Shown here: positions 1 to 64,000 of the stretch, one piece after another
Numbering within the stretch: position 1 is the first letter of the stretch
How the letters are laid out: every line of letters starts with the position of its first letter
Assembly: GCF_013346935.1 (NCBI RefSeq)
Contig: NZ_JAAEEB010000002.1
Span: 186,001-250,000 of the forward strand
DNA length: 64,000 bases
Source of the DNA: Lactobacillus melliventris
GTDB lineage: Bacteria > Bacillota > Bacilli > Lactobacillales > Lactobacillaceae
Direction of reading: 5' to 3'
Program-made: the position numbers and the translations under genes
Notes under the pieces: generated by a model
Seen by the model: the letters and a program-made list of their open reading frames with translations, nothing else
Databases searched by the model: none
What the model was told of the DNA's origin: nothing

Positions 1-9
1 AGAATTAAA

Positions 10-1125
10 ATGAACATTTCAGATTTAACTCGAATTAACTTAAATGAAGAAAATCGGACAATATCACCTGAAAATTTATCTGGCGCTAAGGGAAAAGCCG
101 CAATGAGTGCCAGTGACTTGGGTCCCAGCCGCAAAGGCAATGGCTCCATTAAATTACCTCAAGGAAAAACTGTAACCATAGCTGATATTCATTCTGCAGG
201 AGAAATTAGACATATTTGGATGACAATTGCTGATGCAACACCAGCAGGTAGTTTTGTACTGCGGGATGTAGTTTTGAAAATGTATTGGGACGGAGCAGAC
301 AAGCCGGCAGTTGAAGTTCCTATTGGTGATTTTTTCTGTAATGGTTTTGGTGAACGGTGTGAAATTAATTCTGCTTTAATTACTGTTAACCCAACAGGTG
401 GCTTTAACACTTATTTTCCAATGCCGTTTAGAAAATCCGCTAAAATTACAATCACAAACGAACATCCAGGTGATATTGACGGTTTCTTTTATGGTATTGA
501 TTATGTTATCAAAGATGTGCCCGAAGATGCCGCATACTTTCACGCTGCTTGGAATAGACAAGAATATACTCAAAAACAAAATGATTTTGTAATTTTACCT
601 TCTATAAAAGGTCCTGGACATTTTGTAGGAGTCTATTTTGAAGTCTGTGCTTTACAACGTTATTGGTGGGGTGAAGGAGAATTCAAATTTTATATTGATG
701 GCGATACCAATTACCCAACAGTTACTTCTACAGGTACTGAAGATTATTTTGGTGGAGCTTGGGCATTTCATCAAAAAGACAAAAATGGTAAGACATATGC
801 CCAAACTTTTCAAAGGCCTTTTATGGGATATCCATTTATGTCAAAGGTAGATCATACTCGGGATGAATTTAATAATGGTGAGTTAATGCCTTTACACGCA
901 TTTGGCAATGATGCTTTGCCAATGCATGGGTTATATCGCTTTCACTTATTAGATCCAATTCGGTTTAAACACGATTTAAAGGTAACTGTCCAGCAAATCG
1001 GTAATAATGATATTCAATTGTTTGAGCGTTCAGATGATGTTGCTGCCGTTGCTTATTGGTACTCAGCAGAAAAAGCAAGTGATTTACCAGCTATTGCTCC
1101 CCAACCGGAAAGGGTGCCACGCTAG
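10..1125 (+). CDS. DUF2961 / glycoside hydrolase family 172 protein
   Basis: Predicted cytoplasmic carbohydrate-active protein of the DUF2961 family, now GH172, whose characterised members act on fructose or arabinofuranose linkages. Family hallmarks are present: VPIGDFF (about residues 103-109), GFNTYFPMPF (131-140), GEGEFKFYIDGD (221-232) and TGTEDYFGGAW (241-251). The acidic residues in the last two blocks are the likely catalytic pair by family analogy. There is no signal peptide or membrane segment. The 371-residue length fits the family. The reading frame is still open at the window edge, so the start is not certain. The substrate cannot be told from sequence and no transporter is next to it in the window. 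Confidence 0.85.
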   Translation: MNISDLTRINLNEENRTISPENLSGAKGKAAMSASDLGPSRKGNGSIKLPQGKTVTIADIHSAGEIRHIWMTIADATPAGSFVLRDVVLKMYWDGADKPAVEVPIGDFFCNGFGERCEINSALITVNPTGGFNTYFPMPFRKSAKITITNEHPGDIDGFFYGIDYVIKDVPEDAAYFHAAWNRQEYTQKQNDFVILPSIKGPGHFVGVYFEVCALQRYWWGEGEFKFYIDGDTNYPTVTSTGTEDYFGGAWAFHQKDKNGKTYAQTFQRPFMGYPFMSKVDHTRDEFNNGELMPLHAFGNDALPMHGLYRFHLLDPIRFKHDLKVTVQQIGNNDIQLFERSDDVAAVAYWYSAEKASDLPAIAPQPERVPR

Positions 1126-1146
1126 GTATTTATAAATGATAAATTA

Positions 1147-1187
1147 AAAACGTGATTCTGCTACGATAATAGAACCACGTTTTTTTG
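1147..1187 (+). terminator. Rho-independent terminator after the GH172 gene
   Basis: An 11-bp inverted repeat (1149-1159 with 1171-1181, one mismatch) is followed by a run of T. It sits 20 bases after the GH172 stop codon. Confidence 0.85.
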
Positions 1188-1563
1188 AGCACAGGTAACA
1201 GCCAAAATTTCTGGTTTCTTCATTGTACTCTACATCTATTTGAAAACATCATGTTTTATAAATAGTATACAATTTTACTATATTTAATGGTTTTCGTATT
1301 AGATGGCCTATCTTTAGCTACAGTAAAATAATTATTTAAAAAGTCCTTCATGCTTTTAAAAAATATACAGTAAGCTTTTAGCAGAATGGTAAAATATTTA
1401 TATAATTGAAAAGTAATTTAGTATAACTTTTTGTAATAGTAAGACCTAATTAATTGGTATTTTAAGTTGAATACTTTTCAGTGGATAATAAAATAAGGCA
1501 ATTTGATTATTTTAATAATGAAAAATTAAAGCCCACCAATTATATCAAAGAAAAGAGATCAGA
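1188..1563. other. AT-rich intergenic region before the DUF3737 gene
   Basis: About 375 bases without a supportable gene. It must hold the promoter of the downstream beta-helix protein, but I see no well-formed -35/-10 pair, no riboswitch and no repeat. Confidence 0.5.
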
Positions 1564-2454
1564 ATGAGCATTATCAAAAATCATTTTTTTGCAGGTGAAA
1601 GAATTCTTTTTGGACTAAAAGATGCACAGCTGGAAGGAATAACTTTTGGAGAGGGTGAGTCACCACTAAAGGAAGCCAGTAAAATTAGCATTAAAGACTC
1701 TGTTTTTAAGTGGAAATATCCTTTGTGGTATGACAATGACATCACTGTCGATAATACTGTTTTTGAAACTATGGCTCGTAGTGGTATCTGGTATACCAAA
1801 AATATTGCGATTAAAAATTCGGCTTTACAAGCACCAAAGCTATTTAGAAGAGCAGAAAAAATAAATTTAGACCATGTTCATTTTGCAAATGCTGAAGAGA
1901 CAATGTGGACATGCAAGGACATTCGCATTACCAATAGTCAAATTAACGGTGATTATTTTGGCAAAGATAGTCAAAATATTTATCTTGACCACGTCAGTGT
2001 GGTTGGCAACTATGTTTTTGATGGTGCTCAAAATGTTGAAGTACATAATTCTACTTTTGTTTCTAAAGATGCCTTTTGGAATTGCGAAAATGTTAGTGTT
2101 TATGACTCAACAATTGATGGGGAATATTTAGCATGGAATAGCCACAATATTAAGTTCATTAATTGTCAGATTGAAAGTGATCAAGGACTTAATTACATTG
2201 ACCATTTGGAACTAAAAAATACCAGTTTAATTCACACGGACTTAGCTTTTGAATATGTTTCTGATATCGATGCTACGGTTTCAAGTAAAATTGACAGTGT
2301 CAAGAATCCAATTTCCGGTAGAATTTCTGCTCCTGCAATTGGTAAATTGATTCTAGATCCACAAAAAATTACTCCCGCTAAAACGGAAATTATCTGTGCT
2401 AAAATTGATGAGAAGATTGATCATTCAGATGAAAATCAGAAACCAGAGGATTAA
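1564..2454 (+). CDS. DUF3737 family right-handed beta-helix protein
   Basis: A 296-residue protein of the DUF3737 family, common in lactic acid bacteria and clostridia. Most of it (residues 30-220) is a run of short beta-strand repeats with periodic Asn/Asp and hydrophobics, such as ISIKDSVF, ITVDNTVF, IAIKNSAL and IYLDHVSV, which is the pattern of a parallel beta-helix. There is no signal peptide, so it is probably cytoplasmic. The C-terminal 50 residues are charged and look unstructured. The function of the family is unknown; polysaccharide binding is only suggested by the fold. The MalY-type aminotransferase starts 5 bases after its stop, so the two are probably co-transcribed. Confidence 0.85.
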   Translation: MSIIKNHFFAGERILFGLKDAQLEGITFGEGESPLKEASKISIKDSVFKWKYPLWYDNDITVDNTVFETMARSGIWYTKNIAIKNSALQAPKLFRRAEKINLDHVHFANAEETMWTCKDIRITNSQINGDYFGKDSQNIYLDHVSVVGNYVFDGAQNVEVHNSTFVSKDAFWNCENVSVYDSTIDGEYLAWNSHNIKFINCQIESDQGLNYIDHLELKNTSLIHTDLAFEYVSDIDATVSSKIDSVKNPISGRISAPAIGKLILDPQKITPAKTEIICAKIDEKIDHSDENQKPED

Positions 2455-2459
2455 GTATA

Positions 2460-3626
2460 ATGAATAGATATGATTTTGTTAATGCACCGGATAGAAGTAC
2501 GACGGACTCAGTCAAGTGGCATATTAAAAAAGGCGACTTACCAATGTCAATTGCCGACATGGACTTTAAAACTGCACCGGAAATTATTGCTGCAATGAAA
2601 GAAAAAATTAGTCTCGGTGTTTTTGGCTATGAGTGGCCTGAAAATGATTATTTTAATGCTGTCGCAGATTGGTATGAAAAAGAGCACGGTCATCGGCCAG
2701 AGCAGGAATGGCTGATTTTTACTACGGGTGTAGTACCAGCAATTTCTTCAGTTGTGCGGCGAATCTCTCACATTGGTGACAATGTTTTAGTGCAAGCACC
2801 TGTTTATAATGTTTTTTATAATTCAATTGAAAATAACGGTCGACACGTTTTAAGTAATGATCTGCAGTTTGATGGCTCAAATTATAAGATCAATTGGGAA
2901 GACTTGGAACAAAAATTAGCATTACCTCTGACGACACTAATGATTTTTTGTAATCCGCATAATCCTGTAGGAAAGGTATGGACTCAAGAAGAAGTTCAAA
3001 AAATTGCTGATTTATGCTTTAAACATCATGTGGTACTTTTGTCTGATGAAATTCATGGTGATCTGATACGCAAAGGGCCAGATTATACTCCTGCCTTTTC
3101 AGTAAATGGTCCTGCACGTGACAACGTCATTTCCTTGGTTTCGCCAAGTAAGACCTTTAACGTTGCAGCTTTACATGCAGCAACTGCTATCGTACCGAAT
3201 AATAACTTGCGTGCTATGGTTAATCGCGGTCTCAATAGTGACGAAGTTGCAGAACCTAATTTGTTGGCTATTCCAGGAACAATTGCTGCGTATGAACATG
3301 GTCATGATTGGCTGCAAGCATTGATTAAGCAGCTAAATGTTAATTTTACATATGCTCAAGAATTTATCAGCAATAATCTTCCCCAAGTAAAAGTGGTCTC
3401 AGGCAAGGCAACATATTTAATTTGGCTTAATGTTGAACAGATTAGTACCGACTCGCAAGAACTAGCTGACTACTTAGAAAAGAAAACAGGTCTGGTTTTA
3501 TCACCGGGGAGTATTTATCGCGGTAACGGTCACAACTTTTTACGCATGAACCTTGCTTGCCCGTTAACAATGGTTAAAGATGGCTTAGAAAGGTTAAAGA
3601 CAGGACTGACAGAATATTCTGCTTAA
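2460..3626 (+). CDS. MalY/PatB-type aminotransferase (probable cystathionine beta-lyase)
   Basis: PLP-dependent class I/II aminotransferase of the MalY/PatB branch, which typically cleaves cystathionine or related C-S bonds in the cytoplasm. The N-terminal signature with SIADMDFKTAPEI is characteristic of the branch. FCNPHNPVG and LSDEIHGDL line the cofactor site, and Lys231 in SPSKTFN is the PLP-binding lysine. At 388 residues it is full length. An AGAGGA ribosome site lies in the end of the preceding gene. A methionine/cysteine metabolism role is inferred from the family; no sulfur genes adjoin it. Confidence 0.88.
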   Translation: MNRYDFVNAPDRSTTDSVKWHIKKGDLPMSIADMDFKTAPEIIAAMKEKISLGVFGYEWPENDYFNAVADWYEKEHGHRPEQEWLIFTTGVVPAISSVVRRISHIGDNVLVQAPVYNVFYNSIENNGRHVLSNDLQFDGSNYKINWEDLEQKLALPLTTLMIFCNPHNPVGKVWTQEEVQKIADLCFKHHVVLLSDEIHGDLIRKGPDYTPAFSVNGPARDNVISLVSPSKTFNVAALHAATAIVPNNNLRAMVNRGLNSDEVAEPNLLAIPGTIAAYEHGHDWLQALIKQLNVNFTYAQEFISNNLPQVKVVSGKATYLIWLNVEQISTDSQELADYLEKKTGLVLSPGSIYRGNGHNFLRMNLACPLTMVKDGLERLKTGLTEYSA

Positions 3627-3633
3627 ATCTGTT

Positions 3634-3671
3634 AAAAAGACGACTATGGCAATTAGCATAGTCGTTTTTTG
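3634..3671 (+). terminator. Rho-independent terminator after the MalY-type gene
   Basis: CGACTATG (3641-3648) pairs with CATAGTCG (3657-3664), with A-rich and T-rich flanks that extend the stem and form the U-tract. Confidence 0.9.
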
Positions 3672-3719
3672 ATTAGAAAGTAATCAAAAAAGCTAACTAG
3701 TGTTATAAACCGAAATTAA

Positions 3720-3735
3720 TGTTTCATGTGAAACT
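3720..3735. promoter_or_regulatory. parS-like site 1 (ParB-type binding sequence)
   Basis: TGTTTCATGTGAAACT matches the Firmicute parS consensus TGTTTCACGTGAAACA at 14 of 16 positions and keeps both GTTTCA/TGAAAC arms, with TG instead of CG in the centre. A second near-identical site lies 1.15 kb away. ParB binding is an inference. Confidence 0.4.
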
Positions 3736-3787
3736 TAAAAAACAAAAAGGTAATAAATATGGCAGATTATATATTTGAGTCAGTGGT

Positions 3788-3801
3788 ATTTCCCGGGAAA
3801 T
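3788..3801. promoter_or_regulatory. Noc-binding site (NBS), exact consensus, copy 1
   Basis: ATTTCCCGGGAAAT is the complete 14-bp palindromic consensus known for the Bacillus nucleoid occlusion protein Noc. An exact 14-mer is not expected by chance in a window of this size, and a second exact copy occurs near 9.9 kb. It would anchor Noc-DNA complexes that keep division away from the nucleoid. Confidence 0.75.
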
Positions 3802-3869
3802 GTTGCTAAAACCGATATTAATTAAATTAGAATTTAAGTAAGCGGCTTTGCTGTCATTGCATTAAGTCA

Positions 3870-4125
3870 CAGTTAATAGCATGTAAGGTCGATTCCCTTG
3901 ATGATGCTAGTGGAAAGCTTCTTCGGAATATTCAAACGAGAAAAGTTTTATGGCTTTGAGAAGCAGTTTAAAAATTTCACTGAACTAAAAGATGCAATCA
4001 GAGACTACATTGAGTATTACAATCAGAAAAGAATAGAAATCAAACTAAAAGGACTAACTCCGATTGAATATCAGAAGTTAGTCCTCAATTAATAAAGTGT
4101 CCCAATTTTAGGGTTCACATCACAA
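3870..4125 (+). mobile_element. Decayed 3' end of an IS3-family (IS150-like) insertion sequence
   Basis: The last ~65 codons of an OrfB-type transposase are readable: VESFFGIFKREKFYGF and YIEYYNQKRI, up to the TPIEYQKLVLN end at 4092. The upstream part (SLDDA, about 3897-3908) continues in a different frame, so a small deletion breaks the integrase region just before VESFF. The rest of the element and the DDE catalytic core are absent. The bases after the stop (TGTCCCAATTTTAGGGTTCACATCA, about 4098-4120) match the outer end of a second remnant at 37.55 kb. It is not mobile on its own. Confidence 0.8.
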
Positions 4126-4244
4126 ATTTACCATGACTCTTAATTTATATAATTAATTTGCTAAATATACAAATATTAAATCGATTATTTATATATTGTT
4201 TATTGAAACAACCGTTTTATTTGCCGTTTTTAAGTTGTAAAAAA

Positions 4245-4802
4245 TTAATTTTTAGATTTATTTTTTTGAAAGTGCTGAGCAAGTTGAATGGCAGTGGTGA
4301 TGTAGTCAAGAATAGTTGAGACAGCTAATATGATGCCTTTGAAATTAACTGAGTCTTCAAAAATTAGCGGTAGTTGAGCACCCATTGCAATAAACAGAAC
4401 TATGATCAAAAGTTTACCCGGAGAAAATTTGCCATTACTACTTGTGAACTTATCTAATAAAGTTTGAATCTTTTTTGTTGTTTGTGGTGATAGTTGCATT
4501 TTCTGAGCAAGAATTTTTAAAAAGGTGCTATTTTTAAAGACAGAGACTAATTGATCATTTGCTTCTGTGGATAATTGTTTTAGTTGTTCTGCAATATGTT
4601 TATTATGCTTAGCGCAAACCTGCAATAAATTTTGAATTTGTTGTAGTCCAGATAAATTCCATGAATAATTATTTGAATTAATTCTTTCCCATAATTCTGG
4701 TATCTGTGCAATTCTTTGATTAAATTGGCTGAATAATTTCTGTGTCATTTTCGTTGGCAATATACTTTTTTGCCAATTTACTAACTGATTTTTAATATGC
4801 AT
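4245..4802 (-). CDS. Hypothetical membrane-anchored protein
   Basis: I do not recognise this 185-residue protein. Residues 1-125 are polar, rich in Gln, Asn and Lys, and mostly helical in character, with QLKQLSTEANDQL and KKIQTLLDKF stretches that could form coiled coil. A hydrophobic segment (about 129-148, KLLIIVLFIAMGAQLPLIF) is followed by a second, weaker one (about 154-173), then a basic tail NKSKN. This suggests a membrane protein with a large N-terminal cytoplasmic domain. An AGGAAAAGGAAG ribosome site precedes the start. It stands alone between an IS remnant and a parS-like site. Confidence 0.6.
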   Translation of the reverse strand: MHIKNQLVNWQKSILPTKMTQKLFSQFNQRIAQIPELWERINSNNYSWNLSGLQQIQNLLQVCAKHNKHIAEQLKQLSTEANDQLVSVFKNSTFLKILAQKMQLSPQTTKKIQTLLDKFTSSNGKFSPGKLLIIVLFIAMGAQLPLIFEDSVNFKGIILAVSTILDYITTAIQLAQHFQKNKSKN

Positions 4803-4878
4803 AAGATATACTTCCTTTTCCTAATTATAGCAAGGTTGGAAATTATACAATCTTTATATGCTTAAATTAAAATTTCCT

Positions 4879-4894
4879 TTTTTCATGTGAAACA
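4879..4894. promoter_or_regulatory. parS-like site 2
   Basis: TTTTTCATGTGAAACA matches the parS consensus at 14 of 16 positions and shares a 13-bp core (TTTCATGTGAAAC) with the site at 3720. The two flank the IS remnant and the unknown membrane protein. Confidence 0.4.
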
Positions 4895-5076
4895 TTATTA
4901 CGGGTCACTTGATGATAGAGACATGGTTCATTATTTAAAAGAATTATTGCATAAATGATGAAGCTAGATATATTAACGAAAGTAATTGACCGTAAACTCA
5001 CTTTTTCTAATGAAGCTATCAAAAAGCAGAGCATGGATGAGCGTAAAAATAGTCAGGAGAAATATTAGCTGACAAA
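4895..5076. other. Intergenic DNA with short gene-like debris
   Basis: A stretch from 4958 reads as about 36 codons up to a TAG near 5068 (MKLDILTKVIDRKLTF...), but it has no ribosome site and no recognisable match. An open stretch just before it ends in TGA. It may be the tail of a lost gene, and I do not call it coding. Confidence 0.25.
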
Positions 5077-5118
5077 GAAAAAGTGCAATAATGACACTAA
5101 AGGTAAATTATTGCACCT
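5077..5118 (-). terminator. Terminator of the DUF805 gene
   Basis: A perfect 10-bp stem (5083-5092 with 5107-5116, GTGCAATAAT). On the minus strand it is followed by TTTTTCTTTG, so it ends transcription of the DUF805 gene. Confidence 0.85.
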
Positions 5119-5170
5119 GGTTTATATTGCTTTAAATAAAACTAAGTTTTTATTGAAACGGGAATACTTT

Positions 5171-5536
5171 TTAATCGTAATTATTTGCTTTGGATGGTAA
5201 TAACATTAGAATTATGAACCAAATGTCGCCAATGATTGGGACTATCATGATTAAAATCCACCAAGCAGAATGATTACTGTCATGTAAACGGCGAAAGCGC
5301 AAAGATAACATTGCAATCCAGACAACAAAGGATATGATGAGAGAGCTCGTCTTGATGCTCCAATCGCCCCAATTATAAATATCATTAATTGAGTGACCTA
5401 ATATGCTCTCAACTAAATTCATCAAAATAAAAGCTAATATCCAATTAATAATCACCGGCCACCAATATTCTGAACGATTAGCAGTGCCAGAAAAATTAAA
5501 AATATTCTGCCAGAACTTTTTATATGATTTAATCAT
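5171..5536 (-). CDS. DUF805 family membrane protein
   Basis: A small integral membrane protein of the DUF805 family, found widely in bacteria and phages, with no established function. The family signature is visible: an N-terminal aromatic-rich block (FWQNIFNFSGTANRSEYWW) and RFRRLHDSNHSAWW before the last hydrophobic segments. Four hydrophobic stretches are present. The frame is open further upstream, but I start at ATG 5536 because TAGGAGG lies 8 bases before it and the family begins there; this gives 121 residues. Confidence 0.85.
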   Translation of the reverse strand: MIKSYKKFWQNIFNFSGTANRSEYWWPVIINWILAFILMNLVESILGHSINDIYNWGDWSIKTSSLIISFVVWIAMLSLRFRRLHDSNHSAWWILIMIVPIIGDIWFIILMLLPSKANNYD

Positions 5537-5696
5537 TAAATATTTCCTCCTACTTTTACCTAATAAATTCATCATAGTGCATTGCAAGAGAATGGGCAAA
5601 GATAAAGGCTTTATGTGAATTAATAAGCATTATTTTTGTTTTATTATTATAAAAGCGGTATCTTGAACTTGAATTTATTGAAGGGAGAAAGTACAA

Positions 5697-6584
5697 ATGG
5701 ACAATAATTTATCAGACCCGTTAAAACGCTATCATCACGATGATTTTCCTAAGCAATCACAGGAATATCCTGGACTGCAAAGTAAAATGGATCCTGCACC
5801 TGCTGGTGACATGGCCGACTATGAAGGACATGGATTGTTAAAGGGGCGCAATGCCCTTGTCACAGGTGGTGATTCCGGTATTGGCCGCGCTGTAGCGATT
5901 GGTTTTGCCAAAGAAGGAGCAGATGTAGCCATTCAGTATTTGCCAGAAGAAGAGTCAGATGCTAAAGATACAGCTGAATTGATTAAAAAGGCTGGACGTA
6001 AAGCAGTTTTGCTGCCAGCTGATTTCCGTAAACGTGGCGAAGCAGCAAAAGTTGTTGAGAAAACTGTCAAAGAATTGGGCAGTTTAGAATTACTGGTAAT
6101 GAACGCAGCTATCCAACAAAATGTTGATGGCATTGAGAACTTATCGCTTGATCAAGTTCACGATACTTTTGAAGTTAATATCATTTCAATGTTTGAGATG
6201 GCTAAGGCTGCAGTACCACACATGAAGCCGGGCAGCGTAATTCTGACCTCGACTTCTTTGGAAGGCTTCAGTCCATCACCAATATTGCTTGATTATGCAG
6301 CTACCAAAGCAGCAATTGTCAGCTTTTCTATTAATTTGGCTCAAAGTCTTGCACCTAAAGGAATTAGGGTTAACAGTGTTGCACCTGGTCCTGTTTGGAC
6401 ACCTCTGCAAGTTTGTGGAGGTCAACCAACTGCAGCTCTTTCCAAGTTTGGTCAGGAAGTACTGTTGAAACGTGCAGGACAGCCTGATGAAATAGCTCAT
6501 GTTTATATTTTCTTAGCTTCAAACTTGGCGAGTTATGTAACAGGTCAAGTTTATGGTGCCACAGGTGGACCAGCTATTAACTAA
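5697..6584 (+). CDS. SDR family oxidoreductase (YhdF/YhxC-type)
   Basis: NAD(P)-dependent short-chain dehydrogenase of the stress-linked YhdF/YhxC group, recognised by its ~45-residue N-terminal extension (DPLKRYHHDDFPKQ...PAPAGDM) before the Rossmann domain. The cofactor loop is TGGDSGIG (about residue 56-63), NAA is at about 137-139, and the catalytic Tyr-Lys is in YAATK. At 295 residues it is full length. An AGGGAGAAAG ribosome site precedes the ATG. The substrate is unknown. It is monocistronic with its own terminator. Confidence 0.88.
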   Translation: MDNNLSDPLKRYHHDDFPKQSQEYPGLQSKMDPAPAGDMADYEGHGLLKGRNALVTGGDSGIGRAVAIGFAKEGADVAIQYLPEEESDAKDTAELIKKAGRKAVLLPADFRKRGEAAKVVEKTVKELGSLELLVMNAAIQQNVDGIENLSLDQVHDTFEVNIISMFEMAKAAVPHMKPGSVILTSTSLEGFSPSPILLDYAATKAAIVSFSINLAQSLAPKGIRVNSVAPGPVWTPLQVCGGQPTAALSKFGQEVLLKRAGQPDEIAHVYIFLASNLASYVTGQVYGATGGPAIN

Positions 6585-6605
6585 AGGATAATAAATTAAA
6601 TTTAA

Positions 6606-6648
6606 TTTCCGTTTTTGCCTCTGTGTAAGTAAAAACGGATTTTTTTAT
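6606..6648 (+). terminator. Rho-independent terminator after the SDR gene
   Basis: TCCGTTTTT (6608-6616) pairs with AAAAACGGA (6631-6639) and is followed by a T run. Confidence 0.9.
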
Positions 6649-6729
6649 GCAAAATTTGCTTTTTGGAAAGGGCTTCAGTATATTAAATAATTAATTAGTA
6701 TTTAATATCCAAATAATAGAGGTGAAGAA

Positions 6730-7215
6730 ATGAATAAAAGTATTTTTCAAAAAATAGCAATGCTGTCGCAAAAAAATGCCAGGATTATTGCAGATGAGTG
6801 GCACTACGACGGCCAATATGCTTTTTACGATATGAAAAATGATCAAGAAGATTATGATGAAATAATTTCTCCCAAATTGCGTAAAAATAATTACTTTCAG
6901 GTTTTGGATACTAACGATAATTTAGTCGCCTTCTTTTGTCTTGATCCAGATAAGGAGAAAAGAGAACAAGTTGAAGTTGGATTGGGATTGGCTCCAAATT
7001 TAACTGGTCGTGGTTTGGGCAGCGAATTTATGTCAGTTATTGAAAATTACGTTAAAAATAACTATGATTATCAAGTGATTATTTTAGCGGTTGCTGACTT
7101 TAATTTGCGTGCGATTAAAGTCTATCAAAAAGCAGGTTATGTCCAAACAGGTACAGAAAATGTGCATTCAAATGGCGGCATCTATAAATTCAATATTATG
7201 TCAAAGAAAATTTGA
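6730..7215 (+). CDS. GNAT family N-acetyltransferase
   Basis: Acetyl-CoA-dependent N-acetyltransferase. The cofactor loop is VGLGLAPNLTGRGLGSEFM (about residues 83-101), followed by the NLRAIKVYQKAGYV block typical of RimI-like members, where the Tyr is the general acid. 161 residues. An AGAGGTGAAG ribosome site is close to the ATG. The acceptor cannot be predicted. It probably heads a small operon with the deaminase-like and ASCH genes. Confidence 0.85.
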   Translation: MNKSIFQKIAMLSQKNARIIADEWHYDGQYAFYDMKNDQEDYDEIISPKLRKNNYFQVLDTNDNLVAFFCLDPDKEKREQVEVGLGLAPNLTGRGLGSEFMSVIENYVKNNYDYQVIILAVADFNLRAIKVYQKAGYVQTGTENVHSNGGIYKFNIMSKKI

Positions 7216-7260
7216 GTTTAGTTTTATAGATATTATATGAAAGAATTGAAGGTGAAAATT

Positions 7261-7653
7261 ATGGATAAAACATGGCAAAAAATGTATGAGGCAGCAAAAA
7301 AAGTACAAGGGTTCACTGCCATTGGTCCTCATATGGAAGCTGGTGGAGTCGCTGCTGCTGTTCTAGCTGAATCAGGAAAAATTTATACGGGAGTTTGTAT
7401 TGACACAGCCTGTGGATTAGGTGTCTGCGCGGAACGCAGCGCTCTTTTTAATATGATTACAAATGGTGAAACTAAAATTAGCAGAGTTTTAGCATTAATG
7501 GCAGATGGTAAAAATTGTGCTCCTTGTGGTGCTTGTCGCGAATTTATTGTTCAGTTAATGGAAAAGGATCATCAGCAAGTTGAAATTATGCTGGACTATG
7601 AAAAGGCCAAAGTCGCTACAATGGGCGAACTAACCCCGCAATGGTGGCTATAA
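7261..7653 (+). CDS. Cytidine deaminase-like zinc hydrolase
   Basis: Cytidine/blasticidin-S-deaminase fold protein. The zinc and catalytic motifs are CAERSA (Cys plus the proton-shuttling Glu) and CAPCGACRE. 130 residues from ATG 7261. I prefer this start to the upstream ATG at 7237 because AAGGTGA lies just before it and nothing lies before the other. The substrate may be cytidine or a related base. The context (GNAT, ASCH) suggests nucleoside or RNA-related housekeeping but does not fix the role. Confidence 0.8.
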   Translation: MDKTWQKMYEAAKKVQGFTAIGPHMEAGGVAAAVLAESGKIYTGVCIDTACGLGVCAERSALFNMITNGETKISRVLALMADGKNCAPCGACREFIVQLMEKDHQQVEIMLDYEKAKVATMGELTPQWWL

Positions 7654-8096
7654 TGAATAAAGAAGTAAAACAATTTTGGCAGGATTTTTGCCTAAAGCAC
7701 AATTTAGCTGCTGACACTATAGTTGACGCCTGGGCTTTTGGTTATAGTGAAAAAGATGCAGATGAATTGGCTGAGTTAGTTAGGAGAGGCATAAAAACTG
7801 CCACAACTTCAGAATATGTACCAGGTGATGAAGATATGCCTAAAGTTGGCGATTGGAACATAATTCTCGATAGTCAAGGTAAACCCGTCTGTGTTGTCCA
7901 AGACAAAGTTGTAGAAATTATTCCGTATAATCAAATTTCCGCAGAGCATGCTTATCATGAAGGAGAAGGAGATCGCAGTTATCAATATTGGCGTAAGGTT
8001 CATGATCAATTCTTTGAAGAAGAATTTAAAGCTAATGGGCAAAAATTTTATCCTCAAGCGCCAATGGTTTGTGAAACTTTTGCAAAGATTGATTAA
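7653..8096 (+). CDS. ASCH domain protein
   Basis: ASCH-domain protein (PUA-like fold, proposed RNA or modified-nucleoside binding; some homologues hydrolyse N4-acetylcytidine). The typical core AWAFGYSEKDADELAELV...GIKTATTS is present, with the basic and polar loop around residues 50-60 and a C-terminal PMVCETF strand. 147 residues. The ATG overlaps the stop of the deaminase-like gene (TAATG), so translation is probably coupled. This agrees with a shared nucleoside-related job, which is an inference. Confidence 0.82.
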   Translation: MNKEVKQFWQDFCLKHNLAADTIVDAWAFGYSEKDADELAELVRRGIKTATTSEYVPGDEDMPKVGDWNIILDSQGKPVCVVQDKVVEIIPYNQISAEHAYHEGEGDRSYQYWRKVHDQFFEEEFKANGQKFYPQAPMVCETFAKID

Positions 8097-8104
8097 TTGG
8101 GACG

Positions 8105-8132
8105 TTGCAAAATGAAAAGAATATGATATAGT
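8105..8132 (+). promoter_or_regulatory. Predicted promoter of the ABC-F leader transcript
   Basis: TTGCAA (8105-8110), 16-bp spacer, TATAGT (8127-8132). It lies directly upstream of the leader ORF and attenuator. Confidence 0.5.
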
Positions 8133-8165
8133 TAAAATAATTTAGAGAAAGAGGTTATTGCCAAA

Positions 8166-8177
8166 ATGGAGAATTAA
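8166..8177 (+). CDS. Three-codon leader ORF (Met-Glu-Asn-stop)
   Basis: ATG GAG AAT TAA preceded by AGAAAGAGG (8145-8153). Leaders of several antibiotic-responsive ABC-F genes hold very short ORFs on which a drug-stalled ribosome changes RNA folding. The position here, about 200 bases before the gene and upstream of a terminator, fits that scheme. The ribosome site spacing (12 bases) is a little long. Confidence 0.4.
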   Translation: MEN

Positions 8178-8299
8178 TTTCTGGTTTTATTAGTAAGCAA
8201 AAAGTTTGATAGCCAAAGCTTTTGTCATGCTTTTTTGCCGATAATCAGAAATTAGTATTGTCTCTTTGTGGTGATTTTTTAGTTTCACTGGCTTTTTGT

Positions 8300-8349
8300 G
8301 CACTGCTAATCAAATTATGGGCAATTTGGTTATCAGTGCTTTTTCTTTA
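8300..8349 (+). terminator. Attenuator terminator in the ABC-F leader
   Basis: A 17-bp near-perfect stem (8300-8316 with 8323-8339; one mismatch, one wobble) with a 6-base loop, followed by TTTTTCTTT. It ends only about 20 bases before the ABC-F start codon, so it would block expression unless an alternative fold forms. Upstream segments 8174-8183 and 8246-8254 can also pair with each other. Confidence 0.75.
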
Positions 8350-8368
8350 GCAAAAAGCAGGTGTTAAT

Positions 8369-9922
8369 ATGGAATATATTAAAATAACGAATCTGAAAGT
8401 AGAGTATCAAGGTGAGGTTTTATTTCAAGCTCCACATTTAAATGTTCAAGACCGGCAAATAGTTGGTTTGATAGGTGATAATGGTGTAGGTAAAACTACG
8501 CTAGTCAACATTATTGCTGAAAAGCCTATAATTTTTGGAATAGAAGGGCAAGTTAAACGAAATTGTCATACTATTTTAGTACCCCAAATTTTAAATAACA
8601 GTGAGCAAAGTGGTGGAGAAAAGGAAAAGGCAACTATTGTTCGAGCATTACTTCAGATAAATCAAACTCAGAATTCTCTGCTAATTTTGGATGAGCCGAC
8701 ATCTAATTTAGATATTGAGCAACAGAAATGGTTAATTAAAGTCTTAAATGGCTTAAAACAACCACTTTTAGTAATAAGTCATGATCAGGCTTTTTTAAGT
8801 AAGCTTGTCAATGTTATCTGGCAGATCAAGAACCAACAAGTTTATGAATTTAAAGGTACTTATGACGAATACCAGCAATTTCTTAGAACACAAGAAAAAA
8901 GGCGGAATACTGAGTATTATCAAAAACGAATTGAAATTAAAAGACTAAAAAAAGATCAAAGGGAGTACGAAACTAGGGCTAAAAAATCTACTAAGAAAAA
9001 GAAAAGTATTTCTTGGTCCGATTGGAAAATAAAAGATAGCAGCGGTGTAGAAAAAAGCCTTTTTCGTGAAAGTACTTTACTGAAAAGGCGTATAGCTAAA
9101 GCAGAAACGACGCTGAAAAAGCCGCAAGTTCATCATCCAATTACTTTGGGTAATACTGAAAACAAGAACTTGGAGCTATCACAGAAAAGCAGCATAGTCA
9201 GATTCAAGACTCAAAGTGTTGCTGTTCATAAAAAGCAATTATTTGCAATAACTAAAGAGCTGAAGATCAAAGGAAAAGAAAAAATAGCGTTAACTGGAAA
9301 AAATGGTGCTGGAAAATCAGTTTTTTTAGCAAAATTATTTCACAAAAAACTGTCTGTCTGGCTTAATCCACAGCTAAAAATAGGCTATTTCAAGCAGAAT
9401 ATGGCACAGGAAACTGAAGAAACAGCTACAGTAAAAGAGGTAATATATAAAAACAGCATTTTTAATAAAACTACTACAATGCAGCTTTTAGGTGACTTAC
9501 ATTTGCAAAGGTCTTTGGATAACCAAGTTAGTGCTTTGAGTGGAGGCCAGCTGATTTGTTATAAATTGGCAAAAGTGCTTTTAGGTGAGCATAACTTGCT
9601 AATACTTGATGAGCCGGACAACTTTTTAGATATTTCATCTATTAATGCTTTAGAAGAATTTTTAAGAAACTATCCGTTTGCTGTTATTGTAGTTTCTCAC
9701 GATCAGAACCTGTTAAAAAACTTAAACTTTACTTCTTGGAAAATAAAAAATCACAAGTTAATAACTCCTAGTGATTTCTCCAGTAAAGAAAATGCTAAGA
9801 CTGCTAATCAAATCAGTTTATTACAATTTAAATTAGACCAACTGATTTCTGATCCTAACACTTCATTTACTGATATTGAAAATATTTCCCGGGAAATAAA
9901 TAGAATTTCTAAAAAGAACTAA
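8369..9922 (+). CDS. ABC-F family ATPase (Msr/Vga-like ribosomal protection type)
   Basis: Soluble protein with two ABC ATPase domains and no membrane domain. Walker A motifs are GDNGVGKTT (36-44) and GKNGAGKS (310-317). Signatures are SGGEK (81-85) and LSGGQ (about 393-397). Walker B motifs are LDEPT (107-111) and LILDEPDNFLD. The two domains are joined by a long, lysine-rich linker (about 175-275), which in ribosome-protecting ABC-F factors reaches the peptidyl-transferase centre and displaces antibiotics. At 517 residues it resembles Msr/Vga/Lsa proteins more than housekeeping Uup or EttA. The attenuated leader supports a drug-inducible resistance role. The actual drug spectrum is not predictable. 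Confidence 0.82.
   Translation: MEYIKITNLKVEYQGEVLFQAPHLNVQDRQIVGLIGDNGVGKTTLVNIIAEKPIIFGIEGQVKRNCHTILVPQILNNSEQSGGEKEKATIVRALLQINQTQNSLLILDEPTSNLDIEQQKWLIKVLNGLKQPLLVISHDQAFLSKLVNVIWQIKNQQVYEFKGTYDEYQQFLRTQEKRRNTEYYQKRIEIKRLKKDQREYETRAKKSTKKKKSISWSDWKIKDSSGVEKSLFRESTLLKRRIAKAETTLKKPQVHHPITLGNTENKNLELSQKSSIVRFKTQSVAVHKKQLFAITKELKIKGKEKIALTGKNGAGKSVFLAKLFHKKLSVWLNPQLKIGYFKQNMAQETEETATVKEVIYKNSIFNKTTTMQLLGDLHLQRSLDNQVSALSGGQLICYKLAKVLLGEHNLLILDEPDNFLDISSINALEEFLRNYPFAVIVVSHDQNLLKNLNFTSWKIKNHKLITPSDFSSKENAKTANQISLLQFKLDQLISDPNTSFTDIENISREINRISKKN
9884..9897. promoter_or_regulatory. Noc-binding site (NBS), exact consensus, copy 2
   Basis: A second exact ATTTCCCGGGAAAT, placed within the last codons of the ABC-F gene (reading NISREIN). 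NBS sites commonly lie inside coding sequence. Confidence 0.75.
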
Positions 9923-11030
9923 GTTTTATTAATTGGGGTAATAGCAGGAAAATTATTGTAGCTAAAACAATTAAAAAAATAAAATTAATTGTCAAAAAGC
10001 CTATTAATACTTGCCTGCTATGTACGTGGGCTTGCTTTAGAGCTAATAAATTGGCAAATGATGCTAATGGAGTTCCTAATCCACCGACATTAACGCCAAG
10101 AAAGATTGCTGTGATATCTATGCTGAAGCGTGTAATTAGGAAAGTAGCTGGAACATTGCTAATTACTTGGCTCAATAATATACCAGTTAAATAGGTGATA
10201 AAGGAACTCTGTTTTAAAAGTTGGGCCACAATTGTAATGATAAATTTTTGTCTTCCTAAAATGCCCACTATCAGGAAAAAGCCGATAAAAGTAATTAAAG
10301 TACCGTAATCAACTTGTGTAAAAATAAAGCGGTTTGTAAATAAAATGACTGCCACAACAACAATTGTAGTATAAATTAGCGGTACGAAATGTAGGACACC
10401 CGCAAGTGTGACCATGAGTGAAATAAATGCGATAAATAAAGCAGTTGGCTTAACATTATAGTTTTTAGGTTTCAAAACGGGTAAGGAACTTGCTGGAATT
10501 ATAAATGTAGTTAATAAAATTAAGGCAAAACTAATAATGGCTAATGGAACAGAAATTTTTAAAAAGTTAATAATAGATAAATGGTAGTGATTATAAATAT
10601 AGAGATTCTGTGGGTTACCGAAAGGGGTTAATGCACTTCCAAGATTTGCTGTAATTGTTATCAATGTTAAGGGCAAAATAAAAGGCCCATGAACTTGCTT
10701 ATGAATTACTAAAAATAAGGGTATAAGACTCAAAATTGCAACATCATTTGTTAAAAACATTGCCAAAAATCCCGCTAGTAAAACTAATAGTTGGGTAATT
10801 TGGCGGTGTGTGTGAGCTAAACTGATAATTTTTTGGCTAAGATAGGCCAGAGCATTGATATTAATTAGATACTGAGTTACCAGCATTAAACTGAATAATG
10901 ATAAAATTGTTTGCCAATTAACATCAGATATTTTAGGCAATGAGTGACACACTATACATACTATAGCTAAAACTATAAGTGTGAACCACAATATTTTTTG
11001 TTGTTTAAGACTTTTACTAATACTTTTCAC
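9909..11030 (-). CDS. ArsB/SLC13-like anion permease
   Basis: Polytopic membrane protein of the ion-transporter superfamily (ArsB, CitMHS, DASS). It shows two pseudo-repeats: FLTNDVAILSLIPLFL with GNPQNLYIY in the first half, and SNVPATFLITRF with GVNVGGLGTPLASFANLLA in the second. The re-entrant Asn-Asp and Gly-rich loops define the family. 373 residues with about ten hydrophobic segments, shorter than typical ArsB. The substrate could be a dicarboxylate, another anion or a drug; it cannot be resolved. It converges with the ABC-F gene and overlaps its 3' end by 14 bases. Confidence 0.8.
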   Translation of the reverse strand: MKSISKSLKQQKILWFTLIVLAIVCIVCHSLPKISDVNWQTILSLFSLMLVTQYLININALAYLSQKIISLAHTHRQITQLLVLLAGFLAMFLTNDVAILSLIPLFLVIHKQVHGPFILPLTLITITANLGSALTPFGNPQNLYIYNHYHLSIINFLKISVPLAIISFALILLTTFIIPASSLPVLKPKNYNVKPTALFIAFISLMVTLAGVLHFVPLIYTTIVVVAVILFTNRFIFTQVDYGTLITFIGFFLIVGILGRQKFIITIVAQLLKQSSFITYLTGILLSQVISNVPATFLITRFSIDITAIFLGVNVGGLGTPLASFANLLALKQAHVHSRQVLIGFLTINFIFLIVLATIIFLLLPQLIKLSSF

Positions 11031-11194
11031 GATAACTCACTTTTGAAAATTTATTGATGACTTGTTTTTAGCTTAAATATTTTACTACAAAAGCAAATTA
11101 AGCGGAAAATTATATGAACAAAAGATACACGTAAATTACTAATAACTATTATAATGTTAATAACTAATAGTATAAGTTTAATTAAGGAGGAAAA

Positions 11195-11923
11195 ATGACA
11201 AAACCAGTTATTGGCATAGCAGGATCTGAAATGATTGATTCTGCTGGAATGTTTCCAGGATACAGACGTAGTTATGTTAATGAGGATTATGTGGATTCTG
11301 TAGTTAAAAATGGTGGAATTCCCTTTATAATTCCTTTTACTGAAGATGATGAAGTTATTAAAAGCCAAATGGATCACGTTCAAGGATTGATTTTATCCGG
11401 TGGACATGATGTTGATCCTCACTTATATGGTGAAGAATTAATGCCTAAGATTGGTCCCATTTGGCCTCAGAGAGATCACTTTGATATGCTTTTATTAAAA
11501 ATTGCTGAAGAAACTAATAAACCTGTTCTGGGAGTTTGCCGCGGGGCACAAATTATTAATGTAGCACATGGTGGCAGTCTCTACCAGGATATTAGTTATC
11601 GCTCAGAGCAAACTCTAAAACACGAACAAGGTCATACACCTGATTTACCTACTCATAAAGTAACAATTAGGGAAAACAGCTTGTTAGCTAAAACATTGGG
11701 TAAGACTGAATGCATGGTTAATTCTTTTCACCACCAATTAATTAAAGACGTAGCGCCAGATTTACTTGAGGTTGCGGATGCAAGCGATGGCGTACCGGAA
11801 GGGCTTGAAAATAAACAGGGTACTGTTTTGGCGATTCAATGGCACCCAGAAATGCTACACAACAATCCTAATACTAAGTATATGAATAATTTGTTTAAAT
11901 TTGTGGTTGAAAATGCCAAGTAG
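11195..11923 (+). CDS. Gamma-glutamyl-gamma-aminobutyrate hydrolase-like amidotransferase (peptidase C26)
   Basis: Class I glutamine amidotransferase fold of the PuuD/peptidase C26 group, which hydrolyses gamma-glutamyl amides. The nucleophile is Cys115 in GVCRGAQIINVAHGG, and the catalytic His-Glu lie in QWHPE near the C-terminus. GGHDVDPHLYGE supplies the oxyanion region. 242 residues, cytoplasmic. A strong AAGGAGG ribosome site is present. An amino acid permease follows 9 bases later, so the pair likely imports and processes an amino acid or gamma-glutamyl compound (inference). Confidence 0.87.
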   Translation: MTKPVIGIAGSEMIDSAGMFPGYRRSYVNEDYVDSVVKNGGIPFIIPFTEDDEVIKSQMDHVQGLILSGGHDVDPHLYGEELMPKIGPIWPQRDHFDMLLLKIAEETNKPVLGVCRGAQIINVAHGGSLYQDISYRSEQTLKHEQGHTPDLPTHKVTIRENSLLAKTLGKTECMVNSFHHQLIKDVAPDLLEVADASDGVPEGLENKQGTVLAIQWHPEMLHNNPNTKYMNNLFKFVVENAK

Positions 11924-11932
11924 GGAGTAAAT

Positions 11933-13336
11933 ATGACTCAAAACAAAAACGCAGGAGACAAACTTGGCTTTTGGTCGATTGTTCTTTTAGCTATTAACTC
12001 AATTATTGGTTCCGGTATTTTTTTAACACCTGGTAGTGTAGTTAGTCAGGCAGGGAGTAAAGCTTTAATTGTCTACTTCATTGCTGCAATTTTTGCCTCA
12101 ATCTTAGCCATTTCTTTTTCCGCAGCGGCTAAATATGTAACTAAATCTGGTGCTTCTTATGCCTATTCTAAAGCTGCTTTTGGTGATAACGTTGGTTTTT
12201 ACGTTGGGATTTTGCGTTACTTTTCTGCCAGTGTTGCCTGGGGAGTAATGGCTGTTGGTGTAATTAAATCAACTATTTCTATTTTTGGTGGTAATCCCGA
12301 TAAATTTTTAAACGTTACTATTGGTTTTATTATATTAATGGTAGTTGTTACCGTAATTAACTTATTTGGACAAAAGTTTGTGAAACTTGTTATGAATTTG
12401 GCTACAGCAGGTAAATTAGCTGCATTAATTTTAATTATTGTGGCAGGTGTTGTTTTACTTATTAAAACTGGAGCCACACATAGTTTGTCATCTGTTGATC
12501 AAATAACGCAAAATGGGCATAAAATAGTGCCAACTTTGACTACTACAGGACTTGTAATGGCTGTTGTTTCGGCGTTCTATGCTTTTACAGGTTTTGAATC
12601 TGTTGCTTCTGGTTCAGAAGATATGCAAGAGCCTGAAAAAAACTTACCAAAGGCTATCCCGCTAGCAATTTTAGTTATTGCTGCAATTTATATTGGGGTA
12701 GTGGCCGTAGCGATGGTGTTAGATCCTAAGGCACTAATGACGACTAAACAAGTGGTAGCAGTCAGTGCTATTTTCAAAAATGAAATATTGCGGGATGTAA
12801 TTTTAGTTGGTGCGCTTATTTCTATGCTGGGAATAAATGTTGCTTCTAGTTTTAATGCTCCACGTATTTTGGAAGCAATGGCTCGCGAACATCAATTGCC
12901 AGGTACTTTAACCGAAAGAACTAAAAATAACTTTCCTATTAAAACATTTTTTATTTCTGAAGCATTAGCAATTTTAGTACCTTTAGCTTTTCAATATAAC
13001 ATGACTAACTTAATTACATTGAGTGCTATGGTCAGATTTTTAGGCTTTATCATTGTTCCGCTGGCAGTAATTTGCTTTTACTATGGTAAAAATAAGCAAC
13101 CAATTTTACCAGCTCCTAAGAATGTCATAACTGATATATTTGTACCAATATTGTCAATAGTTTTAGTGATCTTTTTGCTGATTAAATATAACTGGCAAGC
13201 ACAATTTGGTATTATTGAGAATGGTAAAGTCGTTGGTGTTAACTGGTATGCAATTTTCATGATGATCTTTGGCTTCGTAATTTTACCGCTATTTATGTTT
13301 TGGTTCTCTAGAAAAGAAAGAAGCAAGCAGCAATAG
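11933..13336 (+). CDS. APC family amino acid permease
   Basis: Amino acid/polyamine/organocation transporter, 467 residues with about twelve membrane segments. TM1 holds the substrate-binding motif IIGSGIFLTPG (residues about 24-34), and TM6 holds FYAFTGFESVASGSEDM. An AGGGAG ribosome site is present. It is co-transcribed with the upstream gamma-glutamyl hydrolase, which suggests a glutamate, GABA or related substrate, although the sequence does not fix it. A terminator follows. Confidence 0.88.
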   Translation: MTQNKNAGDKLGFWSIVLLAINSIIGSGIFLTPGSVVSQAGSKALIVYFIAAIFASILAISFSAAAKYVTKSGASYAYSKAAFGDNVGFYVGILRYFSASVAWGVMAVGVIKSTISIFGGNPDKFLNVTIGFIILMVVVTVINLFGQKFVKLVMNLATAGKLAALILIIVAGVVLLIKTGATHSLSSVDQITQNGHKIVPTLTTTGLVMAVVSAFYAFTGFESVASGSEDMQEPEKNLPKAIPLAILVIAAIYIGVVAVAMVLDPKALMTTKQVVAVSAIFKNEILRDVILVGALISMLGINVASSFNAPRILEAMAREHQLPGTLTERTKNNFPIKTFFISEALAILVPLAFQYNMTNLITLSAMVRFLGFIIVPLAVICFYYGKNKQPILPAPKNVITDIFVPILSIVLVIFLLIKYNWQAQFGIIENGKVVGVNWYAIFMMIFGFVILPLFMFWFSRKERSKQQ

Positions 13337-13357
13337 TTTCTAAAGATAAATTACCAC

Positions 13358-13402
13358 GTAAAAAAGAGTTGAACGTGAAAAATCACGTCAACTCTTTTTG
13401 AA
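13358..13402. terminator. Bidirectional terminator between the APC permease and MFS genes
   Basis: A long stem (13361-13378 with 13383-13399, one bulged base), flanked by A5 on one side and T5 on the other. It can terminate both converging transcripts. Confidence 0.9.
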
Positions 13403-13413
13403 TCCAAATTTTT

Positions 13414-14592
13414 CTAGTGTTTTCTTACTTTAAAATAATGGATCAAGCTATAACAGAATAAAATAATCATACCAGCTCCAGCCATCGTCATATCGGCACG
13501 AGGTGAACCATTACCTAAATTGCTGCCTAACCAATCTATAATCGTTGGTGAAGCGGCGCAGCCAACATTTACAAGCACTAAAGTAATCGTCGTAGCAAAG
13601 TTAACCGAATTTTGAGGAGCTACTTCATCTAGCCAGTTAAAAATATAAGGAACTGACAGGCCAAACCCAGTGCCTAGGACAATAACAGCAATAACCAATA
13701 CTGGTAAATTAGAAGCATAGGCAAGAGCCAACAGACCGACGACTTGCAGCAACAAACCTATTGGTAAAATTAAATCTTGGAGTTTCTTTTTTAAATAGCC
13801 ATAGCACATTCCGACAGGTATCCCAACCAGAGTTGCTACACTTGAAACAAAAGCAATTTGACTGACATTGGCGATTTTTTGCGTAGTGGCTAATTGTGGC
13901 AATTTAAAAGTCATTGGCATAAAGAAGACATACATGAAGAACATGATAAGAGAGATTTCTACGACGCTGCCGTTGATCTTGTTTTCCTCTTTAACTGCTG
14001 GCTTTCCAGTACCAGTTTCGTTACTTTTCTCATTTGGTAATGACACTACAAAGCCGAATAATAACATGATTGGCAGTGCTACTAAGTAGATTGCAAAAGT
14101 TGCATGCCAACCCAGAACGGCTAAGAGACCAACACAAAATGAAAATACAGCGGCACCTACACTACCCATTGAGTTTTGAAAACCTAGCATAGTTGATAGT
14201 TCGTTTCCCTGGTAGAATTTGGACAGCAGGCTAACTGCTAAAGAATTAAAGAGGCCAATTCCGGCTCCTAAAAGAAAGCGGGAAATTAAAATCGGTGTAT
14301 AATTTGCTGCATACATTGGGTATGTGCCTGCCAGTAAAGCAATTGCTAAACCAGTAATAACCGTTGGCTTGGTACCGATCAGTTTTATCAAAAAAGGACT
14401 TATAATCAGACCTACAACAATTCCAATGTTAGGAATAGTGCTTAATGTTTCTACAGCAGCCCGTGAAACTTGTGGAAATGATGAGTACATTAACGGCAGT
14501 ACTGAAGAAATTTGTGGTGCTATCATTAACATTAATGATATTGATAATAAAGCACATTTGAATAATCCAGATTTTGGATTAAATTTTTTCAT
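13414..14592 (-). CDS. MFS transporter (CynX/NimT-like)
   Basis: Major facilitator superfamily protein of 392 residues with twelve hydrophobic segments in two six-helix halves. A central charged loop (about 190-208, NEKSNETGTGKPAVKEENK) separates them. SRFLLGAGIGLFNSLAVSLLSKFY is the conserved TM4-5 region. A weak AGAGG ribosome site precedes the start. It lies downstream of an AraC regulator and an esterase on the same strand, so it probably exports or imports the compound sensed by that regulator (inference). Confidence 0.82.
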   Translation of the reverse strand: MKKFNPKSGLFKCALLSISLMLMIAPQISSVLPLMYSSFPQVSRAAVETLSTIPNIGIVVGLIISPFLIKLIGTKPTVITGLAIALLAGTYPMYAANYTPILISRFLLGAGIGLFNSLAVSLLSKFYQGNELSTMLGFQNSMGSVGAAVFSFCVGLLAVLGWHATFAIYLVALPIMLLFGFVVSLPNEKSNETGTGKPAVKEENKINGSVVEISLIMFFMYVFFMPMTFKLPQLATTQKIANVSQIAFVSSVATLVGIPVGMCYGYLKKKLQDLILPIGLLLQVVGLLALAYASNLPVLVIAVIVLGTGFGLSVPYIFNWLDEVAPQNSVNFATTITLVLVNVGCAASPTIIDWLGSNLGNGSPRADMTMAGAGMIILFCYSLIHYFKVRKH

Positions 14593-14665
14593 ATTAATTG
14601 CCTCTTTTTATTTAATACTAGTTTTAATAATATATTACTCTCTTTTTACAATTAAAATAGCGCTT

Positions 14666-15544
14666 TCAGTAGCTTTGATCTGGCGCTGAGGAACTTTTTC
14701 TGATTTGCATACTAGTTTTGCCATAATAATCAAGCATTGCTCTATTTAAAGAGCGGATACCACTAAAGCCATTATTCATTGCTATTGCTGTGAGAGTCAT
14801 AGCAGTATGACATAAGTCTTGATGCGCCTTTTGTGCCCGAAAGTTCTTAAGATATTTACCGATAGTAGTTCCCATATTTTGATGAAAAATTCGTTGCAGA
14901 TATTGCCGTGATAAATGGCAGCTATCTGCAATGTCTTGGGGCGTAATTGGCTCTTGGTAATGATCTTGAATATAATCTAGAGCATGACGCAAATGTCCGG
15001 TAATAATTAAGTTACGTGATATTTGCCCCTTATTATCTCGTTGCTTTAAAAAGTATTTGAGTAGAATTTTTAAAACCTGATAGCTAAGAATAGTTAAGTC
15101 CAGATTTTTTAGAGGCTTAGCAGGCGCGGATTTTATTGCAATAATTTTACTCAATAAAGTTTGTAAATAATGATATTGTTCTGCCTGCTCTAAACTTAAT
15201 TTTTCAAGAGGCTGCACTTCAAATTGATAATGATCCATTTCAGGAAACATTTGTAATACTAGGGAATAAGGAAAAAGCAAGGTTAAAGCCAGATCATTTT
15301 TAGAACTGTTAAGATTACGCACGCTATGAACAACTTGGGTATTAATTATTAAAACTTCACCAGGATGTGTTTCATGATCTACCCCGCCAACAATAAAATG
15401 GTCAATTTTCCCTCTTAGTGTAAAACTCAGCTCAATACTTTGATGCCAGTGGGGAGGTACCTCTGAGGAGCCTGGGTATTGATGAACCTTGATAAAAACA
15501 GGAAGTTCATCTAAGTGCACCAATTCATGCTTATCACGCACCAT
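14666..15544 (-). CDS. AraC family transcriptional regulator with N-terminal cupin
   Basis: 292 residues. The N-terminal cupin domain has PPHWHQSIELSFTLRGKIDHF (about 31-51) and PGEVLIINTQVVHSV. The C-terminal double HTH (about 190-285) is ITPQDIADSCHLSRQYLQRIF with a second helix-turn-helix FSGIRSLNRAML. Members bind a sugar or other small ligand and activate adjacent genes. An AAAGGAG ribosome site precedes ATG. The likely targets are the flanking MFS and esterase genes. Confidence 0.87.
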   Translation of the reverse strand: MVRDKHELVHLDELPVFIKVHQYPGSSEVPPHWHQSIELSFTLRGKIDHFIVGGVDHETHPGEVLIINTQVVHSVRNLNSSKNDLALTLLFPYSLVLQMFPEMDHYQFEVQPLEKLSLEQAEQYHYLQTLLSKIIAIKSAPAKPLKNLDLTILSYQVLKILLKYFLKQRDNKGQISRNLIITGHLRHALDYIQDHYQEPITPQDIADSCHLSRQYLQRIFHQNMGTTIGKYLKNFRAQKAHQDLCHTAMTLTAIAMNNGFSGIRSLNRAMLDYYGKTSMQIRKSSSAPDQSY

Positions 15545-15564
15545 GATATGTTTCTCCTTTACTA

Positions 15565-15602
15565 AAAATGGTCGAACTAAATTATACTAGTTCAACCAGT
15601 TT
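15565..15602 (-). terminator. Terminator (or operator) between the esterase and araC-type genes
   Basis: An inverted repeat with 11-bp arms, 10 matching (15570-15580 and 15589-15599), spacer 8. On the minus strand it is followed by TTTTT, so it can terminate the esterase transcript. It is also symmetric and close to the regulator start, so a regulatory role is possible. Confidence 0.65.
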
Positions 15603-15615
15603 TGGTAGATATTAT

Positions 15616-16512
15616 TTAATTGAGATATTTGCGGAAAAAGTTTAATTCATCTTCATTACACTGCTTGGCTAAATCGTCTTTTTGGTTAACGTGGAAGACG
15701 TGTCCCCGGCGATGGTCATTATCACCATAAAAATGAAGTTCATGGTAAATGTTTTTAGCGTGGAGATAACCTGAAAGCATGTAGGCATTATCGCGTAGAA
15801 AATCATCGGTAGAAGTCATGATAAACAGGGGTGGCAATGCCGGTGTTAGGAATTGTTCTACATTTAATTCATCATGCTTATCCATGCGAATTTCAGGTCT
15901 GAAATAAGCTTCGGGTGCACCGGCAATTGAATTAATTTCCGTTAAGAAGTAAGCTCCACAGTTTAAAGCAGCAGCTTTAATAGTTAAGTCAGGTACAGAA
16001 TAGCCGAAATATTTACGATATTCATTGTTGGTATAAACTGCTAAAATTTGTTCACCCATTTGACCACCAGCACTGTCTCCAACTATAAAGACGTTGTCTA
16101 AGTCAAACTGATATTTAGAGGCATTTTCTTTTTTGGCTACCCAATGAAATACCCGATTAATATCATCTAACTCGCCCGGGTATACAACATCCGGTGCTAA
16201 CCGATAATTGGCGTTAACTACTGCAAAGCCTGCTTTAGCAAGAGCTAAACAATAGAACTGGTATGTTTCCTTAGTGCCATATACCCAGCCGCCACCGTGG
16301 ATATTGACGATAACCGGTAGTTTTCCATTAGTTCTTTTTTGTGGTAAGTACACATCAAGTATCTGATACTTGGGATCATTACCATAAGGTATATTATCAA
16401 ATCTTTCTACTTCGGGAATTTGTGTTGGTAAGCCTTCGTCACGTTGGTCGTCACCTTTTTTAAATTCGCTACGCATTTCTTGAACTAATTTTTGATAATC
16501 TGGTTCTGCCAT
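15616..16512 (-). CDS. Alpha/beta hydrolase, hormone-sensitive-lipase-like esterase
   Basis: Cytoplasmic esterase/lipase of the HSL family. The oxyanion motif is HGGGW, the nucleophile Ser is in GDSAGG, and the Asp and His lie in the C-terminal part (STDDFLRD and RRGHVFH). 298 residues from ATG 16512, chosen because AAAGGAG precedes it; the frame is open 12 codons further upstream. It probably hydrolyses short acyl or phenolic esters. It forms a group with the AraC regulator and MFS transporter. Confidence 0.85.
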   Translation of the reverse strand: MAEPDYQKLVQEMRSEFKKGDDQRDEGLPTQIPEVERFDNIPYGNDPKYQILDVYLPQKRTNGKLPVIVNIHGGGWVYGTKETYQFYCLALAKAGFAVVNANYRLAPDVVYPGELDDINRVFHWVAKKENASKYQFDLDNVFIVGDSAGGQMGEQILAVYTNNEYRKYFGYSVPDLTIKAAALNCGAYFLTEINSIAGAPEAYFRPEIRMDKHDELNVEQFLTPALPPLFIMTSTDDFLRDNAYMLSGYLHAKNIYHELHFYGDNDHRRGHVFHVNQKDDLAKQCNEDELNFFRKYLN

Positions 16513-16660
16513 TTTACAGCACTCCTTTTTGTGAAATCGCTTTATCAAGTATATTTTACTTCACTATTATGAAAAAGAAAGGCTATAAAGTCACTTCAAA
16601 ATGGCGATTGAGCAGTTTGAATTTTTATTTTAATAAATACTTAGATACCAAAATATTTTT

Positions 16661-17647
16661 CTACTTGCCATGTGTAGTAATAAATTCTTGATATGCCTCA
16701 TCTTCCATAGTGGGCGTAACCTTAAAGTTATTAAAGTCGGGATGCTTCTGGTGTAATTCACTTTCTGTAACGTCAATATAATGTGTAACCGTAGCATTTC
16801 CGATCAATTCTATCCAATAGCTATGATCACTATGATGAACTTTAGTTTGAACAAAGCCGCCAGGATTAGAAACAGTCAGCAATTTGTCAAACAGATTCTT
16901 TGACTGGTAAGTTACTGCGTAAATTAGACTTGCAGCTGACATGGCTGTACCACAGGCATTGGTGAAGCCTACACCTCGTTCGAAAGTGCGTACAAATAGA
17001 TGATGCGCACTCAAAACTTGAGCAAAACTAACATTTACTCCATCAGGGAAAAATGGATTTTTCTGATTTAGTTTTGCGCCTAATTTTGCCAATAAGTCGC
17101 TTTTGAAGACACTGTCTGAAACAAAGCTGATCAAGTGGGGGTTAGGGACAGCAACTGCTGAAAATTTCAGTTTTGGTGCCAGTTCTGGCAACTCTTGATT
17201 AATTAATTCAGAATAACTTAAATTAGTAAAGGGGAGAGCCACAGCTGTAAAACTAACCGGACTGATTTCAACACTGATTGCTTTAACCTTTGGCGCCCAG
17301 TCCGGCTGACAGTTAACGCGCAAATCGCTTTGCATAGTTTCAACTTTGAATGTTTCTTTATGGTATTTTTGTGCTAAATAGCGGCCTACTGTCCTTAACC
17401 CGTTACCACACATAGAAGCAAAAGAACCGTCTGCATTGATAACCTGCATTTTTCCTAGAGTTTCTGCATGGTCTGAATTGTTGACTACTAGTAAACCATC
17501 AGCACCATTAAGTAAGCCTCTTTCCGGCTTAGTTATCTGCTGCGCCAAGTTGACTAACTCTCCCTTAGATAATGGTGTTTGAAATTGAGTTTGATCAAGT
17601 AGAAAAAACTTATTCTGTGAACCGTGAACTTTTTGTAGTTGTATCAT
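16661..17647 (-). CDS. dapF: Diaminopimelate epimerase
   Basis: Interconverts LL- and meso-diaminopimelate, the last step before both the cell-wall crosslink precursor and lysine. The catalytic thiol pair is Cys80 in SMCGNGLR and Cys232 in NACGTAMSA. 328 residues; some homologues are shorter, and the extra length is at the C-terminus (TVTHYIDVTESELHQKHPDF...). A TTAAGGAGA ribosome site is present. It follows lysC in a two-gene minus-strand operon that is divergent from the lysA operon. Confidence 0.92.
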   Translation of the reverse strand: MIQLQKVHGSQNKFFLLDQTQFQTPLSKGELVNLAQQITKPERGLLNGADGLLVVNNSDHAETLGKMQVINADGSFASMCGNGLRTVGRYLAQKYHKETFKVETMQSDLRVNCQPDWAPKVKAISVEISPVSFTAVALPFTNLSYSELINQELPELAPKLKFSAVAVPNPHLISFVSDSVFKSDLLAKLGAKLNQKNPFFPDGVNVSFAQVLSAHHLFVRTFERGVGFTNACGTAMSAASLIYAVTYQSKNLFDKLLTVSNPGGFVQTKVHHSDHSYWIELIGNATVTHYIDVTESELHQKHPDFNNFKVTPTMEDEAYQEFITTHGK

Positions 17648-17664
17648 GAAAAATTCTCCTTAAA

Positions 17665-19017
17665 TTAATTAAAAAACTGGTGATAGATTTCTTTAACAGC
17701 GGCAGCTGCGTCTGCCTTTTTGGTGCCTAGCATGATTGAAATGCGTGAAGCACCCTGGTTAATCATATGAATGGCAATATGCTTTTCTGCTAAAGGCAGA
17801 GTGATATTCTTCATTACACCAATTTTGTTACGCATCCCTTCTCCAACCACCATAATGATGGCATAATCATCAATCCATTCTAGTTGATCAGGTTGAAGTG
17901 CTTTTTGAATTTCAAGACACATTTGCTGACGAATTTGTTTATCAAATTGTTTTTTATCAAAAATAATGGTCAAATCATCAATTCCTGATGGCATATGTTC
18001 ATATGATATATTAAATTTATAGAATATTTGTAGTAATTTAAGTGTAAATCCAACCTCTTTATTTAGTAAATATTTATGTAAATATAATGCGGCAAAATGT
18101 CCAGAACTTGCCACACCTGTAATTGTACTTTGCGGGGTAAAATTATTTTGCGGGACAATCATTGTTCCAGGTAGTTCCGGATGATTAGTGTTTTTGACAT
18201 TTACTGGAATCTGACCTTCAATTGCGGGAATAATGGCTTCATCATGAAAAACAGAAAATCCTGCATATGACAGCTCCCGCAACTCACGGTATGTCATAAG
18301 CTTAATGGCACGGGGATGAGCAATAATTCTGGGGTCAGCTGCGTAGATTGCATCTACATCCGTAAAGTTTTCATATAAATCTGCTTTAATTCCACGTGCC
18401 CAAATTGCTCCGGTAATATCCGAACCTCCGCGAGAAAAGGTTGCTATTAAGCCATCTTCTGTAATGCCATAAAAACCGGGTACGACTAGTAAATCTGAAG
18501 TTTGTGCCCATTTTTGTAAATTTTCGTAAGTTTCTGGTAAAACTTGAGCATCGTTAGCATTACTAGTAACCATAAAGCCAGCTTCTACGGGATCCAAAAA
18601 GCGAGCGGCTATATGGCGCTTTTGCAGAATTAAAGTTAAAAGCTGTGCACTAAGTTTTTCACCATGTGCTTTAAAACCCGCCATTAAAAAATCTGTGTTT
18701 GGATAAGAGAGTTGAGGAAGATTGAGTAATTCTTGTAACAATGGCTTTACTAATTGCTCGGATATTTGAAAGTAATCTGCAATATTCTGATACCTGGTCC
18801 AAATTGCCTTTACCGTTCTACTGTAATCTTGGTTATTAAGTACATTTTCCGCATATGTAATTAATAAGTCTGTTACTTTAGTGTCATTTTTAGACCTTTT
18901 GCCGGGAGCAGAAGTCACGATCACTTTACGTGCTGGATCAGCATTAATAATTTTTAAAACTTTTTGAAATTGTTCTCCGTCAGCTAGAGAACTACCGCCA
19001 AATTTAACAACTTTCAT
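17665..19017 (-). CDS. lysC: Aspartate kinase
   Basis: Phosphorylates aspartate, the committed step to DAP, lysine, threonine and methionine. The kinase domain starts with VVKFGGSSLADG; FSRGGSDITGA and ADLYENFTDVDAIYAADP shape the ATP and Asp sites. The C-terminal part (about 300-450) holds two ACT domains for allosteric control. 450 residues from ATG 19017, preceded by GAAAGG; a GTG five codons upstream also lies in frame. It is transcribed away from the L-box, and I see no riboswitch on its own leader, so end-product control would be allosteric or elsewhere. Confidence 0.92.
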   Translation of the reverse strand: MKVVKFGGSSLADGEQFQKVLKIINADPARKVIVTSAPGKRSKNDTKVTDLLITYAENVLNNQDYSRTVKAIWTRYQNIADYFQISEQLVKPLLQELLNLPQLSYPNTDFLMAGFKAHGEKLSAQLLTLILQKRHIAARFLDPVEAGFMVTSNANDAQVLPETYENLQKWAQTSDLLVVPGFYGITEDGLIATFSRGGSDITGAIWARGIKADLYENFTDVDAIYAADPRIIAHPRAIKLMTYRELRELSYAGFSVFHDEAIIPAIEGQIPVNVKNTNHPELPGTMIVPQNNFTPQSTITGVASSGHFAALYLHKYLLNKEVGFTLKLLQIFYKFNISYEHMPSGIDDLTIIFDKKQFDKQIRQQMCLEIQKALQPDQLEWIDDYAIIMVVGEGMRNKIGVMKNITLPLAEKHIAIHMINQGASRISIMLGTKKADAAAAVKEIYHQFFN

Positions 19018-19263
19018 GTTAATACCTTTCACAATTAAATTTAATTTAAGTAATTAGTATTGGATTTTAACATTAAAATTTTAATCTTCAACTGCAAAAT
19101 AAAGTTGATATTCAGTAAAGGGGCTGTTTTGCGTCATATTATTGCATTAAAATTTGAGCTAAAAGTGTTGGTGTTGGTAGCATTTTACAAGGTAAAAAAT
19201 AAATAAATTTAAAAAATAATATTTTTATTTAAAAATTTAAAAAGCAATTGTCAGTGAAAATGG

Positions 19264-19292
19264 TTGACAATCATATTAATTAATAATAATAT
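19264..19292 (+). promoter_or_regulatory. Promoter of the lysine operon
   Basis: TTGACA (19264-19269), 17-bp spacer, TAATAT (19287-19292): near-consensus sigma-A promoter. The L-box begins about 10 bases downstream. Confidence 0.85.
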
Positions 19293-19301
19293 TTTAATAA
19301 A

Positions 19302-19490
19302 TCGAAGAGGTTGCAACCAACAAGAGTAGCTGGTGGAGTTTCTGCAAAAAACCAGGAAGCCAGTCAAAGGGGCGGTTGCCGAAGCTTTAATTATTGCGGT
19401 AATTAATAAGCTGGGACGTAATCTAACAGGTTACGGACTGTCGCAATTTTATATTCGCGGAGCGCTATCGACAAAATTGATACCAGATAA
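19302..19490 (+). ncRNA. Lysine riboswitch (L-box) aptamer
   Basis: The conserved blocks occur in order: CGAAGAGGTTGCAAC (19303 on), AAGAGTA, GGAAGCCAGTCAAAGGGG, GGTTGCCGAAGCTT and GGGACGTAATC...GGTTACGGACTGTCGC. These form the five-way junction that binds lysine. The element sits between a strong promoter and a terminator in front of lysA, so high lysine should stop transcription of the whole DAP operon. Confidence 0.95.
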
Positions 19491-19496
19491 TAACTT

Positions 19497-19537
19497 GAAG
19501 GACTCTTTTGTTAGGTACAACAAAAGAGCCTTTTTAT
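19497..19537 (+). terminator. Expression-platform terminator of the L-box
   Basis: CTCTTTTGTT (19503-19512) pairs with AACAAAAGAG (19519-19528), extended by GG/CC, then TTTTTATTT. It lies immediately downstream of the aptamer and 24 bases before lysA. Confidence 0.92.
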
Positions 19538-19560
19538 TTAACAAAAAGGGAGAGACTTAA

Positions 19561-20874
19561 ATGGCTGCTAATGATTATTATCAAACTAATACCCAGGGTC
19601 ATTTGACAATTGGGGGAGTAGACACTTTGGAACTAGCAAAGAAGTTTGGTACCCCCTTAGTTGTTTATGATGTTCAGAAAATCAAACGGCAATTTCAGAC
19701 TTTCCAAGCTGCTTTTGAAAAAGAGCAGGTAGATTATGCAATTAGCTATGCCAGTAAGGCATTTGCTACGATTGCAATTTACCAGATAATCAATAAACTG
19801 GGTGGACACATTGACGTTGTTTCTGGTGGAGAATTATATACTGCACTTAAAGCTGGTTTTCCTGCAGCACAAATCAGTTTTCACGGTAACAATAAAACTC
19901 CAGATGAATTGTTGATGGCCGTCCAAAACCATGTGGGTGTGATTATTTTAGATAATTTTACTGAAATTAAGCTGTTAAAAAGGGTTTTAAAACAAACTAA
20001 TACTCACGTTCAGGTAATGTTGAGAGTAACTCCAGGGATCTCTGCTCATACTCATGAATATGACCAAACAGGTCAAGAGGACAGCAAATTTGGCTTTGAC
20101 ATTCGTTCAGGTCAGGCTGAACAGGCATTTTTACAAGTTAGAGCTGACGCACAAATGGAATTAATTGGACTACACGCACATATCGGTTCACAAATTTTAG
20201 CAACAGAAGGTTTTAAACTTGAAGTAGAGAAGTTGATGAAGCTAGTGAACAATTGGAAACAAAAATATGATTATCAACCTCAGGTGTTAAATTTGGGAGG
20301 CGGTTTCGGCATCAGGTATACCAAGCAGGATAATCCAGTAACTGCTCATACCTTTGTTGGTCAAATCGTACAGACAGTCAAAAAGTGTGTACAGGAAGAT
20401 CACTTAAAAATGCCTACAATTTGGATTGAACCAGGACGTTCGATTGTCGGCGAGGCTGGCTATAACTTGTATACAGTTGGTTCACGTAAAGATGTACCAG
20501 GGCTTTTGCCTTACGTGGCAGTCGATGGCGGTATGGGTGATAATATCAGACCGGCACTTTATAAGGCAGAATATGAGGCACTGTTAGCAGAAAATCCTCA
20601 AGCAAAGCCTGAAGAAACAGTTAAGCTTGCGGGTCGCTACTGTGAATCTGGCGACATTATTATTAACAAATTGGCATTGCCTAAAAGCAAGCCGGGAGAT
20701 GTAATTGCGGTTTTAGCAACTGGTGCTTACGGCTATAGTATGGCATCTAATTATAATCGTGTTCCCAGGCCAGCTGTTGTTTTTGCAGAAAATGGGCAGG
20801 TACAAGAAGTAGTTACACGTGAAACTTATGCGGATCTAGTTAGTCATGATCGTTTTTATCAAATGGAAGGATAA
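19561..20874 (+). CDS. lysA: Diaminopimelate decarboxylase
   Basis: PLP enzyme converting meso-DAP to lysine and CO2. The Schiff-base lysine is Lys66 in SYASKAFAT. HAHIGSQ, WIEPGRSIVGEAG and the substrate loop CESGDIII follow in family order. 437 residues, full length. An AAGGGAGAGA ribosome site lies just after the riboswitch terminator. First gene of the seven-gene L-box operon. Confidence 0.95.
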   Translation: MAANDYYQTNTQGHLTIGGVDTLELAKKFGTPLVVYDVQKIKRQFQTFQAAFEKEQVDYAISYASKAFATIAIYQIINKLGGHIDVVSGGELYTALKAGFPAAQISFHGNNKTPDELLMAVQNHVGVIILDNFTEIKLLKRVLKQTNTHVQVMLRVTPGISAHTHEYDQTGQEDSKFGFDIRSGQAEQAFLQVRADAQMELIGLHAHIGSQILATEGFKLEVEKLMKLVNNWKQKYDYQPQVLNLGGGFGIRYTKQDNPVTAHTFVGQIVQTVKKCVQEDHLKMPTIWIEPGRSIVGEAGYNLYTVGSRKDVPGLLPYVAVDGGMGDNIRPALYKAEYEALLAENPQAKPEETVKLAGRYCESGDIIINKLALPKSKPGDVIAVLATGAYGYSMASNYNRVPRPAVVFAENGQVQEVVTRETYADLVSHDRFYQMEG

Positions 20875-20883
20875 ATTATAAAT

Positions 20884-21594
20884 ATGAAAAAAATGACGGC
20901 AACCGAAATCATTGATTTTATTGCTAATTCAACCAAAAAAACACCAGTTAAAGTTTATGTCAAAGGAAATTTGTCTCAGTTAAATTGGCCAGAAGACTGC
21001 AAAACTTTTATTGAAAATCATACTGGGGTCGTTTTTGGAGACTGGCAAGTCTTGGGGCCTTTTATAGAAAAAAACTCTGACAAATTTGCTGATTATCAAG
21101 TGGAAAATACTAGTCGCAATTCCGCCATTCCGTTGTTGGATCTAAAGAACATTTCTGCCAGAATTGAGCCAGGGGCACTAATTCGTGAAAACGTTGATAT
21201 AGGCAAAAATGCGGTAATCATGATGGGGGCAGTCATTAATATCGGTGCTGAAATAGGGGAAAATGCCATGATTGATATGAATGCTGTTTTAGGTGGCAGA
21301 GCAATTGTTGGCCCTAACACTCATGTCGGGGCAGGTGCAGTAATAGCTGGAGTCGTAGAACCGGCTTCGGCACAACCTGTGAAAATTGGCAAGGATGTTT
21401 TAATTGGCGCCAATGCCGTAGTTTTAGAAGGAGTTCAAGTTGGTGATCATGCCGTAGTAGCTGCTGGAGCAATAGTAACTAAGGATGTGCCAGCAAATAG
21501 TGTCGTTGCCGGGGTACCGGCAAAAATTATTAAAATGCGTGATCAAAAAACTGCCTCTAAAACAGGAATTGAGCCAGGATTAAGAAAGCTGTGA
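20884..21594 (+). CDS. dapD: 2,3,4,5-tetrahydropyridine-2,6-dicarboxylate N-acetyltransferase
   Basis: Acetylates tetrahydrodipicolinate, which marks the acetylase variant of the DAP pathway (the gene is also called dapH). The N-terminal domain (1-85) is followed by left-handed beta-helix hexapeptide repeats (about 90-225), such as [29 protein letters not shown] and [15 protein letters not shown]. 236 residues is typical. It starts 9 bases after lysA. Confidence 0.93.
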
Positions 21595-21602
21595 ATTAAT
21601 TA

Positions 21603-22742
21603 ATGTTAACTTCTGCACAACTAATTAAAATTCGCCGCGACTTGCATCAGATCCCAGAATTAGCTCTGCACGAATACCAAACACAAAAATATTTATTGCA
21701 GGTTATTGGTAATTTTAATCAAAAATACATTGAAATTCGTACATGTTCTGAACTGCCTACAGCTATATTGGTTCTGGTTCGGGGAAGCAAACCGCAAAAA
21801 ACGATTGGCTATCGCGCAGATATAGATGGCTTACCGGTTCAAGAACAGACCGGCCTGCCGTTTACTTCTCATAATCAAGGTCAAATGCATGCTTGTGGTC
21901 ATGATATCCATATGACAGTAGCCCTGGGAATTCTAGATTATTTTTGCGATCACCAACCGCAAGACAATTTGCTGTTCTTTTTCCAGCCAGCTGAAGAAAG
22001 TGAGAGTGGTGGTAAAAAAGCCTATGAGGCAGGAATTTTTACTGGTAAGTGGCGCCCAGATGAATTCTTTGCTTTGCATGATACTCCCGATTTACCTACC
22101 GGCACAATTGGCTGCCGTTTGGGGACTTTATTTGCAGGTACAACTGAAATCAATATTGATTTACATGGTAAGGATGGTCATGCAGCATATCCTCAGCAAG
22201 CTAATGATATGGTAGTGGCTGCGGCTGCTTTAATAGAGCAAATTCAAACAATTATTTCTCGCAGTATTGATCCTATTGCAGGTGGTGTTATTACAATAGG
22301 AAAAGTTAGAGCTGGTACAGTTAGAAATGCTATTGCAGGCCATGCTCACTTAGAAGGAACCATTCGGGGATTAACCCAAAAAATGATTGAAAAAATTGAT
22401 CAGCGTCTGCGGGATGTAACTCAAGGAATAGCACACAGCTATAATGCTAAAGTTGATTTGCAGCTTAATCAGGGTGGTTATTGGCCAGTTGAAAATAATC
22501 CCCAAATTACAGCTGAATTTATTAAATATATGAAGGAAAATGCTCAAATTAATTACCAAGAGATGCAACCAGCTATGACTGGAGAGGACTTTGGCTATTT
22601 ACTAGCGCAAATTCCCGGCACCATGTTCTGGTTGGGAGTGGATGATGATTCGCAACTTCATTCTGCAACCTTCAACCCGCATGAAGAAGCCATAGAAGTA
22701 GGAATTAAAGTAGTGGTAAGTTTTTTACTGAGTCACATGTAG
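21603..22742 (+). CDS. dapL: N-acetyldiaminopimelate deacetylase
   Basis: M20 family metallo-amidohydrolase removing acetate from N-acetyl-LL-DAP. Metal-binding motifs are HACGHDIHM (about residues 97-105), QPAEESESGG and a late His in the HSATFNPHEEAIE block. The dimerisation domain carries DGHAAYPQ. 379 residues. The pathway assignment rests on the family and on its place between dapD and dapA. I see no strong ribosome site before the ATG, so it may depend on coupling to dapD, whose stop is 8 bases away. Confidence 0.9.
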   Translation: MLTSAQLIKIRRDLHQIPELALHEYQTQKYLLQVIGNFNQKYIEIRTCSELPTAILVLVRGSKPQKTIGYRADIDGLPVQEQTGLPFTSHNQGQMHACGHDIHMTVALGILDYFCDHQPQDNLLFFFQPAEESESGGKKAYEAGIFTGKWRPDEFFALHDTPDLPTGTIGCRLGTLFAGTTEINIDLHGKDGHAAYPQQANDMVVAAAALIEQIQTIISRSIDPIAGGVITIGKVRAGTVRNAIAGHAHLEGTIRGLTQKMIEKIDQRLRDVTQGIAHSYNAKVDLQLNQGGYWPVENNPQITAEFIKYMKENAQINYQEMQPAMTGEDFGYLLAQIPGTMFWLGVDDDSQLHSATFNPHEEAIEVGIKVVVSFLLSHM

Positions 22743-22760
22743 CTCAAAAGGAGAAAAAAC

Positions 22761-23684
22761 ATGACTAATTTTGACAAGGCAGATTTAATGACAGCGATAA
22801 TTACGCCTTTTAATAAGGAAGATAAAGTTGACTATCCCGGTCTGAAAAAATTAACCGAGCATTTACTTAACACGGGTAGCACTGGTTTTGTCATTGGCGG
22901 TACTACTGGTGAAACAGCAACAATGACTCATGATGAAAAAATTGAATTATATACTAAATTTGCTCAAATAATTGCTGGGCGTGTGCCAGTGGTAGCGGGT
23001 ACAGGCAGCAATAATACTGCACAGACAGTTGCATTTACTCAAGAGGTGGGACAAATTCCCGGTATTGATATGGCACTAGTAGTAGCACCTTACTATAACA
23101 AACCAGATCAAAGGGGAATTACAGCCCATTTTGAAAAGGTGGCTAAAAGTTCGCCAATACCGATCATTATATATAACATTCCGGGTCGAACAGGAATTAA
23201 GATCACTAAAGAAACTCTGGTCGAGTTGTCGCATAATCCTAAAATTGCTGGTGTTAAGCAATGTTCAGATTTAGAAGACTTAGAATATATTGTTGAACAC
23301 GCGGCAAAAGATTTTTTGGTGTACACAGGTGAAGACTTGCAGTCTTTAACGGCTAAAGTTTTAGGTGCAAAAGGAGTAATTTCGGTAGCTTCTCATATTT
23401 ATGGTTTGGCTATGCGGGAAATGTATGATGATTTAGATCAGGGTAAGGTAGCTGCAGCAGGGAAATTGCAAAGACGATTAATGCCGAAGATGCAAGCCTT
23501 ATTCATGTATCCTTCACCATCGCCAGTTAAAGCCGTCTTAAATGCCCAAGGATTGCCAGCTGGCGGCTGCCGGTTACCTATTGTAGATTTAAATGAAACA
23601 GAAAAGCGGCAATTAGCTATTCATTTAGGCTTAACTGAATCAGCATTATTGCATGAATTGCCACTAGAACTAGGAGTAGAGTAA
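22761..23684 (+). CDS. dapA: 4-hydroxy-tetrahydrodipicolinate synthase
   Basis: Condenses aspartate semialdehyde and pyruvate. The Schiff-base Lys166 lies in AGVKQCSD and the proton-relay Tyr138 in [20 protein letters not shown] is the pyruvate carboxylate loop. 307 residues. An AAAGGAGA ribosome site is present. The stop codon overlaps the dapB start. Confidence 0.94.
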
Positions 23685-24442
23685 TGAAAAAAATTTTGAT
23701 AGCTGGTGCCACGGGGTCTATGGGCAGAAAAACTATTCAATTGGTTGAAAAATTACCTGACTATCAATTGGTAGCAGTTTTGGCACCTACTGCATCTAAG
23801 TGTTCAGACTTTAAGCCTACTATTGCACGCTTTGATAATTTAGCAGCTATAGATGTTAGTGCTGATATTTGGATTGATTTTACGACCCCACAAGCAGTTT
23901 TTGAAAATACTAAATTTGCTTTAAAGCACCATATGCACCCAATTGTGGGAACAAGTGGTTTAACTTCTGAACAAATAAAACAGTTACAAGAACTGGCAAA
24001 AAAGGAAAAAATTGGTGGCCTTATTGCTCCAAATTTTGGCTTGTCAGCTGTCTTATTGATGAAATTCGCGCAAGAAGCGGCGCGGTATTTTCCTGATGCA
24101 GAGGTCATTGAAATGCATCATGCTGATAAAAAGGATGCCCCTAGTGCTACTGCTATTGCGACTGCCAAAGTGATTGCAGAAAACCGCAATTCAGAAAATT
24201 GTTCCAAAACAACAAGTGATTTTAAAGCTCGCGGTGCTGATTATGATGGAGTTCCTGTTCACTCCGTTCGTTTACCTGGTTATATAGCCCACGAACAGGT
24301 GCTTTTTGGTGGTTCCGGCGAAGCTTTAACAATCAGGCAAGACTCATTTTCCCGTTCTTCATTTATGCAGGGCGTTAAAGTAGCCTTGAGTCGGGTAATG
24401 GATTTAACGGATTTAGTGGTCGGTTTAGACCAGATTTTATAA
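23684..24442 (+). CDS. dapB: 4-hydroxy-tetrahydrodipicolinate reductase
   Basis: NAD(P)H-dependent reductase. N-terminal GATGSMGRK binds the cofactor; EMHHADKKDAPSATA holds the catalytic His and the Lys that binds substrate. 252 residues. It begins on the last base of the dapA stop (TAATG), so translation is coupled. Confidence 0.94.
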   Translation: MKKILIAGATGSMGRKTIQLVEKLPDYQLVAVLAPTASKCSDFKPTIARFDNLAAIDVSADIWIDFTTPQAVFENTKFALKHHMHPIVGTSGLTSEQIKQLQELAKKEKIGGLIAPNFGLSAVLLMKFAQEAARYFPDAEVIEMHHADKKDAPSATAIATAKVIAENRNSENCSKTTSDFKARGADYDGVPVHSVRLPGYIAHEQVLFGGSGEALTIRQDSFSRSSFMQGVKVALSRVMDLTDLVVGLDQIL

Positions 24443-24458
24443 TTACAAGGAGAACAAA

Positions 24459-25646
24459 ATGCCCCAATTAGCTACTGATTTAACTTCAATTACTCATACA
24501 CCATTGGCAAAAATTCCTCCTTCTGGTATCCGTGCTTTTGCCCAAAAAGTTGATGGTATTCCTGATTTAATTAAATTAACTTTAGGAGAACCCGATTTAA
24601 ATACACCTGAACATGTTAAAAAAGCTGCAATCCAAAGTATATTAGATAATGATTCGCATTACTCGGCCCAAAAAGGAACACCTAGGCTGCGTCAGGCTAT
24701 CAGCAATTATTTAAAGCGCAAGCAAGGCTTAACCTATGATCCTGAAAGTGAAATTATAGTCACGGTCGGTGCGACAGAGGCCATAGCTGCAACCATGTTG
24801 GCACTATTTCAACCAGGTGATCAAATTATTGTGCCTACTCCATCTTATGCTCTTTATTTTCCGCTAATTCAATACACTAAAGCTGAATTGGTCGCCATCA
24901 ATACGGCAGATACGAATTTCGTTTTAACTCCGCAGGCACTGGAAAAGACTTTAGATGAGCACCCTCATGCTAAAGCAATTTTATTTAACTATCCTACTAA
25001 TCCCACCGGCAGGGAATGTCCTAGTTCTGTTTTAGAACAGATAGCACCGATCATTAAAAAGCATCATCTTTATATTATTTCCGATGAAATTTATAGTGAA
25101 TTGACTTATGACTTTAATCATGTTTCGATTGCGCATTATTTACCCGAACGCACTTTATTAATTAATGGCTTGTCCAAGTCTCATGCGATGACCGGTTATC
25201 GTTTAGGCTATGTGACTGGACCAGCTGCTTTAATTAGTTTGATTGCGAAGATGCACGCATTTTTGGTTACCGCCCCATCTAATCCTGCACAAGCAGCGGC
25301 AACCGAGGCTTTGGAAAATGGTGATCAGGATCCAGCTAAGGCACGCCCAATTTATCAAAAAAGACGTGACTATATTGTTAGTGCGTTAAACAATATGGGT
25401 CTTGAAACCCATGCCAGTGAAGGAGCATTTTATGTTTTTGCTAAAATACCGGCAAGTTATGGTCAAGATGATGAGGCTTTTGCACTGGACTTAGCTCACA
25501 AGGCTAAAGTTGGGGGAACGCCTGGAAATGCTTTTGGTCCTGGTGGTGAAGGGTATATTCGTTTTTCATACGCTGCCAGCGATGAAAACTTGCATACAGC
25601 AATGAACCGTATCCAACAGTTTTTAACAGAAAAAGGTGATAATTGA
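24459..25646 (+). CDS. patA: N-acetyl-LL-diaminopimelate aminotransferase
   Basis: Class I PLP aminotransferase (family of B. subtilis PatA) that aminates N-acetyl-2-amino-6-oxopimelate. NYPTNPTG and SDEIYSELTY bind the cofactor ring, and the Schiff-base lysine is in INGLSKSHAMTGYRLG. 395 residues. The role is assigned by its place in the DAP operon, where it fills the only otherwise missing step. Confidence 0.9.
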   Translation: MPQLATDLTSITHTPLAKIPPSGIRAFAQKVDGIPDLIKLTLGEPDLNTPEHVKKAAIQSILDNDSHYSAQKGTPRLRQAISNYLKRKQGLTYDPESEIIVTVGATEAIAATMLALFQPGDQIIVPTPSYALYFPLIQYTKAELVAINTADTNFVLTPQALEKTLDEHPHAKAILFNYPTNPTGRECPSSVLEQIAPIIKKHHLYIISDEIYSELTYDFNHVSIAHYLPERTLLINGLSKSHAMTGYRLGYVTGPAALISLIAKMHAFLVTAPSNPAQAAATEALENGDQDPAKARPIYQKRRDYIVSALNNMGLETHASEGAFYVFAKIPASYGQDDEAFALDLAHKAKVGGTPGNAFGPGGEGYIRFSYAASDENLHTAMNRIQQFLTEKGDN

Positions 25647-26722
25647 TGAGAAAATACGCAGTTGCAATTCTGGGCGCCACAGGTGCAGTAGGTCAGCGTT
25701 TAATTAGTGAACTAGAAAAGTCTAAAATTCCAGTCAAACAAATCAAACTACTGGCTTCTAAGCGGTCAGCAGGTAAAAAATTAAAATTTAAGAATCAAGA
25801 AATCATAGTAGAAGAAGCACAACCTGATTCATTTAAGGGAGTGGACTTAGTTTTATCATCTGCTGGCGGAGCTGTGTCAAAAAGGCTGTTGCCTGAAGCA
25901 GTCAAAAGAGGAGCGGTATGTGTGGACAACACTAGTGCTTTCCGTATGGCTGATGAGGTGCCCTTGATTGTTCCGGGAGTTAATGATGAACAATTGGTAA
26001 ATCACCATGGCATTATTGCCAACCCTAACTGTTCAACTATTCAAATGGTGGCTGCACTTTACCCGCTGCACGTTAAATGGGGAATTAAGCAAATTATTGT
26101 TTCGACTTATCAGGCTGTGTCTGGAGCTGGTAAGGCAGCTTGGGATGAGCTGCTTCAGCAAGCTCAGGACAGGTTGAATAAGCAAAAGACAACAGCTAAG
26201 ATCCTACCCACCGCCTCTGCTAAAAAGCATTATCCTATGGCGTTTAACTTGTTACCCCAAATTGATGTTTTTGAAGATGATGGCTACACGCACGAAGAAT
26301 GGAAAATGATTCATGAAACCAAAAAGATTTTGTTTAATGATCAGGACTCAAAGAAGATTAAAGTCACTGCTACTTGTGTCCGCGTACCGGTTGAAATTGG
26401 TCATGGTGAAACGGTTTATTTTGTGCTGAAGGATGAAAAGGCAACGACTGCAGGAATAAAGCGGGAAATTGTAAAAACTCCTGGCCTTGTTTTACAGGAT
26501 GACCCTGAAAATCAGATCTATCCCCAACCACTTTTAGCTGCCGGTAAAAAGGAAACTTTCGTTGGCCGTATTCGTTCAGATCAAGAAAATCCTGGTGCAT
26601 TTAATATGTGGATCGTAGCTGATAACTTATTAAGAGGCGCCGCCAGCAACACAGTAGAAATTGCAGAATGTTTAGTGAGAGATAATTTAGTGCGTGTTTC
26701 TAAACAGCAAATAGCTTTATGA
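25646..26722 (+). CDS. asd: Aspartate-semialdehyde dehydrogenase
   Basis: Reduces aspartyl phosphate to the semialdehyde, the branch point to DAP and threonine/methionine. NADP motif GATGAVGQ (10-17); the nucleophile is Cys129 in ANPNCSTIQ. 358 residues from the ATG at 25646, which overlaps the patA stop (TGATG); AAAGGTGAT precedes it. Placed last in the L-box operon, so lysine would also limit semialdehyde supply for the other branches. Confidence 0.94.
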   Translation: MRKYAVAILGATGAVGQRLISELEKSKIPVKQIKLLASKRSAGKKLKFKNQEIIVEEAQPDSFKGVDLVLSSAGGAVSKRLLPEAVKRGAVCVDNTSAFRMADEVPLIVPGVNDEQLVNHHGIIANPNCSTIQMVAALYPLHVKWGIKQIIVSTYQAVSGAGKAAWDELLQQAQDRLNKQKTTAKILPTASAKKHYPMAFNLLPQIDVFEDDGYTHEEWKMIHETKKILFNDQDSKKIKVTATCVRVPVEIGHGETVYFVLKDEKATTAGIKREIVKTPGLVLQDDPENQIYPQPLLAAGKKETFVGRIRSDQENPGAFNMWIVADNLLRGAASNTVEIAECLVRDNLVRVSKQQIAL

Positions 26723-26736
26723 TTATATTCATTATA

Positions 26737-26778
26737 AGAAAGCGTTGAGAAAATAAATTCTTAACGCTTTACTTTTTT
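26737..26778 (+). terminator. Terminator of the lysine operon
   Basis: AAGCGTTGAGAA (26740-26751) pairs with TTCTTAACGCTT (26758-26769), one wobble, followed by TACTTTTTT. It may also stop the converging LacI gene. Confidence 0.85.
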
Positions 26779-26798
26779 GAGTTAGATTTTGCACTTTT

Positions 26799-27788
26799 TT
26801 AGTCTTTTTCAAGAAAACAGGTTTTAACCGTTGAAGTATGAGGTACGTTTTGCTTGTTTGTCAATAAATTGAGCATAATTGTACCAGCTTTTTGCCCCAT
26901 TTTATAAGGGTCTTGCAATATCATCTTAGCAGAATGCCAAATAGACGAGATTAAGTTAGAATCCGCAAAACCAGAAATTTCTATCTTTTTGTTGGATAAA
27001 AGGTTAGCATGGATTAAATCTGGTAAAAATAACAAAAGCCACCGTTCTTCTAAAAAGAAAAGCACCGTTTTTTCTGTTTTTTCAGCCAAAATTTTTTCTA
27101 ATTTAGCAAATATTTCCTTATGTTGGAGCATTTTTTCGTCAAGTTCAAAGATGGTAACTTGTGGATAAACAGCTTTAATACCTTTAAGACGCTTTTGTCT
27201 GGTCGATGCAATTGCGATTGGGGATGAAAAAACAATTGCTTTTGTAAATCCATGTTGATAAAAATACTGAGCAGCTTTTTTACTGGCCATCAAATTTTCG
27301 CTTATTACTTGGGGCCATGGGGAATCTTTTAATTGACGGTCAAGAATTACAATTGGCAAATCCCTCCGTACTTCAGATTTGATTTTAGCAACATTACTAC
27401 TTAAGGGCTGTAATATTAAACCGTCATAAGTATTTAATCCTACCATATTAATTAGTCGTTTTTCTTTAGCTTGCTGAGAATCAGTATCAAGCATTACGGT
27501 CGCATAGCCAGCACGTTCTAAGACAGAATTCGCTCCCTTATATAATTCGGTAGAAAACGAATCAGCTATATTAACAACAATAATTGCAATCATTTTACTT
27601 TTATGAGTTATTAGCTGTCTGGCTGCAGCATTAGGAACATAATTTAGTTTAACAATTGCGTCTTTTACCTGATCAGCTGTTTCAGTAGACATTCGATTGA
27701 GCTGACCATGTAAATAACGTGAAACTGTTGCAATAGAAACATGTGCTAAGCTGGCAACATCTTTAATACTTGCTGTTTTTTTCTTCAT
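26799..27788 (-). CDS. LacI family transcriptional regulator of kdgA-kdgK
   Basis: N-terminal HTH (ASIKDVASLAHVSIATVSRYL, with the hinge helix up to about residue 55) followed by a periplasmic-binding-protein-like sensor domain. 329 residues from ATG 27788, preceded by GAGGG. It is divergent from kdgA-kdgK with a LacI-type palindrome between, so it is probably their repressor, responding to a uronate-derived sugar acid (inference; similar to KdgR-type LacI members). Confidence 0.87.
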   Translation of the reverse strand: MKKKTASIKDVASLAHVSIATVSRYLHGQLNRMSTETADQVKDAIVKLNYVPNAAARQLITHKSKMIAIIVVNIADSFSTELYKGANSVLERAGYATVMLDTDSQQAKEKRLINMVGLNTYDGLILQPLSSNVAKIKSEVRRDLPIVILDRQLKDSPWPQVISENLMASKKAAQYFYQHGFTKAIVFSSPIAIASTRQKRLKGIKAVYPQVTIFELDEKMLQHKEIFAKLEKILAEKTEKTVLFFLEERWLLLFLPDLIHANLLSNKKIEISGFADSNLISSIWHSAKMILQDPYKMGQKAGTIMLNLLTNKQNVPHTSTVKTCFLEKD

Positions 27789-27875
27789 GATACCCTCGAA
27801 TAATTGTACTGAGATCATTATAACAAATAACTAAAAACTTAAATGGTCTGACAAAAACGTCATTGAATTATTTTA

Positions 27876-27889
27876 GGTAAAGGTTTACC
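27876..27889. promoter_or_regulatory. LacI-type operator
   Basis: GGTAAAGGTTTACC: perfect 6-bp arms with a GG centre, 33 bases before the kdgA start. It resembles LacI-family operators but lacks the usual CG centre. Confidence 0.6.
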
Positions 27890-27921
27890 ATAAAATAAAA
27901 AGAGTAATGAAAGGACTTACA

Positions 27922-28572
27922 ATGCAAAAATCAGAAACACTTTTAGCTATCAAAAATGCAGGAATAGTTGCAGTAGTTAGAGGAAATTCTCCTGAAGAAG
28001 CTGACAAAACTGCCAATGCCTGTATTAAGGGTGGAATTAAAGCGATTGAATTAACTTTTACTGTGCCTAATGCATCAGAAATTATAGAAAAACTAAGTAC
28101 AAAATATGCCCAAGACAAAGATGTTGTGATTGGTGCCGGAACAGTTTTAGATGCAGTAACCGCGCGAATTGCACTTTTAGCGGGAGCAAAATTTATTGTA
28201 GCTCCTACTTTTGACGAAAATACTGCATTCTTATGTAATGAGTATCAGGTGCCTTATATACCAGGTTGTATGACTGTGAGTGAAATTCAAACGGCTATGC
28301 GTTATGGTGCAGAGATTGTTAAAGTTTTCCCGGGAAGTACCATGGGACCCGACTTTGTTAAGGCTGTTGAGGCACCTTTACCACAAGCTAATATTATGCC
28401 GACTGGTGGTGTTAATTTAAGCAATATGCACAAGTGGTTTGAAGCTGGCGTTACTGTAATTGGTGCGGGCAGCAATTTGACTGCAGCTGCGGCTAAGGGA
28501 AATTATGCTGCAGTAACTGAGCAGGCTAAGTTATATCGCAAAGAATATCTGCGAATTAAAGAAAATAGGTGA
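27922..28572 (+). CDS. kdgA: 2-keto-3-deoxy-6-phosphogluconate aldolase
   Basis: Splits KDPG to pyruvate and glyceraldehyde-3-phosphate, and may also act on 4-hydroxy-2-oxoglutarate. Class I aldolase: Lys134 in IVKVFPGS forms the Schiff base, Glu in IELTFTVPN (43-51) is the general base, and GAGTVLD binds substrate. 216 residues from ATG 27922, chosen because GAAAGGA precedes it by 7 bases. Operon with kdgK. Confidence 0.9.
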   Translation: MQKSETLLAIKNAGIVAVVRGNSPEEADKTANACIKGGIKAIELTFTVPNASEIIEKLSTKYAQDKDVVIGAGTVLDAVTARIALLAGAKFIVAPTFDENTAFLCNEYQVPYIPGCMTVSEIQTAMRYGAEIVKVFPGSTMGPDFVKAVEAPLPQANIMPTGGVNLSNMHKWFEAGVTVIGAGSNLTAAAAKGNYAAVTEQAKLYRKEYLRIKENR

Positions 28573-28577
28573 TATAT

Positions 28578-29603
28578 ATGCAAAAGGTTGTTACTTTTGG
28601 TGAAATTATGTTGCGTCTTAAGCCGCGTGAAAACGAGCGTATCATTCAAACAGATAGTTTTTCTGGTCTATATGGAGGAGCAGAAGCAAATGTAGCAGTG
28701 TCATTGGCTCTATTAGGTGATAATGCTCAATTTGTTTCCAAAGTACCAGCTCATGCTATTGGTCAGGCAGCATTAGGAGCGCTAAGTCGTTATGGAGTAG
28801 ATACCACTGAAATTCATCGGGGTGGACCACGCTTAGGAATTTATTTTTTCGAAAAGGGAGCCAGTATCCGCAATACCAGTGTAGTTTACGATCGGGCAGG
28901 AAGCTCTTTTGCTGTAGCATCGGCTGAAGAATATGACTGGGACCAAATTTTAAAAGATGCGGGTTATTTTTACTTTTCGGGAATTACGCCCGCAATTTCT
29001 TCTGCAATGCAAAAAGCACTTTTGGCAGCTTGTCAATATTGCGCAAAGCATGATATTAAGGTTATCTGTGATCTTAATTATAGGGGAAGAATGTGGTCAC
29101 CTAAGAACGCTCAAGTAGCAATGGCAAAATTAATGCCTTATGTAGATATTTGCCTTGCTCATGATGAAGACTTTGAAGCGACTTTAGGGATCAAAGCCTT
29201 TGATAACGATATGAGTCATGGTATTGAGCAAAGAGAAACATTTATTCAAGGAATGAAAGAAATTTCACATAGATATCCTAAATGTCAGACAGTAGCTAGC
29301 ATCCTAAGGGATATTCACTCAGTAGAAGATTCAAAGTGGACTGCTTTGATGGTTGATCATGGCGATGTTTTTCAAGCACCAGTCTATCAGATGCATGTAT
29401 GGGAAGGTGTAGCCTCTGGCGATGCTTTTGGTGCCGGTTTAGTTCACGGCTTGTTGCATAATTTTTCTAAGGAAAAGATGCTTAATTATGCTCTAGCAGC
29501 CAGTGTCTTAAAATTAACTATTAGCGGTGATTTTAACTTAGTTAGTGATGCAGAAATTCAAGCGGTGATGGCAAAACAAGGTAATATGCGTGTATTAAGA
29601 TAA
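28578..29603 (+). CDS. kdgK: 2-dehydro-3-deoxygluconokinase (PfkB family)
   Basis: Phosphorylates KDG to KDPG, the substrate of the preceding aldolase. Ribokinase-like fold: N-terminal FGEIMLRLKP and LYGGAEANVAVSLALLGD bind the sugar acid; SGDAFGAGLVHGLL near the C-terminus holds the catalytic Asp and anion hole. 341 residues from ATG 28578 with AGGTGA 5 bases ahead; a GTG overlapping the kdgA stop is a weaker start. The upstream uronate isomerases and reductases are not in the window. Confidence 0.88.
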   Translation: MQKVVTFGEIMLRLKPRENERIIQTDSFSGLYGGAEANVAVSLALLGDNAQFVSKVPAHAIGQAALGALSRYGVDTTEIHRGGPRLGIYFFEKGASIRNTSVVYDRAGSSFAVASAEEYDWDQILKDAGYFYFSGITPAISSAMQKALLAACQYCAKHDIKVICDLNYRGRMWSPKNAQVAMAKLMPYVDICLAHDEDFEATLGIKAFDNDMSHGIEQRETFIQGMKEISHRYPKCQTVASILRDIHSVEDSKWTALMVDHGDVFQAPVYQMHVWEGVASGDAFGAGLVHGLLHNFSKEKMLNYALAASVLKLTISGDFNLVSDAEIQAVMAKQGNMRVLR

Positions 29604-29618
29604 AAAGTTTAATTAAAT

Positions 29619-29672
29619 TCAAAAATGCGTCGTATTAAGACTAAAAAAATCTTAATATGACATTTTTTTTAG
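29619..29672 (+). terminator. Terminator of kdgA-kdgK
   Basis: A long A/T-rich stem (about 29621-29640 with 29650-29668, small bulge) followed by T8. Confidence 0.8.
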
Positions 29673-29721
29673 TGATTTCTTTAGGTTTTCATTTGTTAAA
29701 GCTGGGTATCAACTAAATTAG

Positions 29722-29768
29722 AACAAAATAAAAAATCCCAGCGCCGACTACCTACCAGAGCTGAGATA
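29722..29768 (-). terminator. Terminator of guaC
   Basis: 29736-29742 pairs with 29760-29766. On the minus strand the stem is followed by TTTTTTATTTT. The 17-base loop is unusually long and GC-rich. Confidence 0.7.
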
Positions 29769-29841
29769 AATCTTATTTTAACGAAAAAAAGAAATTATTA
29801 CCATAATTATTAATAATTTGGCAATAAAATCACATAATTAG

Positions 29842-30834
29842 CTATTTATCGCCATTCATAATCGTGTTTTTAACAATTACATAATCAACCAACTTAATTG
29901 AACTAAGATCTTTACCACCGGCATAAGAAATCGAAGATTGTAAATCTTCCTGCATTTCTTTTAAAGTGTCCGCGATATGTCCGCGATATGGAACCAGCAT
30001 TTGCTTACCTTCAACATTGCGATAAGCACCCTTTTGGACTTCTGAAGCTGAGCCCCAATATTGTTTGTAAGTTTTGCCGTTAATTTTAATTACGTTACCT
30101 GGAGACTCCTCATGTCCCGCAAGCATTGAACCAATCATGATCATTGTAGCGCCAAAACGAATTGATTTTGCTATATCGCCGTTATAACGGATACCGCCAT
30201 CTGCAATCAATGGCTTGCTGGCCACTTTACTGCACATTCTTAAAGCAGCTAGTTGCCAGCCACCAGTACCAAAACCAGTTTTAAGTTTGGTGATACATGC
30301 ACGGCCAGGGCCAACACCCACCTTAGTGGCATCAGCTCCTGCGCCTTCTAATTCACGTACGGCTTCAGGAGTTGCAATATTACCTGCTGTTAAGAAAGTA
30401 TCAGGTAATTTTTCTTTAATGTATTTGATCATATCAATTACATAGATAGAATGACCGTGGGCTACATCAATTGTGATATATTCAGGTTTGATATTCTCAC
30501 TAACTAATTGATCGATAAAATCATATTCGCCTTTTTTGATACCTACGGATATTGAAGCAAATAACCCTTTTTCATGCATCATTTTAATAAAATTAAGACG
30601 CTTCTCAGGCTGAAAGCGGTGCATGACATAGTAGTAGCCATTTTGAGCGAGCCAGACTGCTAAGTCATCGTTAATGACACTTTCCATGTTTGCGGGTACT
30701 ACAGGTATTTTAAATGTTCGGTTTCCAAACTTTACACTAGTATCAGCATCATGACGGCTTTTGATAATTCCCTTGTTGGGAACAAGCTGGATGTCGTCAT
30801 AATCAAAGGCTTCCATACTGAAATAATTACTCAT
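29842..30834 (-). CDS. guaC: GMP reductase
   Basis: Converts GMP to IMP with NADPH, for salvage of guanine to adenine nucleotides. IMPDH/GMPR TIM barrel; the catalytic Cys180 is in [10 protein letters not shown], followed by the GuaC-typical [14 protein letters not shown]. There are no CBS domains, unlike IMP dehydrogenase. 330 residues from ATG 30834, which has AGGAG 11 bases upstream; the frame extends 12 codons further without a ribosome site. Divergent from purA-purB, so IMP produced here can flow to AMP. Confidence 0.92.
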
Positions 30835-30878
30835 AAATAAATCGGCTCCTAGAATAAAAAATCTTTGCAAACGAAGTA

Positions 30879-30907
30879 ACTATAATCAAAAATACTTTTT
30901 TTGTCAA
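30879..30907 (-). promoter_or_regulatory. guaC promoter
   Basis: On the minus strand TTGACA (30902-30907), 17-bp spacer, TATAGT (30879-30884). Confidence 0.8.
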
Positions 30908-30916
30908 CAGAAAAAT

Positions 30917-30951
30917 CGAACTATTAAAAATCTGAATACTATAATAATTCG
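30917..30951. promoter_or_regulatory. PurBox pair (PurR-type operator)
   Basis: CGAACTATT (30917-30925) and, inverted, AATAATTCG (30943-30951), separated by 17 bp. In Bacillus/Lactococcus-type PurR control, CGAA-core PurBoxes occur as inverted pairs about 16-17 bp apart. Here the pair lies between the guaC and purA promoters and could govern both. Confidence 0.65.
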
Positions 30952-30960
30952 CATTTAAAT

Positions 30961-30989
30961 TTGACTAAATGTGGGCAAATTGCTAGACT
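30961..30989 (+). promoter_or_regulatory. purA promoter
   Basis: TTGACT (30961-30966), 17-bp spacer, TAGACT (30984-30989), about 40 bases before the purA start. Confidence 0.75.
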
Positions 30990-31024
30990 ATTTACGTGAT
31001 ATTTGTAGAAATTTAATGAGGTGA

Positions 31025-32320
<1,296 letters not shown>

Positions 32321-32323
32321 TTT

Positions 32324-33619
32324 ATGTTAGAACGTTATACTCGCCCAGAAATGGGCAAAATATGGTCGGATGAAAATAAATATGAAGCGTGGTTAAAGGT
32401 AGAAATAGCTGCCACCAATGCCTGGAGTGAATTAGGTGAAGTACCCAAAACAGATGCTGCTAAAATTGCGCAAAAAGCCAGTTTTACGCCTGAACGGGTA
32501 GCAGAACTGGAACAGATAACGCATCATGATGTTGTGGCTTTTACCCGTACTGTTTCCGAAAGCCTGGGTTCAGAAAAAAAGTGGGTACACTTTGGTTTAA
32601 CTTCTACTGATGTTGTTGACACAGCCCAGGGATACATCTTAAAGCAGGCTGATGAAATTATTCGGCAGGATTTGCAAGACCTAAAAAAGACGATTGCACA
32701 AAAAGCACTTAAGTATAAAAATACGGTTGAGATGGGTCGGACTCATGGCGTTCAAGCTGAACCTACTACTTTTGGCCTGAAATTAGCTCGCTGGTATGCG
32801 GAAATTAATCGTGATATTGAACGCTTCGAGCATGCTGCTAAGGGGGCAGAATCAGGGAAAATTTCTGGAGCCGTTGGGACTTTTGCCAATGTGCCGCCAG
32901 CTGTTGAAACCAGTGTATTAAAACAATTAGGCTTAACTCAGCAGCCTATTACCAGCCAGGTATTGCCGCGCGACTTACACGCTGAATATATTGCGACCTT
33001 GGCTTTAATAGCGACAAGTATTGAAAATTGGGCAACTGAAATTCGGGGTTTACAGCGTTCCGAAATACACGAAGTTGAAGAACACTTCCGTGCTGGACAA
33101 AAAGGTTCCTCGGCGATGCCTCATAAGCGTAATCCTATTGGCTCAGAAAATCTTTGCGGCATGGCGCGGGTTCTACGTGGTCATATTATCACAGCCTATG
33201 AAGATATATCACTTTGGCATGAGCGCGATATTTCTCATTCTAGTGCTGAACGTGTAATTTTACCTGATACTACGATTGGTATTGATTATATGCTTGATCG
33301 TTTTAACCGCATTTTGACCAATCTTGATGTTTTCCCAGAAACAATGCTTAAGAATATGGATAAAACTTATGGTCTGATTTATTCCCAGCGCTTATTATTA
33401 AAATTGATTGATGAGGCTGGTCTTTCCCGTGAAGATGCTTATGACATGGTCCAAAAGCTAACTAACAAGTCTTGGAATGAGGGAATTTCCTTTAGAAAAT
33501 TAGTTGAAGATAGTCAAATTATGAATTACCTTTCTGAAGATGATGTTGCCGATGCCTTTGACTACCATTACCATTTACGGCATGTAGATGAGATCTTCAA
33601 AAAAGTTGGTTTGGAATAA
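32324..33619 (+). CDS. purB: Adenylosuccinate lyase
   Basis: Releases fumarate from adenylosuccinate and SAICAR. Fumarase/aspartase superfamily; the signature GSSAMPHKRNPI lies at about residues 263-274, and TSTDVVDTA and GRTHGVQAEPTT carry the other active-site parts. 431 residues. It starts 3 bases after the purA stop, so the two are translationally linked. Confidence 0.95.
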   Translation: MLERYTRPEMGKIWSDENKYEAWLKVEIAATNAWSELGEVPKTDAAKIAQKASFTPERVAELEQITHHDVVAFTRTVSESLGSEKKWVHFGLTSTDVVDTAQGYILKQADEIIRQDLQDLKKTIAQKALKYKNTVEMGRTHGVQAEPTTFGLKLARWYAEINRDIERFEHAAKGAESGKISGAVGTFANVPPAVETSVLKQLGLTQQPITSQVLPRDLHAEYIATLALIATSIENWATEIRGLQRSEIHEVEEHFRAGQKGSSAMPHKRNPIGSENLCGMARVLRGHIITAYEDISLWHERDISHSSAERVILPDTTIGIDYMLDRFNRILTNLDVFPETMLKNMDKTYGLIYSQRLLLKLIDEAGLSREDAYDMVQKLTNKSWNEGISFRKLVEDSQIMNYLSEDDVADAFDYHYHLRHVDEIFKKVGLE

Positions 33620-33627
33620 ATTAATAA

Positions 33628-33659
33628 ATAAAAGTTCACTTGAATGTGAACTTTTTTTA
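33628..33659 (+). terminator. Terminator of purA-purB
   Basis: AAAGTTCAC (33631-33639) pairs with GTGAACTTT (33646-33654), then T4. Confidence 0.9.
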
Positions 33660-33788
33660 TACTCAAAAATTAAATTTTGGATAAGTCCAGTTTAATGTAA
33701 GCGGTTATGTGATAAGCTGAACTTGTTAAAAACAAAATGAAATTAAAATAAAACTATAGGGGTCAAGACAATTAAGGAACTAAGTCCG

Positions 33789-34017
33789 ATGATTAATCTT
33801 TTATCAGCTTCAAAGTGTCTTACCGGTGTTATTGAAGGCGATTCTGTACCGCAGGAATTTTATTCCTGAAATGGTTGACCTTTATTGTTCAGGTAAGTTT
33901 CCAATTGATAAAATTGTTAAGTTTTATCAATCAGAGGAAATTAATGAGGCCATTAAGGATTCAGTAAATGGCAGCATGATAAAACCAATTATTGTTTTTG
34001 ATGAAGAATATAAATAG
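33789..34017 (+). pseudogene. Truncated, frameshifted zinc alcohol dehydrogenase
   Basis: Only the last ~75 codons survive. SASKCLTGVIEGDSVPQEF is read from 33789 and continues as IPEMVDLYCSGKFPIDKIVKFY after a one-base frameshift near 33854-33863. The C-terminus (SGKFPIDKIVKFYQSEEINEA...KPIIVFDEEYK) aligns with the end of the intact dehydrogenase at 53.6-54.8 kb (LGKFPFDKTEKFYQFEDINQA). The cofactor and zinc domains are missing. A cre-like sequence (33696-33709, 12 of 14) lies upstream. It is decayed and non-functional. Confidence 0.8.
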
Positions 34018-34053
34018 TTTTAAAAATTATTATTATGAAAGAAAGGTAATCAT

Positions 34054-35865
34054 ATGATAGTTAATGATCATACATATTATGACGCAAGCTATGATGTAGT
34101 AGTTTTAGGTTTTGGTGGAGCCGGAGCAACTGCGGCTCGCTTTGCGGCTGATAGTGGTGCTAAAGTGCTAATAGTTGATTCTGCTCCAGAAGGTCACGAA
34201 GGTGGTAATACAAGGTATGCTGCTGAACTTGTAGGTTATAGCAGCAATGAAGAAGATTATCGTGCTTACTACGAGCATTTGGCCCAGCACTTTAACATTG
34301 ACTCTGAAATAGAGGATACAGTTGTTCATGGCATTACACACATGAAAGAATATTTTAGAAAATATCTGGATGTGAATGAACCTGTTAGCTATAAAACTAT
34401 TTTAGGATTGCCGGATGATGCAGTAATTGCCGATCATCCTGATTTACCTGGTGCTAAAAGCTATGACATGATCACAATGGAGAAGGGGATTTTTAACGCT
34501 TCATTATGGAATATTTTACGGCAAAAAGTACTTGATCGTAGTGATAAAATTGATGTTTGGTATTCTGCACCTGTTAAGCACATCTTGCAAACTCCTGGTA
34601 AAAAAGTTGTCGGAGCTCAAATTGAGCGGGATCATGTTTTATTAAACGTTTACGCTAAAAATGGTGTAGTGTTAACCACTGGTGGTATCGAAAATAATCC
34701 GCAAATGATTCAGGATTACATTGGTTCACACAAGTTAGTGCCACTGGGTTCACTTTATAATAAAGGTAAGGGTATTGACCTGGCCCACGAGGCAGGTGCG
34801 GATATGTGGCATATGTCAATGTATGCGGCCGGTGGAATGCAACAAGCTTTTGCTTTTTATGAACCTGGGATGAAACGTGCACCATTTTATATGGGTAACC
34901 CAGTCTTCTATACAGGCAGTATTTTTACGGTTGGCGATGACGGTACACGCTACTTTAAGGAAGACCAAGGAGCACGTGAAGGCTATGTAGAAAATCATGG
35001 TTCATGGTATAAACCGTTGAATCCAATTCACCCTTACTTTGTCTTTGATCAAAAGCAATATGACAAGATCAGTGAAATTAATACTTTCCCTGATAATAAA
35101 GCACTTAATTCCGTTCTTAAAGCTGATTCTGTTTCTGAATTAGCAGAAAAGATGGGAGTTGCTGCGGATAAACTGCAAAGTACAATTGACGAATTTAACT
35201 TCTTTGCCGAAAAGAAACATGATTATGCTTATCATCGTGATCCCGCTACTTTAAGTGCATTTTCTGAAGAGGGTCCGTATTATGCCATACCGCTAGTACA
35301 AACTATTGGCTGGTCCGAAGCTGGTCCTAGAAGAAATGCTCGTGCTGAAATTCTTGATCCAGAGCACAAACCAATTCCTCATTTATATGGTGCTGGGGAG
35401 CTGGGCAGTAATATGTCTAACTTATATCAAGGTGGGTCCGATCTTGCGGACTGCTTGATTTTCGGTAAGATTGCAGGCCAAAATGCAGCTCATCCTAAAG
35501 ACGATGTAGCGGAAGTTAATGTGCCTGCTCCTAAGCATGAAAAGCCATTAAAGCCACGGCCACTTGGTTCTGATATTAAGAAAGAAGAATATCCAACTGG
35601 TCCTGAACAATATATTGGTAAATCCACTAAAGGTATGGGAGATGAAATTGTTGTCCGGGTAACGGCTGATAAGCAAAAGAATCTCAAAAATATCGAAGTT
35701 CTGAAACAAGCTGAATCCGATGACTATGGTCAAAAGGCAATTAATGAATTACCAGTAAAAATGGTTAATGCAAATACAGTTGATGTCGATGCAATTTCTG
35801 GTGCCTCTAATACCACTAGAGGATTAAAAGACGCTGTCAGGGATGCATTAAGTAAAATTAAATAA
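34054..35865 (+). CDS. FAD-dependent fumarate reductase-like flavoprotein with C-terminal FMN-binding domain
   Basis: Flavocytochrome-c/fumarate-reductase-type oxidoreductase. Residues about 15-42 (DVVVLGFGGAGATAARFAADSG) bind FAD. The middle part (to about 490) is the FAD/substrate domain, ending in YQGGSDLADCLIFGKIAGQNAA. Residues about 525-603 form an FMN_bind domain with DAISGAS (579-585), the motif modified by ApbE-type flavin transferases. It has no signal peptide, so it would act in the cytoplasm, passing electrons to fumarate or a related enoate such as urocanate. 603 residues. GAAAGG ribosome site. No apbE gene is in the window. Confidence 0.82.
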   Translation: MIVNDHTYYDASYDVVVLGFGGAGATAARFAADSGAKVLIVDSAPEGHEGGNTRYAAELVGYSSNEEDYRAYYEHLAQHFNIDSEIEDTVVHGITHMKEYFRKYLDVNEPVSYKTILGLPDDAVIADHPDLPGAKSYDMITMEKGIFNASLWNILRQKVLDRSDKIDVWYSAPVKHILQTPGKKVVGAQIERDHVLLNVYAKNGVVLTTGGIENNPQMIQDYIGSHKLVPLGSLYNKGKGIDLAHEAGADMWHMSMYAAGGMQQAFAFYEPGMKRAPFYMGNPVFYTGSIFTVGDDGTRYFKEDQGAREGYVENHGSWYKPLNPIHPYFVFDQKQYDKISEINTFPDNKALNSVLKADSVSELAEKMGVAADKLQSTIDEFNFFAEKKHDYAYHRDPATLSAFSEEGPYYAIPLVQTIGWSEAGPRRNARAEILDPEHKPIPHLYGAGELGSNMSNLYQGGSDLADCLIFGKIAGQNAAHPKDDVAEVNVPAPKHEKPLKPRPLGSDIKKEEYPTGPEQYIGKSTKGMGDEIVVRVTADKQKNLKNIEVLKQAESDDYGQKAINELPVKMVNANTVDVDAISGASNTTRGLKDAVRDALSKIK

Positions 35866-35882
35866 ATAGTTGTTTGGAATTT

Positions 35883-35926
35883 AAAACAGGTCATAAGTTT
35901 GGTTAAAGCTAATGACCTGCTTTTTA
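35883..35926 (+). terminator. Terminator of the flavoprotein gene
   Basis: CAGGTCAT (35887-35894) pairs with ATGACCTG (35912-35919), followed by CTTTTTATT. Confidence 0.88.
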
Positions 35927-36033
35927 TTGTTGCAACTTTTATATATATAAAATAACCTTATTTTACAATAAAGCAAATTACGACTTTTTGGCATTTTTAA
36001 ATACTTTTTATTGCTTGTGAATCCAAAAAGTGA

Positions 36034-36065
36034 GCCACTTAGTTTCTTAAAATTGCCACTTAGTT
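36034..36065 (+). promoter_or_regulatory. Paired direct repeats, probable LytTR binding site (autoregulation)
   Basis: Two identical 11-mers GCCACTTAGTT (36034-36044 and 36055-36065), start-to-start 21 bp or two helical turns, as LytTR-type regulators require. A -10-like TAGATT (36074-36079) lies 18 bases after the CC of the second copy. They are about 72 bases before the LytTR gene. Confidence 0.65.
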
Positions 36066-36136
36066 AAAAAGGCTAGATTTTATATTAAAATTAGCGTTTA
36101 ATAAAATCATCAAGTGATGAAGGGCAGGTGAGAAGC

Positions 36137-36598
36137 GTGAAAATAAAAATAGAGCTGGATCCGGATATGGATAATGATGAAACTAGTGTAACTATCCGTG
36201 CTAAAGCTGTGACACCAGAAGTTGAACAAATTTACCGTCAACTTCAAGGTATCAACAGCCACCCTGATCAAATTGAATGTAAAAAAGATAACGTGTCCTA
36301 TTACTTGAGTATGAACGAAATTTTATTTTTTGAAACAGAAGATAAACAAGTGATTGCTCATACTGCGAGGGATGCTTTTACAGTAGATTACAAACTCTAT
36401 GAATTAGAAAATTTATTAAACAATCAATTCATGCGGGTCTCTAAGTCAACAATTTTAAATTTAAATCAAATTTATGCGTTAACACGCTCGATTTCTAACT
36501 GTAAAATTAATTTTCGCGATTCTTATAAAACTGTCTATGTTTCACGTCATTACTACCATAACTTAAATGATAGGTTAAACGAGAGAAGGTCATCATAA
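36137..36598 (+). CDS. LytTR-domain transcriptional regulator
   Basis: Stand-alone LytTR DNA-binding protein without a receiver domain. Residues 1-45 are a short acidic N-terminal region; the LytTR domain spans about 48-150, with YYLSMNEILFFETEDKQVIAHT, the ELENLLNNQFMRVSKSTILNL core and a terminal YVSRHYYHNLNDRL. 153 residues from GTG 36137; an upstream in-frame GTG at 36128 would overlap the AGGTGAGA ribosome site. The stop codon overlaps the next start, so it is coupled to the LiaF-like membrane protein. This resembles LytTR-plus-membrane-inhibitor systems (LRS) of streptococci. Confidence 0.87.
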   Translation: MKIKIELDPDMDNDETSVTIRAKAVTPEVEQIYRQLQGINSHPDQIECKKDNVSYYLSMNEILFFETEDKQVIAHTARDAFTVDYKLYELENLLNNQFMRVSKSTILNLNQIYALTRSISNCKINFRDSYKTVYVSRHYYHNLNDRLNERRSS

Positions 36599-37413
36599 TG
36601 AGAAAAAATAAAATTAGAGAAATATTTTGGGGGATAGCATTAGTGGCTGCTGCTATTTTCTTGGTAATGAACCAGCTGCACCTGTTTTCTTTCCATTTGA
36701 AAGTAAGCATGATTATTTGGACTATTGTGTTTGGAGCGGCTTTAATTGAAAGTCTAGCAGATAGAAGCTTGTTTGGTACGACTTTTTCTATTGCTTTTCT
36801 CTTAATTGTTTACGCTGAACCATTGCATATTACCAAAATTGTTCCATGGACAGTATTGATTGCTGCATTGTTGATTTATATAGGTTTGACATTAATTTTT
36901 AGAAAAAGCTGGTTTTTAGGAGGAAACTACTTTAAACATAAATTTAGTCCTAGAGATTACTATGATGATTGGTCAGACTTTGATAAAAGTTATAAAACGA
37001 CTGATAATAATACCATTAATGACAGTAAAGACTATACAACTGATAGCAGTTCCATTAATGATAGTAAAAACTATACTGCTGGTGAAGATATAGTAATCAA
37101 TCAGAAGCTGTCATCAGTTTCACGCTACGTTCATTCACAAAATTTACGTAGTGTCATGATTAATTCTTCATTAGGTGAAGTTGAAGTCTACCTTGATCAG
37201 GCTAAGGCTGCTGGCGATGTAGTGACAGTAGATATTAACGGTACCATGGGTGAAATTGAAATTTATGTGCCACTTTCATGGAAAGTTAATAGTGAAAACT
37301 TAGATCTTGTTTTGGGAGAACTGGAAATTTCTGGTGAATCTAGTGGCGATGGTCCCACATTGGTTTTGACCGGCCACTGCAGTATGTCTGAAGTTGAAAT
37401 TAATTATGTATAA
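36598..37413 (+). CDS. LiaF-like membrane protein (probable partner of the LytTR regulator)
   Basis: Four N-terminal membrane segments (about 8-26, 33-50, 58-73, 80-99), a polar linker with a repeat (INDSKDYTTDSS / INDSKNYTAGED, about 139-166), and a C-terminal beta-rich domain like that of LiaF/DUF2154 (SLGEVEVYLDQA, GTMGEIEIYVP, LVLGELEISG). 271 residues. LiaF-type proteins sense envelope stress and restrain their regulator. The ATAATG overlap with the LytTR gene suggests direct partnership. The linker repeat appears to be an internal duplication. Confidence 0.82.
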   Translation: MRKNKIREIFWGIALVAAAIFLVMNQLHLFSFHLKVSMIIWTIVFGAALIESLADRSLFGTTFSIAFLLIVYAEPLHITKIVPWTVLIAALLIYIGLTLIFRKSWFLGGNYFKHKFSPRDYYDDWSDFDKSYKTTDNNTINDSKDYTTDSSSINDSKNYTAGEDIVINQKLSSVSRYVHSQNLRSVMINSSLGEVEVYLDQAKAAGDVVTVDINGTMGEIEIYVPLSWKVNSENLDLVLGELEISGESSGDGPTLVLTGHCSMSEVEINYV

Positions 37414-37420
37414 AAATAAA

Positions 37421-37549
37421 ATAGTTGCTTTAAAGCAGCTACATGATTATGTCAAAGAAAACTATAAAGATGCTGAAAAAGCATATTAAAAATGGTTTGA
37501 AACCAATGACTATACCTATCATGTTTATAAAAAAGTTCTCTCGGTGATT
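37421..37549 (+). pseudogene. Dead copy of the 111-residue small protein gene (cut by an IS end)
   Basis: Reads V-ALKQLHDYVKENYKDAEKAY, then in-frame TAA, then KWFETNDYTYHVYKKVLSVI, clearly homologous to codons 2-51 of the intact gene at 39.28 kb. The start codon is ATA, the middle has a stop, part of the AGNYKE stretch is deleted, and homology ends exactly where the IS3 remnant begins (37550). Confidence 0.82.
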
Positions 37550-37712
37550 TGATGTGAACAATAAAATTAGGACATTTTATTAGTTAATAACTGAGGACTA
37601 ACTGCCGTTATTCAATCGGAGTTAGTCCTTTTAGTTTGGTCTTGATTCTTTGCGGGTTGTGATACTCAATGTAGTCTTTGATTGTTTTTTCCAGCTCAGT
37701 GAGATTTTTAGT
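37550..37712 (-). mobile_element. Decayed 3' end of an IS3-family element, same family as at 3.9 kb
   Basis: On the minus strand this reads NLTELEKTIKDYIEYHNPQRIKTKLKGLTPIE, then a stop where the intact sequence has Tyr, followed by RQLVLSY. The outer end (TGATGTGAACA...AATTAGGACA, from 37550) matches that of the remnant at 3.87-4.12 kb. Only about 35 transposase codons remain. Confidence 0.8.
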
Positions 37713-37723
37713 GTCTAAAAATG

Positions 37724-37754
37724 ACCACTTGGTCTTTTAAAACTACCTCTTAGT
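37724..37754 (+). promoter_or_regulatory. Paired direct repeats, probable LytTR binding site before the MFS gene
   Basis: ACCACTTGGT (37724-37733) and ACCTCTTAGT (37745-37754), again 21 bp start-to-start, related to the repeats at 36.03 kb. A -10-like TATATT (37764-37769) sits 18 bases after the CC of the second copy, the same distance as in the first site. This puts the MFS gene in the LytTR regulon (inference). Confidence 0.6.
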
Positions 37755-37904
37755 ATATAAACATATATTTTAAAGCAAAATTATGATTAGATTAAAACTA
37801 AATAGTAATAAAAAGCTTTTAGAACAAAAAGAAGTCTTATTGTTTCTATGAAATGAGGTCATTTTAGCAAAAATTAGCTTAAATATAAATGAAGGGGTAA
37901 AAAT

Positions 37905-39092
37905 ATGTTAAATAAAAAAGCTTATCTAGCTTCACGACTGGCGTGTGGCCTAGGCAACTCACTGTATGGCATGGTATTTATTTGGTGGCTTCAAAATCAG
38001 ACAAAAAGTTCATCAATAGTTGGTATTTGTAATGCAATATTCTCGGTTACAGCTGCATTGTCTATCTTTTATGGGCCTATAATTGATAGGCAGTCTTATA
38101 AAAAAGTTAGTATTTATTCTATGCTCATCCAAGTAATTTTATTATTTGGGTTAACATACGTTATACTTTTTTCTCCATATAATTATTTACTGGCAATTGT
38201 AATAGCAAGTGTACTTTCAATTTGTGATGAATTTTTTAGTCCAGCTGATCGTGCAATTTTAAGTGAAGCAATTTTAAATGAAGATGAAATGACAAAAATA
38301 ATCTCTAAAGTTAATATTGTTGATCAATTGGTTAATGTTGGAGGAACAGCACTTTCTGGAGCACTGCTTGTATTTTTGTTAAGTGGACAAATAATGCTGG
38401 TCTGTTCTTTCCTTAGTTTAATAGGATTAATTTTTTTAAATATTGCTTTAAGAAAAATTCCTGATAGTGCCAATAATTTATCAAACAAGAAGAGTCAAAA
38501 AGGGTCTGTTGTAGCTTCATATGTATATAGCATAACTAGTGGATATCAATATATCAGAAAAAACAAGTTCTTAAGGCGCTACTTATGGGCTGGAGTTTTA
38601 TATTCGTTTGCTCAGCCAGCGCTAATGTTAGTGCTGCCTCGTGTTGCTCAAGAAGCCGGTAATGCTTCATTATATGGTACGTTTTATATTATGATCTTAC
38701 TGGGGATAATTTTGGGAGCCATGATTGCTGGCAAAATGAAAGCAAAAATCAAAACTATTGGTTTAGCCTGGCTTTTAAGCTCTATTCCAATAGGGCTAAT
38801 GTTGCTTTTTAAATCAAATCTAATTGCTTTTTGTATTTTGCTCTTCCTGTTTGGACCAGTAACGAGTATTCATAACGTTCTGGCAGAATCAATTATTCAA
38901 ACTACTACACCAGATGATTACTTGGCCAGAGTTTTCACGACCATAAGAACAACTGCATATATTGGTGGGCCAATTTCTTCTGTTTTAGCGGGTTTATTAC
39001 TTGATCATACAGGGTCTGAAGTAATTATATTGATCAGTTCACTTCTGATATTAATTGGTGGGATTAATATCTTACTCATAAAAGATGCATAA
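37905..39092 (+). CDS. MFS transporter (drug-efflux type), putative LytTR target
   Basis: Major facilitator protein of 395 residues with about eleven or twelve hydrophobic segments. It resembles the macrolide-efflux-like MFS group (ASRLACGLGNSLYGMVFIWWL at the N-terminus, LSICDEFFSPADRAILSEAI in the first half, GPVTSIHNVLAESIIQ in the second). GAAGGGG ribosome site. The 150-base leader holds the paired repeats above. Export of a toxic or signalling compound under LytTR/LiaF control is the simplest reading, not shown. Confidence 0.8.
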   Translation: MLNKKAYLASRLACGLGNSLYGMVFIWWLQNQTKSSSIVGICNAIFSVTAALSIFYGPIIDRQSYKKVSIYSMLIQVILLFGLTYVILFSPYNYLLAIVIASVLSICDEFFSPADRAILSEAILNEDEMTKIISKVNIVDQLVNVGGTALSGALLVFLLSGQIMLVCSFLSLIGLIFLNIALRKIPDSANNLSNKKSQKGSVVASYVYSITSGYQYIRKNKFLRRYLWAGVLYSFAQPALMLVLPRVAQEAGNASLYGTFYIMILLGIILGAMIAGKMKAKIKTIGLAWLLSSIPIGLMLLFKSNLIAFCILLFLFGPVTSIHNVLAESIIQTTTPDDYLARVFTTIRTTAYIGGPISSVLAGLLLDHTGSEVIILISSLLILIGGINILLIKDA

Positions 39093-39171
39093 TATTAAAT
39101 CTCCGCTAATGATGTCTTCTGTACTAAGCATTTCAATAAATTTAGGAAAAAATATAATAGTAAAATAGCAT

Positions 39172-39262
39172 TTATCATCAGTTTCGTGCTACGTCATTCA
39201 CATAATTTACGCAGTATAACAATTAATTATTTTTTGAATGAAGTTGGAACTTATTATCTTTA
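39172..39262 (+). pseudogene. Dead fragment of a second liaF-like gene
   Basis: Base-by-base similarity to 37109-37195 of the intact liaF-like gene (the SSVSRYVHSQNLRSVMIN region), with a one-base deletion and many substitutions. No reading frame remains. It lies directly before the intact small gene, as the living liaF lies before the dead copy. Confidence 0.75.
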
Positions 39263-39277
39263 ATTTAGGAGGAAAAA

Positions 39278-39613
39278 ATGGTTACTTTAAAACAATTACA
39301 TGATTATGTCAAAAAAAATTATGAGGCCGGAAACTATAAAGAAGCTGAAAAAGCATATAAAAAATGGCGTGATACCAATGATTATACCTATCATGCAGCA
39401 AAAAATGCTGTGAAAAAGAGTTCTCTCAGTGATTATCAAATGGGTTGTGAACAAGCCAAAAAGGACTATGCAGAGAGTCATTCTTTCAAGGCTTTTCCTA
39501 AAAAAGGTGTTAACTTAGTTAATCGTGTTACCCAGAATAAAGCAGTTGAAATAGAACGCTACATTGACGGCTACAATGATGCCAAGGCCAAAATTTTACA
39601 GGCGAAAAAATAA
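39278..39613 (+). CDS. Small protein of unknown function (111 residues)
   Basis: I do not recognise this family. The protein is highly charged (many Lys, Glu, Tyr), without a membrane segment or signal peptide, so cytoplasmic. Two helical segments, YQMGCEQAKKDYAESHSF (about 52-69) and YIDGYNDAKAKIL (about 95-107), look like degenerate copies of one repeat; KEAEKAYKKWRDTNDYTYH has a TPR-like feel. Strong AGGAGGAAAA ribosome site. Its dead paralogue follows the LytTR/liaF operon, tying it to that system. Confidence 0.75.
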   Translation: MVTLKQLHDYVKKNYEAGNYKEAEKAYKKWRDTNDYTYHAAKNAVKKSSLSDYQMGCEQAKKDYAESHSFKAFPKKGVNLVNRVTQNKAVEIERYIDGYNDAKAKILQAKK

Positions 39614-39638
39614 CTTTTCTAAAAATTGGATGTTTTAT

Positions 39639-40370
39639 TTACAGTTGATAACGGTAAAAATAATAGGGAATATTCCAAACTTGTGAATCAGCTGCAACTA
39701 GATCATCATTAATTAAATATTTGGGCAGTAATGCAGTTGCCTGGCCTTTTTTGACCAGCTCTAAAATCATTTCCAGAGAATTGATTTCAGTTATGTCATT
39801 TTTATTTTGTGTTAACTTAAGAGTTAAGTTACGAAAAGGACAATTAATATCAGCATTGATGGCAACTGGTACTTTGCCGGTTGCTTTTTTATTGCCCTTT
39901 AAAAAGCAAGCTTCTAAATGACTTTTTTTGATTAGCGAATATTTGGGTAGAGTAATAGGGGTAAAAGTCCAGACCATGTCATATGCATGCTTAGTTATTA
40001 ATTCTTGAATTTCATTGGTATTTTTAATGATAATGTCGTAGTGCTCAAATGAAAATGGTGCTTTTTTGGTAATAATATAGCCAAAAAGCAACTCAGAAAT
40101 GAGGACTTTGGGCTTGTTAATAGACAAATCCTCTTTCAGGTTTTGGTAGTTTTGTAAAACTTTAGTAGCAAAGTTATGCATTTTTTGTCCGTTTTTAGTT
40201 GGTTTGACTCCTAAATTAGAACGCACAAAAAGGGGCGTATTCAATTCTTGCTCCAGTGCTTTGAGCCTGGCTGTAATATTGGATTGGGTGTAGCCTAATT
40301 TCAGTGCTGCTTTGTTAAGCGATCTAGTTTCATAAATTGTTTGGTAAATATGTAAGTCGTTGAAATTCAT
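39639..40370 (-). CDS. LysR family regulator, short form
   Basis: N-terminal winged HTH (FNDLHIYQTIYETRSLNKAALKLGYTQSNITARLKALEQEL) is canonical. The effector domain is only about 155 residues, so the whole protein is 243 residues where about 290-300 is usual; the second effector subdomain is compact rather than cut by a visible frameshift. ATG 40370 has GGAG 6 bases ahead. Divergent from the GAPDH gene 105 bases away, which is its likely target. Confidence 0.82.
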   Translation of the reverse strand: MNFNDLHIYQTIYETRSLNKAALKLGYTQSNITARLKALEQELNTPLFVRSNLGVKPTKNGQKMHNFATKVLQNYQNLKEDLSINKPKVLISELLFGYIITKKAPFSFEHYDIIIKNTNEIQELITKHAYDMVWTFTPITLPKYSLIKKSHLEACFLKGNKKATGKVPVAINADINCPFRNLTLKLTQNKNDITEINSLEMILELVKKGQATALLPKYLINDDLVAADSQVWNIPYYFYRYQL

Positions 40371-40475
40371 GTTGCTCCATATCATTAAAAGTGATAGCTC
40401 TATTATAAACTTGGATTATGCAAGGCAATTTTATCTTAATATACTAATTTTGTAATCTAAAAGGAGGAACTTATT

Positions 40476-41495
40476 ATGACTACAAAAATTGGTATTAACG
40501 GCTTTGGCCGCATTGGCCGACTTGCTTTACGGCGGATATATGAAGTGGCCAGTGATGATATCGAAATTGTCGCAATCAATGATTTGACTTCACCAGCTAT
40601 GTTAGCACATTTATTGAAGTATGATACCGCGCATGGCCAATTTCATCATGAAGTAATTGCTACCACTAATAGTATTGTAATAGATGGCAAAAATATTCCG
40701 GTTTATGCGGAAAAAGATGCTAGTCAAATTCCGTGGGTCAAAAATGATGGCGTCAAAATAGTGCTTGAATGTACCGGCTTTTACACTTCAACTGCAAAAT
40801 CACAGGCTCATCTTGATGCCGGTGTTAAAAGAGTACTGATCTCAGCACCCGCAGGTAACATGAAGACAATTGTCTACAGTGTAAATGATGACCAACTAAC
40901 TGACTCTGATCAAATTATTTCTGCTGGCTCATGTACCACTAATTGCTTGGCACCGTTAGCACAAGCAATGAACGATGAATTTGGCATTCAGGTAGGAATC
41001 ATGTCTACCACTCATGCTTATACTGCTTCGCAAATGTTGCAGGACGGACCTGACCGTGGAGGAAATGTCCGTAATGCCCGTGCCGCAGTTGCTAATGTTA
41101 TTCCCCATTCTACAGGAGCAGCTAAAGCGATAGGACTAGTTATACCTGAATTAGACGGTAAACTTACAGGTATTGCTCAACGAGTCCCTGTTATTTCCGG
41201 TTCAATTACTGAACTAGCTGCTATTTTAAAGCAAAAAGTTACAGCTGAAGAGTTTAATGCCAAAATTAAAAAGCACACTGAAGGTAATCCTTCTTTTGGT
41301 TATAATGATGATCAGATTGTATCATCAGATATTATTGGTACTGAGTATGGCTCGGTCTTTGATCCAACTCTGACTCAGGTTGAAACTGGTGATGACGGTG
41401 CACAATTAGTTAAGGGTTACGCCTGGTATGATAATGAATCCGGCTTTGTAGCTCAAATGATTAGAACACTGCAAAAAGTTGCCCAATTAGGTTAA
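40476..41495 (+). CDS. gap: Glyceraldehyde-3-phosphate dehydrogenase (type I, divergent paralogue)
   Basis: NAD motif INGFGRIGR (4-12); catalytic Cys153 in SAGSCTTN; the phosphate-binding STGAAKA is intact. Elsewhere it departs from the usual glycolytic form: [22 protein letters not shown] replaces the common DxPHxDxRRARAAAxNIIP block, and LTGIAQRVP replaces LxGxAxRVP with Ile. 339 residues. Strong AAAGGAGGAA ribosome site. It is not next to pgk/tpi or cggR, so it may be a second, specialised GAPDH. Confidence 0.85.
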
Positions 41496-41542
41496 TTATC
41501 AATATAACTTATATTTTTACAATTAAAAACTGTTTATCATCA

Positions 41543-41582
41543 ATAAAAAAATGGTTCTGCCAAGTGCAGAATCATTTTTTGT
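41543..41582. terminator. Bidirectional terminator between gap and thiE
   Basis: 41545-41560 pairs with 41565-41580 (ATGGTTCTGC / GCAGAATCAT with A and T runs), usable from both sides. Confidence 0.9.
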
Positions 41583-41596
41583 GTCTTTAAAATACG

Positions 41597-42259
41597 CTAG
41601 TCGCTTTTTACCCATGGCGCTGTGAGCATTTGACTAACAGTTTGCTTAATATTATTGCTTTGAGCAATCATTGAGATTACTGCAGCACCAGCTGCCCCAG
41701 TTTTGGAGATTGCTTCTAAGTCGCTAGCAGTTATTCCGCCAATAGCAACAATTAGCCGAGCGCTGCTTTTAACCAGCTGGGTTAAACCAGTAATACCAAT
41801 TTCGGGATCGGCATCACTTTTAGACTGGGTGGCATAAATTGGACCACTACCGTAATAATCGATTCCGCTAATTTTATTGGCTTGCTCAATTTGAGCTAAA
41901 TTCGAACAGGAATAGCCGATAAACATTTGACCACCAACTTCTTTAATAACCTGTTTTATTTCTTCATCACTTTGACCAACATGAACTCCCTCGGCATGAA
42001 CTTGTTGGGCCAACTTGACATCATCATCAATGAAGAAGGGTACATGATATGCTTGACACAGTTGATGTAATTTTTGCGCCATAGGTAGTCTCTCAGTTTT
42101 ACTTAAAGTTGAATTAGGACCCTTGTCCCGAAACTGAAAAGCCGTGATGCCGGCAGCAAGGGCTTCTGCGACTATACCAGGTAGTGTTTTACCTTTGGGC
42201 ACATCTTGACTGCCGCAAATAAAATAAGCATGTAAAAAATCAGTGTTAAATTCTTTCAT
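41597..42259 (-). CDS. thiE: Thiamine-phosphate synthase
   Basis: Joins HMP-PP and THZ-P into thiamine phosphate. TIM barrel with FQFRDKGPN (about 40-48), FFIDDDVKLA, VGQSDEE and YYGSGPIYATQSKSDA, all diphosphate or substrate loops of the family. 220 residues. Last gene of thiM-thiD-thiE; RBS AGGAGA at the end of the spacer after thiD. Confidence 0.93.
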   Translation of the reverse strand: MKEFNTDFLHAYFICGSQDVPKGKTLPGIVAEALAAGITAFQFRDKGPNSTLSKTERLPMAQKLHQLCQAYHVPFFIDDDVKLAQQVHAEGVHVGQSDEEIKQVIKEVGGQMFIGYSCSNLAQIEQANKISGIDYYGSGPIYATQSKSDADPEIGITGLTQLVKSSARLIVAIGGITASDLEAISKTGAAGAAVISMIAQSNNIKQTVSQMLTAPWVKSD

Positions 42260-42272
42260 TATTTCTCCTAAA

Positions 42273-43079
42273 TTACTTTGCCCAATGATTTAAGGGACCA
42301 TGGCCATGACCGACTTGAATAGTTTCCTTAATAGTCTCGGTAACGTATTTCTTAGCAATTGTAATTGCTGCAGGTAAACTTTGACCTAAAGCTAGCTGCG
42401 CCGTAATTGCTGCAGCTAAAGTATCACCGGTGCCGTGAGTCCGTTTAGTATGTACTCTAAAACTGCTGACCCAAAGATCAGTACCATCGGCAAATAAAGC
42501 ATAATCTTTTACTTCTGCGCTATTAGTGTGTCCACCTTTAATTAGTACATTTTTAACACCCATGTCTTGTAGTTTATGGGCTAATTCAGGAAATTGATCT
42601 TGCACTTGCACCTTAATGCCAGTTAAAGCTTCTGCTTCGGGTAAGTTAGGTGTGATTAAATCGGCTAAAGGCAGTAGTTCATTTTTAACCGTGGCAACAG
42701 CATCTTGACTTAAAAGTGGTGCACCTCCTTTAGCAATCATCACGGGATCTATGGTAATAGGGCCAAAGTCATACTTTTGCAGGTTAAGAGCAACTTGGTG
42801 AACATGAGCTGCATCACCTAACATTCCCGTTTTACAAGCACGAATATGAAAATCTTCTGCTAAAGATGCAAATTGGGCATCGATCATTTCTAGTGGTAGT
42901 AAAAAAGATTTTTGTACACCTAAAGTGTTTTGTGCTGTCACTGCTACTACAACAGCTGTTCCAAATACTTTTTGCATTTGAAAAGTTTTAAGGTCAGCCA
43001 TTATTCCGGCACCACCACCTGAATCTGTACCGGCAATAGTTAAAACCTGGGGAAAAGAATTAATTTTTTCTGTCATCAT
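42273..43079 (-). CDS. thiD: Hydroxymethylpyrimidine/phosphomethylpyrimidine kinase
   Basis: Two-step kinase making HMP-PP. Ribokinase fold: TIAGTDSGGGAGIMADLKTF (about 15-34) binds HMP, and THGTGDTLAAAITA carries the catalytic Asp. 268 residues. AAGGAAC ribosome site; two adjacent ATG codons at the start, the first chosen. Eight bases after thiM. Confidence 0.93.
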   Translation of the reverse strand: MMTEKINSFPQVLTIAGTDSGGGAGIMADLKTFQMQKVFGTAVVVAVTAQNTLGVQKSFLLPLEMIDAQFASLAEDFHIRACKTGMLGDAAHVHQVALNLQKYDFGPITIDPVMIAKGGAPLLSQDAVATVKNELLPLADLITPNLPEAEALTGIKVQVQDQFPELAHKLQDMGVKNVLIKGGHTNSAEVKDYALFADGTDLWVSSFRVHTKRTHGTGDTLAAAITAQLALGQSLPAAITIAKKYVTETIKETIQVGHGHGPLNHWAK

Positions 43080-43087
43080 GAAGTTCC

Positions 43088-43876
43088 TTAATCAAAATCA
43101 GCAATTTGCTTAATATCAGCGACTGTTACTTTGTACAAATAATCTATAAGGTACATACCAAAAGTACTTGGTCCAACACCGGGATGATCTTGGACAACCA
43201 TTTGACCCGCACAACTGAAAATTAAAGCACCTATCTGAGCCGCTTCAAACGGATCATCAGTGACTGCGGTAAAAGCTGTGACAATACTGGACAACATATC
43301 ACCTGAGCCCACATGAGTTTTAAAAAGTGGTGAGCCGTTGTGAATATGAGCCAGTCTTTTACCGTCACTAATTGTATCTGTAGGACCACTGGCAATGACC
43401 GTACAATGATATTTCTGAGCAGTTTTCATAGCAATATCATCAATATTACCGGAGCCGGAACCTGCATCGATGCCCTTTGAATTCCAGTTGAAGTCACCTA
43501 GTGCAGCGATTTCACCAATATTACCGCGAATAATACTGGTATGAAAATCCCATAAAAGCTTATCTGCGATTTTGTAGCGATATTCGACTGCACCAACCGC
43601 AACAGGATCAAATACTATCGGCTTATTATACTGCCTTGCTAGGTCTTCTACCTTTTTAATATGATTGATTTGCTGCTTGGTTAAACAGCCAATATTAACT
43701 GCCACTGCGGAAGCCATTCGCACTATTTCTTCGGCTTCAGCGACTTCATTGCTCATAATTGGTGAAGCACCAATAGCATTGACAGCATTCGCCACATCTT
43801 GGACTGTCACAAAATTGGCGATGTTAAAAATAACGGGATTTTGCGCTCGTAATTTATCTAATAAGTCTAACTGCAT
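43088..43876 (-). CDS. thiM: Hydroxyethylthiazole kinase
   Basis: Salvage kinase for the thiazole half of thiamine. NIANFVTVQDVANAVNAIGASPIMSN (about 19-44) is the family N-terminal block, and THVGSGDMLSSIVTAF carries the ATP/catalytic site. 262 residues from ATG 43876, with GGGAG before it; the frame runs open into the riboswitch. With no thiC or thiG in view, the operon is a salvage set. Confidence 0.93.
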   Translation of the reverse strand: MQLDLLDKLRAQNPVIFNIANFVTVQDVANAVNAIGASPIMSNEVAEAEEIVRMASAVAVNIGCLTKQQINHIKKVEDLARQYNKPIVFDPVAVGAVEYRYKIADKLLWDFHTSIIRGNIGEIAALGDFNWNSKGIDAGSGSGNIDDIAMKTAQKYHCTVIASGPTDTISDGKRLAHIHNGSPLFKTHVGSGDMLSSIVTAFTAVTDDPFEAAQIGALIFSCAGQMVVQDHPGVGPSTFGMYLIDYLYKVTVADIKQIADFD

Positions 43877-43916
43877 TTTATTACTCCCGACTAAATGTTT
43901 TTGAAAAATTTTGATT

Positions 43917-43957
43917 AATAAAAAAGCCCTGGCACGTGGAAGTGCCAAAGCTTAAGC
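43917..43957 (-). terminator. Expression-platform terminator of the THI-box
   Basis: On the minus strand AGCTTTGGCAC / GTGCCAGGGCT forms a stem with a TTCCAC loop, then TTTTTT. It lies between the aptamer and thiM. Confidence 0.9.
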
Positions 43958-43962
43958 GTTTT

Positions 43963-44048
43963 TGACACGTTCCTACGCAAGTATTAGCTTACAGGTTCAA
44001 AGGGTCTGAAAAAAATTCATCTCAGCCTAAAAGGCACCCCTCGTGTTA
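43963..44048 (-). ncRNA. TPP riboswitch (THI-box)
   Basis: On the minus strand GGGGTGCC, then GGCTGAGATGAA, ACCCTTTGAACCTG and TAATACTTGCGTAGGAACG: all conserved THI-box blocks in order. P1 is closed by AACACG with CGTGTC. Upstream of thiM, so TPP should switch the salvage operon off. Confidence 0.96.
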
Positions 44049-44057
44049 TCGCTTTCA
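44044..44057. promoter_or_regulatory. cre site (CcpA) at the thi transcription start
   Basis: TGTTATCGCTTTCA fits the consensus TGWNANCGNTNWCA at all 14 positions. It abuts the -10 box of the thi promoter and covers the predicted start point, a repressing position. Confidence 0.6.
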
Positions 44058-44086
44058 ATTATAACTATATTTAGATAATATTACAA
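44058..44086 (-). promoter_or_regulatory. thi operon promoter
   Basis: Minus strand TTGTAA (44081-44086), 17-bp spacer, TATAAT (44058-44063). The start point would fall about 7 bases downstream, just before the THI-box. Confidence 0.8.
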
Positions 44087-44127
44087 TCAAAAATAAAATG
44101 TGATTTTTATATGTTAGTATTTTTGTC

Positions 44128-44397
44128 TTAAAATAAATATTTACTTAATTCTTTTTCCATTTCATCTTTATTAACAAAGTCATGAAGTATGATTGTTCTT
44201 TTCTTAAATTCTTCTGGCATGTTGTTGGCAATTTCTTGGGTTGCAACATACCAATCTGCGGGATGACCACTTACTGATCCTACATCACAATTTTCGACTG
44301 TTCCCTCAATACCTTTTTCGTTTAAAATACTATCAATATTCATTTTAGCAATGAGTGAACTTCCCATGCCCATTCCGCATACAGCAACAATTTTCAT
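44128..44397 (-). CDS. PTS IIB component, ascorbate (UlaB) type
   Basis: Cytoplasmic phosphocarrier. Cys7 in VAVCGMGMGSSLIA is the phosphorylation site typical of UlaB/SgaB-like IIB proteins. 89 residues from ATG 44397, which has AAAGGAGA upstream and overlaps the regulator stop by 4 bases. It takes the phosphate from the IIA and gives it to substrate carried by the IIC of the same operon. Confidence 0.88.
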   Translation of the reverse strand: MKIVAVCGMGMGSSLIAKMNIDSILNEKGIEGTVENCDVGSVSGHPADWYVATQEIANNMPEEFKKRTIILHDFVNKDEMEKELSKYLF

Positions 44398-46400
44398 AAT
44401 AATTTTTCTCCTTTTTTTAAACAACTTAAAACTAAATTTTTAAAGTCCTCATAATTTTCTGTTTCTTTAAAACCTTCTAGAAATTCTTTATCATCTAATA
44501 AATAACCTAACTGTTGAAAAGCTCCTTGATGTTGAGTGCTATTTATTGTACAAAAGGCAATAAAAGCTATTATTTTTTCTCCCTTGTAATTAAAGGGCTT
44601 TTTAATTTTTAACAAACTCATGCCAGTTTTAAATACGTGCGAACTAATTCCTGCATGAGGAAGTATGATACCAGGGGCAATTAACAAATGATTAACACCA
44701 CCGAATTCATGTGCAACCTTTACCATTTGATTGACATAGTCCATGTCACAATATTTATTTTGAGCCAGCAAGTTACCACTCAGCTGAATTAAATCATCAA
44801 TGTTTTCGCCATTATTTATTACTTGAAAATTTGTTCCAGGTAAGAATTGTAATATACCATTTTTAATTTTCCTCAGTGAGTTATGTGGACTAATTTTGTG
44901 CTTTTTTTGATTAATAAATTTTTCCAGCTTTTTATAGTCATTCTTTGTTGGAAAAGCATTAACTTTAATTATTGGAATCTTTTTTTTAAGTTTTAGATCT
45001 AGATTTCCTATAACTGTAACTATTAAATCTAAATTTCTAATATCACCTTTAGTTTTTATTTCTTGCTCGGACAATGTGCCTAATATGTTGACTTTATATG
45101 AATTTAATAATTTATATTGCAATAATCTTGAAACTGCGTTACCAGAATTACAAACAATAATAATGTTAATACCACCTTTTTTACTTTGCTGATTACTTAT
45201 TTTTTCCATGGCAGAAGCAAAATAAATAGTAATAAAAGAGATTTCATCTTCAGTAATATGATTTCCTGTATATGCCTGTACGTATTGAATTGATGAAATG
45301 ACAGCTTTATGGATTTGGCTATAATGCCTTTTAACTTTTTCAAGTAATGGATTACGAATTTGTGTATGATATCTAATCCTTGAAATTAAATTAATTAAAT
45401 GACTTGATAAAACATCAAAAAGCTCCTGGTCTCTCTGAAAATCAATTTTACATTTCTGACTCATATCTTGAATCATTTGATGAGCAAATATTTCAATTTC
45501 AAATGGATAATTGGCACTAAAGTTATAAAGTAATTCGTTTGATTGAGACTGTAAGAGTGTAGATATTCGTGCTTGTTCGATCTTTTTAAGGTGAGTATTT
45601 ATTTCTTCTTCACCTTTTAAGGCAATGATTGATCCTAAGTCCTGCATTGCTTTATTATTTGAAATATCATTATTGTCCTTGTCATAACAGTCAATGTTCC
45701 TGTTTGATTGCATACAAGTAATTATTAAATATACCAGAATAGTTATTTTTTCCTCTATAGAAAAATAAACAGGAAGTATATTATCTATGTCTTGATATAA
45801 ATTTTGAATCTTTTCAGGTGCTATAAATTTGTTTCCTGGTAAAGTATTACTTTCAATAATAAAATTGACTACTTCTTTTTCATTACGAAGCAAGAATATT
45901 TGCTTTAAATTGCTTATTAAAAAACATTTACATAAAAATAGATCACCAACTAGCTTATAGCCATTAGACGAGCTGTAAAGCAGTTTTACTTTACAGTCTG
46001 AAAGTTGTTTTCTAAGTCTAATCATATCATTACTAATCGTCCGTTCACTGATATTCATTGAATTAGCTAACTTTTTCAAATGGCTAACCTTATCAAAGCA
46101 CATTAAGGAATATAAAGCGTATGTTCGTCGATCATTGCTATTAGTAAAATCAAAACTGATTCTTTCATTTAATAAAGTTGCTTTGATTCGTAATATGTCT
46201 TTTTGTAATAATTTGATTCCTTTGCCTTGTAATCTTTTTAATTTGGAAAAGCCTTTTGACTTTAACCAACTATCAGTATTATCTAAAATTGCTGGTACTT
46301 TTCTAATTTTAAAATCTAAATCTTCAGAAATATTTTTAGATGAAATGTAGGTGCTTTTCGGCAGCAAATAATTAACTAATTGAAAAATATCTCTTTCCAA
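44394..46400 (-). CDS. BglG/MtlR-type PTS transcriptional activator (HTH, two PRDs, EIIB-like, EIIA)
   Basis: 668 residues. N-terminal HTH domains (about 1-140, LKKLANSMNISERTISNDMIRLRKQL), two PRD modules (about 175-400), an EIIB-like domain with Cys417 in IIVCNSGNAVSRL, and a C-terminal EIIA-type domain with His582 in LPHAGIS. Such regulators are tuned by PTS phosphorylation and activate their own operon. The first codon is TTG, 8 bases after the IIC stop, with only a weak ribosome site; no better start exists for the HTH. Lying between IIC and IIB, it is cotranscribed with them. Confidence 0.87.
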   Translation of the reverse strand: MERDIFQLVNYLLPKSTYISSKNISEDLDFKIRKVPAILDNTDSWLKSKGFSKLKRLQGKGIKLLQKDILRIKATLLNERISFDFTNSNDRRTYALYSLMCFDKVSHLKKLANSMNISERTISNDMIRLRKQLSDCKVKLLYSSSNGYKLVGDLFLCKCFLISNLKQIFLLRNEKEVVNFIIESNTLPGNKFIAPEKIQNLYQDIDNILPVYFSIEEKITILVYLIITCMQSNRNIDCYDKDNNDISNNKAMQDLGSIIALKGEEEINTHLKKIEQARISTLLQSQSNELLYNFSANYPFEIEIFAHQMIQDMSQKCKIDFQRDQELFDVLSSHLINLISRIRYHTQIRNPLLEKVKRHYSQIHKAVISSIQYVQAYTGNHITEDEISFITIYFASAMEKISNQQSKKGGINIIIVCNSGNAVSRLLQYKLLNSYKVNILGTLSEQEIKTKGDIRNLDLIVTVIGNLDLKLKKKIPIIKVNAFPTKNDYKKLEKFINQKKHKISPHNSLRKIKNGILQFLPGTNFQVINNGENIDDLIQLSGNLLAQNKYCDMDYVNQMVKVAHEFGGVNHLLIAPGIILPHAGISSHVFKTGMSLLKIKKPFNYKGEKIIAFIAFCTINSTQHQGAFQQLGYLLDDKEFLEGFKETENYEDFKNLVLSCLKKGEKLL

Positions 46401-46408
46401 TTTTCAGC

Positions 46409-47701
46409 CTAGCCGAATAAGTGAGCAATACTGCGAATAATCCACATAAGGGGCATCCAGAAAATACTGTAGTCAGTCTGAGAATAAGTCATTCCACCAC
46501 CGTATAGAACGCCTGTTAATGGGTAAACAAAAATAATTAAGAAATGAACTAAAAATCCTATTACTAAGCCGGCGGCAATTGAACCTTTCCAACCACCGTA
46601 CTTATTACCAAAAACGCCCATAAGCATCCCATCAAAAACACAAATGTTTGGACTTGGAAAAACAACTATTGGTAAATGGAAAATAATTGTAGCTAGCATA
46701 GCGATAATTGAACCTGCGGTTGTTGAAATAAAGCCAAGCATCGCACCTGTACCTGATAGGGGATAGAATACAGCACAATCTAATGCTGGAATTGCTCCGT
46801 GAGCGTATTTATCAGCTATACCTTTGAAAGCAGGCAAAAGTTGGTTAATAAACATACGAACACCTTGGAGTAAAATTGTGAAAGCTGTAGTAAAAGTTAT
46901 TCCTTGAAGTAACAGCCATACGATCCAGTTAATACTACCAGAAAGCTTGCTAATAGTCGGTTCACCAATAACAAGCCCCATGCCTACAAATATTAATGAC
47001 ATAAGTAAAGCCATGGCTACAGTTATATCTTTTAAAACACTCAAGCCCTTTGGCAACTTGATTTTATCGGCATCTTGTTTTGGATCTCCCACTAATTTAG
47101 CAATTCCTGCGGCTAAAACTGCCCCGAATTGTAGTTGATGGCCCAGTGTATATTGATCATTGGTCCACTTCCAGGACACGGAACGTGCAATTGCTGGAGA
47201 AAAAGTATTGTAAAGACCTATTAATATTCCTGCAAATAAAATAGTTTGAATACTTTCTATTGGCCAATGAAATGAAGCAGATATTGTAGCAACCAAAAAC
47301 GAAGATAAAATTAGGCTAACATGTACTGTTAAATAAACATTTTTGCAGATCTTCCACGGAACTATTTTAACTAATACTAAGTTAATAAAAAATCCCAAAA
47401 TAAATGCAAAAACAATAGCGGAAGTATACTTTGCAAGCATGATGCCATATACTGCAAAGTTCTGAGGAATTACCCCCTTAACCCCGGTTACTTTATTTAA
47501 ATTTGTGATCAATGGAGTTAATGTACTCGTCAGTAGATTTGATCCTGTTGAAAGCATGACCATACCAACCATCGTTTTAATTACTCCATCTACTATTTCA
47601 TGTAATTTCTTTTTTTGTAATAACAGTCCTACAAGAGTTACTAAACCCAGAAAGATGGGTGCTTGTGTTAATGAACTTATTAATACGTTTATCGCATTCA
47701 T
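46409..47701 (-). CDS. PTS IIC component, ascorbate (UlaA) type
   Basis: Membrane permease of the UlaA/SgaT family, 430 residues with about eleven hydrophobic segments. Family features are the N-terminal VDGVIKTMVGMVMLSTGSNLL, the GHQLQFGAV loop and the C-terminal FPSPNICVFDGMLMGVFGNKYGGWKGS. GGAGGAG ribosome site. The sugar may be ascorbate or another acidic sugar or polyol. Confidence 0.9.
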   Translation of the reverse strand: MNAINVLISSLTQAPIFLGLVTLVGLLLQKKKLHEIVDGVIKTMVGMVMLSTGSNLLTSTLTPLITNLNKVTGVKGVIPQNFAVYGIMLAKYTSAIVFAFILGFFINLVLVKIVPWKICKNVYLTVHVSLILSSFLVATISASFHWPIESIQTILFAGILIGLYNTFSPAIARSVSWKWTNDQYTLGHQLQFGAVLAAGIAKLVGDPKQDADKIKLPKGLSVLKDITVAMALLMSLIFVGMGLVIGEPTISKLSGSINWIVWLLLQGITFTTAFTILLQGVRMFINQLLPAFKGIADKYAHGAIPALDCAVFYPLSGTGAMLGFISTTAGSIIAMLATIIFHLPIVVFPSPNICVFDGMLMGVFGNKYGGWKGSIAAGLVIGFLVHFLIIFVYPLTGVLYGGGMTYSQTDYSIFWMPLMWIIRSIAHLFG

Positions 47702-47704
47702 GAA

Positions 47705-48160
47705 TTACTCCTCCCATTTTTTATTTAATAACGTTACTATTTTACAGACATCCTTTTGACCCTCGGCTCTTTTTAAAAACTCGATATTATTCCGTATGCC
47801 TAGAAATTGACCCAGTTGTTTAAGTAATGCAATGTGATCATTACCATTTGTGCTGGCAATAACGCACACAATAAAAACAGGATCATTTTCTTTATTACCA
47901 AAATTAATGGGGCTCTTTAAAGTGATTAGGGATATAGCCTTGTGCCTAACACTTTTAGACGGTCTTGAATGCGCAAGAGCAATTCCAGGTGCAATAACGA
48001 AATAGGGACCAAATTTTTTATAAGTAGCAAAAATCTCTTTAACATAATTTTCAGTTATCGCGTTTGAAGCTATAAGTAGATCAGCAGATTTTTGAATAGC
48101 ATCAAAACAGTCTGAGGCTTCTACTTTTAGTTGAATATCATTTTTAGTAAACTTTGCCAT
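47705..48160 (-). CDS. PTS IIA component, ascorbate/mannitol type
   Basis: Phosphocarrier with active-site His64 in GIALAHSRPS. 151 residues, cytoplasmic, similar to UlaC and to the EIIA domain of the regulator downstream. AAAGGAGG ribosome site. First gene of the operon IIA-IIC-regulator-IIB, 3 bases before IIC. Confidence 0.9.
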   Translation of the reverse strand: MAKFTKNDIQLKVEASDCFDAIQKSADLLIASNAITENYVKEIFATYKKFGPYFVIAPGIALAHSRPSKSVRHKAISLITLKSPINFGNKENDPVFIVCVIASTNGNDHIALLKQLGQFLGIRNNIEFLKRAEGQKDVCKIVTLLNKKWEE

Positions 48161-48196
48161 TTAAACCTCCTTTATAAATGACTCATGTTTTATTAC

Positions 48197-48210
48197 TGAG
48201 AGCGCTCTCT
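48197..48210. promoter_or_regulatory. cre site before the PTS operon
   Basis: TGAGAGCGCTCTCT matches the cre consensus at 13 of 14 positions and contains a perfect 12-bp palindrome. It is 37 bases before the IIA start codon, consistent with carbon catabolite repression. Confidence 0.7.
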
Positions 48211-48378
48211 TTACTTAATCAATTTTTACACACTTTGATTTTTAAAAATATAGAAAATTTGCGTATTGCATCATTAACATATTTTTGCGCTTAGTATTTA
48301 GCTTTTATAAATATGTGTAAATAATCATCTTTATAATTGCTAAAATTGGATGTTTTAACTTCAACAAACATTTTATAA

Positions 48379-48427
48379 ATAAAAAAGATGATAATTTTCA
48401 CTTTACGTAATGAAAATTACCATCTTA
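48379..48427 (-). terminator. Terminator of gatD
   Basis: A long imperfect stem (48386-48400 with 48411-48426). On the minus strand it is followed by TTTTTTATTTA. Confidence 0.8.
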
Positions 48428-48443
48428 TATTTATATTAACTTT

Positions 48444-49112
48444 TTAACTTTCTATTCGCTCATTATGCCATTCTAGAATCATTTTGACTATGGCGTTTGC
48501 GACATTCAAGTTTTTTAATATAGGGCCGTGGGAATATGTACCGATAAAATTGCGGTAGCGCAAACCTTCGACGTGATCTTGGGGATTGTTGCCATAGCCC
48601 TCAATCATTTCTCCTAAGGGATGTAGCTTATCCTTATCATCAAAATAGGTTTGACCCGAATGGTTTTCAAAGGCTTTGACTTCACCCCATTCGCTCATGT
48701 AGCGGGTATCACCAATCATGCGCTTATCTGCCTTAAAAACGGTGTGGAAAGGTAGAATATCTAGCCCTTTGATTGTCACTCCGGCATTAGTTTTATAATA
48801 TGTGCCAACTAGCTGGTAGCCACCGCAGACACCTACCATAGGCTTGCCTTCGTTAATATACTTTGTCAAAGTTTCTTTATGACGCGGTAAATCTTTAGCA
48901 ACAACAGTTTGCTCAAAATCTTGTCCGCCGCCAAAAAAGACAAAGTCATAATCAAAAGCGTTGAATTGATCACCAAGAGAAATATTATTAACTTGTGTAT
49001 CATAGCCCTGTTTTTTTAGCAAAAACCTGATAATTTTAACGTCGCCAGAATCACCGTAAGTATTCATCAGGTCTTCATATAAATATGCAATCTTGATTGT
49101 TTTGTTAGCCAT
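48444..49112 (-). CDS. gatD: Lipid II isoglutaminyl synthase, glutaminase subunit GatD
   Basis: Class I glutamine amidotransferase of the CobB/CobQ-like (GATase_3) group. Cys96 in VGVCGGYQLVG is the nucleophile; FFGGGQDFEQ, FENHSGQTYF and GTYSHGPIL are GatD signatures. With MurT it amidates the D-Glu of lipid II to D-isoglutamine. 222 residues, full length. MurT is normally encoded next to gatD but is not in this window; the neighbour upstream on the strand is a vitamin kinase. Confidence 0.85.
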   Translation of the reverse strand: MANKTIKIAYLYEDLMNTYGDSGDVKIIRFLLKKQGYDTQVNNISLGDQFNAFDYDFVFFGGGQDFEQTVVAKDLPRHKETLTKYINEGKPMVGVCGGYQLVGTYYKTNAGVTIKGLDILPFHTVFKADKRMIGDTRYMSEWGEVKAFENHSGQTYFDDKDKLHPLGEMIEGYGNNPQDHVEGLRYRNFIGTYSHGPILKNLNVANAIVKMILEWHNERIES

Positions 49113-49177
49113 TATTTACCAACCCCTATTATCTTGTTTAAAGTATATCTTAATAGTTAGAAGCGGGCAAAGAATAG

Positions 49178-49990
49178 TTATTTAAGATTTTGCTGCGCTG
49201 CAAAATGATTGATTGGACCGTATTTAGAACCAACTTCAATTGGGTGGGCAATTGCTTCATAAGTAAAGTCCTTAGCTGTTTGGACGCTAGCGATAATCGA
49301 CTGACCTTTGGCTAATTCAGCGGCAATCACGGCAGAGAGTGTGTCACCGGTGCCGTTAATTCTATCTGTATTAATGAAAGGCTTGGTAAATTCGTGGAAT
49401 TCGCCATCTGCAGTTAATAAGATGTCAGTAACTTGCGACTGCTGGGAGTTATCATGGCGCCCCTTCATCAAAACATTTTTGGCGCCCATCTCCTGCAGTT
49501 TTTTAGCACCTTGGCGAATTTCCTCTTTAGTATTCAAACTTAAGCCTGTTAACTTTTTCTGTTCATAAAAATTAGGCGTAATAATGTCGGCAAGTGGCAT
49601 TAATTGCTCAAGAAACGCTTGGTAAGCATCATCATCAAGTAGGGTATCGCCGTGCTTAGTCATAATGACCGGATCAAGCACAATTTTACCCATGTCATAT
49701 TTATGCAAATTGGCGGCAACACAAGCAATTACATCCTTGTTAGCAAGCATACCGGTTTTAAGTGCATCAATTTTAAAATCATCGTTTAAGACATCGAACT
49801 GCTTTTGGATAAAAGGAATTGGCATGACTTCCTGAGCATAAATTCCAGTAGTATTACCAGCTACTGCGGCTGTCAAAAGCCCCATGCCATAAACTTGCCT
49901 AGCATAAAAAGAATGCAGATCAGCGGTCATTCCCGCACTGCCATCACTGTCATTGCCAGCAATTGTTAAAGCAATAATTTCTTTTCTCAT
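49178..49990 (-). CDS. Pyridoxal/hydroxymethylpyrimidine kinase (ThiD/PdxK paralogue)
   Basis: Ribokinase-fold kinase related to ThiD: TIAGNDSDGSAGMTADLHSFYARQ (about 9-32) and INGTGDTLSAVIAAEL. The GNDSDGSAG variant and the lack of thi neighbours point to the PdxK-like branch that phosphorylates pyridoxal or pyridoxine, but HMP kinase activity cannot be excluded. 270 residues. The true ThiD of the thi operon is at 42.3-43.1 kb. The ribosome site (GGGGATAT) is weak. Confidence 0.8.
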   Translation of the reverse strand: MRKEIIALTIAGNDSDGSAGMTADLHSFYARQVYGMGLLTAAVAGNTTGIYAQEVMPIPFIQKQFDVLNDDFKIDALKTGMLANKDVIACVAANLHKYDMGKIVLDPVIMTKHGDTLLDDDAYQAFLEQLMPLADIITPNFYEQKKLTGLSLNTKEEIRQGAKKLQEMGAKNVLMKGRHDNSQQSQVTDILLTADGEFHEFTKPFINTDRINGTGDTLSAVIAAELAKGQSIIASVQTAKDFTYEAIAHPIEVGSKYGPINHFAAQQNLK

Positions 49991-50068
49991 TTTTTATATA
50001 TCCCCATTTTAATAAAAGCTCTATGTAACCAGTATAACTTAAAACAAGCATAATGTTATAATAATTTC

Positions 50069-51635
<1,567 letters not shown>

Positions 51636-51659
51636 TTATAATAAAAGGAGGACAACAAA

Positions 51660-52433
51660 GTGGCACATGATCGAATAATTGCATTAGATAGTCCGATGAA
51701 CTTTCGCGATGTTGGTGGCTATCAAAGCGTAACTGGTCAGACAGTTAAATGGAATAAAATTTATCGTTCAGATTCACTCAGTTCTTTAACAGCAAGGGAT
51801 CAGGTTAAATTAGCTAAGTTACGCGTCACTGTCGATTGTGACTTGCGTTCTGAATATGAAAAGTCCTCTTCACCTGATATGTCATGGCCCGATGTGAAAT
51901 ATGTTGATTTGCCGGTATATTCTGACAATATTAATGATGTGCAAAATAACCGCTCAATTTACCGCTTTTTGCATCATATTCCAGATATGCATAATAATTT
52001 TATTGGTCGGATTTATCAACAAACTCTGCTAAGTTCCCACAGCCAGGAAATGTTTGCCCGCGTTTTTGCGGAACTGTTGGAATTGCCAGAAGATGAAGCA
52101 CTAGTTTACCACTGCAGTGCAGGTAAGGATAGAACGGGAATGGTATCTGCCTTGATCTTAATGGCATTAGGCGTAGACGATGATACTATTGCTCGTGATT
52201 ATTTGTTAACCAATGAACTTTATGATTTTGCAGTTTCACGGCAATTACCAAGTAATGATGAAATTACGCAAATGGTTTCCAAAATGAACGTCACCAAAGG
52301 CGAAGGCATAGCAATTCGTGGCATTACGGAAACTATTCGTGGCGGTTGGGGCGATTTTCCTACCTTTTTTAAAAAAGTATTGGGCTTTAATGATGATGAC
52401 TTGGCTCAGCTAAAACGAATGTACTTAGATTAG
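51660..52433 (+). CDS. Tyrosine-protein phosphatase (Y_phosphatase3 / LipA-like)
   Basis: Dual-specificity-like phosphatase. P-loop HCSAGKDRTG with nucleophile Cys152; N-terminal NFRDVGGYQS (14-23) is the family entry motif. 257 residues, cytoplasmic. Starts with GTG (51660) behind a strong AAAGGAGGAC. Homologues act on phosphotyrosine or phosphoinositides. Between glpK and a LacI regulator, so it may answer to carbon status; the substrate is unknown. Confidence 0.87.
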   Translation: MAHDRIIALDSPMNFRDVGGYQSVTGQTVKWNKIYRSDSLSSLTARDQVKLAKLRVTVDCDLRSEYEKSSSPDMSWPDVKYVDLPVYSDNINDVQNNRSIYRFLHHIPDMHNNFIGRIYQQTLLSSHSQEMFARVFAELLELPEDEALVYHCSAGKDRTGMVSALILMALGVDDDTIARDYLLTNELYDFAVSRQLPSNDEITQMVSKMNVTKGEGIAIRGITETIRGGWGDFPTFFKKVLGFNDDDLAQLKRMYLD

Positions 52434-52445
52434 AGGCGGATCGTA

Positions 52446-53396
52446 ATGGTAACCTTGCTTGATGTTGCTAAAAAGGCTAATGTTTCAAAGATGACAGTTT
52501 CTCGTGTAATTAATCATCCCGAACAGGTAACAGAGGAATTGCGTAAATTGGTTGAGCAGGCGATGGATGAACTTGATTATCATCCTAATTATGTTGCCCA
52601 GGCTTTGGTAAATAAGCGTACAAATGTGGTTAAATTTGTCACGCTAGAGGATGTTGATACGACAGAGCCATATTATATGAACCTGTTATTTGGCATTGCA
52701 CGTGGGTTATCAAAAAAGCAATATGCCATCCAGCTAGTTACAGACAGAAATAAAATAGAAGATGGCAACTTTGACGGCTACCTGATTACTGGTGCCCGCT
52801 CCAGTGATTATGTTTTATTTGACAGCCTTAAAAAACCCTTTATTTTATTTGGCGAAAATCATCATGGCTATGATTATGTGGACAATAATAATCAGTATGG
52901 TGGAGAATTGGCGACAAAATATGCACTTTCGCGGTTATACCAAAACGTTATTTTCATTGGCATTGATGTCAGAGAGCCATTTGAGTATTCGCGTGAAACG
53001 GGTTACGTTAATACATTACAGAAGCATAAAAAGGTCCCTCAAATCTATCGTATTGCCAATCACAGTCACGCTGCGCAAGAAGTAATCAAAAATAATTTCC
53101 ACAAGTTTCCTAAAGATACTTGTTTTATCTGTGCCAGCGATCGCATTGCTACAGGAGTGGTCAGACAATTGCAGGATGAAAAGGCTAAAGTTCCAGCTGA
53201 TTTTGGTGTGATTGGGTACGATGGCGTTTTTCTGGATCAGGTTTCCAACTTGAAGTTAACTACCGTTAAACAGCCGATTTTTAAAATGGGTGAACTCTTG
53301 GCCAACATGCTCCTACGCAAAATTGATCAAAAAGGGTCACCTCAAGGAGAGGCACTAATTAAGCCTTCCTTAGTTAAAAGAGAATCAACCAGGTAA
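52446..53396 (+). CDS. LacI family transcriptional regulator
   Basis: HTH VTLLDVAKKANVSKMTVSRVIN (2-23) and hinge helix, then a sugar-binding sensor domain with YVAQALVNKRTNVV. The C-terminal part (FGVIGYDGVFLDQVSNLKLTTVKQP) is typical. 316 residues. GAGGCGGAT ribosome site, 12 bases after the phosphatase stop. It might control a sugar operon elsewhere, such as the maltose genes 1.6 kb downstream, as MalR does (inference). Confidence 0.85.
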   Translation: MVTLLDVAKKANVSKMTVSRVINHPEQVTEELRKLVEQAMDELDYHPNYVAQALVNKRTNVVKFVTLEDVDTTEPYYMNLLFGIARGLSKKQYAIQLVTDRNKIEDGNFDGYLITGARSSDYVLFDSLKKPFILFGENHHGYDYVDNNNQYGGELATKYALSRLYQNVIFIGIDVREPFEYSRETGYVNTLQKHKKVPQIYRIANHSHAAQEVIKNNFHKFPKDTCFICASDRIATGVVRQLQDEKAKVPADFGVIGYDGVFLDQVSNLKLTTVKQPIFKMGELLANMLLRKIDQKGSPQGEALIKPSLVKRESTR

Positions 53397-53416
53397 ATAT
53401 TAAGTACAAATAGAAA

Positions 53417-53462
53417 TACACATAATAATCGAATATCAGGCCGATTACTATGTGCTTTTTTA
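53417..53462 (+). terminator. Terminator of the glpK operon
   Basis: CACATAATAATCG (53419-53431) pairs with CGATTACTATGTG (53442-53454) with one mismatch, then CTTTTTT. Confidence 0.88.
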
Positions 53463-53521
53463 ATGGTTAAAACTGCTATCAAAAAGGCTAGTCAGTGAGA
53501 ATTGAAACGATATAATTGAAC

Positions 53522-53561
53522 TCACAAAAAATGCCAAAACAATTAAAAAAGTTTTGGCATT
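53522..53561 (-). terminator. Terminator of the alcohol dehydrogenase gene
   Basis: AATGCCAAAAC (53530-53540) pairs with GTTTTGGCATT (53551-53561); on the minus strand TTTTTTGTG follows. Confidence 0.82.
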
Positions 53562-53580
53562 AATTATTTAAAAATAATAT

Positions 53581-53611
53581 GACCCCCAAATCTGTCCTAA
53601 ATTTGGGGGTC
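53581..53611. repeat. Strong GC-rich hairpin after the alcohol dehydrogenase gene
   Basis: A perfect 11-bp inverted repeat, GACCCCCAAAT / ATTTGGGGGTC, with a 9-base loop. There is no adjacent U-tract, so it may protect the 3' end of the transcript or pause polymerase rather than terminate it. Confidence 0.75.
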
Positions 53612-53644
53612 ACATTTTCTGGGAAAAACTAGATTGTTTTTTTA

Positions 53645-54763
53645 TTATTCAGGTTTGTAATCAGGATCGATAATTAAAACAGGCTTGATTGTTTTACCAG
53701 AAACTGAATCAGCATTAGCCTGATTAATATCTTCAAATTGATAAAACTTTTCAGTCTTATCAAACGGAAACTTTCCTAATTGATAAAACTCAAGTAATCT
53801 TGGTATGTCAACTTGTGGAATGGCGTCACCCATGTTAACGCCAACTACTTTTCTATCATCTACACAAAGATCGTTCCAAGTAGAAATGGTCAAATTCTGA
53901 GCTGTTACAGCAATTGCTGCGCAAGTGCCACCCTGTGCCAAAGCATCGACAGCATTTTTAATAACGCCAGAAACACCAGTAGTATCAACTGTCCAGTCAA
54001 CACCATATCCGCCAGTTAATTCCTTGATCTTGGCAACTGGGTCTTCTTCTTTACTGTTGATTGTATGTGTAGCACCTAATTCTTTAGCTAATTCAAGTCG
54101 CTCTGGAACAACATCAACTGCTATTACTTTGGTGCAGCCACTAATTACGCCGGCCATCATTGCAGCTAATCCTACTGCGCCAGTACCAAAGACAGCAATG
54201 GTATCGCCTGGTCTAGCTTTAAGAGTGTTGAAGACAGTACCGGAACCGGTAACGTAGCCACAGCCAAGAGGGCCAACTTTGCGCAAGTCGATGCTATCAT
54301 CAATTTTTACCGCGTTTCTCTGATCAACCACAGTAGTGGTAGTGAATGATGATTGGTTAAACATATCACAAATTCTGTGACCGTCTTTTTGGAAATGATC
54401 ATCACCATCTGCGCGGACGCCAGAAAGATTATAGTCACTATAATGACGGCATTGGGTAGGGATACCCTTTAAACAATTATCACAAATACCATCAGCGTAG
54501 AAAGATAAAATTACGTGATCGCCTACATTGAAGTTTTTAACCTGGTCACCAACTTTTTCAACAATACCAGAACCCTCATGTCCTAGAATTACCGGGTAGC
54601 CAACACTTGAATCACCTTTGCGCAAGGCTTCATCTGAGTGGCAGATTCCGCTTGCTACCATATGAATTTGCAAGTCAGTTGGTCCTACTTCGTGCAAATC
54701 AATATTGTCTTCGATCTCAAACGGATCGCCCATTTTATTAACAACGGCAGCTTTTATTTTCAT
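53645..54763 (-). CDS. Zinc-dependent alcohol dehydrogenase (aryl/benzyl-alcohol dehydrogenase-like)
   Basis: Medium-chain NAD-dependent dehydrogenase. Catalytic zinc region SGICHSDEALR and GHEGSGIVEKVG (about 59-70); Rossmann motif GTGAVGLAAMMAG. The structural zinc lobe shows ADGICDNCLKGIPTQC: three Cys, with Asp where the first Cys usually stands, so structural zinc binding may be altered. 372 residues from ATG 54763, chosen for AAGGAGG upstream. A decayed paralogue lies at 33.8 kb. Substrate unknown. Confidence 0.87.
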   Translation of the reverse strand: MKIKAAVVNKMGDPFEIEDNIDLHEVGPTDLQIHMVASGICHSDEALRKGDSSVGYPVILGHEGSGIVEKVGDQVKNFNVGDHVILSFYADGICDNCLKGIPTQCRHYSDYNLSGVRADGDDHFQKDGHRICDMFNQSSFTTTTVVDQRNAVKIDDSIDLRKVGPLGCGYVTGSGTVFNTLKARPGDTIAVFGTGAVGLAAMMAGVISGCTKVIAVDVVPERLELAKELGATHTINSKEEDPVAKIKELTGGYGVDWTVDTTGVSGVIKNAVDALAQGGTCAAIAVTAQNLTISTWNDLCVDDRKVVGVNMGDAIPQVDIPRLLEFYQLGKFPFDKTEKFYQFEDINQANADSVSGKTIKPVLIIDPDYKPE

Positions 54764-54901
54764 AAAAAAATCCTCCTTACTTGTTAGCGATTTCAAGATT
54801 ATTGTGAACCCGTACACATAAAAATGCAATAGATTTTGAAAAAAAATATGCCTGAATATAACGCACTACACTAATTTATGTTGAACTAATAAGTATTTTT
54901 C

Positions 54902-54915
54902 TGATAGCGGTAACA
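54902..54915. promoter_or_regulatory. cre site before the maltodextrin genes
   Basis: TGATAGCGGTAACA matches the cre consensus at 14 of 14 positions, 62 bases before the alpha-glucosidase start. Confidence 0.75.
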
Positions 54916-54977
54916 TTGCTATTACCATTGCCTCTCACCAGGCTTCTCCGCTAAACTTTAAGTGGAGGTATAAATTT

Positions 54978-56645
54978 ATGACGCACTGGTATGAGCATGC
55001 AATAATTTACCAAATTTATCCCAAGTCTTTTCAAGACAGTAATGATGATGGTATTGGTGATTTAAATGGAATTAGGCAGAGATTACCATATTTACAACAG
55101 CTGGGTATTAATACTATTTGGCTAAATCCTGTTTTTGTTTCCCCGCAAGTTGATAACGGCTATGATGTGGCAGATTACTTTAAAATCGATCCACGAATAG
55201 GAACGATGGCAGACATGAAAGCTCTAATTGCTGCTTGTCACCAAGTAGGGATTCATATACTTTTAGATTTTGTTTTAAACCATACTTCTGATCAAAATGA
55301 ATGGTTTCAAAAAGCTAAAAGTGATCCCGAAAGTCAATACCGCGACTACTATATTTTTGCAGGTGCAAATAGTAAGCGTCCGAATAACTGGGGCAGCTTT
55401 TTCGGTGGCAGTGTTTGGGAACCGGATCCGGCAGGTACGGGTCAATTTTATTTCCATTTATTTGACAAGCACATGCCTGATTTGAACTGGCGTAATCCCA
55501 AAGTAAGACAAGAAATGCTCAAAATTGCGGAATATTGGCTGGCTCAAGGAATAGATGGCTTGCGCCTTGACGCTTTTATTCATATTGCCAAGGCAGATTT
55601 ACGGCAAAGTTTTCCGGTAAAGAAAATAGCAAATGAAGATGACCAAACGATAGTTGCTGAACCCTTTTTTGCTAATTTGCCCCAAGTTCAGAAATGGCTG
55701 CGGCCATTTTGTGCGCAAATAAAAAAGGATTATCCTGAAGCTTTACTTTTGGGGGAAGCTGCCAGCGCTAATGTTAACTTAGCAGCGGACTATACGGCAA
55801 AAGACCACCACCTTTTAGACAGTGTTGTTACTTTTCGTTATTTTAAGGATGATCAGCGTCACATTGATCCTAATTTGCCTGCAGATTTTCAGCCTAAAGG
55901 ACTTGACTGGGATGCTTTTAAAAATACGCAGGTTATTTGGCAGCAAACTCTGGCGCAGGTTTCTCAACCTACATTATATTGGAGCAATCACGACATGCCG
56001 CGACTCGCTACCAGAATAGCGCAGACTGAAACACAGGCACGCAGCTTAGCAATGCTGATGTATTTGCAACGAGGAATCCCCATTATCTATTATGGCGAAG
56101 AATTGGGCTTAAAAAACCTGCTTTTTACTGCTGAAGAAGAGTTTAATGATCAAGAGGTAGAACGCTTTATCACGAAAGCTGCAGATTGGGGCTTAACAAA
56201 AGCAGAAGCATTGACAATGGTCAGTCAAGCGCACAAAATGCCGGCGAGAGGGCCGATGCCCTGGACGGCTAAAAAGCCAAATTATGGTTTTTCAAAAGTG
56301 AGTCCGTGGCTTAAGGGTCAAAGTCAAAATGACGCTAATGTTCAGGCCGAACTGGATGATCCTGACAGTATGTTTAACTTCTATAAACAATTGATTAGTT
56401 TGAAAAAAACGGCTTTGTTTCAATCAGGCAGTTTTTACTTGTTAGCAACTGCTAATGACAGCTACGTATACCAGCGGGATTTAGCAAATGATAGTGCAAT
56501 CGTGGCTGTTTCACTAAGTAGTCAAAAATTAAAAATTAAAGTACCTAGTGAATATAGGAAAGTCATGTTAACTGCCGGACAGCATTATTTGAATGAGAAT
56601 GAATTGATTTTGATGCCGTATTCTGGTGTAGTTTTAAGTAAATAA
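54978..56645 (+). CDS. GH13 alpha-glucosidase (oligo-1,6-glucosidase/trehalose-like branch)
   Basis: Cytoplasmic retaining alpha-glucosidase. WYEHAIIYQIYPKSFQDSNDDGIGDLNGI is the subfamily N-terminus with the calcium loop; DFVLNHTSDQNEWF, GLRLDAFIHI (nucleophile Asp), LLGEAA (acid/base Glu) and WSNHDMPR (transition-state Asp) follow. 555 residues. AGTGGAGGT ribosome site. It trims isomalto- or malto-oligosaccharides to glucose. First gene of the maltose cluster; its stop overlaps the next region. Confidence 0.88.
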   Translation: MTHWYEHAIIYQIYPKSFQDSNDDGIGDLNGIRQRLPYLQQLGINTIWLNPVFVSPQVDNGYDVADYFKIDPRIGTMADMKALIAACHQVGIHILLDFVLNHTSDQNEWFQKAKSDPESQYRDYYIFAGANSKRPNNWGSFFGGSVWEPDPAGTGQFYFHLFDKHMPDLNWRNPKVRQEMLKIAEYWLAQGIDGLRLDAFIHIAKADLRQSFPVKKIANEDDQTIVAEPFFANLPQVQKWLRPFCAQIKKDYPEALLLGEAASANVNLAADYTAKDHHLLDSVVTFRYFKDDQRHIDPNLPADFQPKGLDWDAFKNTQVIWQQTLAQVSQPTLYWSNHDMPRLATRIAQTETQARSLAMLMYLQRGIPIIYYGEELGLKNLLFTAEEEFNDQEVERFITKAADWGLTKAEALTMVSQAHKMPARGPMPWTAKKPNYGFSKVSPWLKGQSQNDANVQAELDDPDSMFNFYKQLISLKKTALFQSGSFYLLATANDSYVYQRDLANDSAIVAVSLSSQKLKIKVPSEYRKVMLTAGQHYLNENELILMPYSGVVLSK

Positions 56646-56656
56646 TGGAGGAAAAA

Positions 56657-58381
56657 ATGCAATTAGCAGCCCTGAAACATAGAACAGAAAGCGAAGACTG
56701 TTTTGTCATTAGTCAGCATCACGTGCGGATTAGGTTCCACAGTGCCAAAAATGATGTTAAAAAAGTAATAGTTCATTATACTGATAATTATCTTGATACC
56801 AAGACTGATAAAACCATGGCCATGACTAAAGCGGGACAAGGGCAGGTAACTGATTATTGGGTAGCAACTTTGAATGCTCCTTATCGCCGCCTTAAATATA
56901 CTTTTGAAGTCATTGGCCAGGATAACAGCCATAAAATTGTTGGAGACCGCGGGATCAAAGATTTTACTGCAGCAAATTTAGCAGCTGACAGCAGCTACTT
57001 CAAATTGCCTTACTTGCATGAAATTGATCAAACCAAAACCCCTGACTGGGTTAAAAATACTGTCTGGTATCAGATTTTCCCTGAGCGTTTCGCAAATGGT
57101 GATAAAAATAATGATCCTCAAGGCACAAAACCGTGGGATCCGCAAGATCATCCCGGACGAGAAGACTTTTACGGGGGCGACCTACAGGGTATTATTGACC
57201 ATCTGGACTATTTAAAGGAATTGGGCGTTAACGGATTATACTTGTGTCCAGTTTTTAAAGCCAGTTCCAATCATAAGTATGACACGATAGACTATCTGCA
57301 GATTGACCCTGATTTTGGTGACAAGGATTTGTTTGCCAAGTTTGTGAGTGAAGCTCATAAAAGGGGAATGAAAGTAATGCTGGACGCTGTCTTTAACCAT
57401 TTAGGCGGACAATCAATGCAGTGGCAGGATGTAGTAGAAAATGGTGCTAAGTCAAGGTTTGCATCCTGGTTTCATATTAATCATTTTCCAGTTAAACCAT
57501 ATCAAGGACCTGAGGCAGGCGGTCCAAACTATGATACCTTTGCTTTTGAAGGGCAAATGCCCAAATTGAATACTGCGAATCCTGCAGTCCAAGATTTTCT
57601 GTTGGAAATTGCAACTTACTGGGTAAAATATTTTGATATTGATGCTTGGAGGCTGGATGTTGCTAACGAAGTAGACCATCATTTTTGGCGAAAATTTCAT
57701 GATGCGGTTACTGCAATTAAGCCTGACTTTTATATCGTAGGTGAAATTTGGCATAGTGCACGTCCTTGGCTCAACGGTGACGAGTTTTCTGCAGTAATGA
57801 ATTACCCGTATACTTTGCAGATTGAGGAGCATTTTTTACACAAAACAAAAACGGCTCAGGAACTGGTTGCGGCTCTGACTGATCAATTAATGATGTACCG
57901 CGACTGCACGAATCAGGCAATGATGAATATGCTTGATTCTCATGATACCGCCCGTTTACTGACGCTTGCAGGTGAAAATAAAGCGCTGGCTTTGCAAACC
58001 CTGACTTTTATGTTCATGCAGACTGGCAGTCCGTGCATTTATTACGGTACTGAAATGGGAATGACGGGAGGAGAAGATCCCGATTGCCGCAAACCAATGG
58101 ACTGGCAAAAAAAGGGCACGCCTTTTTGGGATGAAGTGCAAAAGCTGATTGCTTTTAGAAATAACCATGCTGCTACTATAGGTAATGGCACAATCAGTCT
58201 AAGTGTTACGTCTACCGGCTTAATCCAAGTTAAGCGAATTGGTGCAGAAAAGATCACTGCTCTTTTTAATACAACACCTGATAAGATTGACGTTGCCACA
58301 AACGGCCAGGTGGTACTGAGTCAGAATTTTGCAGATGGACAACTTGCTGAGCACGGGTTTGTCATTGAACTTGCAAATTAA
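56657..58381 (+). CDS. Neopullulanase / maltogenic amylase (GH13_20)
   Basis: Intracellular amylase with an N-terminal beta-sandwich (about 1-120, CBM34-like, VRIRFHSAKNDVKKVIVHYTD) followed by the GH13 barrel: DAVFNHLG, WRLDVANEVD (nucleophile), IVGEIWH (acid/base) and LDSHDTAR. Cleaves maltodextrins and cyclodextrins to maltose. 574 residues from ATG 56657, where GGAGG lies 7 bases ahead; the ATG at 56645 overlaps that site and is less likely. Confidence 0.88.
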   Translation: MQLAALKHRTESEDCFVISQHHVRIRFHSAKNDVKKVIVHYTDNYLDTKTDKTMAMTKAGQGQVTDYWVATLNAPYRRLKYTFEVIGQDNSHKIVGDRGIKDFTAANLAADSSYFKLPYLHEIDQTKTPDWVKNTVWYQIFPERFANGDKNNDPQGTKPWDPQDHPGREDFYGGDLQGIIDHLDYLKELGVNGLYLCPVFKASSNHKYDTIDYLQIDPDFGDKDLFAKFVSEAHKRGMKVMLDAVFNHLGGQSMQWQDVVENGAKSRFASWFHINHFPVKPYQGPEAGGPNYDTFAFEGQMPKLNTANPAVQDFLLEIATYWVKYFDIDAWRLDVANEVDHHFWRKFHDAVTAIKPDFYIVGEIWHSARPWLNGDEFSAVMNYPYTLQIEEHFLHKTKTAQELVAALTDQLMMYRDCTNQAMMNMLDSHDTARLLTLAGENKALALQTLTFMFMQTGSPCIYYGTEMGMTGGEDPDCRKPMDWQKKGTPFWDEVQKLIAFRNNHAATIGNGTISLSVTSTGLIQVKRIGAEKITALFNTTPDKIDVATNGQVVLSQNFADGQLAEHGFVIELAN

Positions 58382-58385
58382 TTTT

Positions 58386-58425
58386 AAAGAGTCTGAGAAA
58401 AATTATTTCTTCCCAGACTTTTTTA
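58386..58425 (+). terminator. Terminator after the neopullulanase gene
   Basis: AGTCTGAGAA (58390 on) pairs with TTCTTCCCAGACT (ending 58419) with a small bulge, then TTTTTT. Confidence 0.8.
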
Positions 58426-58436
58426 AAACATGATTC

Positions 58437-58450
58437 TGATACCGTTAACA
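58437..58450. promoter_or_regulatory. cre site 1 of the mapA promoter
   Basis: TGATACCGTTAACA matches the cre consensus at 14 of 14 positions. It lies upstream of the predicted -35. Confidence 0.75.
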
Positions 58451-58462
58451 GCGATTTTGCTA

Positions 58463-58491
58463 TTGTCAAATACTCCATTTTTGCGAATAAT
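58463..58491 (+). promoter_or_regulatory. Predicted mapA promoter
   Basis: TTGTCA (58463-58468), 17-bp spacer, AATAAT (58486-58491), between two cre sites. Confidence 0.5.
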
Positions 58492-58504
58492 GAAAGCGTA
58501 AACA
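58491..58504. promoter_or_regulatory. cre site 2 of the mapA promoter
   Basis: TGAAAGCGTAAACA matches at 13 of 14 positions and covers the predicted transcription start. It is 54 bases (about five turns) from cre site 1. Confidence 0.65.
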
Positions 58505-58534
58505 AAAACCTCACCAAAGAGGGAGAGAAAGTAA

Positions 58535-60808
58535 ATGAAACGAATTTTTGAGGTTGACCCATGGAAAGTTGCTACGCACAAGTTTTCCCCAGTAGATAAA
58601 AGGCTGCAGGAAAGCATTACTGCGATTGGCAATGACTATATGGGGATGCGCGGTAATTTTGAAGAAGGATATTCTGGAGATCAACTGCAGGGTACATACT
58701 TAGCAGGTGTCTGGTTTCCTGATAAAACGCGAGTAGGCTGGTGGAAAAACGGCTATCCTAAATATTTTGGCAAAACCATTAATGCCCCCAGCTTTATTGG
58801 AATTGGTATTACAGTTAATAATGAAAAAATTGACTTAGCCAAGATTAAATTTAAAGACTTTTATTTTGAATTAGATATGCACCAAGGCTTGCTTACCCGC
58901 AGTTTTATTTATGAAGGTGCGGATACTAAAGTTAAGTTTGAATTTCAGCGTTTTTTACATATCAAGCTAAAAGAAGCAGCTTTAATTACTGTTAAGGCTA
59001 CTGTACTTGCAGGTCAGGCACAAATTGAGTTTAATTCAACGCTTGACGGCACAGTTACTAATGAAGATAGTAACTATAATGAACATTTTTGGCTTAGCTG
59101 TAATGAGAATGCTGAAAAGCGTTCCATTCAAGTGATAACCAAGCCTAATCCTTACGATGTGCCTCAGTTTACGGTTTTGTTAAAAGCAGGCCTAAGAAAT
59201 AATAATCATGTTGTTGAGGGCGCTGTTAAAACTGCAACTGCAAAGTTAAGCGAGAAACTGGCAGTTACTCTAAATGCTGGTGAAAGTTACACTTTAGAAA
59301 AAGATGTGATCGTAATTACCAGTCGTGATGTAGCACCTGAAAAGCAAAGTGATCGTGCAGATGAGTTGATGCAACAATTGCAGTCAAAAAGCTTTGCAGA
59401 AAATTTGGCCGATCATACTGCAGTTTGGCAGGATCGTTGGACTAAAAGTGATGTAGTTATTACCGGCAATGATGAAGCGCAACAAGGTATTCGCTTTAAC
59501 ATTTTACAGTTATTCATGACGTATTATGGTGAAGACAAGAGACTTAATATCGGTCCTAAAGGCTTTACTGGTGAAAAGTACGGTGGAGCTACATATTGGG
59601 ACACAGAGGCTTTCATCTTTCCGATGTATCTTTGTATCACTAAGCCGAATGTCACGCGGGCATTATTACAATACAGACATGATCAACTTGATGGTGCCTA
59701 TTATAATGCTAGGCAGCAGGGCTTGGCCGGAGCACTTTTCCCGATGGTAACCTTTAACGGAATTGAATGCCATAACGAGTGGGAAATTACTTTTGAAGAA
59801 ATACACCGTAATGAGGATATTCCATTTGCAATCAAACGGTATACTAGTTATACGGGAGACGAATCATACGTTAAGAACGAGGGCATGGATGTCCTAGTAG
59901 GCACTGCCAGATTTTGGGCTGATCGAGTCCATTATTCCAAGTGGCGGCATAAATATGTTATCCACGGAGTAACAGGACCTGATGAATACGACAATAACGT
60001 TAATAATAATTGGTTCACCAATATTATGGCGCAATGGGTACTGCAATATACATTAGAGAGACTGCCGCTTGCGGATAAGACTGCCCAAGAGCGTTTAAAC
60101 GTAACTAAAGAAGAACAGGCAAAATGGCAAGACATTATTGACAATATTTATTTGCCTGAAGATAAAGAACGCGGCATTTTCTTGCAGCAAGATGACTTCT
60201 TGGATAAAGACATTAGACCAGCTACAGAAATTCCGCTTGACCAAAGACCAATAAATCAGCATTGGTCTTGGGATAAAATTTTACGGTCACCTTTCATAAA
60301 GCAAGCCGACGTATTACACGGTATTTATTATTTGGATGACAGGTTTACCAAAGAACAAAAAGAGCGTAACTTTGCATTTTATGAGCCGTTGACGGTACAT
60401 GAAAGTTCCCTTTCCGCCTGTATTCATTCAATTTTGGCCGCGGAATTAGGGCGTAAAAAGCAGTCAGTAGAATTTTATGAACGCACGGCCCGCCTAGATC
60501 TCGATAACTACAATAATGATACGGATGACGGCCTGCACATTACTTCAATGAGCGGCTCATGGCTGGCAATAGTCCAGGGATTTGCCGGCATGCGGTATGG
60601 TCATAATCAATTAAGATTTAATCCTTTTGTGCCAGACAATTGGACCGGTTATAGTTTTAAAATTAATTATCGTGGACGCTTAATTAAGGTAGAAGTGACG
60701 CAGCAGGAGACGTGTATTACGTTAATTAGCGGAAAGGAACTAACGATTTTAGTTAAAGAGCAAAAGGTTACTTTAAAAGAGGGTGAACAAAATTGCTTAA
60801 AGGCCTGA
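58535..60808 (+). CDS. mapA: Maltose phosphorylase (GH65)
   Basis: Splits maltose with phosphate to glucose and beta-glucose-1-phosphate. Family features: N-terminal super-beta-sandwich (about 1-270), TYWDTEAFIFPMYL, then the catalytic barrel with HNEWEITFEEIHRN (general acid Glu) and phosphate-binding HESSLSACIHSI. 757 residues is typical. AGAGGGAGAG ribosome site. Overlaps pgmB, whose enzyme uses its product. Kojibiose or trehalose phosphorylase is a possible alternative, but the pgmB/MalEK context favours maltose. Confidence 0.9.
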   Translation: MKRIFEVDPWKVATHKFSPVDKRLQESITAIGNDYMGMRGNFEEGYSGDQLQGTYLAGVWFPDKTRVGWWKNGYPKYFGKTINAPSFIGIGITVNNEKIDLAKIKFKDFYFELDMHQGLLTRSFIYEGADTKVKFEFQRFLHIKLKEAALITVKATVLAGQAQIEFNSTLDGTVTNEDSNYNEHFWLSCNENAEKRSIQVITKPNPYDVPQFTVLLKAGLRNNNHVVEGAVKTATAKLSEKLAVTLNAGESYTLEKDVIVITSRDVAPEKQSDRADELMQQLQSKSFAENLADHTAVWQDRWTKSDVVITGNDEAQQGIRFNILQLFMTYYGEDKRLNIGPKGFTGEKYGGATYWDTEAFIFPMYLCITKPNVTRALLQYRHDQLDGAYYNARQQGLAGALFPMVTFNGIECHNEWEITFEEIHRNEDIPFAIKRYTSYTGDESYVKNEGMDVLVGTARFWADRVHYSKWRHKYVIHGVTGPDEYDNNVNNNWFTNIMAQWVLQYTLERLPLADKTAQERLNVTKEEQAKWQDIIDNIYLPEDKERGIFLQQDDFLDKDIRPATEIPLDQRPINQHWSWDKILRSPFIKQADVLHGIYYLDDRFTKEQKERNFAFYEPLTVHESSLSACIHSILAAELGRKKQSVEFYERTARLDLDNYNNDTDDGLHITSMSGSWLAIVQGFAGMRYGHNQLRFNPFVPDNWTGYSFKINYRGRLIKVEVTQQETCITLISGKELTILVKEQKVTLKEGEQNCLKA

Positions 60809-61470
60809 TTTTTGATTTAGATGGTGTCCTGACTGATTCAGCTAAATTTCATCTGACAGCGTGGAATAATTTAGCTCAAGAACTGGGTATTAAGTTGACC
60901 AGTGCGCAGTTAGATTCTCTACGGGGAATATCACGGATGGACTCTCTTGATTTGATTCTGAAATATGGCAAGCAGGAAAATAAGTACTCTAAAGCTCAAA
61001 AAGAAGAATTTGCGGCAGAAAAAAATGAAAAGTTTTTAGAGCAGGTTGAAACTATGACGCCAGCTGATATTTTGCCCGGAATTACAGAATTATTAGCAGA
61101 TGCCAAAAAAGCAGGTTTGAAAATGTGTATTGCTTCTGCTTCTAAAAATGCCCCTAAAATCTTAAGTAAGCTAGGTATTGCTGATCAGTTTGATCAAATT
61201 GTTAATCCCGCTTTGCTGAAACGTGGTAAGCCGGATCCAGAAATTTATCAAAAAGCACAGCAGTTGCTAAAGCTGCATAATGATGAAGTGATTAGCTTTG
61301 AAGATGCGGCTGCCGGTGTTGCGGCAATTAAGGCTGCGCAGCAATTTGCAGTGGGAATTGGAGATAAACAAATACTTAAAGGAGCTGATTATATCGTTAA
61401 ATCTACAAAGGAATTAAAGCTGGATAAAATTGTGGCGGTATTTAAGAAAAATGATAAGAAGGTAGGTTAA
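60793..61470 (+). CDS. pgmB: Beta-phosphoglucomutase
   Basis: Converts beta-glucose-1-phosphate to glucose-6-phosphate. HAD fold: [13 protein letters not shown] holds the nucleophile Asp and the acid/base Asp, [10 protein letters not shown] is motif [12 protein letters not shown] motif III and FEDAAAG motif IV. 225 residues. Starts with TTG at 60793 inside the end of mapA, behind AGAGGGTGA, so translation is coupled to mapA. Confidence 0.92.
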
Positions 61471-61474
61471 AGAT

Positions 61475-62581
61475 ATGGTTGAAGTTGACTTAAACCATAT
61501 GTGTAAAAAGTATGAAGGCAATGATCACTATTCAGTGAAAGACTTTGATTTACACATTAAAGATAAAGAGTTCATTGTTTTTGTCGGCCCCTCAGGTTGT
61601 GGTAAATCAACTACTTTAAGAATGATTGCGGGATTAGAGGATATTAGCGAGGGTACTCTTGAAATTGATCACAAGGTAATGAATGATGTGGCACCCAAAG
61701 ACCGTCACATTGCCATGGTTTTCCAAAACTACGCGCTTTATCCGCACATGTCAATCTACGATAATATGGCATTCGGCTTGAAACTGCGTCATTATCATAA
61801 AGATGAGATTGATAAAAGGGTACAAAATGCTGCCAGGATTCTTAATTTGCGTGAATATTTGGATAAAAAGCCGGCAGAACTTTCTGGTGGTCAAAGGCAA
61901 AGAGTCGCTCTGGGACGGGCAATTGTGCGGGATGCACCTATCTTCTTGATGGATGAGCCCCTGTCAAACTTGGATGCGAAACTGCGTGTTTCTATGCGGG
62001 CAGAGATTGCCAAACTGCACCAGAACTTAGGTACAACTACAATTTACGTTACTCATGATCAGACTGAAGCTATGACTTTGGCTGATCGGGTAGTGGTAAT
62101 GTCAGTTGGTAAAATTGAACAGATTGGGACACCGCAGGAAGTATATAACCATCCGGTTAACCAATTTGTTGCCGGATTTATTGGATCACCGCAAATGAAT
62201 TTCTTTAATGTCCACTATCATGATGGTCAAGTCTCTGATGGCAAGGGCCTTAATCTGGGAATACCAGAAGGCAAGTCAAAATTGCTTAATGAGCAGGGCT
62301 ATAATGACCGTGACTTGATACTGGGTATTCGGCCAGAAGATATCCACGCAGAAGAAGCCTTTTTAGAAACTTGGCCTGATGCGGTGGTCGAATCTGAAGT
62401 CGTTGTTTCTGAACTCTTGGGAGCTACTATTCAGCTTTACCAAAGAGTGGATGAAACTGAGTTTGTTGCTAACATCAATGCCCGGGATGTTTATCAACCA
62501 GGGCAAAAAGTCAAGATGGGCTTTGATTTGAACAAAGCACACTTTTTCGACAAGGATACGACCTTGGCGGTAGTTAATTAG
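61475..62581 (+). CDS. malK: Maltose-type sugar ABC transporter ATP-binding protein (MsmK/MalK)
   Basis: CUT1-family ATPase. Walker [11 protein letters not shown] (about 38-47), Q-loop [12 protein letters not shown], signature [15 protein letters not shown], Walker [12 protein letters not shown], then a C-terminal TOBE domain (about 240-368). Powers uptake by MalFG with MalE. 368 residues. The ribosome site AAGGTAGG is inside the end of pgmB, 4 bases before this start. Confidence 0.9.
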
Positions 62582-62651
62582 GGAATAAAATCAGTGACTT
62601 CAGTTGTCATTGATATAAAAACATGTTGTTTTATATTAGGAGGTAAATAAC

Positions 62652-63875
62652 ATGAGTATTTGGAAGAAAGTAGCTTTAGGAAGTACAGCAGTTTTAGCTG
62701 CAATGTCACTTGCAGCATGTTCTAATGGTAAATCAGATTCTTCATCAAGCAGCAGCAGTAATCAAAATACCAAGCTGACTTTATGGGTTGATACTAACCA
62801 GGTATCATACTACAAGAAAATTGCCAGTGATTTTACTAAATCACATAAGAACATTTCAGTGCGCGTTACACAAAGTCCAACCGGATCAGCTAATGCCAAA
62901 ACTGATGTGGGCAAGGATCCTTCAAAAGCAGCCGATGTTTTTGAAGCACCTAATGATCAATTAGGTCAACTGGCAGATTCTGGTTATATTAATCCTCTGT
63001 CACCAAAAGACAGCAACAATATTAAATCTAATTACATTGACGTTGCAGCTAAAGGTGTAACTTGGAAGGGCAAGATCTATGCTTATCCATATGCACAACA
63101 AGCACAAACAGTGTATTACAACAAGTCTAAATTATCAGCAAGTGATGTAAAAGACTGGAAGACTTTAACCTCAAAGGGAGTTGTGGCAACAGACTTTACT
63201 AACGCTTATGTTATGTGGCCGGTATTCTTCTCTGCTGGTACAAAGCTTTATGGTGACAGTGGTGAAGATTTGAAGGGTTCAACCTTTAATTCTGCTAAAG
63301 GTGTTAACGCATTGAAGTGGTTTGCAGAGCAAAAGAATAATAAGGGCGTAATGCAGACTTCTAATGCTTTGAACCAATTGAAGAAGGGCAACGCTCAAGC
63401 CATCTTGGATGGTCCTTGGAATGCAGCTAACATTAAGAAAATTTTAGGTAAGAACTTTGCTGTTGCTAAGTACCCAATGATTAATGTCGGTGGCAAGAAC
63501 GTACAAATGCAGGCCTTTTTGGGAATCGAAGGGTTCGCTGTCAATGCTCATACCAAGAGTCCTAAGGCTGCATCACAATTAGCAGCATTTATCACAGATA
63601 AAAAGTCACAATTAATTGCTCACAAAGAAGCTGGTCAAATTCCTGTTCTTAAGGAAGCAGTTAATGATTCAGTAATTAAGAACGATCCAGTTGCTGATGC
63701 GGTAATTGAAATGTCTAAACCTGGCAATTCAGTCTTGATGCCGAAATTACCACAAATGTCTGTCTTCTGGAACGATGTTCCTCCTCTAATCAATGGTGCA
63801 TATGATGGTAAAGTTAAACCTGATCAATATAAAGCACAACTTGATAAATTAGCTAAGCACTCATCAAAGAAATAG
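62652..63875 (+). CDS. malE: Maltose/maltodextrin-binding lipoprotein
   Basis: Type II signal peptide MSIWKKVALGSTAVLAAMSLAAC, with the lipidated Cys at position 23, followed by a Ser-rich spacer (SDSSSSSSSNQN) and a solute-binding domain. NQVSYYKKIASDF and the DVFEAPNDQLGQLADSGYI block match MalE/cluster-1 proteins. 407 residues, anchored outside the membrane. TTAGGAGG ribosome site. A hairpin in the malK-malE gap (about 62590-62612) may stabilise the malE message. Confidence 0.92.
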   Translation: MSIWKKVALGSTAVLAAMSLAACSNGKSDSSSSSSSNQNTKLTLWVDTNQVSYYKKIASDFTKSHKNISVRVTQSPTGSANAKTDVGKDPSKAADVFEAPNDQLGQLADSGYINPLSPKDSNNIKSNYIDVAAKGVTWKGKIYAYPYAQQAQTVYYNKSKLSASDVKDWKTLTSKGVVATDFTNAYVMWPVFFSAGTKLYGDSGEDLKGSTFNSAKGVNALKWFAEQKNNKGVMQTSNALNQLKKGNAQAILDGPWNAANIKKILGKNFAVAKYPMINVGGKNVQMQAFLGIEGFAVNAHTKSPKAASQLAAFITDKKSQLIAHKEAGQIPVLKEAVNDSVIKNDPVADAVIEMSKPGNSVLMPKLPQMSVFWNDVPPLINGAYDGKVKPDQYKAQLDKLAKHSSKK

Positions 63876-63888
63876 TTAATTAAAATAC

Positions 63889-63922
63889 TTAAAGGTTGGA
63901 CAAGTAGTGCCCAACCTTTTTG
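63889..63922 (+). terminator. Intercistronic hairpin between malE and malF
   Basis: AAAGGTTGG (63891-63899) pairs with CCAACCTTT (63911-63919), then TTTG. A partial terminator here would give more MalE than MalFG, a common arrangement. Confidence 0.75.
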
Positions 63923-63941
63923 TTCAAGAAGAGGAAGAATT

Positions 63942-64000
63942 ATGTTTAGAAAGAAAAAACATGCGGCACCTGAGGCAACCTTTAAGGAAGTATGGTCTAA
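63942..64000 (+). CDS. malF: Start of the maltose permease gene (partial)
   Basis: MFRKKKHAAPEATFKEVWS, cut by the window end. AGAGGAAG ribosome site. Basic, polar N-terminus of the kind that precedes the first membrane segment of MalF. The name rests on the position after malE only. Confidence 0.6.
   Translation, partial: MFRKKKHAAPEATFKEVWS

Follow-up and report, generated by a model that had tools for sequence, protein, structure and literature searches.

Does a LytTR regulator without receiver domain, encoded by a gene overlapping that of a LiaF-like membrane protein, form a regulatory system with its neighbour, and which promoters would it control? This question is raised by a locus within a 64,000-nt stretch of Lactobacillus melliventris DNA (GCF_013346935.1, NZ_JAAEEB010000002.1, 186,001-250,000, forward strand), hereafter the window (Table 1). 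The reading that we favour, with a probability of about 0.8, places the locus among the LytTR Regulatory Systems (LRS), in the LiaF/DUF2154 (HdrRM-like) type, and predicts that it steers exporter and Toastrack genes via paired sites. Rfam scan of the window detected lysine and TPP riboswitches only, both away from the LytTR-MFS locus, and tRNA scan of the window detected none.

Table 1. Features of the LytTR-MFS locus (window positions)
Feature	Position	Strand	Description
Predicted operator of LytTR-liaF operon	36034..36063	+	GCCACTTAG, 12 bp, GCCACTTAG
Promoter of LytTR-liaF operon	36074..36102	+	-35-like TAGATT 36074-36079, 17 bp, -10 TTTAAT 36097-36102
LytTR regulator without receiver domain	36128..36598	+	N-terminal region of ~50 aa, then LytTR domain
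LiaF-like membrane protein	36598..37413	+	LiaF-TM of four long helices at the N-terminus; linker variable; Toastrack-like domain at the C-terminus
Decayed copy of 111-aa gene	37415..37570	+	Right after liaF, internal stops
Transposase remnant	37590..37712	-	Translation reads like transposase C-terminal end
Degenerate third half-site	37703-37711		GATTTTTAG, by MFS operator
MFS promoter and 5' leader	37704..37903	+	Homologous to promoter of an ABC exporter on own-genome contig C5
Predicted operator of MFS gene	37724..37753	+	ACCACTTGG, 12 bp, ACCTCTTAG
MFS promoter	37764..37792	+	-35-like TATATT, 17 bp, -10-like TTAGAT 37787-37792; placed by analogy with LytTR promoter
MFS exporter	37905..39092	+	MFS_1; nearest NCBIfam TIGR00900, under its cut-off
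Remnant of liaF 3' part	39149..39246	+	Left by duplication
Intact gene of 111-aa protein	39278..39613	+	Behind MFS gene here; after liaF in close relatives

The LytTR regulator and its LiaF-like partner

The regulator carries a LytTR domain (PF04397, E 4.6e-20) and no receiver domain, and its stop codon shares one base with the start codon of liaF, so that the initial annotation of a receiver-less LytTR gene overlapping a LiaF-like gene was borne out. Its AlphaFold model has a mean pLDDT of 77. The LiaF-like protein, presumed to be an inhibitor or sensor, is the sole LiaF-TM match of the whole genome, and matches PF09922 (DUF2154) at E 7.8e-6, under the curated cut-off; among the aligned members, LiaF-TM was detected in 24 of 24 and PF09922 in 19 of 24 (E 0.001 or better). 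By profile, its C-terminus resembles 4QRK (E 0.003), and in the fold search 4QRK again ranked first (probability 1.00, E 0.04). The predicted model of the protein has a mean pLDDT of 62, and fold search with it gave no match at E 0.001 or better.

LiaF lies directly 3' of LytTR in all 30 Lactobacillus loci read, the window being one of them; these are the best 30 of the matches in 55 of the 61 Lactobacillus genomes. A LiaF homologue was also observed beside LytTR in 26 of 26 loci from other genera of the family, and in 47 of 48 named-genome loci. The pairing had been thought unusual, a view contradicted by nearly every relative read and by two published sources: Streptococcus mutans HdrM contains DUF2154, equivalent to Pfam LiaF-like_C (PMC6193735), and Firmicutes LytTR operons with LiaF-TM/Toastrack proteins are known from a PSP survey (PMC11237479). 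The passage of that survey on one operon with LiaI-LiaF-TM/Toastrack (CAL82154.1) describes the same gene pairing; it names the pairing alone, and what is described here in addition is the predicted operator and regulon.

In the HdrRM-type LRS of S. mutans, too, the gene of a soluble LytTR protein lacking a receiver precedes that of a membrane protein with DUF2154 (PMC6193735). Of the elements that define an LRS, the window contains a receiver-less soluble LytTR, a membrane protein directly downstream of the DUF2154 type (DUF2154 or DUF3021 being expected) and direct repeats 12 bp apart (expected, 11-13 bp) and 10 bp upstream of -35; inhibition of the regulator by the membrane protein and positive autoregulation also belong to the definition and are predicted here. 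Unlike in HdrRM, the two genes are followed in the closest relatives by a third, that of the 111-aa protein. With the envelope-stress systems LiaFSR/VraTSR (PMC11237479) the system shares the LiaF-TM and Toastrack membrane protein, its C-terminal model being under cut-off in the window protein, and the tie of Toastrack to envelope defence. In contrast to those systems, the window operon has LytTR as DNA-binding partner and includes no histidine kinase or response regulator; neither LiaS nor LiaR was found among the ORFs between 31 and 45 kb by inspection, six of them being domain-scanned.

Predicted operator and promoter of the LytTR-liaF operon

Two pairs of direct repeats, before the LytTR operon and before the MFS gene, had been recognized at the outset, and both positions and the start-to-start spacing of 21 bp (at 36034 and 37724) were confirmed. 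The two-site pattern with up to three mismatches occurs in the window at these two sites only, against 0.03 expected in shuffles, this uniqueness being partly by construction because the pattern was derived from those sites. A lack of conservation in relatives would have spoken against an operator; a clear repeat pair, scoring 15-20 of 20, was found at 29 of the 30 orthologous loci, the window included, and a weak one (score 12) at the remaining locus. All pairs lie 58-67 nt upstream of the point where the LytTR match begins, and the reverse complement of the 30 upstream stretches, used as control, scored 10-14. In mean column identity over the 30 loci, the half-sites (0.857) exceed the spacer (0.628) and the upstream flank (0.408).

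The promoter elements are conserved to an even higher level (column identity 0.961 for -35 and 0.989 for -10). The -35-like TAGATT is present in 25 of 30 loci, 9 nt after the second 10-mer, and the -10 box is TTTAAT in 28 and TGTAAT in two. This box begins 32 nt downstream of the second 10-mer, so that the initial placement of the repeats 18 bases before a -10-like box was not confirmed. The conserved promoters were absent from the output of a sigma-70 promoter scan. At both sites, direct repeats 12 bp apart and 10 bp upstream of -35 agree with the published LRS layout, in which 9-bp repeats are separated by 12 bp and lie just upstream of -35, by 10 bp in most entries of Table 3 (PMC6193735).

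Predicted targets in Lactobacillus

A site pattern drawn from the window sites was searched, with at most two mismatches, in 61 Lactobacillus genomes; for this genus-wide search it was loosened after the own-genome matches had been seen. Beyond LytTR promoters and the MFS gene, the pattern marked 49 loci, 38 with an ABC exporter and 11 with a DUF4097 "Toastrack" gene. The 87 classified sites, which exclude matches at LytTR genes (by coordinate comparison) and the window MFS site, comprise 45 (38 loci) before ABC exporters, 11 before DUF4097-type genes, 28 within ORFs and 3 others, as judged from ORFs of at least 90 aa. For two of the Toastrack proteins (L128, L135) the domain scan covered the first 260 residues only. 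Kept outside the 87 are one site at a LytTR promoter (L158), left out of classification, and an own-genome match with two mismatches within an open frame (contig C2:3428).

The share of ABC/Toastrack genes was 8/8 for sites without mismatch, 17/20 with one and 31/59 with two, the other 28 of these 59 being inside ORFs or elsewhere. For the reversed pattern, 30 matches having loci were read, of which none was before ABC/Toastrack genes and 28 were within ORFs; it gave no zero-mismatch and five one-mismatch matches, while the true pattern gave 18 without mismatch. At the two-mismatch threshold the reversed pattern still matched in 44 of 61 genomes (true pattern, 53), indicating, together with the 28 non-target sites, that chance matches are common at this level. 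ABC/Toastrack sites were found in 29 of 47 LytTR-positive versus 1 of 14 LytTR-negative genomes (Fisher p 4.6e-4, the counts not being independent because the genomes are related). Among the 14 are two genomes in which LytTR is present as a broken copy (G020, G045) and some that are incomplete, and the one with a site (G002) is fragmented. As 18 of the 47 LytTR-positive genomes carry no ABC/Toastrack site at up to two mismatches, the set of distal targets either varies or was captured only in part.

In L. melliventris itself, sites precede three consecutive ABC half-transporter genes on contig C4, ABC exporters on contigs C5 and C1, and the MFS gene. When 30 relatives of the C4 exporter were examined with a matrix trained on LytTR-operon sites alone, a predicted operator was detected in front of 21 and was absent in 9; two of the 21 score under 16.8, the maximum over 79,758 background positions, some of whose regions were chosen for pattern hits. 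Could the LRS only regulate itself, the exporter promoters sharing the motif through one duplicated ancestral promoter, independently of LytTR? The MFS and C5 promoters show clear homology along some 200 nt (77% identity, 203 columns, E 8e-38), as such descent predicts. Similarity among the C1, C4 and LytTR promoters, however, is mostly confined to the operator and to the promoter elements, the C4 half-sites are more conserved in seven species (identity 0.937) than the upstream (0.763) and downstream (0.859) flanks, and the sites track the regulator among genomes. We consider this explanation quite improbable.

The genome encodes four LytTR-domain proteins, and the sites might belong to another of them, either an AgrA-like response regulator (C2) or one of the pair partnered by DUF3021 (contigs C7 and C4). 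This is very improbable: the best repeats before the C7 and C4 LytTR genes differ in kind (AACCATT type for C7), in a comparison that covered the 250 nt upstream of these two genes alone (for C4, upstream of the gene and not of its operon), and in relatives the site class is found at the LiaF-type operon and co-occurs with the ortholog of the LiaF-partnered LytTR. The idea that the DUF3021-partnered proteins control the sites was judged weak.

HdrR and BrsR activate bacteriocin genes in S. mutans (PMC6193735), and the system might be a bacteriocin or competence switch as HdrRM/BrsRM are, with exporters for peptide secretion; NCBIfam places the C1 and C5 exporters nearest to the streptosactin exporter GggC, albeit far under cut-off. 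Downstream of the classified sites, exporters and Toastrack proteins were found instead, a count in which small peptides could be missed because ORFs below 90 aa were left out. We regard a bacteriocin role as improbable; the distant targets predicted for the present system, namely ABC exporters, Toastrack proteins and one MFS, differ from the bacteriocin targets of HdrRM. The SMU_433/434 and SMU_1070c/1069c LRSs are also associated with ABC transporters (PMC6193735, section 9), as here, in their case with genes in linkage with the LRS operon, whereas the present ones are unlinked and recognised by operators. For the genus, the output would be unlinked ABC exporters and Toastrack proteins, not MFS. 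No account of an LRS regulon in lactobacilli was found in the open-access PMC literature among the matches listed; what appears new is the predicted regulon marked by operators, the LytTR-LiaF pairing being already known.

The MFS gene and the proposed mode of regulation

The MFS-promoter site was found in the L. melliventris genome alone. It is missing from 16 other MFS-homologue loci, that is, 15 loci, of which L196, L201 and L203 are weak negatives (short upstream stretches or partial genes), and the own-genome paralogue of 66% identity, read separately as one of five matches that came without loci. MFS as a conserved output was ruled out on this basis. The surroundings are rearranged, with the decayed copy of the 111-aa gene, the liaF remnant and a remnant that we take to belong to IS3-type transposases, all three of them additions to the initial annotation (Table 1). 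The window MFS gene is probably a local recruit, recently acquired and brought under the operator by promoter capture. That the operator is a passive relic of this capture, the MFS gene having no role in the response, would fit both the rearrangement and the restriction of the site to the window copy; we find it unlikely, as operator, spacing and promoter-like hexamers are intact. The initial suggestion of a regulator with membrane inhibitor, autoregulation and exporter output fits the conserved anatomy, except that the genus-wide output is ABC/Toastrack rather than MFS.

In the mode of regulation that we propose for the LRS, the LiaF-like membrane protein would hold the LytTR activator inactive at rest, and envelope disturbance would release it; an envelope or antimicrobial signal, like the exporter substrates, we infer. 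Freed LytTR would bind the direct repeats, of consensus ACCACTTAG-12 bp-ACCACTTAG, 10 bp upstream of a weak -35, and raise its own operon by positive feedback, as has been demonstrated for HdrR (PMC6193735). It would further switch on unlinked targets, genus-wide the ABC exporters of ~530 aa and DUF4097 Toastrack proteins, and in L. melliventris the three C4 half-transporter genes, the C5 and C1 exporters and the recently acquired MFS. The 111-aa gene behind MFS is perhaps also a target. An output role had been suggested for it, and it lies after liaF in 6 of 6 close relatives read; Pfam search with the protein gave no family over cut-off and none credible.

LRSs are widespread, with more than 4600 putative operons counted in section 9 of PMC6193735. 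The operator marking exporters and Toastrack proteins across the genus provides a concrete, testable target list. To our knowledge, little is known of LRS targets beyond streptococcal bacteriocin control. The predicted regulon ties LRSs to Lia-type envelope defence. Tentatively, and at somewhat less than even odds, Lactobacillus may have a kinase-free Lia response, in which a LytTR activator, kept in check by a LiaF-type inhibitor, replaced LiaSR; the exporter/Toastrack regulon under its control would be dispersed and fast-changing, and would recruit drug pumps by promoter capture as for the window MFS. This suggests a route by which an existing stress switch in a commensal may gain control of a pump that has been newly acquired.

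The LytTR-liaF operon and its operator sites

The window LytTR protein, encoded on contig C2 of a 2.0-Mb genome rated 99.9% complete, is 93-96% identical to its counterparts in Lactobacillus kimbladii, L. kullabergensis, L. helsingborgensis, L. huangpiensis and L. laiwuensis, and was therefore assigned to this group of honey-bee-gut species. Inspection of ORFs and domains confirmed the LytTR, LiaF-like, MFS and small-protein genes of the initial annotation. At the 30 genus LytTR loci read (the 30 best matches, window included), the LytTR/liaF junction is a 1- or 4-base overlap or a 2-base gap. The LiaF-like protein carries a LiaF-TM domain (E 2e-14); in its model, four long N-terminal helices lead through a variable linker to a C-terminus of beta-strands. 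This C-terminus matched 4QRK, one of two structures given as Toastrack examples in the PSP survey (PMC11237479), in profile comparison (E 0.003), and 4QRK was also its top structural match (probability 1.00 but E 0.04). The linker includes a tandem duplication; the same long linker was seen in 2 of 23 other aligned proteins (loci L009 and L012).

Features of the window
Feature	Position	Strand	Remark
Lysine riboswitch	19297-19476	+	Rfam RF00168, 87 bits
LytTR-liaF operator	36034
LytTR gene	36128-36598		GTG start
LiaF-like gene	36598-37413		one-base overlap with LytTR gene
Tandem duplication in liaF linker	36997-37074		39 bp, 82% identical
Third half-site	37703-37711
MFS operator	37724
MFS gene	37905-39092
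111-aa gene	39278-39613
TPP riboswitch	43953-44051	-	upstream of ORFs at 41597-43948, thiamine-gene-like by eye

Each operator consists of two 9-mers with 12 bp between them, followed after 10 bp by a -35-like hexamer and, 17 bp further, by a -10-like hexamer. The coordinates and 21-bp register first proposed for these repeats held, and the proposed placement of the -10 box did not. The layout is that of LytTR Regulatory System (LRS) promoters in Table 3 (section 9) of PMC6193735. Conservation of the repeats in related strains was borne out: a clear pair (15-20 of 20) was found at 29 of the 30 genus loci and a weak one (12) at the remaining locus, all 58-67 nt upstream of the LytTR match start; read on the opposite strand, these upstream stretches scored 14 at most. 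Column identity was 0.857 for half-sites, 0.628 for the spacer, 0.408 upstream, 0.961 for -35 and 0.989 for -10.

Breadth of the LytTR-LiaF pairing

LytTR matches (cut-off E 1e-20) were obtained in 35 of 121 family genomes. A LiaF homologue adjoins LytTR at all 26 non-genus family loci read, with a repeat pair of at least 14 at 20 of them (reverse complement, 0/26). In a named-genome collection partly shared with the genus set, LiaF homologues were present at 47/48 loci and repeats of at least 14 at 44/48 (reverse complement, 3/48); loci with pairing or repeats include members of Streptococcus, Lachnospiraceae and Erysipelotrichaceae. The pairing, initially considered unusual, is shared by nearly every relative read, and the system is a member of the known LRS kind. 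The other two receiver-less LytTRs of the genome, which also has an AgrA-like gene, pair with DUF3021 proteins (L049:5318-6207 and L050:4210-5051), and no LRS site was seen within the 250 nt upstream of either of these two genes. By eye, the L050 gene lies behind an ABC ATPase/permease-like pair.

Predicted regulon

Five promoters of the genome carry a match to the site pattern: those of LytTR, the MFS gene, and ABC exporters on contigs C4, C5 and C1. The C4 site, which has a third half-site, lies ahead of a run of three ABC half-transporter genes; one additional row, with 2 mismatches, falls inside an open frame. The MFS gene and several exporter promoters (L044, L095, L105, L106, L110, L112 and L136) also show a degenerate third half-site, located 21 bp before the operator, which may permit higher-order LytTR binding.

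A slightly loosened pattern matched in 53 of 61 genus genomes (reversed pattern, 44/61). Among 87 classified sites not at LytTR genes, 45 (38 loci) lie upstream of ABC exporters, 11 upstream of DUF4097-type (Toastrack) proteins (6/6 scanned matched; the remaining five were judged near relatives by inspection) and 28 inside ORFs; the last 3 are followed by no ORF of at least 90 aa. For the reversed pattern, 28 of 30 sites read were inside ORFs and none preceded an ABC or Toastrack gene. An ABC or Toastrack site was found in 29/47 genomes with a LytTR ortholog versus 1/14 without (Fisher p 4.6e-4, uncorrected for relatedness). A matrix trained solely on LytTR-operon sites scored at least 13.7 before 21 of 30 exporter loci of the C4 type and gave negative values at the remaining nine; 2 of the 21 did not exceed the background maximum of 16.8.

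Probable recruitment of the MFS pump and proposed mechanism

The 111-aa gene directly follows liaF in six close relatives (with an internal stop in one, G040), where 0.9 kb, LysR and the gap region come next. The window differs: a broken first 111-aa copy and a transposase remnant are followed by the MFS gene, which has an LRS-type promoter of its own, then by a fragment of liaF and the intact 111-aa gene, and the 0.9 kb before LysR is missing. Over 203 columns, the promoters of the MFS gene and the C5 ABC exporter share 77% identity, and the operator is absent from MFS homologues at all 15 other loci read and from the own-genome paralogue. We read this rearrangement and promoter likeness as an acquired pump that probably captured an LRS promoter. 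Since no terminator-like element is listed between them, the 111-aa gene may be co-transcribed with the MFS gene. The 111-aa protein occurs at 86-100% identity in 7/61 genus genomes, with three more weak matches; no known family was found for it.

An LRS mechanism, such as PMC6193735 describes for HdrRM, is favoured because repeats upstream of a weak -35, overlap with a membrane gene and an autoregulatory site occur together. LiaF would inhibit LytTR, envelope or antimicrobial stress would be the signal, and the exporters would protect the cell. What is added to the known LRS kind is the predicted, operator-defined regulon of exporters and Toastrack proteins, of which no printed account was seen among the open-access papers listed, together with the apparent recent recruitment of an MFS pump.
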